A stretch of DNA of 33,488 bases from Promicromonospora citrea (lineage in GTDB: Bacteria; Actinomycetota; Actinomycetes; Actinomycetales; Cellulomonadaceae), in assembly GCF_013004695.1 (NCBI RefSeq), contig NZ_JABEMG010000043.1, positions 1 to 33,488 of the forward strand, given 5' to 3'. Under the pieces are notes generated by a model. The model had not been told where the DNA came from, searched no databases, and saw only the letters and a list, made by a program, of their open reading frames with translations. Position numbers and translations under genes: made by a program. This document shows, piece after piece, positions 1 through 33,488 of this stretch (position 1 is its first letter; each line of letters begins with the position of its first letter).

Positions 1-132
1 CGCCCCCGCAGCGTTGTCGATCGAACGCGCCACCTCCTGGTACTCCTGCCCACCAGCAAGCACCAGCACCGGATCACCCGGCGTCGGATCAGCATCCAAC
101 CCCACCGGCGACCAATCCGACGGCCTCGACAT
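1..132 (-). CDS. N-terminus of a putative type VII-secreted protein (partial)
   Basis: The minus strand reads without a stop from ATG at 132 to the window edge (44 codons). The peptide begins MSRPSDWSPVGLDADPTPGD and continues with VLVLAGGQEYQEVARSIDNA. A start of the form (M)xRPxDWxPVGxxxDPTPGDP followed by a helix is what I know from actinobacterial putative T7SS-secreted proteins, which usually carry a C-terminal toxin or other effector domain. A Shine-Dalgarno-like AGGGG lies about 6 bases before the ATG, and a promoter lies at 175-202. Codons such as TTG, GCT, GAT and GGT are commoner here than in most of the window, which may indicate transfer. The effector part is outside the window, so the function is unknown. 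Confidence 0.6.
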   Translation of the reverse strand, partial: MSRPSDWSPVGLDADPTPGDPVLVLAGGQEYQEVARSIDNAAGA

Positions 133-174
133 CGCCCACCCCTGTTGTCCGTACCGACCACGATCCGGACGGAC

Positions 175-202
175 ATTATGGGAGAACTCGCACGTCAGGC
201 AA
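175..202 (-). promoter_or_regulatory. Promoter for the T7SS-like gene
   Basis: On the minus strand TTGCCT (197-202) is followed after 16 bases by CATAAT (175-180), a close match to sigma-70 type -35 and -10 boxes. The predicted transcript starts near 168, leaving a 5' leader of about 35 bases that carries the AGGGG ribosome site. It is divergent from the trp-leader promoter at 220-248. Confidence 0.5.
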
Positions 203-219
203 CGGAAATGCGCCGCCTG

Positions 220-248
220 TGGACACCCCGCCCGGGCCCGGCTACCGT
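220..248 (+). promoter_or_regulatory. Promoter of the trp leader transcript
   Basis: TGGACA (220-225) is separated by 17 bases from TACCGT (243-248). The leader ATG is only 7 bases after the -10 box, so the mRNA is predicted to start at or next to the ATG (leaderless). No ribosome site precedes the ATG, which fits this reading. Confidence 0.55.
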
Positions 249-255
249 TCCTGCC

Positions 256-300
256 ATGACGTCGCCCCGCATCTGCCTCGACTGGTGGCCCGCCGACTAG
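256..300 (+). CDS. trp-type leader peptide with tandem Trp codons
   Basis: A 14-codon ORF encodes MTSPRICLDWWPAD and stops with TAG at 298-300. The two consecutive TGG codons (283-288) are the hallmark of a transcription-attenuation leader in which ribosome stalling senses charged tRNA-Trp. The end of the ORF lies inside a hairpin, GCCCGCC (288-294) with GGCGGGC (300-306), and a terminator-like hairpin follows at 333-357. Trp is rare in random 14-residue peptides, so two adjacent ones immediately before an anthranilate-synthase-like gene are unlikely to be chance. A trp attenuator has been described before a Streptomyces anthranilate synthase gene, which supports the interpretation. Translation of the ORF is inferred. 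Confidence 0.7.
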   Translation: MTSPRICLDWWPAD

Positions 301-332
301 GCGGGCTCGCGACGCATCCACTCACACGTCCA

Positions 333-357
333 CGACCGCCTCGCCCCGGGGCGGTCG
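333..357 (+). terminator. Attenuator hairpin upstream of the anthranilate/ADIC synthase gene
   Basis: CGACCGCC (333-340) pairs perfectly with GGCGGTCG (350-357) around a 9-base loop, followed by pyrimidine-rich TTCTCGTTCTCC. This fits the terminator arm of an attenuator. GGCGG (300-304) could instead pair with CCGCC (336-340), a short competing antiterminator pairing. The alternative fold is weak by eye and was not computed. Confidence 0.6.
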
Positions 358-421
358 TTCTCGTTCTCCGACGAGGACCTTCGGTCCGGGCAGGGCAGCC
401 CGCACCAGAAAGGTCCCGCGC

Positions 422-2374
422 ATGCATCCCCTCCTCGACCGCGTCCTCGCCTCCGACGGGTCGCTCCCCTTCGCGCTCCTGCGCCGCCACGGCGGCACCG
501 ACGTCGAGGTGCTGACCGGCGACGTCGTCGACGCCGACCTGCTCGGCGACATCCCCCTCGACGGCGCGCCCGTGCTCGCCGTCGTCCCCTTCCGGCAGGC
601 CCGCGAGCGCGGCTTCACCGTGCACGACGACGGCGCGCCGCTGCGCTGCCTCGTGGTGCGCGAGAGCGAGCGCGTGCCCCTGGCCGACGCGCTGGCCACG
701 CTCCCGCCCGAGCCGGTCCCCGCCGAGCCGCTCGGCTTCGACATCGCGGACGACGAGTACGCGGGGATGGTGCGCCGCGTGATCGACGACGAGATCGGCC
801 AGGGCGCCGGCGCCAACTTCGTGCTGATGCGCCGCTTCGAGGCCCGCACGGATGCTCCGCCGGTGGCCACGCTGACGTCGTGGTTCCGGGCGCTGCTCGT
901 GCACGAGGTCGGCTCGTACTGGACGTTCGCCGTGCACGCCCCGGCACCGCACGGGGCGCAGGGCCCGGCCGCCGCGGGGGTCTCGCTGGCGGGGGCGACG
1001 CCCGAGCGGCACCTGACGCTCCAGGACGGCGTGGCCCGGATGAACCCCATCAGCGGCACGTACCGCCACCCGGTCACGGGCCCGACCCGCGAGGGCGTGC
1101 TGGAGTTCCTGCGCGACACCAAGGAGAACGAGGAGCTCTTCATGGTGGTCGACGAGGAGATGAAGATGATGAGCGCCCTGTGCCCGGACGGTGGCCGCAT
1201 CCTCGGCCCGTACCTCAAGCAGATGGCGCGCCTGAGCCACACCGAGTACCTGCTGGAGGGCCGCACCGCCGCCGACCCGCGTGACGCGCTCCGCCTGACG
1301 ATGTTCGCGCCGACGGTCACCGGCTCGCCGATGGAGAACGCGTGCACCGTCATCGCGCGGCACGAGACGCGCCCGCGCGGCTACTACTCCGGCTTCCTCG
1401 CCCTGTTCGAACCGGCGCCGGGCGCCGGACCCACCGCCTACTCCCTCGACGCGCCCATCCTCATCCGCACGGCCTACCTGCACGGCGACGGTCGCGTGTC
1501 CGTCCCGGCCGGCGCGACGCTCGTGCGGCACTCGGTGCCGGAGCACGAGGTCGCCGAGACCCACGCGAAGGCGGCAGGCGTGCTCGCCTCGCTCGGGCTG
1601 GTCGAGCGCGGCGCCGGGCCGGACGCCGTCGTCGACCTCACCGCGCAGGACGGCGTGGCCGAGGCGCTGACGGTACGCAACCGGCAGCTCGCCGAGTTCT
1701 GGGTGCGGCCGCAGGACGACGCGCCCGCCGTCGTGGACGCCTCACCGCTCTCCGGGCGCAGCGTGCTGGTCGTCGACCACGAGGACCAGTTCACGACCAT
1801 GCTGGCCCACCAGCTGCGACACCTCGGCATGGACGCGCGCGTGGTGCGGTGGGACGCGGTGACGGACGTGCTCGCCGACGACCTGGTCGTCCTCGGCCCC
1901 GGCCCGGGCGACCCGCGCGACGCCACCGACCCGCGCATCGCCGCCGTCGCCCGCCGGGTCGAGGAGCGGGTCGGGGCCGGGCGGCCCCTGCTCGCGGTGT
2001 GCCTGAGCCACCAGGTGCTCGCGGGGCTGGCCGGGTTCCCGGTGCGCCCGCTGCGCGCGCCGCGTCAGGGGGTGCGGCTCGAGTCCGACGTGTTCGGGAC
2101 GCGGGCCGCGGTCGGCTACTACAACACCTTCGGCGCAGCGGTCACGACGCTCTCGGCGGCGGACGCCGGGACACCGGTGGCTCGGCTGGCCCTCGAGCCG
2201 TCCGTCGACGCCGAGGGCGTGGTCACGTCGCTGCGGGGGCCCGGCGTCGCGTCGGTCCAGGGGCACCTGGAGTCGGTGCTGTCGTCGGACGGCTTCGCTG
2301 TGCTGGAGTCCGCCGTCCGGCACGCGCTCGGCGTCGCCGACCGGGCGGTTCCCGGCGCCCTGCGCGCGTCCTGA
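422..2374 (+). CDS. Fused anthranilate/ADIC synthase (PhzE/TrpEG type)
   Basis: This 650-residue protein joins a chorismate-binding synthase to a glutamine amidotransferase. The synthase part shows GATPERH near residue 195, then MNPISGTYRHP, the acidic stretch EELFMVVDEEMKMM and FAPTVTGSPMENA. The amidotransferase part (from about residue 443) has VVLGPGPGDPRD, nucleophile Cys527 in AVCLSHQ, and His615/Glu617 in QGHLES. Such enzymes convert chorismate plus glutamine-derived ammonia to ADIC (PhzE) or anthranilate (TrpEG). The N-terminus, with PFALLRR and VEVLTGDV, resembles PhzE, and I do not see the LLES feedback motif of TrpE. A Trp-rich leader upstream argues for anthranilate and tryptophan supply. 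No phenazine genes are nearby. A purine-rich AGAAAGG at 407-413 precedes the ATG by 8 bases. The product choice (anthranilate or ADIC) is unresolved. Confidence 0.85.
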   Translation: MHPLLDRVLASDGSLPFALLRRHGGTDVEVLTGDVVDADLLGDIPLDGAPVLAVVPFRQARERGFTVHDDGAPLRCLVVRESERVPLADALATLPPEPVPAEPLGFDIADDEYAGMVRRVIDDEIGQGAGANFVLMRRFEARTDAPPVATLTSWFRALLVHEVGSYWTFAVHAPAPHGAQGPAAAGVSLAGATPERHLTLQDGVARMNPISGTYRHPVTGPTREGVLEFLRDTKENEELFMVVDEEMKMMSALCPDGGRILGPYLKQMARLSHTEYLLEGRTAADPRDALRLTMFAPTVTGSPMENACTVIARHETRPRGYYSGFLALFEPAPGAGPTAYSLDAPILIRTAYLHGDGRVSVPAGATLVRHSVPEHEVAETHAKAAGVLASLGLVERGAGPDAVVDLTAQDGVAEALTVRNRQLAEFWVRPQDDAPAVVDASPLSGRSVLVVDHEDQFTTMLAHQLRHLGMDARVVRWDAVTDVLADDLVVLGPGPGDPRDATDPRIAAVARRVEERVGAGRPLLAVCLSHQVLAGLAGFPVRPLRAPRQGVRLESDVFGTRAAVGYYNTFGAAVTTLSAADAGTPVARLALEPSVDAEGVVTSLRGPGVASVQGHLESVLSSDGFAVLESAVRHALGVADRAVPGALRAS

Positions 2375-2397
2375 CCGCGGTGCCGAGCGCTGTGCCT

Positions 2398-2418
2398 CCC
2401 GGCCCGGCCTGGGCCGGG
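2398..2418 (+). terminator. Intergenic hairpin after the synthase gene
   Basis: CCCGGCCC (2398-2405) and GGGCCGGG (2411-2418) form a perfect 8-bp stem with a GGCCT loop. There is no T-tract, as is common for actinobacterial terminators. It separates the synthase gene from the MarR gene. Confidence 0.5.
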
Positions 2419-2453
2419 GGCACGGCACGGCCGCGGTCGGTACCCTGGGCGCC

Positions 2454-2969
2454 GTGAAAGACGCCGGGCAGGACCAGGACGAGCCGCGCTGGCTGACGAC
2501 CGAGGAGAACGAGGCCTGGGTCGCGCTGTCCTGGCTGATGCTCAAGCTGCCCGGCGCGATCGAGGCGCAGCTCCAGCGGGACGACGGGCTCACGTTCTTC
2601 GACTACATCGTGCTCGCGGCACTCTCCATGTCCCCCGGCCGGAGCATGCGGATGAGCGACCTCGCCGAGTTCGCGAACGGGTCCCTGTCGCGGCTCTCGA
2701 ACGTCGCCAAGCGCCTCGAGGCCCGCGGCCTGCTCGTGCGCGCCCCGTCGCCGTGCAACGGCCGCATCACCGTGGCGACGCTCACCGACGAGGGCATGGC
2801 CGTCGTCGTGAAGGCGGCCCCCGGCCACGTCGAGACCGTGCGCCGGTACGTGTTCGACGGGCTCGAGCACGAGCACGTCACGGCGCTGACCGAGATCGGC
2901 CGGCGCATCGCCGCGCAGGTGGAGCCCGGCCGCGTGTGGCCTCCTTCGTCCGACCGCGTGGCGCGCTGA
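2454..2969 (+). CDS. MarR-family transcriptional regulator
   Basis: The 171-residue protein has the MarR layout. A helical N-terminal dimer part (residues 15-60, EENEAWVALSWLMLKLPGAI) is followed by a winged helix-turn-helix (about 64-115) in which MRMSDLAEFANGSLSRLSNV is the recognition region and PCNGRITVATLTDEG forms the wing, then C-terminal dimer helices. The start is GTG 2454. TACCCT at 2441-2446 ends 7 bases before it, so the mRNA is probably leaderless. The gene directly precedes an LLM-type oxidoreductase whose promoter contains a 14-bp perfect palindrome, the likely operator. MarR proteins usually repress neighbouring redox or efflux genes until a phenolic or oxidant ligand binds. 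The ligand here is unknown. Confidence 0.85.
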   Translation: MKDAGQDQDEPRWLTTEENEAWVALSWLMLKLPGAIEAQLQRDDGLTFFDYIVLAALSMSPGRSMRMSDLAEFANGSLSRLSNVAKRLEARGLLVRAPSPCNGRITVATLTDEGMAVVVKAAPGHVETVRRYVFDGLEHEHVTALTEIGRRIAAQVEPGRVWPPSSDRVAR

Positions 2970-3005
2970 CGACCACCGCCCTCTTCCCAGGAGTCTTCGC
3001 CCCTG

Positions 3006-3035
3006 TTGACTTCAAGCTTGAAGCGTTCCTAGGAT
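3006..3035 (+). promoter_or_regulatory. Promoter with embedded MarR-type operator
   Basis: TTGACT (3006-3011) and TAGGAT (3030-3035), 18 bases apart, form a good promoter. The perfect palindrome CTTCAAGCTTGAAG (3010-3023) fills the spacer, so a dimer bound there would block RNA polymerase. The TTCAA/TTGAA half-sites are typical of MarR operators, and a MarR gene lies just upstream. Confidence 0.7.
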
Positions 3036-3065
3036 CGAGGCACCCACCAGCGGAAAGAGCACATC

Positions 3066-3980
3066 GTGAAGCTTGGCATCATGCTGCCCGTCTCGGGCCC
3101 TCACGCCTCCCCCGAGGCCATCACGACCATCGCGCAGGAGGCGGAACGGCTCGACTACGACTCCCTGTGGACCTACGAGCGCGTGCTGCGTCCCACCGCC
3201 CCGGCCCTCCCCGGCCCCGACGGGACCCTCCAGCCGGTCTCGGAGATCTACCGGACCGTGTACGAACCGCTCCAGACCCTCAGCCACGTCGCGGCTCTCA
3301 CGAGCCGCATCACGCTCGGCACGAGCATCATCAGCGTGCTGCTACACCCGCCCGTGGTGCTGGCGCGCCGCTTCGCGACGCTCGACCGGTTCAGCGGGGG
3401 CGGGCGCGTGGTCGCGGGCGTCGGCCAGGGTTCGCTGCCGCAGGAGTTCGCGACCGCCAACGTGCCGTGGAAGCGGCGCGGCGCGGGGCTGGACGACGCG
3501 GTCGCGGCCATGCGAGCCGCCTGGGGCCCCGACCCCGTCGAGCACGAGGGCCGCTTCTACTCGATCGAGTCGTCCGAGATCAACCCCAAGCCCCTGCAGC
3601 CCATCCCGATCGTCATGGGCGCGTTCACCGACGCGGGCGTCGACCGCGCTGCTCGCATCGCCGACGGCATCACGCCGGTGACCCTGTCGCGGGAGCACGT
3701 CCTCGGCCTCGCCGCGCGGTTCCGCGAGGGTGCCGCACGCAACGGCCGGGACGGCGCGGCCCTCACGGTGACGGCCCAGTCGAACGCGCCGATCGTCGCG
3801 ACGCCGACCGACGGTGAGCGCTCGTTCCTCGGCGGGACGCCGAAGGAGATCGCCGCGGACATCGAGACGCTGTGGGGCCACGGGATCGACGCCGTGATGT
3901 TCGCCTGGCCCTCGCCCGAGCCGCCGGACGTGCAGGTCGAGCTGCTCGAGGAGCTCCGCACGCTCGTTCCGCGCGACTGA
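3066..3980 (+). CDS. LLM-class flavin (or F420)-dependent oxidoreductase
   Basis: The 304-residue protein has the luciferase-like monooxygenase TIM-barrel pattern. It opens with the beta strand KLGIMLPVSG and has DSLWTYERVL near residue 37, then ITLGTSIISVLLHPPVVLARRFATLD and GVGQGSLPQEF, and later PIPIVMGAFTDAGVDRAARIADG. Family members use FMNH2 or F420 to reduce or oxygenate small organic molecules; the cofactor cannot be told from the sequence alone. GTG at 3066 is supported by GGAAAGAG (3052-3059) six bases upstream. The promoter carries a probable operator for the adjacent MarR protein, so the enzyme is likely induced by a xenobiotic or quinone-like compound. The substrate is not predictable. 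Confidence 0.85.
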   Translation: MKLGIMLPVSGPHASPEAITTIAQEAERLDYDSLWTYERVLRPTAPALPGPDGTLQPVSEIYRTVYEPLQTLSHVAALTSRITLGTSIISVLLHPPVVLARRFATLDRFSGGGRVVAGVGQGSLPQEFATANVPWKRRGAGLDDAVAAMRAAWGPDPVEHEGRFYSIESSEINPKPLQPIPIVMGAFTDAGVDRAARIADGITPVTLSREHVLGLAARFREGAARNGRDGAALTVTAQSNAPIVATPTDGERSFLGGTPKEIAADIETLWGHGIDAVMFAWPSPEPPDVQVELLEELRTLVPRD

Positions 3981-3982
3981 CG

Positions 3983-4017
3983 GGCCGGGTCGACCGCCCG
4001 ATCAGGAGGACCCGGCC
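3983..4017. terminator. Convergent terminator between LLM and TetR genes
   Basis: GGCCGGGTC (3983-3991) pairs with GACCCGGCC (4009-4017), nine perfect pairs with a 17-base loop. It overlaps the last codons of the minus-strand TetR gene and follows the LLM stop by two bases, so it could serve both transcripts. Confidence 0.45.
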
Positions 4018-4577
4018 GCCGCCCACGCGGCGTCGATCATGTCGAACACCTCGTCGACAGCAGCGGCCGGGTCCTCGGCAGTGCGCGCGACGCCGAACGC
4101 GTCGACGACGAACCGCGCGAGCGCCCGCCGGGCCGCCTCACCGCGGTCCGGTGCCGCCGTCGCCAGCGCCTCCGCGAGCGCCTCCGCGTGCCGCTGGCGC
4201 ATCGCCACCTCGTACCGGCGCAACGCTTCCGTCGCGTCGATCATGCGCCAGAGGCCGGCCGCCTCCCCCGCCGTGCAGTGCCGCACCAGGGCGTGGGTCT
4301 CACGGCGCAGCGCCGCCACCAGACCCTCGCCGGGCTCCCGCGCCGTGGCCGCGGCGACCAGGCGCTGCTCGAAGCTCTCGTCCTGGTCGAAGACGAGCGC
4401 CTCCTTGGAGGCGAAGTGGGAGAACAGGGTCGTCACCGCGACGTCCGCCTCGGCGGCCACGTCTCGGATCCCGACCGCGTCGTAGCCCCGCTCGAAGAAG
4501 AGCCGCAGCGCTGCGTCGGCGATGGTGCGGCGGGTCGCGGCCTTCTTGCGCTCCCGCCGGCCCGGCGTCTCGGTCAT
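4002..4577 (-). CDS. TetR-family transcriptional regulator
   Basis: The 191-residue protein begins MTETPGRRERKKAATRRTIA and carries the TetR N-terminal helix-turn-helix at about residues 12-58 (ALRLFFERGYDAVGIRDVAA, then AEADVAVTTLFSHFASKEAL). The C-terminal part is the variable ligand-binding helical domain. I chose ATG 4577 rather than GTG 4583 because TAGGGT (4584-4589 on the minus strand) ends six bases before the ATG, the leaderless spacing seen repeatedly in this window. The gene is divergent from a quinone-reductase-like gene with 70 bases between their starts, and probably represses it through the dyad at 4619-4633. The ligand is unknown. Confidence 0.88.
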   Translation of the reverse strand: MTETPGRRERKKAATRRTIADAALRLFFERGYDAVGIRDVAAEADVAVTTLFSHFASKEALVFDQDESFEQRLVAAATAREPGEGLVAALRRETHALVRHCTAGEAAGLWRMIDATEALRRYEVAMRQRHAEALAEALATAAPDRGEAARRALARFVVDAFGVARTAEDPAAAVDEVFDMIDAAWAAAGSS

Positions 4578-4618
4578 ACGCACACCCTATCAACCCCGAA
4601 GACGTATCCGATCCGAAA

Positions 4619-4640
4619 CACTAACGGGTAGTGATAGCGT
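4619..4640 (+). promoter_or_regulatory. TetR-type operator and -10 box of the reductase gene
   Basis: CACTAACGGGTAGTG (4619-4633) is a dyad with five-base arms CACTA/TAGTG plus an inner C/G pair. It directly abuts TAGCGT (4635-4640), a -10 box seven bases before ATG 4648. This position suits repression by the divergent TetR protein. Confidence 0.5.
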
Positions 4641-4647
4641 CGGCGCC

Positions 4648-5541
4648 ATGAAGAAGGTGAGCTTCGCCAGGTACGGCGGTCCTGAGGTCCTGGAGCTGGT
4701 CGACGCCCCGGAGCCGCACGCGGGTCCGGGGCAGATCCGCGTGGCCGTGTGCGCGGCCGGCGTCATCCCGCACGACTGGCGGCAGCGGGCGGGGCAGTTT
4801 CGCGGGTCGGCGCCGCTCACTCTGCCCGCGGGCGTCGGGCAGGACGCGTCCGGGATCGTCGACGAGGTGGGCGAGGGCGTGACGGACGTGGCGGTCGGCG
4901 ACCGGGTCTTCGGCCGGGGGCGCGAGACGTACGCCGAGCACGCGGTGCTGCGCGCGTGGGCCCTCGCCCCGGACGCCCTCCCCCTGGAGGAGGCCGCCGG
5001 GTACCCGTCGCCCGTCGAGACGGCGCTGCGGACCCTCGAGCAGGTCGGTGTCCGACCCGGTGAGACGCTGCTGGTCAGCGGCGCGGCAGGGGGCGTGGGG
5101 TCAGCCGTGCTGCAGGTCGCACGCGCCCGCGGCGTCGCCGTGATCGGCACGGCGAGCACCGCGAACCAGGACTACGTGCGCGACCTGGGCGCCACCCCCA
5201 CGACGTACGACGCGGGGTGGCCCGGCCGGGTGCGCGCGCTGGGCCGGGTCGACGCCGCGCTCGACCTCGCGGGTGCCGGTGTGCTCCGGGAGCTGGTCGA
5301 GCTCACGGGCGACCCGGACCGCGTGGTGTCCGTCGCGGACCTCACCGCGCCCGAGCTCGGGGTGCGGTTCTCCGGTGTGGCGGGCGACGTGCGTGCGGCC
5401 CTGGCGCGCGGCGCCGAGCTGGTCACCGCCGGGCGGCTCCACCTCCCGGTCGAGCGGGTCTACACGTTCGCGGACGCCGCCCGCGCGCACGCCGACAGCC
5501 AGGCCGGGCACGCGCGCGGGCGACGCGTCATCGTCCCCTGA
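4648..5541 (+). CDS. NADP-dependent medium-chain (quinone-type) oxidoreductase
   Basis: The 297-residue protein is a zinc-free medium-chain reductase related to quinone oxidoreductases. The N-terminal GroES-like part runs from KKVSFARYGGPEVLEL through AGVIPHDWRQRAG and VGQDASGIVDEVGEGV. The Rossmann part has the nucleotide motif SGAAGGVGSAVLQVARARG near residue 143. No cysteine/histidine set for structural or catalytic zinc is seen. ATG 4648 was chosen because TAGCGT lies seven bases upstream, and no ribosome site is needed for such a start. It is divergent from the TetR gene and shares a short intergenic operator. The family reduces quinones or alpha,beta-unsaturated carbonyls; the true substrate is unknown. 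Confidence 0.87.
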   Translation: MKKVSFARYGGPEVLELVDAPEPHAGPGQIRVAVCAAGVIPHDWRQRAGQFRGSAPLTLPAGVGQDASGIVDEVGEGVTDVAVGDRVFGRGRETYAEHAVLRAWALAPDALPLEEAAGYPSPVETALRTLEQVGVRPGETLLVSGAAGGVGSAVLQVARARGVAVIGTASTANQDYVRDLGATPTTYDAGWPGRVRALGRVDAALDLAGAGVLRELVELTGDPDRVVSVADLTAPELGVRFSGVAGDVRAALARGAELVTAGRLHLPVERVYTFADAARAHADSQAGHARGRRVIVP

Positions 5542-5609
5542 GCGCCTCGGCCGGTGCGGCGCGAGGTGGCGAGGCTGCGCGGTGCGGCCGCCTGACCTGC
5601 GCGGACGCA

Positions 5610-5634
5610 CAACCTTTCCGCCGGGTGGTGCGTC
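5610..5634 (+). promoter_or_regulatory. ECF-sigma-like promoter before the secreted protein gene
   Basis: CAACC (5610-5614) followed after 16 bases by CGTC (5631-5634) matches the general AAC/CGT pattern of extracytoplasmic-function sigma promoters. The expected start site falls at about 5640-5644, so the mRNA would be leaderless at ATG 5644. The same segment also forms a dyad, GACGCAC (5604-5610) with GTGCGTC (5628-5634). Confidence 0.42.
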
Positions 5635-5643
5635 TGAGAAGGC

Positions 5644-6297
5644 ATGACACCGACACAGAAGAAGGTTCGTACCGCCCTGCTGACCGCCGCGCTCGCCGTC
5701 GGCCTCGCCGCCGGCACCACCACGGCCGCCGTCGCGAGCCCCTCCGGCATCGCCTGCTCGGTCGCCTCGGCCCACGCCCCGTCCGTCGCGGCGGGCCTGT
5801 CCGGCTGCGACCCCGTCGGCATCCCGATCGACCTGGGCGAGCCGACCGAGGGCGCGACCGACACGTGGCAGGCGACCGACACGGCGGGCGTCGGCTACCT
5901 GGTGCCCGGCGACTGGACCGGCGAGGCGGTCGTGGGCGACGGCGGACCGGGCCACGAGTGGACCTCGCCCGAGGTCGCCGCCTCCACCGAGTGGGGCGAG
6001 CAGCACTGGCGGATCCTCGTCCAGTCGCCGTTCGTCGACCAGGAGATGCCGGACCCCGAGTGGCTGAACGAGATCGGCTTCTACGCGCAGTACATCGAGG
6101 TCGACGGCGCCTCGGAGGCCGTGCTCGTGGCCGCGCAGAAGGGCCACTGGGCCGACCCCACGGTCGAGACGATCGACTTCGAGGTGTACGTCGAGTCGGA
6201 GACGACGGGCGTCGTCACCCGCTTCATGGGCGAGCTGCCCGGCGGCGAGAAGGGCCAGTTCCTGCTGGACAACTTCGTGCCGACGATCGAGCCCTGA
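5644..6297 (+). CDS. Secreted protein of unknown function
   Basis: The 217-residue protein has a clear Sec signal peptide: basic MTPTQKKVR, a hydrophobic run TALLTAALAVGLAAGTTTAA and probable cleavage after AVA-S near residue 31. The mature part is acidic and aromatic, with WTSPEVAASTEWGEQHWRIL, NEIGFYAQYIEV and FEVYVESETTG, which suggests a beta-rich extracellular domain. Cys39 and Cys55 could form a disulfide. I recognise no enzyme motif. AGAAGG sits only one base before the ATG, too close for a normal ribosome site, and an in-frame TGA at 5635 excludes a longer start. This fits a leaderless mRNA from the ECF-like promoter and suggests a cell-envelope stress or development role, which is inference. 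Confidence 0.75.
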   Translation: MTPTQKKVRTALLTAALAVGLAAGTTTAAVASPSGIACSVASAHAPSVAAGLSGCDPVGIPIDLGEPTEGATDTWQATDTAGVGYLVPGDWTGEAVVGDGGPGHEWTSPEVAASTEWGEQHWRILVQSPFVDQEMPDPEWLNEIGFYAQYIEVDGASEAVLVAAQKGHWADPTVETIDFEVYVESETTGVVTRFMGELPGGEKGQFLLDNFVPTIEP

Positions 6298-6317
6298 CAC
6301 CCACCCACCCTGCCGCG

Positions 6318-6353
6318 CGACGGGCCCTGCCGGTGATCCGGCAGGGCCCGTCG
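6318..6353. terminator. Strong bidirectional terminator
   Basis: A perfect 16-bp stem (6318-6333 with 6338-6353) closes a TGAT loop. The arms start CGACGGGCCC and end GGGCCCGTCG. It lies between the convergent ends of the secreted-protein and NUDIX genes and can serve both. Confidence 0.8.
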
Positions 6354-6372
6354 TGCGCGGCCGCGCGCGGCC

Positions 6373-6855
6373 TCAGGACGCGAGGGCCGCGGCCAGCCGG
6401 TCCACGAACGCCCCCTGGGCGCTGACGACGAGCCGGCGCGCGTCGTCGGGCGGGAACCAGGCGACCCGGTCGATCTCCGGGATCTCCAGGCGCCGCCCCG
6501 AGCGCGGGGGCCACTCGATCTCGATCGTGTTGCTGCGCGCCCGGGTCAGGTCCAGCCCCGGCTCCGGCCACGCACGCGCCCAGGCGTGCACCACCTTGCC
6601 CGCGCGCTGCCGGACCTCGCCGAGCGGCACGTCGGGCACGGACGCCGTCGGCAGGTCGAGCCCGAGCTCCTCCGCGGCCTCGCGCAGCGCCGCCGCGTGC
6701 GGGTCCTCGCCGGGCTCGAGCTCACCCTTGAGCAGGGTCCACGCCCCCGCGTCCTTGCGCGCCCAGAACGGGCCGCCCATGTGCCCGAGCAGCACCTCGA
6801 ACCCGCCGCCGGCGGTCCGCCGGTAGAGCAGCAGCCCCGCGCTCGTCGTCGCCAT
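6373..6855 (-). CDS. NUDIX hydrolase
   Basis: The 160-residue protein carries a full Nudix box (GX5EX7REUXEEXGU) at about residues 44-66, read as GELEPGEDPHAAA then LREAAEELGL. The first strand, TSAGLLLYRRTAGGGFEVLL, and the later EIEWPPRSGRRLEIPEIDRV fit the NUDIX fold. These Mg-dependent enzymes hydrolyse nucleoside diphosphate derivatives, often oxidised or signalling nucleotides. MGGPFWARKDAGAWTLLKGE resembles the DUF-type NUDIX proteins annotated as NTP pyrophosphohydrolases, but the substrate is uncertain. On the minus strand GACACT precedes the ATG by seven bases, again suggesting a leaderless transcript. Confidence 0.88.
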   Translation of the reverse strand: MATTSAGLLLYRRTAGGGFEVLLGHMGGPFWARKDAGAWTLLKGELEPGEDPHAAALREAAEELGLDLPTASVPDVPLGEVRQRAGKVVHAWARAWPEPGLDLTRARSNTIEIEWPPRSGRRLEIPEIDRVAWFPPDDARRLVVSAQGAFVDRLAAALAS

Positions 6856-6957
6856 GAGGCCAGTGTCACCCGTCCCCCGCGGGCCCGCGACTGTCGCCCG
6901 GGGCCACTATCACGGCGCCGCTCATTTCGCGCTTTAACAATCAATATCCCCTTCACG

Positions 6958-6986
6958 TTGCACTGTCCGGCTCGCCTACTTAACGT
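6958..6986 (+). promoter_or_regulatory. Promoter of the 27-residue peptide gene
   Basis: TTGCAC (6958-6963) and TAACGT (6981-6986) are 17 bases apart, in a stretch (about 6920-7045) clearly richer in A and T than its surroundings. The predicted 5' leader of about 65 bases contains two small hairpins: CGAAC/GTTCG (6995-6999 and 7003-7007) and TCACGG/CCGTGA (7010-7015 and 7024-7029). Confidence 0.5.
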
Positions 6987-7057
6987 ATAGAACGCGAACA
7001 CCGTTCGACTCACGGGCAAACGTCCGTGATCCCCAATTAACAAGAAGGAGCTCGCAC

Positions 7058-7141
7058 ATGAGCCTCATCGACATCGTCGCCAACCTGGTCTGCAACCTGG
7101 GTCTCACCGTCGCCCAGGTGCTGTGCCTGCTGGGTCTCTGA
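7058..7141 (+). CDS. 27-residue hydrophobic, amphipathic peptide (unknown)
   Basis: A short ORF begins MSLIDIVANLVC, continues NLGLTVAQV and ends LCLLGL, then TGA. A near-ideal ribosome site, AAGAAGGAG (7042-7050), lies seven bases before the ATG, the best in the window. Almost every residue is hydrophobic. The polar ones (Asp5, Asn9, Asn13, Thr17, Gln20) fall every 3-4 positions, so they line one face of a helix. Cys12 and Cys23, three turns apart, face the same way. The gene has its own promoter and a 15-bp-stem terminator, so it is a free-standing unit. Options are a membrane microprotein, a type I toxin-like peptide, a secreted amphipathic or antimicrobial peptide, or the ORF of a dual-function small RNA. 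I recognise no family. Reality as a translated gene is well supported; function is not. Confidence 0.72.
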   Translation: MSLIDIVANLVCNLGLTVAQVLCLLGL

Positions 7142-7160
7142 CCTGGTAGGACACCCAGGT
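7141..7160 (+). other. Hairpin at the stop codon of the peptide gene
   Basis: ACCTGG (7141-7146) pairs with CCAGGT (7155-7160). The right arm can instead pair with coding-region ACCTGGGT (7095-7102) through ACCCAGGT (7153-7160), an 8-bp exclusive alternative. Confidence 0.4.
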
Positions 7161-7185
7161 CTGCGGGAGTCGATCCCCCAGCAGG

Positions 7186-7219
7186 AGAGCTCCCCCACGG
7201 TCGCCCGTGGGGGAGCTCT
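7186..7219 (+). terminator. Strong terminator of the peptide gene
   Basis: A perfect 15-bp stem (7186-7200 with 7205-7219; arms AGAGCTCCCCCACGG and its complement) closes a TCGC tetraloop and is followed by TCCC. It ends the short transcript about 45 bases after the peptide stop codon. Confidence 0.8.
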
Positions 7220-7264
7220 TCCCTGAGCGCACCTTTTTCTGCGCCGCGGTGCGCACGAGGAAGC

Positions 7265-7349
7265 CGCAATTGCGCGAGCGCATTTCTCGCGCCTCGGCTG
7301 GAAATTTCCTGGCGCCTTTTATAGATAGCCCCGGCACGCCGTGCCGGGG
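7265..7349. other. Structured intergenic segment before arfB
   Basis: Between the peptide terminator and arfB there are several dyads: CGCAATTGCG (7265-7274), GCGCGAG/CTCGCGC (7272-7278 and 7286-7292), GGAAATTTCC (7300-7309) and a 9-bp stem with a GCC loop (7329-7337 and 7341-7349). The last is preceded by TATAGA (7320-7325), a possible -10 box that would place the hairpin at the 5' end of the arfB mRNA. The opposite strand reads TATAAA at 7316-7321. No ORF with coding character is seen. Confidence 0.35.
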
Positions 7350-7404
7350 CCTGTCGGCGTGCCCGCAGGCTCTCCTGCGCCCGCCGATGCGCGAGGATGG
7401 ACGC

Positions 7405-7851
7405 ATGCCCTCGCCCGCCCGCCCCGGCCTCGCCGTCACACCCGCCCTGACCATCCCCCGGGCCGAGCTCACCGAGCGGTTCTCCCGGTCGTCCGGCCCG
7501 GGCGGGCAGGGCGTCAACACGACCGACTCGCGCGTCGAGCTGTCGTGGGACGTGCAGGGGTCCACGGTGCTGAACGACGCGCAGCGGCAGCGCCTCACGG
7601 AGCGGCTCGCAGCGCGGCTGACCGACGGCGTCCTCACCGTCGTCGCCTCGGAGCACCGGGAGCAGCGGCGCAACCGCGCCGCCGCCGCGGCCCGCCTCGC
7701 CGCGCTCGTCGCGGACGCGCTGGCCCCCGGACCCCGCACCCGCAGGCCCACCCGGGCGACCCGCGGCTCGCAGGAGCGGCGGCTGGCCGCCAAGAAGCAG
7801 CGCTCGGACACCAAGCGCCTGCGCTCGGCACGACCGGGCCGCGAGGACTGA
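7405..7851 (+). CDS. arfB: Peptidyl-tRNA hydrolase ArfB (ribosome rescue)
   Basis: The 148-residue protein has the release-factor catalytic loop SSGPGGQGVNTTDSRVEL with GGQ at residues 33-35, and a basic C-terminal tail (RRLAAKKQRSDTKRLRS) that in ArfB/YaeJ enters the empty mRNA channel. It frees ribosomes stalled on mRNA lacking a stop codon by hydrolysing peptidyl-tRNA. It lacks the codon-recognition domains of RF1 and RF2 and has the usual ArfB length. I chose ATG 7405 because homology begins soon after it (ITIP-like LTIPRAELTERFSRS) and GAGGA (7393-7397) lies eight bases upstream; upstream in-frame sequence is shadow coding. Confidence 0.9.
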   Translation: MPSPARPGLAVTPALTIPRAELTERFSRSSGPGGQGVNTTDSRVELSWDVQGSTVLNDAQRQRLTERLAARLTDGVLTVVASEHREQRRNRAAAAARLAALVADALAPGPRTRRPTRATRGSQERRLAAKKQRSDTKRLRSARPGRED

Positions 7852-7942
7852 CCCCGGGCCCGGCGTACCCCGATCAGCAGACGGTGGCGCTCACGTGCGC
7901 GGCCGGGGCGGAGCGCGGTGGGCGGGATACGATCCCAGACCG

Positions 7943-9328
7943 ATGACCCGCACCGACCTCCCCGCGGCCCTCCGGACCGCCCTGCCCGCCGGCACCGTCC
8001 TCACCGACGGTGCCGAGCTCGACCGCTACGCCCACGACGACGCCGAGTGGGCCGCCTACGCGACGCCCGCCGCCGTCGTGCTCGCGACGAGCCTGGAGGA
8101 CGTCGTGACCACCGTGCGCACCGCCGCGGAGCACGGTGCCCCCGTGGTGCCGCGCGGGGCGGGCACCGGCCTGTCCGGCGGGGCCAACGCCGTCGCGGGC
8201 TGCGTCGTGCTGTCGCTCGAGCGCATGACGGCGATCCGCGAGGTGAACGTGGCGGAGCGCTATGCCGTCGTCGAGGCGGGCGTGCTCAACGACGACCTGC
8301 GCCGGCACGTCGCCGCCCACGGCCTCTGGTACCCGCCGGACCCGGCGAGCCAGGCGATCTCGACCATCGGCGGCAACGTCGCCACGAACGCCGGCGGCCT
8401 GTGCTGCGTCAAGTACGGCGTGACGCGGGACTACGTGCTGGGCATGACCGTCGTGCTCGCGGACGGCTCGGTCGCCCGCCTCGGCCGCACCACGGCCAAG
8501 GGCGTGACGGGGTACGACCTCACCGGACTCATGGTCGGGTCGGAGGGCACGCTCGGCGTCGTCGTCGACGTCACCCTCGCGCTGCGCCCGCTCGCCGGGC
8601 GCGAGGACCGGGCCGTCGTCGGCTGGTTCGGCTCGCTCTCCGACGCCGGGGACGCCGTCGCCGCCGTCTCGGCCGCCGGGATCGTGCCCGCGGCGCTCGA
8701 GCTCATCGACCGGACGTGCGTGCGCGCCGTCGCGGACTGGCAGGGCTGGACCCTGCCCGACGGCGCCGCCGCGCTGCTGCTGGCCAAGGTCGACGAGCCG
8801 GGCGCGGCGGGCGAGGAACTGGCCGACCGGGTCGCCGCGCACCTCGCGGACGCGGGCAGCCTCCGGGTCGAGCGCGCCGTCACCCCGGAGGACGCCGACC
8901 GCCTGTTCCTCGCCCGCCGGCTCGCCTACCCCGCGCTGGAGCGGCTCGGCCCCGTGCTCACCGAGGACGTGTGCGTGCCGCGCGGGGCCGTCGCGGAGAT
9001 GCTCGGCCGGATCGAGCGCATCGCCCGCGAGGCCGACGTCGTGATCGCGAACATCGCGCACGCCGGGGACGGCAACCTGCACCCGCTCATCATCGCGCCC
9101 GAGGGCGACGACGCCGCCAAGGCGCGGGCCGAGGTCGCGTTCGACCGGATCGTCGACGAGTGCCGGGCGCTGGGCGGCACGGTCACGGGCGAGCACGGCG
9201 TGGGCCTGCTCAAGCTGGCGGGCGCGGCACAGGAGCTGAGCCCGGTGGCGCTCGCGATGCACCGCGCGATCAAGGACGCGCTGGACCCGCAGGGCCTGCT
9301 CAACCCCGGCAAGGCGTTCCCGGGCTGA
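7943..9328 (+). CDS. FAD-linked oxidase, GlcD/D-lactate dehydrogenase type
   Basis: The 461-residue protein fits the FAD-binding type 4 family with a GlcD-like C-terminal domain. The FAD pyrophosphate region is PVVPRGAGTGLSGGANAVAG (about residues 69-88), followed by IGGNVATNAGGLCCVKYGVT. The C-terminal part has the conserved IAHAGDGNLHP and GEHGVGLLK motifs. Such enzymes oxidise glycolate, D-lactate or other 2-hydroxy acids to 2-oxo acids, passing electrons to a quinone or another carrier. There is no GlcE or GlcF partner next to it, so a single-subunit D-lactate or 2-hydroxyacid dehydrogenase is likely. ATG 7943 follows TACGAT (7928-7933) by nine bases, suggesting a nearly leaderless mRNA. 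Confidence 0.88.
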   Translation: MTRTDLPAALRTALPAGTVLTDGAELDRYAHDDAEWAAYATPAAVVLATSLEDVVTTVRTAAEHGAPVVPRGAGTGLSGGANAVAGCVVLSLERMTAIREVNVAERYAVVEAGVLNDDLRRHVAAHGLWYPPDPASQAISTIGGNVATNAGGLCCVKYGVTRDYVLGMTVVLADGSVARLGRTTAKGVTGYDLTGLMVGSEGTLGVVVDVTLALRPLAGREDRAVVGWFGSLSDAGDAVAAVSAAGIVPAALELIDRTCVRAVADWQGWTLPDGAAALLLAKVDEPGAAGEELADRVAAHLADAGSLRVERAVTPEDADRLFLARRLAYPALERLGPVLTEDVCVPRGAVAEMLGRIERIAREADVVIANIAHAGDGNLHPLIIAPEGDDAAKARAEVAFDRIVDECRALGGTVTGEHGVGLLKLAGAAQELSPVALAMHRAIKDALDPQGLLNPGKAFPG

Positions 9329-9354
9329 GGCGGCGGCTGCGGCCCGCCAGGCCC

Positions 9355-9410
9355 TGGTCAGGACGAGAGGTCGCACCTACACTGGCTGGCGCGTGTTTGA
9401 AACGTTGCAA
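9355..9410 (+). promoter_or_regulatory. Promoter and LacI-type operator of the rhamnosidase gene
   Basis: TGGTCA (9355-9360) and TACACT (9378-9383), 17 bases apart, form a promoter. Directly after the expected start site lies TTGAAACGTTGCAA (9397-9410), a dyad centred on CG in which six of seven base pairs match, the classic form of LacI-family sugar-repressor sites. A repressor there would block early elongation. No LacI-family gene is in the window. Confidence 0.6.
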
Positions 9411-9445
9411 TGGAGCTCGCTTCACCGCCCACGCCTGGAGGCGCC

Positions 9446-12400
9446 ATGACCCTGGACCGCAGACTGTTCCTCAAGACCGCCGGCGTCGCGTCCACCGCCG
9501 CCACCCTGCCCGCCGTGATCCCCGCGGGTGCCGCCGCGCGGCCGCAGCCCGGCGGCGGGCACGGCGGCCGGGTGCGGCTGACCGACCCGCTCGTGGAGAA
9601 GAAGGCGACACCGCTCGGGATCGACGTCGACCGGCCCCGGTTCTCGTGGACGATCGAGGCGGACGGCCGCGGCGTGGAGCAGACGTCGTACCGGCTGCGG
9701 GTCACGGAGGCCGGGCCGGGCGGGCGTACGGTCTGGGACAGCGGTGTCGTGCGGTCGGCCGAGTCGGCGAACGTCGCCTACGACGGGCCGGCGCTGCGCG
9801 CCGCCACCGAGCACACGTGGCGCGTCGACGTCGTCACCACGCACGGCGGCGCGTCGACGACCTCGACGTTCCGCACGGGCCTGCACGCCGAGGAGGACTG
9901 GGGCGGCGCGCGCTGGATCGGCAACGAGCGGCGGCGGGGCGAGGTCACCGACCTGCGGTTCGACGGCGCGATCTGGATGTGGCTCGCCGACGGCGAGCTG
10001 CCCGGCGCCGACCGCATGTTCCGGGTCGGCCACGCCGCGCCCGAGGGGACGACGGCGACCCGCGCGGAGGTGCTGATCACGGCCGACGACGCGTTCACGC
10101 TCTGGGTCGACGGCGTCGAGGTCGGCGCGACCGAGGCCGTCGAGAACGGCTGGCAGTCCTCACAGTTCTACGACGCCGAGGTGTCGGGCTCGCGCACCGT
10201 CGTCGCCGTGCGCGGCAGCAACGACGCGGTGAGCGCGGGCGCGGTGCTCGCCGTCGTCCGCCTCACGTACGACGACGGCTCGACCGCGCTGCTCACCTCG
10301 GGCGCCGGGTGGAAGGCCGCGACCGATGCCCCCGACGACTTCGCACGACCCGACCTCGACGACTCCGGCTGGGCGCCCGCGCAGGAGATCGCGGCGTACG
10401 GGTCCGGGCCGTGGGGCAGCGGCGTCCGGCTGCCGGTGCGTGACCCGTTGCCCGCGCCGCTGCTGCGCCGGGAGCTCGAGGTGGGTCCGCGCCTCGAGCG
10501 CGCGACCCTGTACCTGGCCGCGGGCGGGTACGCGAACGTGTCGCTCAACGGCAGGCCCGCCGACGATCAGGTGCTCGCCCCGGGCTTCACCGACTACGAC
10601 GACACCGTGCAGTACACCGCGACCGACCTCACGCGACGGCTGCGCCGGGGCCGCAACGTGCTCGGCATCGAGCTGGGCCGCGGGTTCTACGGGATGACGG
10701 GCGGCAACGTCTGGCGGTGGGAGTCGCCGCCGTGGCACGACGAGCCCGTCGTCCGCGCGGTGCTGCACCTGCGGTACGCGGGCGGGCGCGTCGAGCGCGT
10801 GGTGACCGACACCTCCTGGCGCCTGCACGACGGCCCCACGGTGTTCGACGACCTGTACGGCGGCGAGGCGTACGACGCGCGCCGGACCGTGCCGGGCTGG
10901 GACACGGTCGGGTTCGACGACGCCGCGTGGACGGCCGCCGCCGAGGCACCGGGCCCGCGCGGCGTGCTGGTCAACCAGCGGCAGCAGCCGATCACCGTCG
11001 CGGAGTCCCTGCCCGCGGTCGAGGTGACGGAGCCCGAGCCCGGCGTGTACGTCGTGAAGTTCCCGCGCGTGATCGCGGGCTGGGTGCGGTACACCGTGAC
11101 CGGCCCCGCCGGCGCGACGGTGCGGGCCCTGCACGGCGAGAAGCTCACCGAGGGGGGCCGCGTGAACGCGGCCAACAACGGCGGGTTCCAGGCCGGGTTC
11201 CAGACGGACCGGTTCACGCTCGCCGGGACCGGCAGGCCCGAGACGTGGGAGCCGAGGTTCTCCTACAAGGGCTTCCAGTACATCGAGGTGACCGGCTGGC
11301 CGCAGGACGGCCCGCCGCCGCTGTCGGCGTTCACCGCACGCGTGGTGCACACGGCCGCGGCGGAGACGGGCCGGTTCGACAGCTCGAGCCGGATCATGAA
11401 CCGGGTCCACCGCGCCGTGGTCGACACGATGAAGAACAACCTCCACGGGATCCCGACCGACACCCCGATGTTCGAGAAGAACGGCTGGACCGGCGACGCC
11501 GCCCTCGGTGCCGAGATGTTCCTGCTCAACCTCGATACGCACGAGCTGTTCGCCAAGTGGCTGCGCGACGTGCACGAGACGCGCGACGACCAGGGCCGCC
11601 CGCTCGTCATCGCCCCCAGCTCCGGCGACTGGGGCGAGTGGGGCGTGTGCCCGCCGTGGCACGCGGCCTACGTGATGATCCCCTGGTGGCTGTACCAGTA
11701 CGGCGGCGACACCCGCGTGCTGACCGAGTGCTACGACGGGATGAAGCGCTACGTCGACCTCGAGCTCGACCGGTCCGACGGCGGCATCGTCCCCGACGCG
11801 CGGCTCGGCGACTGGGTGAGTCCCGAGGCCAGCCCGGGCGGCGGCAACGCGCCCGAGGACCTGCGGGTCTCGGCGACGGCGTTCCTCCACGCGATGCTCG
11901 TGTCCATGCGGCGCAGCGCCGGGTTCCTCGGCAAGGCCGCCGACGTCGAGCACTTCGCCCGCGGCGCCGCCACCGTACGGGCGGCGTTCAACGACGCGTT
12001 CCTCGACCACGACGCCGGGTACTACCGCGGCACGGGCGACCGCGGGTACCGCCAGACGCACAACGTGCTCGCGGTCCAGCACGGCCTCGTGCCCGACGAC
12101 GCGACCGCGCGGCGCGTGGTCGACAGCATCGTCGCCGACGTGCGCTCGCGCGGCACCACGCTCAACACCGGCGTGCTCGGCACCAAGTGGCTGCTGCCGG
12201 TGCTGACCCGGTACGGGCACGCCGACGTCGCCTACGAGCTCGCCGTCCAGACGGCGTACCCGAGCTGGGGGTACATGATCGAGAACGGGGCGACGTCGAT
12301 GTGGGAGCACTGGTCGCTGGAGGCGCGCTCCTACGGGCACTACTTCCTGGGCACCGTCGACGACTGGTTCTACCAGCACGTCGCCGGCCTCCAGGCCTCG

Positions 12401-12712
12401 CCCGACACCGGGTTCCGCGACCTCACCGTCGCCCCCGCCGTGACGGAGCACCTCGACCGCGCGAGCGCGTCGGTCCGGACGCCGTTCGGCACCGCCGCCA
12501 GCGCCTGGCACCGCTCGGGCCGCCGGCTGCGCCTGACCGTCACGGTCCCGGTGGGCACGACGGCGACGGTGCGGGTGCCGTCCGGCGAACCCGAGGCGGT
12601 CACCGAGCAGGGCCGCCCGCTGTCCCGCGCGGAGGGCGTGACGGAGGTGACGTACGAGGCCGACGCCGCGGTGGTGCGGGTCGGGTCGGGGACGTACACG
12701 TTCGTGGCCTGA
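9446..12712 (+). CDS. Tat-exported alpha-L-rhamnosidase, GH78
   Basis: The 1088-residue protein starts with a twin-arginine signal (LDRRLFLKTAG, Arg5-Arg6, then an Ala-rich core to about residue 32). The N-terminal Ig-like domain starts RLTDPLVEKKATPLGID, then beta-sandwich domains with ADDAFTLWVDG, LYLAAGGYANVSLNGRPADD and FYGMTGG, and the alpha6/alpha6 barrel from about residue 640. Candidate general acid is Glu677 in PMFEKNGWTGDAALG and base Glu954 in SMWEHWSLE, by analogy with GH78 structures. It releases terminal rhamnose from plant or bacterial glycans outside the cell. GGAGG (9437-9441) sets the ATG at 9446. A LacI-type operator upstream implies sugar induction. No transporter for rhamnose is adjacent. 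Confidence 0.9.
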   Translation: MTLDRRLFLKTAGVASTAATLPAVIPAGAAARPQPGGGHGGRVRLTDPLVEKKATPLGIDVDRPRFSWTIEADGRGVEQTSYRLRVTEAGPGGRTVWDSGVVRSAESANVAYDGPALRAATEHTWRVDVVTTHGGASTTSTFRTGLHAEEDWGGARWIGNERRRGEVTDLRFDGAIWMWLADGELPGADRMFRVGHAAPEGTTATRAEVLITADDAFTLWVDGVEVGATEAVENGWQSSQFYDAEVSGSRTVVAVRGSNDAVSAGAVLAVVRLTYDDGSTALLTSGAGWKAATDAPDDFARPDLDDSGWAPAQEIAAYGSGPWGSGVRLPVRDPLPAPLLRRELEVGPRLERATLYLAAGGYANVSLNGRPADDQVLAPGFTDYDDTVQYTATDLTRRLRRGRNVLGIELGRGFYGMTGGNVWRWESPPWHDEPVVRAVLHLRYAGGRVERVVTDTSWRLHDGPTVFDDLYGGEAYDARRTVPGWDTVGFDDAAWTAAAEAPGPRGVLVNQRQQPITVAESLPAVEVTEPEPGVYVVKFPRVIAGWVRYTVTGPAGATVRALHGEKLTEGGRVNAANNGGFQAGFQTDRFTLAGTGRPETWEPRFSYKGFQYIEVTGWPQDGPPPLSAFTARVVHTAAAETGRFDSSSRIMNRVHRAVVDTMKNNLHGIPTDTPMFEKNGWTGDAALGAEMFLLNLDTHELFAKWLRDVHETRDDQGRPLVIAPSSGDWGEWGVCPPWHAAYVMIPWWLYQYGGDTRVLTECYDGMKRYVDLELDRSDGGIVPDARLGDWVSPEASPGGGNAPEDLRVSATAFLHAMLVSMRRSAGFLGKAADVEHFARGAATVRAAFNDAFLDHDAGYYRGTGDRGYRQTHNVLAVQHGLVPDDATARRVVDSIVADVRSRGTTLNTGVLGTKWLLPVLTRYGHADVAYELAVQTAYPSWGYMIENGATSMWEHWSLEARSYGHYFLGTVDDWFYQHVAGLQASPDTGFRDLTVAPAVTEHLDRASASVRTPFGTAASAWHRSGRRLRLTVTVPVGTTATVRVPSGEPEAVTEQGRPLSRAEGVTEVTYEADAAVVRVGSGTYTFVA

Positions 12713-12777
12713 CGGGTCCGGACCGATCGCTGCGGCTCGGGGACGGGCCGGCCGGCCCTCCGCGACCGACACCGGCG

Positions 12778-12793
12778 CCTCCCGGCGGGGAGG
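12778..12793. terminator. Hairpin between the rhamnosidase and a GNAT gene
   Basis: CCTCCC (12778-12783) and GGGAGG (12788-12793) pair around a GGCG loop between convergent genes. The stem is short and has no T-tract. Confidence 0.4.
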
Positions 12794-12820
12794 TGTACGG
12801 CGGGGGCGCGTCGGGCGCTG

Positions 12821-13267
12821 CTACACCACGAGCTCGCCGACGACCTCGCCGAACAGCTCCCCGACGGGCCGGAACCCGCACCGCAGGTAGAACTGTTCAG
12901 GGCTCGCGGGGTGCCGGGCGTCCCACAGCACGGTGATGCGGTCGACACCGCGTCGCCGGGCCTCGGCCGCGACCTCCTCCACGGCGAAGCGCCCGACGCC
13001 TCGTCCGCGCGCCGAGGACGCGACGTTGAGGCGCCAGATCCCGGCACGGAAGGCCGGCTCGTGCTCCTCGGGGTTCCAGTTGGCCATGACGAAGCCGACG
13101 ACCTCGCCGTCGTCGGTGACGGCACGCGGCCACGCGGTGGGCTGCACGTAGGCCTCGGCCACGGACCAGGCCGTCGGCGCGACGGGTTCGTCGTCCCCGG
13201 GCTGCGGGGGCAGCCGGAGCACGTCGGCGATGTTCTCCGGACTCAGCTCTTCGATGCGCAGGGCCAT
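12821..13267 (-). CDS. GNAT-family N-acetyltransferase
   Basis: The 148-residue protein has the GNAT core: a strand around VVGFVMANWNPEEH, then WRLNVASSARGRGVGRFAVE near residue 85, where ARGRGVG is the acetyl-CoA pyrophosphate loop, and the C-terminal FYLRCGFRPVGELFG. It transfers an acetyl group from acetyl-CoA to an unknown amine. On the minus strand TACGTT (13274-13279) ends six bases before ATG 13267, a leaderless arrangement. It is divergent from a second GNAT gene, with 81 bases between the starts; the two are from different GNAT subfamilies, so this is not a recent duplication. Confidence 0.85.
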   Translation of the reverse strand: MALRIEELSPENIADVLRLPPQPGDDEPVAPTAWSVAEAYVQPTAWPRAVTDDGEVVGFVMANWNPEEHEPAFRAGIWRLNVASSARGRGVGRFAVEEVAAEARRRGVDRITVLWDARHPASPEQFYLRCGFRPVGELFGEVVGELVV

Positions 13268-13348
13268 GCACCGAACGTACGCGCCACCACTGACACTCCC
13301 GCTCGGGCCCTCTGCCGAGCGACGCCGGGGTCCGGCTATGGTGCCGGG

Positions 13349-13888
13349 ATGGTAGACCTCGGAAGCGTCACGTGGCCGCCGGCGCCGATCCGGACCGAGC
13401 GGCTGCTGCTGCGCGAGCCCGACGCCGCCGACCGCGACGTGGTGGTGGAGCTGCACGCCTCGGCGCAGGTCAACGCCTACCTCGGCGGGGCGCTGCCGCG
13501 CGAGGAGGTCGAGCGGTCGGTGCCCGCCGTGCCGAAGGGACGCCCGGGACACTTCGTGGTGGACCGCGACGGCGGCATGATCGGTCTGGTCACGCTCGAC
13601 GCCCACGACGGCGAGCACGAGGCCCCGCGCACGGCGGGCCGGATCGAGCTCGGCTACCTGTTCCTGCCGGACGTCTGGGGCAACGGGTACGCCGCGGAGG
13701 CGTGCACCGCCGCGCTCGGCTGGTTCGCGAGCGCGGTGCCCGGCGAGCCGGTGGTGCTGACCACCCAGACGGCCAACGTGCGCTCGGTGCGCCTCGCGAC
13801 GCGGCTGGGGTTCGTGGAGACCGAGCGCTTCGAGGCGTACGGCGCGCAGCAGTGGTTCGGCGTCTGGACGCCACGCGCCCTCGCGTAA
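13349..13888 (+). CDS. GNAT acetyltransferase, RimJ/RimL type
   Basis: The 179-residue protein has the RimJ/RimL-like layout. It opens with IRTERLLLREPDAADRDVVV, has GMIGLVTLDAHD in the core sheet, then IELGYLFLPDVWGNGYAAEA (acetyl-CoA loop WGNGYAAEA) and ends with SVRLATRLGFVETERFE. Family members acetylate protein N-termini, aminoglycosides or small amines; the target is unknown here. ATG 13349 is fixed by TATGGT (13337-13342) six bases upstream. There is no ribosome site, so the mRNA is probably leaderless. Upstream in-frame sequence runs antisense through the neighbouring gene and is not coding. Confidence 0.86.
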   Translation: MVDLGSVTWPPAPIRTERLLLREPDAADRDVVVELHASAQVNAYLGGALPREEVERSVPAVPKGRPGHFVVDRDGGMIGLVTLDAHDGEHEAPRTAGRIELGYLFLPDVWGNGYAAEACTAALGWFASAVPGEPVVLTTQTANVRSVRLATRLGFVETERFEAYGAQQWFGVWTPRALA

Positions 13889-13917
13889 CGGGCCGGGGAC
13901 GACGTGCGGCCGCTTGC

Positions 13918-13950
13918 CGCGGGACCGGCCGGGCATCGACCGGTCCCGCG
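13918..13950. terminator. Convergent terminator between GNAT and GH87 genes
   Basis: CGCGGGACCGG (13918-13928) pairs with CCGGTCCCGCG (13940-13950), eleven perfect pairs with an 11-base loop. It lies between two converging genes. Confidence 0.65.
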
Positions 13951-13973
13951 ACGAGCGACCGCGCTCGCGAGGA

Positions 13974-16900
13974 CTACTCCTGGGTGATCACGAACTGCGA
14001 GCCCGACTGCACCTCGATGTCACCGTCACGGGAGTTCGTGATGGTCACGTCCGACAGGGTCGCGCTGCCGCGGGCGCCGTTCATCGCGAGGATGCCGGAG
14101 CCGTTGTTCGACCTGTCGATCCGCACGCCGCTGATCCGCACGTCGGGCATGTTCCCGTCCTTGAACTGGATGCCGTCGTACGTCGAGTCGACGATGTCGG
14201 TGTCCCGGATGACCACGCCCACGATCGGGTGCGTCTGCGCGAACAGGGTGATCGCGCCGAACTCCTGGTCCTCGTTCCAGAACGCCCCGCCGGTGCGGTA
14301 GAGCCCGTTGTCGGCCACCAGCGTCGTGCCGGAGAACGGCAGCGGGCTGTGGTCGGTGGCGAGCATGATGCCGGGGTAGTTCATCGTGTCGTAGACCAGG
14401 TTGCCCTCGATCGTGTTGTCGTAGCCGCCGTAGATCGCGATGCCGTTGGCGCGCCACGGCAGCTGGACGGTGTTGTTGCGGAACGTGTTGTCGTGGCCGA
14501 TGTCCACCGACTGGTCCCGCACGTACGGGTTCGCCCAGACGGCGAGCGCGTCGTCGCCCGTGTTGCGGAAGGACGAGTTGACCACGATCGAGTTGCGCGT
14601 GCCGTTGCTGAAGTTGACGCCGTCCGCGTAGGTGTTGCGGATGCGCATGCCGGACAGCTCCAGCCCGTCACCCGGACCCCACAGCTCCGGGATGTTGCTG
14701 TAGTCGCGCCCCACCCAGACCGCGACGTTGGCGTGCTCGATCCACACGTTGCTGATCTTCGTGTCCTGCCCGAAGCGCCCGTTGAGCGCGACGCCGCCCT
14801 CGGCGTCGCCGTCGCCGCCGCGGATGCGGCCGGAGCCGAAGATCGCGATGTCGGAGATCTGCACGTTGTCGTCGATGTCGAAGCCGAAGTTGCCCTCGTG
14901 CGGGTGGTTGATGCCCCCGGCGTCCTGCGGCTGGATCAGGCTGTAGAGCTGGGAGTGCCACATGCCCGCACCGCGGATGGTGACGTCGCTGATGCCGACC
15001 TGGTTGTGGGTGCCGCGGTCCTGCGGGTCGTCGGTGAGGATCTTCTTCTCCTGGCGCCACTGCCCCGCCGGGATCCACACGCAGTCGATCTCGCCGTTCT
15101 GGTCGGCGGTGACGGCCTCCTGGATGGCGTCGGCGTCGTCGATCCCGTCGTCCGGCACGGCGCCGTACTCCGTGATCGACGTGCACTGCGCGGGCTTGGA
15201 CGCCGCCGGCGCCACCTCCTCCAGCTCGACGAGGTCGAGGACGTAGAACGCCGCGTCGTCGTCGGCGTCGCGCTGGAGGCGGAACTCGGTGCCGGCGGGG
15301 AACGTACGGCCCAGCAGCGCGTGCGACTCGTCGAACAGCCGCCGCGCGTCGCCGCCCGGGGTGTTGGTCAGCCCCTCGGGCTGGTCCGTGGTGCCGTAGA
15401 GCCACGAGTGCCGCGACGAGAGGGTCAGCTTCTGCACGAACTCGCCGTCCGCGTAGAGGCTGATCGTTTTCTCGAGGCCGCCGCCCGACGGCGCGTCGGG
15501 GATCGAGGCGCGCACGACGATCGAGTTGGTGGGCACCGTCGACGTGAGCTCGACGTACTGCCCGGTGCTCGTCAGCCGCACCGACTGCCGGCCCGACGAC
15601 TCGGTCGCGAAGTTCGTGTGACCGAAGGTGCGCTCCGGGTCGGCCTGCAGCAGCGTGCCGGTGTACGGGCCGTCCTCCGCCTCGTACGTCGTGTACGGGA
15701 CGGCGGCGCCGCGGCCGACCGTGAGCGACAGGGTGCCGGTGTTGTTGTCCTCGTTCGTCTCCGGCACGACGTCGGTCGCGTCGGCCGTCGCGGTGACGGT
15801 CACGCCGCCGTCGGCCGCGCTCCACGTACCGGACGGACGGACGGTCACCGTCTCGCCCGCCGGGACCGCCGGCGTCGTGGCGTCGAGCCGGGTCGAGCCC
15901 GCGACGACGCGCGTGACGGAGCCGGCCGCCGCCGTCTCGTCGCCGCGGTTGCGCACCTGGACGGCGAACGACACGGCGGCGCCGACGGCGGGGTTCGCCG
16001 GGTCGGAGCTCACCGAGACGACCTCGAGGTCGGGGCCGGGCGCCTCGCGCACGACGAGCGGCTGCCCGGCGGTGAACGCGTTGTCGGACTCGTCCTGCTC
16101 GGCCACCGTGTTGCCGGGATCGACGACCGCGCCGACCGTGTACTCGCCCGCCGGACGGGTGCCGGCGTCGACCTCGACCTGCGCGGACGCGCCGGGCTGC
16201 AGGGCGCCCACGTCGGCGGACCCGACCGTCGCACCGCCGAGCCGCGCATCGAGCGTCGTGGCGGCCGACGCGCGGTCGCCCGTGTTCTCGACGGTCGCGG
16301 TGACCGTCACCGGCGTCGTCGCCGTCGGCGCGGCCGGAGCGGTGCCGACCGCGGTGACGGTGAGGTTCGGACCGGGTGCGGGGGCTCCGTAGACCTCGAG
16401 CTCGGCGACCTGCCCGTTGCCTGCGCCCGTGTTGCCCGTGAAGCGCAGGCGCACGTCGGTCGCCGTGCCCGCGACGGGCACGTCCACCACGTTGCCGCTC
16501 CCCGGCGCGAAGGCACGCGCGGCGGACGGCGCGAGCTCCTGCCACGCGCCGTCGCCGGTCCGGCCGAGGACGGAGAACGTCTGCGTGCGCTGACCCCACG
16601 CACTGTCGGGGTTGAGCCGCACGCGCACGGTGCTCACCTCGGTGGGCGCCGCGAGCGCCACGTCGAGCGTCGACGGGTACTGCCCGCCCGCACCCTCCCA
16701 GTAGGTGCCGACGTCGCCGTCGACGGCGTTCTCGGCGCGGTAGACCCACTCGGTCGACGATGCCGCGGCGGGCCTGCCCTCCGCGTGGTTCGGGCCCGTC
16801 GGGTCCTCGGTCGGGTCGGTGGGGTCCGTCGGGTCGGGGTCGCCCGTCGGCGTGCCCCACACCTGCAGCTCGGAGACCTGTCCGCTGCCCGCCCCGGTGT

Positions 16901-17381
16901 TCGCGGTGAACACGAGGCGCACCTCGTCGGCCTCGCCGTCGAGCGGGATCTCGACGCGGTTGCCGGTCGCGGGGTCGAACGCGTGCTCCTCGGCGGCGAC
17001 GAGGGTCCGGAACGCCGTGTCGCCGGCGGACCGCGCCTGCACGCTGAAGGTCTGGGTCCGCGGCTGCCACACCGCGGGCGGCGGGAGCGTGACGACGGCA
17101 CGGTCGAGCGCGGCCTCCTCGCCGAGCTCGACCGTGAGGTGCGCGGGGTAGGCCCCGCCCGCGCCCTCCCAGTACGTCGCGGTGTCACCGTCGACGGCGT
17201 TGCCCGCGACGTAGCTCTGCGTCACGGACGACGCCGTCACGGGTGCGCGCAGCGCGAGGTTGGTCGCGTCGGCGGCGGAGGCGGTGCCGGCGGCGGCCAG
17301 GCCGAGCGGCGCGACGAGCGCCAGCGCGGCGCCCGCCACGACCGTGTGCCTCCAGGGTGTTCTCTTCCCGGGAATTCTCAT
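13974..17381 (-). CDS. Secreted multidomain alpha-1,3-glucanase (mutanase), GH87
   Basis: The 1135-residue protein has a Sec signal (to about residue 36, AAAGTASA), two discoidin/F5-8C-like sugar-binding domains (about 38-175 and 200-335) split by a DPTDPTDPTEDPTG linker, two CARDB-type Ig domains (starting PNLTVTAV near 333 and PDLEVVSV near 447), a beta-sandwich beginning TTYEAEDGPYTGTLLQADPE near 557, and a right-handed beta-helix from about 730 (CTSITEYGAVPDDGIDDADA). Candidate catalytic aspartates are Asp920 in YADGVNFSNG, Asp943/944 in NTGDDALAVW, and Asp964. The layout matches GH87 enzymes, which cut alpha-1,3-glucan of fungal walls and dental mutan. GAGGA stands five bases before the ATG. 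The family call rests on remembered motifs; a GH28- or GH49-like relative is the main alternative. Confidence 0.8.
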   Translation of the reverse strand: MRIPGKRTPWRHTVVAGAALALVAPLGLAAAGTASAADATNLALRAPVTASSVTQSYVAGNAVDGDTATYWEGAGGAYPAHLTVELGEEAALDRAVVTLPPPAVWQPRTQTFSVQARSAGDTAFRTLVAAEEHAFDPATGNRVEIPLDGEADEVRLVFTANTGAGSGQVSELQVWGTPTGDPDPTDPTDPTEDPTGPNHAEGRPAAASSTEWVYRAENAVDGDVGTYWEGAGGQYPSTLDVALAAPTEVSTVRVRLNPDSAWGQRTQTFSVLGRTGDGAWQELAPSAARAFAPGSGNVVDVPVAGTATDVRLRFTGNTGAGNGQVAELEVYGAPAPGPNLTVTAVGTAPAAPTATTPVTVTATVENTGDRASAATTLDARLGGATVGSADVGALQPGASAQVEVDAGTRPAGEYTVGAVVDPGNTVAEQDESDNAFTAGQPLVVREAPGPDLEVVSVSSDPANPAVGAAVSFAVQVRNRGDETAAAGSVTRVVAGSTRLDATTPAVPAGETVTVRPSGTWSAADGGVTVTATADATDVVPETNEDNNTGTLSLTVGRGAAVPYTTYEAEDGPYTGTLLQADPERTFGHTNFATESSGRQSVRLTSTGQYVELTSTVPTNSIVVRASIPDAPSGGGLEKTISLYADGEFVQKLTLSSRHSWLYGTTDQPEGLTNTPGGDARRLFDESHALLGRTFPAGTEFRLQRDADDDAAFYVLDLVELEEVAPAASKPAQCTSITEYGAVPDDGIDDADAIQEAVTADQNGEIDCVWIPAGQWRQEKKILTDDPQDRGTHNQVGISDVTIRGAGMWHSQLYSLIQPQDAGGINHPHEGNFGFDIDDNVQISDIAIFGSGRIRGGDGDAEGGVALNGRFGQDTKISNVWIEHANVAVWVGRDYSNIPELWGPGDGLELSGMRIRNTYADGVNFSNGTRNSIVVNSSFRNTGDDALAVWANPYVRDQSVDIGHDNTFRNNTVQLPWRANGIAIYGGYDNTIEGNLVYDTMNYPGIMLATDHSPLPFSGTTLVADNGLYRTGGAFWNEDQEFGAITLFAQTHPIVGVVIRDTDIVDSTYDGIQFKDGNMPDVRISGVRIDRSNNGSGILAMNGARGSATLSDVTITNSRDGDIEVQSGSQFVITQE

Positions 17382-17616
17382 GAACGTCCTCGTTCTCCCG
17401 CCGTGGCGGGCTCGGTCACCCGTGGGTCGCAGCGCCCGTCGAGGGCGGTCACACCCGGAGCGACATGGAAGATTTGCAGCGTGTGCACTGCTTTGTGCTC
17501 GTCGCTTGTCAATTTCTTGCAGTCTGCGGTGTGGACCTTACGGGCCGACCTCGTCGGACGTCAAGGGTTCCGGGCAGGCGGCAGCCACGCCCCGCAGGGC
17601 GGGCGGGCAGGACGGG
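17382..17616 (-). promoter_or_regulatory. Control region upstream of the GH87 gene
   Basis: This 235-base gap holds no credible ORF. On the minus strand there is a perfect -35 box, TTGACA (17507-17512), but no good -10 at the usual spacing. GCAG and CTGC (17477-17480 and 17489-17492) form a loose dyad around GTGCAC, and TTGCAG occurs twice in the same area, so regulator binding is possible. A local AT-rich patch spans about 17465-17530. Confidence 0.35.
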
Positions 17617-17940
17617 TCAGGCGGACGCCGCGGCGCGGACGCGCGCGAGCCGGTCGCGCATGAAGGCGGCCCGGTCGTTGAAGAACGCACGGGGCATCGG
17701 TTCTCCGGCGAGCCGGAGCACCCGGCCGGACCGGGGGTCGACGACGTCGACGTCCACGAGGGCCTCGTCCGCGTGCTCGTGCCCGACCCTCGTGGTGTAG
17801 CCCGCGGCGCGCTCTGCCCGTTCCCTGCGAAGCCCCGCGGCGACCACCGCACCGCGCCACGCCTGCCCCCAGAACCGCGACGGGACGCCCGGGACGAGGT
17901 CACGCCGGATGTCGGGGTGCCACGGCGCAGCGGCCGTCAT
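17617..17940 (-). CDS. Small protein of unknown function, coupled to the DUF4190 gene
   Basis: The 107-residue protein (MTAAAPWHPDIRRDLVPGVP...) is basic, without signal peptide or membrane segment. Features are FWGQAWRGAVVAAGLRRERA in the first half and VDVVDPRSGRVLRLAGEPMP then AFFNDRAAFMRDRLARVRAA at the end. I recognise no family. Its ATG (17938-17940) overlaps the TGA of the upstream gene (17937-17939) as ATGA, so translation is probably coupled and the two proteins may act together. Codon use is like its neighbours. Confidence 0.65.
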   Translation of the reverse strand: MTAAAPWHPDIRRDLVPGVPSRFWGQAWRGAVVAAGLRRERAERAAGYTTRVGHEHADEALVDVDVVDPRSGRVLRLAGEPMPRAFFNDRAAFMRDRLARVRAAASA

Positions 17941-19025
17941 CCGGGATACCGCGCGGTGTTCCTGATCCGGAAGACGGCGTCGCCGGGCACCTCGTCGAAG
18001 AAGACGACCTCGGTCGTCCCCGTCTTCCCGGCGCCGAGGTCCTCGACCAGCACGATCGCCGTGCCGTACGTGGTCTCGCCGTCCTCGCTCTCCGCGACGA
18101 GGTCGGCAGCGTAGGTGGTCGGCCCGCTCGCGCTGCTGGTCACGGTGACCGGCACCGTGAGCAGACCGATCTCGTCACGGCCCGGCGCACCGACCTCGAA
18201 GTCGTCGCCGAGGTCCACGAACCCGACCTCCTCGACGTGCGCGACGGTGAGCACGGGGACCGTGGCGTTGCCGCCGATCGGGGTCTCGAACTCGTGGGAG
18301 CCGGTCACGACGCCGTGCAGCCGCAGCACGTCACCGTTCCGCACGTCGGCGAGCAGCGCCTCCTCGCCGACGACGACCGCGCTGGACGTCAGCTCCCCGG
18401 ACTCGCCGGGCTGGTCGGCCCCCGCGGCGGCGACCAAGCGGTCGTCTCCCGTGCGGCTGTCGAACTGGAGCACCTCGGCGTACACCACGACCGAGCGGCC
18501 CTGCGCGCCCTCAGGATCCTTCGCGATCGACTCCCACCGCGCGGCGTCCACCTCGGCGTAGTCGGCCGGGTCGAAGGGCTCGGCCTCCGGCCCGGCGTCC
18601 GTGTCGCCGGGCGCCGCGGACTGCGCCGTCTCCCGCGCGATCTCCTCCCCGAGGTCGGAGACCCAGCCCACGGCCGCGACGGCGAGCACGACGCCGAGGC
18701 CCGCGCCCAGCACCGAGAGCACGATGCCGGTGACCGCCGCCCCGCGGCCGGTCGGCGGGTCGCCACGCCGTGCCCGGGCGAGCCCGACGATGCCGAGGAT
18801 CACGCCGAGGATCGCCGGGACGAACACCAGGCTCAGCACCACCGACACGATGCCGAGCACGAGGCTCGCCGTCGCCTGCGGGTTGCTCGCCGAGGAGCCG
18901 GCGCCCGGGCGGAGCCCCGGCGAGCCCGAGGGAGAGCCCGGGGGCGGGAGGTACGGCGACGGCACGTCCTGCGGACGCGAAGCCGGCTCGGCGAAGCTCA
19001 GGTCGTGCTCCCGCTGGTCCGCCAC
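17937..19025 (-). CDS. DUF4190-type membrane protein with extracellular domain
   Basis: The 362-residue protein has a Pro/Ser-rich cytosolic N-terminus (PSPYLPPPGSPSGSPG), two membrane helices typical of DUF4190 (ASLVLGIVSVVLSLVFVPAI and AVTGIVLSVLGAGLGVVLAV) joined by a short basic GLARARRGDPPTG loop, and a large acidic outer domain. That domain reads like an OB-fold segment (GRSVVVYAEVLQFDSRTG, VRNGDVLRLHGVV) followed by a DUF4352-like beta domain (LTVPVTVTSSASGPTTYAAD). I prefer GTG 19025, preceded by GGGGGAGAG, over ATG 19079, which has no ribosome site. The next gene overlaps its stop. The role is unknown; an envelope sensor or lipoprotein-like function is possible. Confidence 0.75.
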   Translation of the reverse strand: MADQREHDLSFAEPASRPQDVPSPYLPPPGSPSGSPGLRPGAGSSASNPQATASLVLGIVSVVLSLVFVPAILGVILGIVGLARARRGDPPTGRGAAVTGIVLSVLGAGLGVVLAVAAVGWVSDLGEEIARETAQSAAPGDTDAGPEAEPFDPADYAEVDAARWESIAKDPEGAQGRSVVVYAEVLQFDSRTGDDRLVAAAGADQPGESGELTSSAVVVGEEALLADVRNGDVLRLHGVVTGSHEFETPIGGNATVPVLTVAHVEEVGFVDLGDDFEVGAPGRDEIGLLTVPVTVTSSASGPTTYAADLVAESEDGETTYGTAIVLVEDLGAGKTGTTEVVFFDEVPGDAVFRIRNTARYPG

Positions 19026-19102
19026 AGCTCTCCCCCGTCGCCACGCCTCGCCCGGCCCGCTGCCGGCGGTCCTGTCCACCCCGGGCTGAGGCTCACGACC
19101 GC

Positions 19103-19108
19103 AGGATA
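19103..19108 (-). promoter_or_regulatory. -10 box upstream of the DUF4190 gene
   Basis: TATCCT on the minus strand is followed six bases later by GTG 19096, which opens a 32-codon ORF (to 18998) in a different frame that runs across the DUF4190 start at 19025. This may be a leaderless upstream ORF or simply the 5' leader. Confidence 0.35.
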
Positions 19109-19184
19109 GGGCGACATACGGTCGAAAACCGGCACAGCGGCGCCCTCCACCGGGTGAAGTCCGCGCCGGCCGCCCGCCAACACG

Positions 19185-19364
19185 TCAGGACGTCGCCCGC
19201 ACGCGGAGCGTCACGATCTGGAACGGGCGCGGCTCCAGGCGGACCTCGTCCCCGCCCTGCCAGGCCTGCTCGCCCAGGTCGCGCGCCAGGAGATCGGTGC
19301 GCCACGCCGCGGAGAACGGCGTGCCGATCGCGCCGGCGCCGTCGAGGTGGTGCTGCTCGGGGGG
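19185..19364 (-). pseudogene. C-terminal remnant of a GH38-like alpha-mannosidase
   Basis: The minus strand encodes GTPFSAAWRTDLLARDLGEQ and ends EVRLEPRPFQIVTLRVRATS with TGA at 19185-19187. A TDLLxRxLGE segment and a final RPFQIVTLR strand are typical of the extreme C-terminus of bacterial GH38 alpha-mannosidases, whose full length is about 1000 residues. Only about 60 codons remain. The reading frame breaks at a run of seven G (19359-19365) and no start exists upstream. The rest of the gene is missing and its place is taken by the MFS stump. The family name is from memory of the C-terminal pattern. Confidence 0.5.
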
Positions 19365-19375
19365 GCTCGTGCTCG

Positions 19376-19495
19376 ATGCGGACCGCGGCGCCGGGGCTGA
19401 TCGCCGCGTTCGGCTACCCGGGCCTGTTCCTGAGCGGCGCCCTGCTCGGCGTGCTGGGCGCGATCAGCGTGCCGCGGGTCAAGCAGGTGCGGTAG
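19376..19495 (+). pseudogene. C-terminal remnant of an MFS transporter
   Basis: The plus strand encodes PGLIAAFGYPGLFLSGALLG then VLGAISVPRVKQVR and TAG. A single hydrophobic helix followed by a short basic tail with VPRV is what the twelfth membrane helix of an MFS carrier looks like. The other eleven helices are absent. It abuts the GH38-like stump in the opposite orientation, so both genes lost their 5' parts. An ATG at 19376 exists but there is no ribosome site, so a real 39-residue protein is less likely. The stop codon lies 11 bases from the aldo/keto reductase stop. Confidence 0.5.
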
Positions 19496-19506
19496 CCGAT
19501 GCCGCG

Positions 19507-20385
19507 CTACCGCCCGCCGATCCGGTCGAGCTCGGCGACGTCCTCGGGCGTGAGCTCCAGCGCCGCTCCCGCCACGTTCTCGCGCAGGTGCGCCACCGAC
19601 GACGTCCCGGGGATCGGCAGGACGTTCGGCGAGCGCTGGAGCAGCCACGCCAGGGCGACGGCGATCGGCGTCGCGCCGAGCCGGGCCGCGACGGCCGACA
19701 GCGCGTCCGACTGCAGCGGCGTGAACCCGCCCAGCGGGAACCAGGGCACGTAGGCGACGCCCTGCCCGGCGAGCCGGTCGACCAGCGCGTCGTCCTCGCG
19801 GTGGGCCAGGTTGTACAGGTTCTGCACGCTGACCACGGGCGCGATCCGCTGGGCCTCCTCGACCTGCTCGGGCGTCGCGTTGCTGACGCCGAGGTGCCGG
19901 ATCACGCCCTGCTCGCGCAGGTCGGCGAGCGTCTCGAAGGCCCGCGCGACCGAGCCCGGCACCCGGCCCTGGGCGTCGCCGAGCCGCAGGTGCACGAGGC
20001 CGAGCGTGTCGACGCCGAGGGTCTCGAGGTCGTCCTCGACCTGGCGCCGCAGCTCGCCGGGCTCGCGCGCGACGGGCCAGCCGCCCTGCTCGTCGCGCCG
20101 GGCGCCGGCCTTCGTCGCCACGAGCAGGCCGGCCGGGTAGGGGTGCAGGGCCTCGCGGATCAGCTCGTTGACGACGCGCGGGCCGTAGGCGCCGGCGGTG
20201 TCGAGGTGGGTGATGCCGAGGTCGACGGCCTCGCGCAGGACGGCCAGGGCGCCGTCCCGGTCGGCGGGCGGGCCCATCACCCCCGGGCCGGCCAGCTGCA
20301 TGGCGCCGTAGCCGAACCGGCTCACGGTGAGGTCGTCGCCGAGCGTCCAGGTGCCGCCGGCCAGGGTGGGGGCTGAGGTGCTCAC
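19507..20385 (-). CDS. Aldo/keto reductase
   Basis: The 292-residue TIM-barrel protein carries the full catalytic tetrad: Asp62 and Tyr67 in HLDTAGAYG, Lys92 in ATKAG and His132 in LVHLRL. The NADPH-binding end LPIPGTSSVAHLRENV is also present. These enzymes reduce aldehydes and ketones with NADPH. GTG 20385 is preceded by GAGAGGA (20395-20401). It is divergent from a LysR-type regulator and shares a strong dyad operator in the 146-base gap, so it is probably the regulator's target. The substrate is unknown. Confidence 0.9.
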   Translation of the reverse strand: MSTSAPTLAGGTWTLGDDLTVSRFGYGAMQLAGPGVMGPPADRDGALAVLREAVDLGITHLDTAGAYGPRVVNELIREALHPYPAGLLVATKAGARRDEQGGWPVAREPGELRRQVEDDLETLGVDTLGLVHLRLGDAQGRVPGSVARAFETLADLREQGVIRHLGVSNATPEQVEEAQRIAPVVSVQNLYNLAHREDDALVDRLAGQGVAYVPWFPLGGFTPLQSDALSAVAARLGATPIAVALAWLLQRSPNVLPIPGTSSVAHLRENVAGAALELTPEDVAELDRIGGR

Positions 20386-20481
20386 GGGGGTGTTCCTCTC
20401 GTCGGTGCTGATCTCGTGACGGGGTGCACGTCGATCGTGCGCCGGGGCGGGTCGGGGCGTCCAAGACCGGTTCGGTCGCCA

Positions 20482-20502
20482 CTGATACCGCGCGGGTATC
20501 AG
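20482..20502. promoter_or_regulatory. LysR-type operator between reductase and regulator
   Basis: Perfect eight-base arms CTGATACC (20482-20489) and GGTATCAG (20495-20502) flank GCGCG. It contains the T-N11-A core expected of LysR-type regulator sites and lies between the two divergent genes, 30 bases before the LysR start. Confidence 0.7.
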
Positions 20503-20531
20503 CGCGCCGCGATCCGACGTACGCTGCCGCC

Positions 20532-21416
20532 GTGGACCGACCGGAGACCCGCGAGCTGCGCTACTTCGTCGCCGTCGCCGAGGAACTGCACTTCGGCCGT
20601 GCTGCCGAGCGCCTCACCATGGCGCAGCCGCCCCTGTCGCGCGCCGTCCAGCAGCTCGAGCGGCGGCTCGGCGTCACGCTCCTGGACCGCGACCGGCGCG
20701 GCGTGTCGCTCACACCCGCGGGCGAGGTGCTGCTCGCCGAGGCACGCCGGGCGCTCGACGCGGTCGACGCCGCCGTGCGCCGCACCCGGCGGGCTGCCGC
20801 ACCGAGACCGGGCCTCGTGCTCACCACCAAGGCCGGCGCCTCCCACGGGCTGCTCAAGCAGCTCCTGGACACCTACGGCGCACGGCCGGGCGCCGTCGAC
20901 GTCGAGGTCGTCCTGTGCGAGATCGGTGAGCAGGTCGGCCTGCTGCACGACGGCAGCGCGGACGTCGCGATCGTGCACGCCCCCGTCGACGTCCTCACCG
21001 GGCTCGACACGGTCGAGATCGTGACCGAGGGGCAGGTCGCGATCGTGCCGCGCGCCCACCCGCTCGCGCGCCGCACGACCCTCACGCTGGCCGAGGTGAG
21101 CGACGTGCCCGACCTCCCGATCGCGCGCTGGCCGCGGCACGACGGCACCTACCCGCCCGGTCCCGGACCCGAGGTGCACACCCAGGCCCAGCTCGCGCAG
21201 CTCGTCGCGCTCGGCCGCACCCTGCTGGTCATCCCCGCCTCGTCCCGTGCCTGGCAGTGGCCGGAGCACGTGGCGGTGCCCGTCGTCGACGCGCCGCCGA
21301 TCACGACGCTGCTCGCGTGGCCGGCCGGGGTGCGTTCGGCCGCGCTCGACGAGCTCGTGGAGACGGCGACGCAGCTCGCTGTGCCCGGTTCCGTGCCCGG
21401 TTCCGTGCCCGCCTAG
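20532..21416 (+). CDS. LysR-family transcriptional regulator
   Basis: The 294-residue protein has the LysR winged helix-turn-helix at residues 1-65 (RELRYFVAVAEELHFGRAAE, then RLTMAQPPLSRAVQQLERRL and SLTPAGEVLLAEA) and a periplasmic-binding-like effector domain from about 95. GTG 20532 is preceded by TACGCT (20520-20525) at six bases, so the mRNA should be leaderless. It faces an aldo/keto reductase and probably regulates it through the dyad at 20482-20502. The extreme C-terminus, VPGSVPGSVPA, comes from a tandem 12-base repeat. The TAG stop (21414-21416) overlaps the stop of the convergent gene in the sequence CTAG. Confidence 0.9.
   Translation: MDRPETRELRYFVAVAEELHFGRAAERLTMAQPPLSRAVQQLERRLGVTLLDRDRRGVSLTPAGEVLLAEARRALDAVDAAVRRTRRAAAPRPGLVLTTKAGASHGLLKQLLDTYGARPGAVDVEVVLCEIGEQVGLLHDGSADVAIVHAPVDVLTGLDTVEIVTEGQVAIVPRAHPLARRTTLTLAEVSDVPDLPIARWPRHDGTYPPGPGPEVHTQAQLAQLVALGRTLLVIPASSRAWQWPEHVAVPVVDAPPITTLLAWPAGVRSAALDELVETATQLAVPGSVPGSVPA
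21382..21412 (+). repeat. Short tandem repeat at the LysR 3' end
   Basis: GTGCCCGGTTCC occurs twice in direct succession, followed by a partial third copy GTGCCCG. The unit is four codons (VPGS), so slippage would add or remove residues without a frameshift. Confidence 0.75.
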
Positions 21417-22414
21417 ACCTGGGCGCCGTCCCACCACGCGAGCACGCGCGCGGCGTGGAAGGTGAGCCACCGCGAGGGCTCCCCCGCGCCGACGTCCACC
21501 TCGAACCACACCCGCCCGGGATGCCTGCGTGCCTGGAGCCACGTGCCGTCGGGCCGTCGCTGGGCGCGCACGTGCTCGACCGCCTCGCCGACCCGCGGGT
21601 CGGGCGGGGTACCCCGCAGCACGGACGCGGCACGGAAGTAGTCGGACACGCTGAGCACGTCGTAGAACGAGCGGAACGGGTAGGCGAGGCGGAACACCCA
21701 GTCGCCGAACGGCTCGCCGGTCGTCAGCCGGCGGACCAGCCGGCGCTCGAGCAGGTACTCCTCCGCGCGCCGCTGGGCGTCGCGCGTGGCGGGCGTGCCG
21801 CCGGTCGCCTCCTCGTGCACGAGGAGGCCCTTCAGCGCGTTGAGCGTGGAGCGCACCGAGGCCCGCGTCGAGCCCTCGACCCACTCGCAGTTCCAGCCGC
21901 CCTCCGCGGCCTGGTGGGTCACGAACCAGTCCGCGATGCCCTCGACGTCCGCCCCGAGCCACACGCCGTTGGCGAGCGTGAAGCCGTTGATGCAGGCGTC
22001 GACCTCGCCGTCCCAGTAGGGCAGGTCGTCGTACTCCCAGCGGACGTTCGCCGCGATGCGCGCCACGGTGTCCCGCTCCTGGAGCACCGCGGCGTCGAGG
22101 CCCCACTCGCGCAGCGCGGTGAGCGACCAGCTGGTGGCGGTCCACGGCTGGCCGGCACCCGGCTGCGCCTCCGGTCCGTCGAAGTCGAACCTCGCGGGGA
22201 AGAACGCGCCGCCCGCCCACGACCCGGCGTCGTCCTGGAGCGCGAGCAGGCGGGCCGCGAAGCCCTCGGTGGCGACGCGCGCCCGCGTCGCGCGCCAGAC
22301 GTCCTCGGGCGCGCCGACGACGTCCCGCTCGACCTGCCAGCGCAGCGCGGGGTCGCTGTCGAGGAGCCACGCGACGAGCCCGGGCGACCGGTCGTGGGCC
22401 TGCACCTCCCGCAT
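21413..22414 (-). CDS. Terpenoid-cyclase/prenyltransferase-fold protein of unknown role
   Basis: The 333-residue protein resembles proteins annotated as squalene-cyclase-like or prenyltransferase-like. It has repeated helical modules with aromatic-rich ends: LLDSDPALRWQVERDVVGAP, WDGEVDACINGFTLANGVWL, THQAAEGGWNCEWVEGSTRA and AQRRPDGTWLQARRHPGRVW. Gly-Gly-Trp/Gly-Ser-Trp turns are like QW motifs of alpha/alpha toroid folds, but I see no DxDD or DDXXD catalytic motif, so cyclase activity is doubtful. ATG 22414 follows TACGCT (22422-22427) by seven bases, so the mRNA is probably leaderless. It is divergent from poxB. Its TAG overlaps the LysR stop by three bases. The function is unknown. Confidence 0.7.
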   Translation of the reverse strand: MREVQAHDRSPGLVAWLLDSDPALRWQVERDVVGAPEDVWRATRARVATEGFAARLLALQDDAGSWAGGAFFPARFDFDGPEAQPGAGQPWTATSWSLTALREWGLDAAVLQERDTVARIAANVRWEYDDLPYWDGEVDACINGFTLANGVWLGADVEGIADWFVTHQAAEGGWNCEWVEGSTRASVRSTLNALKGLLVHEEATGGTPATRDAQRRAEEYLLERRLVRRLTTGEPFGDWVFRLAYPFRSFYDVLSVSDYFRAASVLRGTPPDPRVGEAVEHVRAQRRPDGTWLQARRHPGRVWFEVDVGAGEPSRWLTFHAARVLAWWDGAQV

Positions 22415-22489
22415 ACCCGTGAGCGTAGCGCCCACGTGCGACGACCACCCCGCGGGGCTAGGTTCGAACGGGATCCACGAAGGAGGCAC

Positions 22490-24220
22490 ATGAACGTCGC
22501 CGAGACCATCGTCGAGATCATGGAGGACGCCGGGGTCGAGCGGGTCTACGGCCTGCCCGGTGACTCGCTCAACGGCTTCACGGACGCCGTGCGCCGCAGC
22601 GAGCAGATCGGGTGGCAGCACGTGCGCCACGAGGAGGCCGCCGCGTTCGCCGCCGGCGCGGAGGCGGCCCTGACCGGACGGCTCACCGTGTGCGCGGGCA
22701 GCTGCGGTCCGGGGAACCTGCACCTGATCAACGGGCTGTTCGACGCGCAGCGCAGCCGCGTGCCCGTGCTCGCGATCGCCGCGCACATCCCGGCCGCCGA
22801 GGTGGGCAGCGGGTACTTCCAGGAGACGCACCCGCAGGAGCTGTTCCGCGAGTGCAGCGTCTACTGCGAGCTGGTGAGCACGCCGCAGCAGCTCCCGCGC
22901 GTGCTCGAGATCGCGATGCGGACGGCGGTCGAGCGGCGCGGCGTCGCCGTCGTCGTCGTGCCGGGCGAGACGTTCCTCACCGAGGGCGCCGAGCGCAGGC
23001 GCTCCGCCCCCATCACGGCCACGCGCAGCGTGGTGCGCCCGCACGACGACGAGCTGCGGCGCGCCGCCGACATCCTCAACGGCGCGAAGAAGGTGACGAT
23101 CCTCGGTGGCGCGGGCACGCAGGGCGCGCACGACCGGGTGGTCGAGCTCGCCGGCCGGCTCAAGGCGCCGATCGTCCACGCCCTGCGCGGCAAGGAGTTC
23201 CTCGAGTACGACAACCCGTACGACGTCGGCATGACCGGCCTGCTCGGCTTCAGCTCGGGCTACCGCGCCATGGAGGCGTGCGACGCGCTGCTCATGCTCG
23301 GCACCGACTTCCCCTACCAGCAGTTCTTCCCGAGCAAGGCGACGATCGTGCAGGTCGACCTGCGCGGCGAGCACATCGGCCGCCGCACACCGGTGGACCT
23401 GGGCCTGGTGGGCGACGTCGGCGACACGATCGACGCGCTGCTCCCGCTGCTCGACGAGCACAGGGACCACCGCCACCTCGACGCGTCCCTCAAGCACTAC
23501 GCCAGGGCCCGCAAGGACCTCGACGACCTCGCCGACAACGACCGCAACCGCACGCCCATCCACCCGCAGTACGTGGCACGCCTGGTCAGCGAGCTGGCCG
23601 ACGACGACGCGGTCTTCGTCCCCGACGTCGGCTCGCCGGTCGTCTGGGCCGCGCGCTACCTGACGATGAACGGCAGGCGGCGGCTCATCGGGTCGTTCAC
23701 GCACGGCACCATGGCGAACGCGCTGCCGCAGGCCGTGGGCGCGCAGTCGGCGTACCCGGACCGGCAGGTCGTCGCCCTGGCCGGGGACGGCGGGCTGGCG
23801 ATGCTGCTCGGCGAGCTGCTCACCGTCCGGCAGAACCGGCTGCCCGTGAAGATCGTCGTGTTCAACAACTCGTCGCTGAACTTCGTCGAGGTCGAGATGA
23901 AGGCCGCGGGGTTCGTGAACTTCGGCACCGACCTCGACAACCCCGACTTCGCCCAGGTGGCGCGCGCCGTCGGCATCCACGGCGAGCGGGTCGAGGAGCC
24001 GGACGACCTCGAGGGGGCGCTGCGCCGGGCCTTCGAGCACGACGGCCCGGCGCTGCTCGACGTCGTCACGGCACGCCAGGAGCTCTCGATCCCGCCCGCG
24101 ATCTCGGCCGAGCAGGTCAAGGGGTTCACGCTCTACGCGATCCGGACCATCCTGTCCGGCCGCGGCGACGAGCTGATCGACCTGGCGGACACGAACGTGT
24201 TCCGGCGCCTGTTCTCCTGA
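22490..24220 (+). CDS. poxB: Pyruvate:quinone oxidoreductase PoxB (TPP enzyme)
   Basis: The 576-residue protein has the three TPP-enzyme domains. The N-terminal Pyr domain shows VYGLPGDSLNG and the HEE pair with the catalytic Glu at 48 or 49. The middle domain has ILGGAGTQGAHDRVVELAG. The PP domain carries the TPP motif GDGG (432-435) ending in FNNSSLNF. The C-terminus (AEQVKGFTLYAIRTILSGRG, then DELIDLADTNVFRRLF) matches the lipid-binding end of E. coli PoxB, so it should bind the membrane and pass electrons to a quinone while converting pyruvate to acetate and CO2. A strong AGGAGG precedes ATG 22490, and TAGGTT (22459-22464) may be its -10 box. It can feed respiration together with the FAD oxidase upstream. 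Confidence 0.9.
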   Translation: MNVAETIVEIMEDAGVERVYGLPGDSLNGFTDAVRRSEQIGWQHVRHEEAAAFAAGAEAALTGRLTVCAGSCGPGNLHLINGLFDAQRSRVPVLAIAAHIPAAEVGSGYFQETHPQELFRECSVYCELVSTPQQLPRVLEIAMRTAVERRGVAVVVVPGETFLTEGAERRRSAPITATRSVVRPHDDELRRAADILNGAKKVTILGGAGTQGAHDRVVELAGRLKAPIVHALRGKEFLEYDNPYDVGMTGLLGFSSGYRAMEACDALLMLGTDFPYQQFFPSKATIVQVDLRGEHIGRRTPVDLGLVGDVGDTIDALLPLLDEHRDHRHLDASLKHYARARKDLDDLADNDRNRTPIHPQYVARLVSELADDDAVFVPDVGSPVVWAARYLTMNGRRRLIGSFTHGTMANALPQAVGAQSAYPDRQVVALAGDGGLAMLLGELLTVRQNRLPVKIVVFNNSSLNFVEVEMKAAGFVNFGTDLDNPDFAQVARAVGIHGERVEEPDDLEGALRRAFEHDGPALLDVVTARQELSIPPAISAEQVKGFTLYAIRTILSGRGDELIDLADTNVFRRLFS

Positions 24221-24259
24221 GGGCGGCCGCGGGAACGGGCGACGCCGGGGAGGAGGGGC

Positions 24260-25009
24260 TCACGCCCCCGGCTCGGCCCCGCGCCCCGCGGCGTCGACGA
24301 GCACCGTCCACGGGTCGAGCCCGGCGCCCTCCTGCCGTCCGGCGTCGACGGCCTCCGCGCCCAGCTCGCCCAGCACGGCGGCGTCCACGGCCGCGAGCTC
24401 TGCGGCGTCGTCCGGGTCGGGCACCTGGCCGAGCTCGGCGAACGCCCGCCGCGCGAGCCCGGCCAGGCGGGCGGCGCGCGCGTGGTCGCCGTCGGCCACC
24501 GCGACCGCTGCCGCCCCCACGTACGCGTACGGCACGAGGTCGCGGTACGCGCCCGCCACGATGCGCGCACGGCTCGCCGCGAACCGGTCCCTGGCCGCGG
24601 CGGTCTCGCCGAGTCCCAGCTCGGTGAAGGCGAGGTTGTGCACCTCCGACGTCACGGTGCGGTCGTCGCCGAGCTCGGTGTTGAGGTCGATGCTCTCCTG
24701 GTACAGCACGCGGGCCCGCCCGAGGTCGCCCGCCATCCGGGTGACCCCGGCCAGCACGTGCCGCGGGCGCTCCTCCAGGGCGCGGTCGCCCGTGCCGACG
24801 GCGACCGCGAGCGCGTCGGACGCGACGCGCGCCGCCTCGTCGAGGTCGCCCGCGCGCACCGCGAGCCGTGACGTCAGGTAGAGCGCCTCCACGAGCGTCG
24901 GGTCGTCGCCGGCCGCCCGCGCGCGCTCGGCCTCGTCCCGGGCGAGTCGGGCCACCAGGTCGTCGTCGCCGCGGCGGAAGGCGGCGCGTGCGGTCTCGCT
25001 GAAGGTCAC
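24260..25009 (-). CDS. TPR-repeat protein of unknown function
   Basis: The 249-residue protein is almost wholly helical with tetratricopeptide-like repeats: ETARAAFRRGDDDLVARLAR, LTSRLAVRAGDLDEAARVAS, RMAGDLGRARVLYQESIDLN and HNLAFTELGLGETAAARDRF. Such repeats bind partner proteins, and this form is also found as the C-terminal helical part of transcription regulators. No DNA-binding domain, signal or membrane segment is present. GTG 25009 has AGGATGGGG just upstream. It begins 28 bases after the stop of the iron permease gene on the same strand, so it may be the last gene of that operon. The function is unknown. Confidence 0.72.
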   Translation of the reverse strand: MTFSETARAAFRRGDDDLVARLARDEAERARAAGDDPTLVEALYLTSRLAVRAGDLDEAARVASDALAVAVGTGDRALEERPRHVLAGVTRMAGDLGRARVLYQESIDLNTELGDDRTVTSEVHNLAFTELGLGETAAARDRFAASRARIVAGAYRDLVPYAYVGAAAVAVADGDHARAARLAGLARRAFAELGQVPDPDDAAELAAVDAAVLGELGAEAVDAGRQEGAGLDPWTVLVDAAGRGAEPGA

Positions 25010-25037
25010 GGCCCCATCCTGCCGCAGGGCGGCCGGC

Positions 25038-27176
25038 TCACGTCCGCGACCGCGCCAGCAGCCACACGAAGTACGGGGCGCCGAGCAGCGCGACCACCAG
25101 GCCCGCGGGGAGCTGGGCCGGTGCGATGACGGTCCGGCCGAGGGTGTCGGCCAGGCCGAGCAGGAGGGCGCCGAGCAGCATCGCGACGGGCAGGACGCGC
25201 GCGTGCCTGCCGCCGACCAGCGCCCGGGCGGCGTGCGGTGCGACCAGCCCGACGAACCCGACGACGCCGACCGCCGTCACGCTCGTGGCGGCCAGCCCCG
25301 CGGCGACGGCGAGCACGAGCAGGCGGCTGCGCTCGAGCCGCACGCCGAGCAGGCGCGGGGTGTCGTCGTCGAGCGAGAGCAGGTCGAGCTCGCGCCGCAC
25401 GACCACGGCGAGCGGCACGGCCAGCGCGAGCACGACGACGACGGGCAGCACCTGCTCGAGGCTGCGCCCGTAGGTGGTGCCGGAGAGCCACGTGAAGATC
25501 CGGGGCGTGTTCCACGGGTCGGCGCGCAGCAGCAGCAAGGTGGTGAGCGCCGTCGTGAGGTAGCCCAGGCCGATGCCGACCAGCACGAGGCGGTCGGCGT
25601 GCAGCCCGCCCCGCCAGGACAGCAGGTAGACGACGACGAACGCGAGCAGGCCGCCGCCCACGGCCGCGACGAGCATCGCGCCGTTGCTCGCGGCCACGCC
25701 GTTGCCCCACGCGGTCCCTGCCACCGCCGTCACGACGACGACGGCGCCGAGCCCCGCTCCCCCGGTGATCCCGAGGATGCCGGGCTCCGCGAGCGGGTTC
25801 CGGGCCGTGGCCTGCACCATCGTGCCCGCGAGAGCGAGCGCGGCCCCGGCGACGACCGCGGCCAGCACGCGCGGCGCACGCTCGTCGAGCGCGAACCGGA
25901 CCACGGCGGGGCCCTGGCCGTCGAGCCACAGCGCGATGTCGCCGGTGCGCAGCCAGGTGGACCCGGCGAGCAGCCCGAGCACGACCGCGCCGGCGGCGAG
26001 GGCGACGCACACGACCAGGACGACCACGAACCGGCGTCCGCTGCGCGGGCCCGTCGTCGCCGCGGGCGGGCGGCGGGACGGCCCGGCGTCGCGCAGCCGG
26101 CGGGCCAGCAGCACCATGACCAGGGCGCCCGCGAGCGTCGTGGCGACACCGGTGGGCACGGACAGCGCCGCCTCGGCGCCGAGCAGCGCGCGGACCACGG
26201 CGTCGGCCAGGACGACGACGAACGCGCCGAGCAGGCCGGCGGCGGGCAGGAGGACGGCGTGCCGGTGCAGCGCGGGCACGACGCGGGCCAGCAGCCGCGC
26301 CACGACGGGCGCGGCGAGGCCGACGAAGCCGAGCGGACCGGCGAGCGTGACGGCCGCGGCGGTGAGCAGGACCGCGAGCAGCACGCCGACGGCGCGGGTC
26401 GCCCGCACCGGGACACCCAGCGCGCCGGCGGTGTCGTCGCCGAGGCCGAGCACGTCGAGACGTCGGGAGACCAGCAGACCGCCGAGCGTGGCCAGCAGGA
26501 CGACGGGCAGCGCGCGCCAGAAGGCGGACAGGTCGAGCTGGCTCAGCGAGCCGCTCCCCCACGCGTACAGGCCGGTGGTCTCGGTCTCGAACAGGAGGAG
26601 CAGCGCGTGCGCCGTCGACTGCAGCGCCATCGCCACGGCCGAGCCCGCGAGCACGAGCCGGGTGGACGACGTGCCCGCCCCGCCCGCGAGCCCGAGCACG
26701 AGCGCCGCTGCGGCGATGCCGCCCGCGAACGCGACGGCCCCCGACGCCCACAGGGGCACCGTGAGGCCGAACGCCGCCACGGCCACGACCGCGACGTACG
26801 AGCCCGCGGTCACCGCGAGCGTGTCCGGGGAGGCCAGCGCGTTGCGGGCCACGGACTGCAGGAGCGCCCCGGCGACGCCGAGCGCGAACCCGACGGTCAC
26901 GCCCGCCGCGAGGCGCGGCAGACGTGACCCGAGCAGGATGTCGCGGACCGCCGTGTCGCCGTCGGCCTCCTGCCCGGTCAGCGTCCCGGCGAGCAGGCGG
27001 AGCAGGTCCGCCGTGCCCACGCCGGACGTGCCCTGGGTCAGGTGCCAGGCGCCCACCACGACGACGCCCAGCGCGAGCGCGACCAGCGCCGCGCCGCCGG
27101 TGGCCCAGGCGGCGGGACGCGTCGTCGGGGCCTGGGGCCGGGTGGGTGCCGTGGACGGCGACTGCGTGGCGGTCAT
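25038..27176 (-). CDS. Ferric-siderophore ABC permease, two FecCD domains fused
   Basis: The 712-residue protein contains two FecCD/BtuC-like permease halves in one chain, as in FhuB. Half one has SRLPRLAAGVTVGFALGVAG, then LLQSVARNALASPDTLAVTA and GPLGFVGLAAPVVARLLAR. Half two has APRVLAAVVAGAALALAGTM, then VQATARNPLAEPGILGITGG and GVVGFVGLVAPHAARAL. The loop (R)NPLAxPxxLG and GFVGLxxPHxxR are the family signatures; about 18-20 membrane helices are expected. ATG 27176 lies 11 bases after the stop of the binding-protein gene, with a weak ribosome site, so translation is probably coupled. With the neighbouring ATPase and lipoprotein it forms one importer. Confidence 0.92.
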   Translation of the reverse strand: MTATQSPSTAPTRPQAPTTRPAAWATGGAALVALALGVVVVGAWHLTQGTSGVGTADLLRLLAGTLTGQEADGDTAVRDILLGSRLPRLAAGVTVGFALGVAGALLQSVARNALASPDTLAVTAGSYVAVVAVAAFGLTVPLWASGAVAFAGGIAAAALVLGLAGGAGTSSTRLVLAGSAVAMALQSTAHALLLLFETETTGLYAWGSGSLSQLDLSAFWRALPVVLLATLGGLLVSRRLDVLGLGDDTAGALGVPVRATRAVGVLLAVLLTAAAVTLAGPLGFVGLAAPVVARLLARVVPALHRHAVLLPAAGLLGAFVVVLADAVVRALLGAEAALSVPTGVATTLAGALVMVLLARRLRDAGPSRRPPAATTGPRSGRRFVVVLVVCVALAAGAVVLGLLAGSTWLRTGDIALWLDGQGPAVVRFALDERAPRVLAAVVAGAALALAGTMVQATARNPLAEPGILGITGGAGLGAVVVVTAVAGTAWGNGVAASNGAMLVAAVGGGLLAFVVVYLLSWRGGLHADRLVLVGIGLGYLTTALTTLLLLRADPWNTPRIFTWLSGTTYGRSLEQVLPVVVVLALAVPLAVVVRRELDLLSLDDDTPRLLGVRLERSRLLVLAVAAGLAATSVTAVGVVGFVGLVAPHAARALVGGRHARVLPVAMLLGALLLGLADTLGRTVIAPAQLPAGLVVALLGAPYFVWLLARSRT

Positions 27177-27187
27177 CGGTACGCCGG

Positions 27188-28210
27188 TCAGCTCGTGAAG
27201 ACGTCGACGTACGCGTCGACGATCTTCTCGGCCGAGCGCGGCCCCCCGAACGTCCAGACGTGCTCGGGGAACGGGACGGCGCGGTCCTCGGCCACGGCGG
27301 GCAGGCCCGCCCAGACCTCGTTCGCCGTGAGCGCGGCGGTCCAGTCGTCCTCGCCCTCCTTCGTCCCCGTGTAGACGAGGGTCGCGTCGCCGACCGCCGT
27401 CATGCCCTCGATGTCGGACTGGCCCAGGCCGTAGGCCGGGTCCACCTCGCCGGTCCACGCGTTGGTCAGGCCGATCTCCTCGCCCAGCTCACCGACGAGC
27501 GAGCCCTGGCCGAACGGGCGGAGCGAGACGTTGCCGCCGTCGACCCAGCCGTCGAAGTAGACGAACTCGGTCTGCTCCGGCTCGGCCTCCGCGATCAGGG
27601 CCTTCGCCTCGTCGAGGTGGGCCTGGAACTCGGCGGCGACGGCGTCGGCACGCTCGCTGCGGCCCGTGGCCTGCGCGATGAGGCCGAAGGTGTCGAGCAT
27701 GGTGCCGATCGGGTCGGCGGCGTCGGCGCCCTTGGTCGCCAGCACCGGCACGTCGTAGGCCTCGAGCTTCGCGATGATCTCGTCGTCCGGCGTGTACGCC
27801 TCGACGACCACCAGGTCGGGGTCGGTCGCGTAGAGGGCGTCGAGGTTGGGCTCGCCACGCATGCCGACGTCGGTCGTGCCCTCGGGCAGCGCCTCGGCGT
27901 CGTTCCAGGTGGTGTACCCGTCGACGTCGGCGACGGCGACCGGGGTGACGCACAGGCTCAGGAGGTCCTCGGTCTGCTGCCACTCGAGCACCGCGACGCG
28001 CTCGGCGGGCTGCTCCAGCTCGACCGTGCGGCCGAACGAGTCGGTGAGCGTGACGGGGCCGGTCGACGTCTCGACGTCGGCGCAGTCGCCGGAGGTCGCC
28101 TCGGACGGTGCGGGGGCCGCCGCGCCGGGGTCGGTCGTGCCGCAGGCCGCGAGCAGCGGCAGCAGCAGCAGGGCGGCGCCGGCGAGGGACGCGGTGGTGC
28201 GCAGGGACAT
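27188..28210 (-). CDS. Ferric-siderophore-binding lipoprotein
   Basis: The 340-residue protein is a class III substrate-binding lipoprotein. The lipobox LAAC places the lipidated Cys at 23, after a hydrophobic run (LAGAALLLLPLLAAC). The FepB/FatB pattern follows: VTLTDSFGRTVELEQPAERV, then AVLEWQQTEDLLSLCVTPVA, and VGMRGEPNLDALYATDPDLV. The final AEKIVDAYVDVF is usual for the family. It catches iron-siderophore outside the membrane and passes it to the fused permease. A ribosome site GGAAG stands before ATG 28210. It is the second gene of the iron operon, 106 bases after the ATPase gene. The siderophore is not predictable. Confidence 0.9.
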   Translation of the reverse strand: MSLRTTASLAGAALLLLPLLAACGTTDPGAAAPAPSEATSGDCADVETSTGPVTLTDSFGRTVELEQPAERVAVLEWQQTEDLLSLCVTPVAVADVDGYTTWNDAEALPEGTTDVGMRGEPNLDALYATDPDLVVVEAYTPDDEIIAKLEAYDVPVLATKGADAADPIGTMLDTFGLIAQATGRSERADAVAAEFQAHLDEAKALIAEAEPEQTEFVYFDGWVDGGNVSLRPFGQGSLVGELGEEIGLTNAWTGEVDPAYGLGQSDIEGMTAVGDATLVYTGTKEGEDDWTAALTANEVWAGLPAVAEDRAVPFPEHVWTFGGPRSAEKIVDAYVDVFTS

Positions 28211-28241
28211 GGGTCTTCCTTCGGTCGTTCTGGTCTGTCGT

Positions 28242-28280
28242 TCCGGCCGCCTGTCGGCCGGACGGCGCGGACGCCGCGCC
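28242..28280 (-). other. Two tandem hairpins between ATPase and lipoprotein genes
   Basis: TCCGGCC/GGCCGGA (28242-28248 and 28256-28262) and GGCGCGG/CCGCGCC (28264-28270 and 28274-28280) are perfect 7-bp stems in the 106-base spacer. They could be a partial terminator or mRNA-processing site that sets the ratio of binding protein to ATPase. Confidence 0.4.
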
Positions 28281-28316
28281 GACGGTGGTCGCGGCGGCGT
28301 CCGGGGGGGGTGGGGG

Positions 28317-29135
28317 TCAGCGGGTGCGGCCGTGGTGCCTGCCGCGGGGGTGCACGCGGACGCGGCCGGTGCCCGGGTCGGTGGTGACGTCGATCGGCAG
28401 GCCGTAGGCGAGCGAGAGGTGTTCGCCCGTCAGCACGTCGGCGGGTGGGCCGGAGGCGAGCACACGCCCCTGGTGCAGCAGCACGACCTCGTCGGCGACG
28501 GACGCCGCGTGGTCCAGGTCGTGCAGCACGATGCCGACGGCGGTGCCGTGGTCCTCCGCGAGGTCGCGCACGAGGTCGAGCGTCTCGACCTGGTAGCGCA
28601 GGTCGAGGTGGTTCGTGGGCTCGTCGAGCAGCACGACCCCGGTCTCCTGCGCGAGGCACGTGGCGAGCCAGACGCGCTGCAGCTCGCCGCCCGAGAGCTG
28701 GTCGACACCGCGGCGGGCCATGGCCGTCACGCCCGTGATGCCCATCGCGCGGTCGATCGCGGCGTGGTCGGCCTCGGTGAGCGGGGCGAACCGGCGGCGG
28801 TGCGGGTGCCGGCCGAACGCCACGACGTCGCGCACCTCGAGGCCGGCCGGGTGCGGGCGGGACTGGGCGAGCAGCGTGACGCGGCGGGCGAACTCGCGCG
28901 CGGACAGCGGCGCGGCGTCGACGGTGTCGTCCGCCGTGGCGCCGACGCTCACCCGGCCCTCCTGGACGGGGTGCAGGCGCGCGAGCGAGCGCAGCACCGT
29001 CGACTTGCCGGAGCCGTTCGGCCCCACGAGCGCGGTGACGACGCCCGGCGAGAGCCGGACGGCGACGCCGTGCACGACGGTGGTGCGCTGGTACCCCAGC
29101 ACGAGGTCGTCCCCACGGAGAGCAGTCGGTGTCAC
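28317..29135 (-). CDS. Ferric-siderophore ABC ATP-binding protein (FepC/FecE type)
   Basis: The 272-residue ATPase has Walker A GPNGSGKST (38-46), Q-loop Gln91, signature LSGGE (147-151), Walker B VVLLDE (167-172) and switch His205. LxxGRHPHR and the NHLDLRYQ segment are typical for the iron-siderophore subgroup. It powers the importer encoded by the next two genes on the same strand. GTG 29135 is seven bases after TAGGCT (29143-29148), so the mRNA is probably leaderless. The iron box (29136-29154) covers that -10 box, so iron-loaded DtxR/IdeR should shut off the operon. Confidence 0.92.
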   Translation of the reverse strand: MTPTALRGDDLVLGYQRTTVVHGVAVRLSPGVVTALVGPNGSGKSTVLRSLARLHPVQEGRVSVGATADDTVDAAPLSAREFARRVTLLAQSRPHPAGLEVRDVVAFGRHPHRRRFAPLTEADHAAIDRAMGITGVTAMARRGVDQLSGGELQRVWLATCLAQETGVVLLDEPTNHLDLRYQVETLDLVRDLAEDHGTAVGIVLHDLDHAASVADEVVLLHQGRVLASGPPADVLTGEHLSLAYGLPIDVTTDPGTGRVRVHPRGRHHGRTR

Positions 29136-29154
29136 GCAGGTAAGCCTAACCTTA
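29136..29154 (-). promoter_or_regulatory. DtxR/IdeR iron box of the siderophore importer operon
   Basis: The minus strand reads TAAGGTTAGGCTTACCTGC, matching the iron-box consensus TWAGGTTAGSCTAACCTWA at 16 of 19 positions. It overlaps the -10 box and ends one base before the start codon, so binding of the Fe(II)-regulator would block transcription. Low iron should derepress the operon. Confidence 0.82.
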
Positions 29155-29284
29155 GGAAGGAGTGCCTCTGTCCAAATGAGGGGTGATTCCCGACCGGTGC
29201 CTACGACCTGGGTATGACGCCGTCCCGGGCGGACCAGACCGGGGCCTGACGCGCCCGGGCCTGCCGCTGCGTAGCGTCCTCGGC

Positions 29285-30073
29285 ATGGACTTCACCGAGA
29301 TGTCGACACAGACGGCGCCCGTCGTGCGCGCCCGGAGCCTGAGCAAGACGTATGGCCGTGGTGAGGCGGTGGTGCGGGCGTTGGACGGGGTGGACGTGGA
29401 CTTCGAGCAGGGCCGGTTCACGGCGATCATGGGGCCCTCGGGGTCGGGCAAGTCGACGTTGATGCACCTGCTGGCGGGGCTGGACTCGGCCTCGGGTGGT
29501 CAGGTGTTCCTGGGCGAGACGGAGATCACCGGTCTGGGGGACAAGGCGTTGACGCGGTTGCGCCGGGACCGGGTGGGGTTCGTGTTCCAGCAGTTCAACC
29601 TGTTGCCGATGTTCACCGCCGAGCAGAACATCACGTTGCCGGTGGAGCTGGCCGGCGGGAAGGTGGACCGGGCGTGGCTGGGCACGCTGGTGGAGACGCT
29701 GGGGCTGGGTGGGCGGTTGACGCACCGGCCGGGTGAGCTCTCGGGTGGTCAGCAGCAGCGGGTGGCGATCGCGCGGGCGTTGATCGCGCAGCCGGAGGTG
29801 GTGTTCGCCGACGAGCCGACGGGCAACCTGGACTCGCGTTCGGGGGCTGAGGTGCTGTCGTTCCTGCGGCGTTCGGTGCGGGAGCTGGGGCGCACGATCA
29901 TCATGGTGACGCATGACCCGAGTGCGGCGGCGTACGCGGACCGGGTGGTGCTGATCGCGGACGGGAAGATCGCCGGGGACATCAGTGACCCGACCCCGGA
30001 GTCGGCGATGGCGGGTCTGGACGCGCTGCGCACGCTGGAGCCTGCGGTGACCACCGGTAGGACGGGTGCGTGA
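29285..30073 (+). CDS. MacB/LolD-type ABC ATP-binding protein
   Basis: The 262-residue ATPase has Walker A GPSGSGKS (50-57), Q-loop VFQQFNLLP, signature LSGGQ (152-156), Walker B VVFADE (172-177), the D-loop TGNLDS typical of MacB/LolD-type ATPases, and His210. It partners with an FtsX/MacB-type permease, overlapping it as TGATG. ATG 29285 was chosen because TAGCGT (29272-29277) lies seven bases upstream; the extra 34 codons upstream are not credible. From about residue 23 codon use changes: many GTG, GGT and at least eight TTG codons appear, which I do not see in the neighbouring permease. The substrate is unknown; such systems act in peptide or lipid export, envelope stress or antimicrobial resistance. 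Confidence 0.88.
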   Translation: MDFTEMSTQTAPVVRARSLSKTYGRGEAVVRALDGVDVDFEQGRFTAIMGPSGSGKSTLMHLLAGLDSASGGQVFLGETEITGLGDKALTRLRRDRVGFVFQQFNLLPMFTAEQNITLPVELAGGKVDRAWLGTLVETLGLGGRLTHRPGELSGGQQQRVAIARALIAQPEVVFADEPTGNLDSRSGAEVLSFLRRSVRELGRTIIMVTHDPSAAAYADRVVLIADGKIAGDISDPTPESAMAGLDALRTLEPAVTTGRTGA

Positions 30074-32742
30074 TGACCGCCACGACCACACCACCGACCA
30101 CCACGCCCGTCGTGTCGACCGACAGCACGCCCGCCCTCGGCGGCGGCTCCCGCTACCCGACCGCGCGCCTGACGCTCGGCCAGATGCGCCGCAGCACCGG
30201 CCGCCTGGCGGCCGCAGGCATCGCCATCCTCATCAGCACCGCGTTCGTCACCGTGACGCTGCTGGTGGGCAACATCGTCACCAGCACGACCTACGACCAG
30301 GTCTCCGCCCGCTACGCGGACGCCGACCTCGTCGTCTCCCACTCGAGCTGGGAGCTCACCCCGGAGGACGCCGAGGCGGCAGGCGCCGTCGACGGCGTCG
30401 CCGCGGTGCAGGCCCAGCAGACCTACTTCACCGAGCTGTCGCGCGGCGGGAAGGTCGTCTACCAGTCGATCGCCGCCCACCCGGCCGACGAGCGGCTGTC
30501 GCCGCTCCGCCTCGCCGAGGGCGACTGGCCGCAGGGACAGACCGACATCGCGCTGCCGACCGACGTCGCCGAGCGGCTCGGCCTCGGGGTCGGTGACACG
30601 GTCAACGCCAACCGCTGGATCGTCGACCCGGAGCCCGAGGTCCAGGAGGACGGCAGCACCTGGTACGACAACCAGGAGGTCACCGAGAAGCTCACCGTCA
30701 CGGGCCTCGTCGAGGACCCGTACCAGGCGTACGCCCTCACGGGCGGCATGGCCGTCGTCTCCGCGGCGACCCTGGACCAGTGGGTCGCCGACGACAGCGG
30801 GCCCGACTCGTCGCCGACGTACGACGCCCTGCTCGTGGCGCTCGACGACCCCGCGGCGCTCGAGGAGGCGCGGCAGGCCCTCGCCGAGGCCGTGCCCTCC
30901 GCCACCGACGTCCTGACCACGCAGGAGTACGCCGAGCAGGTCGTCGCGGAGATGTCCGGCGGCCAGAACATCGTGTTCCTCGTGTTCGTCCTCGCCTTCG
31001 CCGGCGTCGCGCTCGTCGTGGCGGGCCTGGTCATCGCCAACACCTTCCAGGTGCTCGTCGCCCAGCGGTCGCGCATGCTCGCGCTGCTGCGCTGCATCGG
31101 CGCGGACACCGGCCAGCTCTACCGCAGCGTCCTGCTCGAGGCCGCGATCCTCGGCCTGATCGCCTCGGTCGCCGGCGTGGTCCTCGGGGCACTGCTCGTG
31201 CAGGCTGGCCTCCTCGTCGCGCCGAGCTTCGACCTCGGGGTACCGCTGCCCGGCACCATCTCGCTCAACGCCGCGGTCGTGCTCGTGCCGCTCGCCGTCG
31301 GCGTCCTCGTCACGCTGGTCGCCGCCGTCACCCCCGCCCGTGCCGCCTCCCGGGTCGCACCGCTCGCCGCGCTGCGCCCGTCGGACGCCCCGACGCTGCG
31401 CGGGGCCGGCAAGGTCCGCGCGGTCCTCGCGACCCTGCTCACGGTCGGTGGCGTCGCGCTCCTGGTCGGCGGCATGGCCATGGGCCGGACCGGCCAGGCC
31501 GACCTCGGCATCCTCGCCGCCGTGCTCGGCGGCTCGGTGTCGCTCGTCGGCGTCATCGTCGGCGCGGTGTTCTGGCTGCCGCGCGTCGCCGGGGCGTTCG
31601 GCCGCCTGGTCGGTACCTCCGGGCCCGCCGCGCGCCTGGCCGCCGCCAACACGCAGCGCAACCCGCGTCGCACGGCCGCCACCGCCACGGCGCTGCTCAT
31701 CGGCGTCACGCTCGTGTCCATGATGACGACGGGCGCCGCGAGCGCCCGGGTCACCCTCGACCAGGAGCTCGACGCCCAGTACCCGGTCGACCTGCAGGTG
31801 GGCACGACGTCGTCGGACGACGAGGGCAACCCCTCCGCGATGCCGGGCGACGTGACGGACGCCGTCCGCGGGGTCGGTGACCTGCGGGCCGTCGCCGAGG
31901 TGACCACGTACGTCGCGGAGACGACCGACGAGGAGGTGGTGCCCGTCGTCGCCGCCACCCCGGAGGCGCTGACGTCGGTGCTCAACACGCCGGAGGGCGC
32001 GGAGGGCTTCGGCCCCGGCACGCTCCTGGTGCCCGCGGGGGTCGCCAAGAACTACGGGCTCGAGGGCCGTGACACGATCACGCTCAGCGGCCCGGCGGGC
32101 GAGGTGACGCTCGACGTGGTTCCCAGCGACCTGCGGACGCACGACGCGTTCCTCACGCCGCTCGACCTGGCCGCGATCACGCCGGCCGTGGCGCCGAACG
32201 CCCTGTGGGCGGGGGTCGCCGACGGCGCGGACGTGGCCGCGACGGTCGCCGCGCTGCAGGACGCGGTCTCCGCGACCGAGGAGGCCGTGGAGATCAGCGG
32301 CGCCGTCGTCGAGCGGGAGGCGTACCAGCAGGTCATCGACGTGATCCTCGGGATCGTGGTCGGTCTGCTCGCCGTGGCGGTGGTCATCGCGCTGATCGGC
32401 GTGGCGAACACCCTGTCGCTGTCGGTGATCGAGCGCACCCGGGAGAACGCGATGCTCCGGGCCATCGGGCTCACGACGGGGCAGCTGCGCGGCACGCTCG
32501 CCGTCGAGGGGATGCTCATCGCCGGTGTCGGTGCGGTGCTCGGCATCGTGCTGGGCCTCGTGTACGGCTGGGCGGGCGCGACGGCGGCCCTCGGCAACGT
32601 CGGCACGGTGCCGTTCGTGGTCCCGTGGGCCGAGGTCGGCGTGATGCTCGCCGTCGCGCTGGTCGCCGGGCTCGTCGCCTCGGTGGTCCCGGCCCGGGCC
32701 GCGGTCCGGACCCGGCCCGTGGCGGCGCTCGCGGCGGAGTAG
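30073..32742 (+). CDS. FtsX/MacB-type ABC permease (duplicated)
   Basis: The 889-residue protein has a helix near residue 45-70 (IAILISTAFVTVTLLVGNIV), an extracellular MacB_PCD-like domain to about 290, then a three-helix FtsX block (IVFLVFVLAFAGVALVVAGL, LLEAAILGLIASVAGVVLGA, VVLVPLAVGVLVTLVAAVTP). The whole layout repeats after two linker helices: a second RLAAANTQRNPRRTAATATA helix, a second outer domain (595-750) and a C-terminal FtsX block ending PARAAVRTRPVAALAAE. About ten membrane helices result. It works with the upstream ATPase, with overlapping stop and start (TGATG). Such duplicated permeases typically extract or move lipids or peptides at the outer membrane leaflet. GC-rich C-ending codons return here. 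Confidence 0.88.
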   Translation: MTATTTPPTTTPVVSTDSTPALGGGSRYPTARLTLGQMRRSTGRLAAAGIAILISTAFVTVTLLVGNIVTSTTYDQVSARYADADLVVSHSSWELTPEDAEAAGAVDGVAAVQAQQTYFTELSRGGKVVYQSIAAHPADERLSPLRLAEGDWPQGQTDIALPTDVAERLGLGVGDTVNANRWIVDPEPEVQEDGSTWYDNQEVTEKLTVTGLVEDPYQAYALTGGMAVVSAATLDQWVADDSGPDSSPTYDALLVALDDPAALEEARQALAEAVPSATDVLTTQEYAEQVVAEMSGGQNIVFLVFVLAFAGVALVVAGLVIANTFQVLVAQRSRMLALLRCIGADTGQLYRSVLLEAAILGLIASVAGVVLGALLVQAGLLVAPSFDLGVPLPGTISLNAAVVLVPLAVGVLVTLVAAVTPARAASRVAPLAALRPSDAPTLRGAGKVRAVLATLLTVGGVALLVGGMAMGRTGQADLGILAAVLGGSVSLVGVIVGAVFWLPRVAGAFGRLVGTSGPAARLAAANTQRNPRRTAATATALLIGVTLVSMMTTGAASARVTLDQELDAQYPVDLQVGTTSSDDEGNPSAMPGDVTDAVRGVGDLRAVAEVTTYVAETTDEEVVPVVAATPEALTSVLNTPEGAEGFGPGTLLVPAGVAKNYGLEGRDTITLSGPAGEVTLDVVPSDLRTHDAFLTPLDLAAITPAVAPNALWAGVADGADVAATVAALQDAVSATEEAVEISGAVVEREAYQQVIDVILGIVVGLLAVAVVIALIGVANTLSLSVIERTRENAMLRAIGLTTGQLRGTLAVEGMLIAGVGAVLGIVLGLVYGWAGATAALGNVGTVPFVVPWAEVGVMLAVALVAGLVASVVPARAAVRTRPVAALAAE

Positions 32743-32759
32743 ACCCCCCTCCGCCGCCG

Positions 32760-32807
32760 GGCAGGGCCGCGGCGACACCGCCCCCTCGGGTGTCCCGCGG
32801 CCCTGCC
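32760..32807 (+). terminator. Strong terminator after the first permease gene
   Basis: A 13-bp outer stem (32760-32772 with 32795-32807) encloses an inner 6-bp stem GACACC/GGTGTC (32774-32779 and 32789-32794). Pyrimidine-rich TCTTCTCC follows. It separates the two tandem permease genes. Confidence 0.75.
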
Positions 32808-32867
32808 TCTTCTCCACCGGGACCACAGCGGTCCCAGCCAGCGTCACCGCCGACCCGAGGAGAGCCC

Positions 32868-33488
32868 GTGGCCCGCATCGACCCGACCGTCCGCCTGACC
32901 CTCGGCCAGATGCGCCGCAGCCTGGGTCGTCTGGCCGCCGCGGGGACCGCGATCCTCATCGGGACGGCGTTCGTCACGGCGACGCTGCTCGCGGGCGGCG
33001 TCGTCACCCGCACCACGTACGACCAGGTCGCCGCGCAGTACGCCGACGGCGACCTGGTCGTGTTCGACAGCAGGGGCACCCTGACCACCGGCGACGTCAG
33101 GACGATCCGCGCGGTCGGGGGTGTCGCGGCCGCCGACGGCCTGCGGGGCACGTACGCGGAGCTGAACCACGACGGCCGCACCGTCTACCAGGCGCTCGTC
33201 GGGGCGCCGTCGGACCGGCGGCTGAGCCCGCTGGAGCTGACCGCGGGCGCCTGGCCCGACGCGGCGGACCGGATCGCGCTCCCGGCGGACGTCGCGGACC
33301 TGTTCGGTGTGGGCGTGGGGGACACCGTCTCCGCGACGCGCTGGCTGCCGGGCGCGAAGCCCTCGATGGACGAGCGGGGTCCGGACCGCGACGGCGGCCG
33401 CGCGGGCGCCGAGCGGCTGACGGTGTCGGGGCTCGTCGCCGACCCGTCGCACGCCTACGCCGCGAGCGGCGGGGTCGCCGTGGTCCCG
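32868..33488 (+). CDS. Second FtsX/MacB-type permease, N-terminal part (partial)
   Basis: GTG 32868, preceded by GAGGAGA (32856-32862), opens a frame without stop to the window end (207 codons). Its first 60 residues after the start match the first permease at about 48 of 60 positions: PTVRLTLGQMRRSLGRLAAA corresponds to PTARLTLGQMRRSTGRLAAA. The MacB_PCD-like outer domain follows (TTYDQVAAQYADGDLVV, LTAGAWPDAADRIALPADVA). It is a tandem paralogue with no ATPase of its own in between, and it might share the upstream ATPase or have another downstream. A strong terminator precedes it, and I see no clear promoter. Confidence 0.82.
   Translation, partial: MARIDPTVRLTLGQMRRSLGRLAAAGTAILIGTAFVTATLLAGGVVTRTTYDQVAAQYADGDLVVFDSRGTLTTGDVRTIRAVGGVAAADGLRGTYAELNHDGRTVYQALVGAPSDRRLSPLELTAGAWPDAADRIALPADVADLFGVGVGDTVSATRWLPGAKPSMDERGPDRDGGRAGAERLTVSGLVADPSHAYAASGGVAVVP

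What the first reader, a model, noticed from the sequence alone, without database searches (positions are those of the whole stretch)
6958..7219. Free-standing gene for a 27-residue amphipathic Cys-containing peptide
The unit has a promoter, the best ribosome site in the window, an ORF whose polar residues form one helical stripe (5, 9, 13, 17, 20), two Cys on a common face, and a 15-bp terminator, all within 262 bases in an AT-richer patch. It does not belong to the neighbouring genes. This is the strongest candidate for an undescribed function: a membrane microprotein, a type I toxin-like peptide, or an exported signal or antimicrobial peptide.
Basis: partly seen in the sequence, partly recalled or inferred. 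Interest (0 to 1): 0.7.

Follow-up and report, generated by a model that had tools for sequence, protein, structure and literature searches.

The report
Conserved amphipathic small-peptide gene in Promicromonospora
The finding is a real one-gene unit in soil actinobacteria that makes a 27-residue helix with one polar stripe, probably a membrane-active peptide, from an RNA whose own structure is also kept by evolution.

Summary
Window 7058-7141 (+) encodes MSLIDIVANLVCNLGLTVAQVLCLLGL behind its own promoter, a structured leader and a ribosome site, and before a 17-pair terminator-like hairpin. There are 18 copies in 12 of 13 Promicromonospora genomes searched, all ungapped at 27 residues, at three genomic positions with different neighbours; six genomes carry two. 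A substitution test supports coding in this frame only (z 4.4; 0 of 200 shuffles). Positions 5, 9, 13, 17 and 20 are polar in 18 of 18; the two cysteines are not conserved (2 and 8 of 18). Leader and terminator hairpins show compensatory changes. The same promoter and leader recur in a second genus of the family (2 of 4 genomes) ahead of a different 23-residue peptide. Nothing held up elsewhere, and no known family matched. Most likely it is a regulated, membrane-associating amphipathic helix, nearest in shape to TisB, but it fails the type I toxin marks tested. A UCCCC motif, invariant in the genus within an otherwise variable 3'UTR, leaves a dual-function RNA open. Function is inferred, not shown.

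The parts
6908..6949 (+). Conserved upstream control region (TATCAC 6908-6913, GCGCTTTAA 6929-6937, AATATCC 6943-6949); binder unknown
   Evidence: Multiple alignment of the upstream stretches of the 18 loci; AATATCC also precedes the unit in two genomes of a second genus
6958..6986 (+). Promoter: TTGCAC, 17 nt, TAACGT
   Evidence: Present with the same spacing in 18 of 18 loci; pattern with at most one mismatch found only at these 18 loci in 13 genomes; use not shown
6989..7057 (+). Leader with two hairpins (about 6995-7007 and 7010-7029); start site inferred
   Evidence: Second hairpin 99.2% paired over 19 sequences, one pair seen as AU, GC, CG and UA
7043..7050 (+). Ribosome site AGAAGGAG
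   Evidence: Sequence
7058..7141 (+). ORF for the 27-residue amphipathic peptide
   Evidence: 18 loci, 0 gap columns of 84, coding score z 4.4 in this frame only
7174..7179 (+). C-rich motif UCCCCC in the 3'UTR
   Evidence: UCCCC in 18 of 18; predicted mostly unpaired; absent from the two copies of the second genus
7184..7221 (+). Terminator-like hairpin, 17 pairs, loop 4
   Evidence: Found by script; 13 of 17 aligned pairs show changes on both sides
7222..7323 (.). Stretch past the hairpin that is still partly alike at other positions; role unknown
   Evidence: Blast between loci and alignment

Best explanation
A single-gene unit for a small membrane-associating amphipathic helix. A dedicated promoter makes an RNA of about 240-275 nt with two 5' hairpins and a strong 3' hairpin; it is translated into a 27-residue, mostly hydrophobic, neutral-to-acidic helix with one narrow polar stripe. 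The peptide most likely inserts into or lies on the cell's own membrane and acts there, as an oligomer or on a membrane partner; whether it is also exported is open. Shown by sequence analysis: gene, frame, stripe, conserved leader and hairpins, independence of the neighbours. Inferred: promoter use, RNA ends, helix, membrane binding, oligomer or partner, any phenotype. I hold the coding gene itself at about 0.95; the confidence given is for the membrane-active reading.
For: Frame conserved and coding score in this frame only. Polar positions 2, 5, 9, 13, 17, 20 in 18 of 18; 13 further positions never polar in 18. Hydrophobic moment above shuffles in the window copy and six other scored copies (0-1.65% of shuffles as high) and in the two peptides of the second genus (4.5-4.7%). 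GRAVY 0.96-1.87 in ten peptides scored. Three genomic positions with different neighbours, promoter pattern only at these loci. Nearest described shape: TisB, polar residues on a narrow strip of a membrane helix (PMC8309996, passages).
Against: No experiment. Five scored copies with R22 show no excess hydrophobic moment (15-32% of shuffles as high). The largest 19-residue hydropathy mean ranges from 0.88 to 1.96, so a membrane-spanning helix is not clear for several copies. Pooled pN/pS is only 0.64.
Confidence: 0.6

Rival explanations
1. Dual-function RNA: besides encoding the peptide, the transcript pairs with other mRNAs through C-rich unpaired motifs (UCCCC before the 3' hairpin, a C-rich stretch after the second leader hairpin) and blocks G-rich ribosome sites.
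For: UCCCC in 18 of 18 in a 3'UTR that is otherwise poorly conserved (identity 0.48); mean predicted unpaired probability 0.66 against 0.37 for the whole RNA. UCCC(C) seeds of this kind act in RNAIII and RsaE (PMC9217828, passages); VcdRP joins a 29-residue protein and a pairing segment (PMC8672173, passages).
Against: The motif is absent from both copies of the second genus; it is predicted largely paired in two copies (0.10 and 0.24); no target was sought.
Confidence: 0.2
2. Type I toxin-like unit: the peptide is toxic to its own cell and held down by an antisense RNA.
For: Small hydrophobic peptide, structured mRNA, duplicated copies; shape like TisB (PMC8309996, passages).
Against: Best minus-strand promoter-like sites differ in place and strength between the 18 loci; four loci have one scoring 10 or more, at different places (weights set by me from recalled consensus). 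No Lys or Arg in the window peptide; R22 in 9 of 18.
Confidence: 0.1
3. Exported peptide: signal, surfactant or antimicrobial peptide released without a signal sequence.
For: Own promoter, amphipathic helix, constant control region ahead of different peptides in two genera.
Against: No conserved exporter or immunity gene beside it; a LysE-type gene stands beside only one of three positions.
Confidence: 0.15
4. Pure small RNA with a chance ORF, or an attenuator leader peptide for a downstream gene.
For: The RNA shows compensatory changes.
Against: Frame conservation. No shared downstream gene: an RF-1-domain gene at the window's position, a TetR gene in 12 loci, a DUF1269 gene in 4, the last two on the opposite strand.
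Confidence: 0.03

Closest known systems
TisB (E. coli type I toxin; 29 residues, recalled)
   Same: Short helix with a narrow polar strip, short structured mRNA (strip: PMC8309996, passages)
   Different: Not shown to be toxic; no antisense promoter at a conserved place; no LexA-type box with the recalled spacing; no sequence comparison with TisB was made
RNAIII and RsaE of Staphylococcus; VcdRP of Vibrio
   Same: UCCC(C) motif; RNAIII and VcdRP are dual-function RNAs with a small protein (PMC9217828 and PMC8672173, passages)
   Different: No pairing target sought or known; UCCCC not kept in the second genus
Phenol-soluble modulins
   Same: Short amphipathic helical peptides (PMC5052566, search listing and start of abstract)
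   Different: No sequence comparison made; export not tested
Ms1 RNA of Actinobacteria
   Same: Actinobacterial RNA gene between protein genes
   Different: Ms1 flanks are HAD hydrolase and oxidoreductase genes (PMC9130861, passages), not those found here; no Rfam match to this unit

Membership tests
Type I toxin-antitoxin | Adjacent antisense RNA antitoxin | tested here: not met
   No minus-strand promoter-like site at a common place in 18 loci; a weak test, as the weights were recalled and no RNA data exist
Type I toxin-antitoxin | Hydrophobic peptide under 60 residues with a transmembrane helix | tested here: inconclusive
   27 residues, largest 19-residue hydropathy mean 0.88-1.96 in ten peptides
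Type I toxin-antitoxin | Positively charged residues in the C-terminal part (in most members, PMC8309996) | tested here: not met
   None in the window peptide; R22 in 9 of 18
Type I toxin-antitoxin | Toxicity on expression | not testable with these tools
   Needs an experiment
LexA-controlled peptide (TisB-type control) | Dyad GAAC-N4-GTTC (consensus recalled) | tested here: not met
   Spacing 3 in 16 of 18, 5 in one, 2 in one
Dual-function RNA | Translated conserved small ORF | tested here: inconclusive
   Conserved coding frame; translation itself not testable here
Dual-function RNA | Base-pairing segment with targets | tested here: inconclusive
   UCCCC conserved and mostly unpaired in the genus, absent in the second genus; targets not sought
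Phenol-soluble modulins | Sequence relation and dedicated exporter | not tested
Attenuator leader peptide | Conserved regulated gene downstream on the same strand | tested here: not met
   Downstream genes differ between the three positions and are on the opposite strand in two
Ms1/6S-type RNA | Rfam model match and Ms1 flanking genes | tested here: not met
   No match; flanks differ

The most novel reading that the evidence does not exclude
An actinobacterial dual-function RNA, built independently of the staphylococcal and Vibrio ones: a constant promoter and leader, a UCCCC pairing segment, and an exchangeable amphipathic peptide (27 residues in Promicromonospora, a different 23-residue helix in a second genus), which ties a membrane-active peptide to post-transcriptional control.
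Probability: 0.15. Interest if true: 0.75.

Novelty: new variant of a known kind. Interest (0 to 1): 0.52.

Why it matters
If right, it adds a peptide gene family that the libraries searched here do not hold, and a natural experiment: one promoter and leader in front of two different helices. Deleting one or both copies in a harmless soil bacterium would test directly what such free-standing helices do.

Tried and rejected
Attenuator or leader peptide: no shared downstream gene. Pure small RNA: frame test. LexA box: spacing. Antisense antitoxin: no promoter at a common place. Ms1/6S. Mobile origin: no match of the window peptide in phage or plasmid records; four viral contigs share the 21-base leader pattern but score 7.7-8.3 bits with leader model R2, and the five non-Promicromonospora contigs score 7.2-11.4 bits, so I take them as chance. 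Weak leader-model hits in G104, G107, G131, G844 and G025 were read and show no such unit. Protein-profile hits outside the genus are partial; all but one lie in open frames of more than 120 aa, and the exception, L054, was read and is no such unit. A complementarity between the upstream TATCACAGGGTGA element and the leader was noticed by eye and dropped, since leader changes in two copies (L013, L015) break it. Folding the peptide was not tried (single proteins need 30 residues).

Papers: PMC8672173, PMC9217828, PMC8309996 and PMC9130861 seen as passages, PMC5521070 as abstract and outline; all others only as search listings. I found no description of this gene in paper searches, of which only 35, 41 and 81 named the genus; of the 68 papers found only 20 were listed. 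Subscription journals and preprints are not covered.

Full report
OBSERVATION. Promoter hexamers TTGCAC and TAACGT lie 17 nt apart at 6958-6986, a ribosome site AGAAGGAG at 7043-7050, ATG at 7058, stop at 7139-7141, and a 17-pair hairpin at 7184-7221. The lowest-GC 141 bases of the window start at 6921 (50.4% against 74.5%). The RNA 6990-7235 folds with z -6.7 against shuffles. Two reservations: the hairpin lacks an immediate U-run in this copy and was not listed by the simple terminator scan, and the strict sigma-70 scan found no promoter, so the promoter rests on conservation rather than on consensus strength.

HOMOLOGUES. A search of the window's own genome finds a second copy at 48% identity over all 27 residues. 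In the genus, 11 of 13 genomes matched with the single peptide at E up to 1. With the profile of 15 distinct peptides, 12 of 13 have full-length matches at E 4.4e-8 or better; the thirteenth, G012, has only a nine-residue match at E 0.34 inside a 398-aa frame, which I count as none. Together 18 loci (L016 and L018 are one locus). The genus is Promicromonospora: an exact scan for a 21-base leader pattern in named species genomes gave 17 stretches, 12 from Promicromonospora (P. thailandica, sukumoe, kroppenstedtii, iranensis, panici and two unnamed species) and 5 from other bacteria, which score only 7-11 bits with the leader model.

IT IS A CODING GENE. All 18 ORFs have 27 codons plus stop with no gap column in 84, while the leader has 13 gap columns of 78 and the 3'UTR up to the hairpin 40 of 76. 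A score that asks whether amino acid changes are milder than expected gives z 4.4 in the annotated frame (0 of 200 column shuffles as high); the other five frames give 1.6, 1.5, 0.3, -0.7 and -3.8. Pooled pN/pS is 0.64, reached or undercut by 1 of 100 column shuffles. This ratio is modest; ORF identity (0.765) is close to that of the leader (0.776), as expected if RNA and protein are both constrained.

THE PEPTIDE. Positions 2, 5, 9, 13, 17 and 20 are polar in 18 of 18; 3, 4, 6, 7, 10, 11, 14, 16, 18, 21, 24, 25 and 27 are never polar; M1, D5, L10, T17, L25 and G26 are invariant. The stripe 5-9-13-17-20 is therefore a family property. The hydrophobic moment exceeds shuffles in the window copy (0.85% as high) and the six other scored copies without R22 (0-1.65%), but not in the five scored copies with R22 (15-32%); 12 of the 18 loci were scored. 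Cysteines are incidental: C12 in 2 of 18, C23 in 8 of 18.

THE RNA. The second leader hairpin is 99.2% paired over 19 sequences of two genera (20 loci known; L015 left out of that alignment), and one of its pairs occurs as AU, GC, CG and UA. The 3' hairpin has 16-20 pairs by script in 17 of 18 loci; in L006 the script missed it because of a nine-base loop and I placed it by eye. On the 18-sequence alignment 13 of its 17 aligned pairs show changes on both sides; with the leader hairpin, 54 cells do so against 14.4 in shuffles and 3-11 when partners are slid. UCCCC before the hairpin is present in 18 of 18 and mostly predicted unpaired (mean 0.66 against 0.37 for the RNA; 0.10 and 0.24 in two copies).

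CONTEXT. There are three positions. Twelve loci have a TetR gene on the downstream side (12 of 12); a methyltransferase gene lies within the DNA held upstream in 9 of these 12. Two loci (the window and L003) lie between NUDIX and RF-1-domain genes. Four lie beside a DUF1269 gene (in L010 about 590 bp further off), three of these with a LysE-type gene on the other side. Pfam domains were called for one locus per position. Blast alignments across the unit between loci of different positions exist for 80 of 80 pairs, length 210-690 bp, median 343, so little more than the unit is shared. In G012 neither the methyltransferase gene nor the unit is at this place and the flanks stand 20 bases apart. 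The promoter pattern occurs with at most one mismatch only at these 18 loci in 13 genomes; the three other hits have 3 mismatches, and the reversed control pattern has 2 hits.

A SECOND GENUS. A promoter-and-leader model (R1; its automatic structure also pairs promoter bases, which has no meaning) searched in 150 genomes of the family hit 12 of the 13 Promicromonospora genomes and 2 genomes of another genus, E 7e-20 and 1.5e-10. Both carry, behind a GGAAGGA site, a 23-codon ORF: MYGTNLLDCIVWALREIVATIGL and MYGNSLIDYILWALREIVATIGL, followed by a hairpin. The genus has 4 genomes held, 2 with the unit; a third gave E 0.77 and was read as chance. One of the two lies next to a TetR gene, the other near a RibD_C gene. 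A refined model (R2, built with these two) gave only three weak further hits in 221 family genomes and one in 396 order genomes, all read and dismissed, and none besides the window's own genome in 394 class genomes. Searches of over 40 genomes used stricter filters that lose weak matches, so more distant copies may exist. Promoter and leader thus outlast the peptide sequence.

WHAT IT PROBABLY DOES. A neutral-to-acidic 27-residue helix with a narrow polar strip on a hydrophobic body is the shape of peptides that insert in membranes and assemble, or sit on a membrane partner (inference from established peptide families). TisB is the nearest described shape (PMC8309996, passages), but two usual marks of type I units tested here are not met: an antisense promoter at a common place and a basic C-terminus. 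The constant control region and duplicated, independently placed copies argue for a regulated function of its own. The UCCCC motif makes an RNA-level role possible, as in RNAIII and RsaE (PMC9217828, passages) and, for an RNA that also encodes a 29-residue protein, VcdRP (PMC8672173, passages); its absence from the second genus speaks against it as a core feature.

NOVELTY. NCBIfam: no match for any of 15 members. Pfam: best E 0.012, to an antitoxin helix-turn-helix family in 5 of 15 members, not credible at this level. PDB sequences: best E 2.1. Rfam: none at gathering score in the window; at relaxed threshold one sub-threshold hit touches the unit in L004 (28.7 bits against a gathering score of 45, on the 3' hairpin) and a pair of miRNA-model hits lies on the hairpin of L089. 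The peptide family appears new; the kind of thing, a free-standing small membrane peptide gene with a structured RNA, is known.

Noticed in passing
window 7222-7323; L001-L019 just after the 3' hairpin: Repeated dyads of the type TTGCG-n-CGCAA follow the hairpin in many of the 18 loci (for example twice in L010); binder or role unknown.
   Followed up: no
L002, L004-L015, L017-L019, about 90 bases before the promoter: Dyads such as TATCACAGGGTGA and TTAGCACAACGCTAA stand at the same place upstream of the promoter and may be operators.
   Followed up: no
L123 1481-1500 (G012 contig 10): In the one genus member without the unit, about 1250 bases holding the methyltransferase gene and the unit are replaced by 20 bases; a 77% identical stretch covering the methyltransferase gene lies elsewhere in that genome.
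   Followed up: partly
L014 2623-2694: A tRNA gene lies just beyond the TetR gene at the commonest position of the unit.
   Followed up: no
L019 (G005): The most divergent copy of the genus: shortened first leader hairpin and LG14-15 of the peptide changed to AL; it may be decaying.
   Followed up: no
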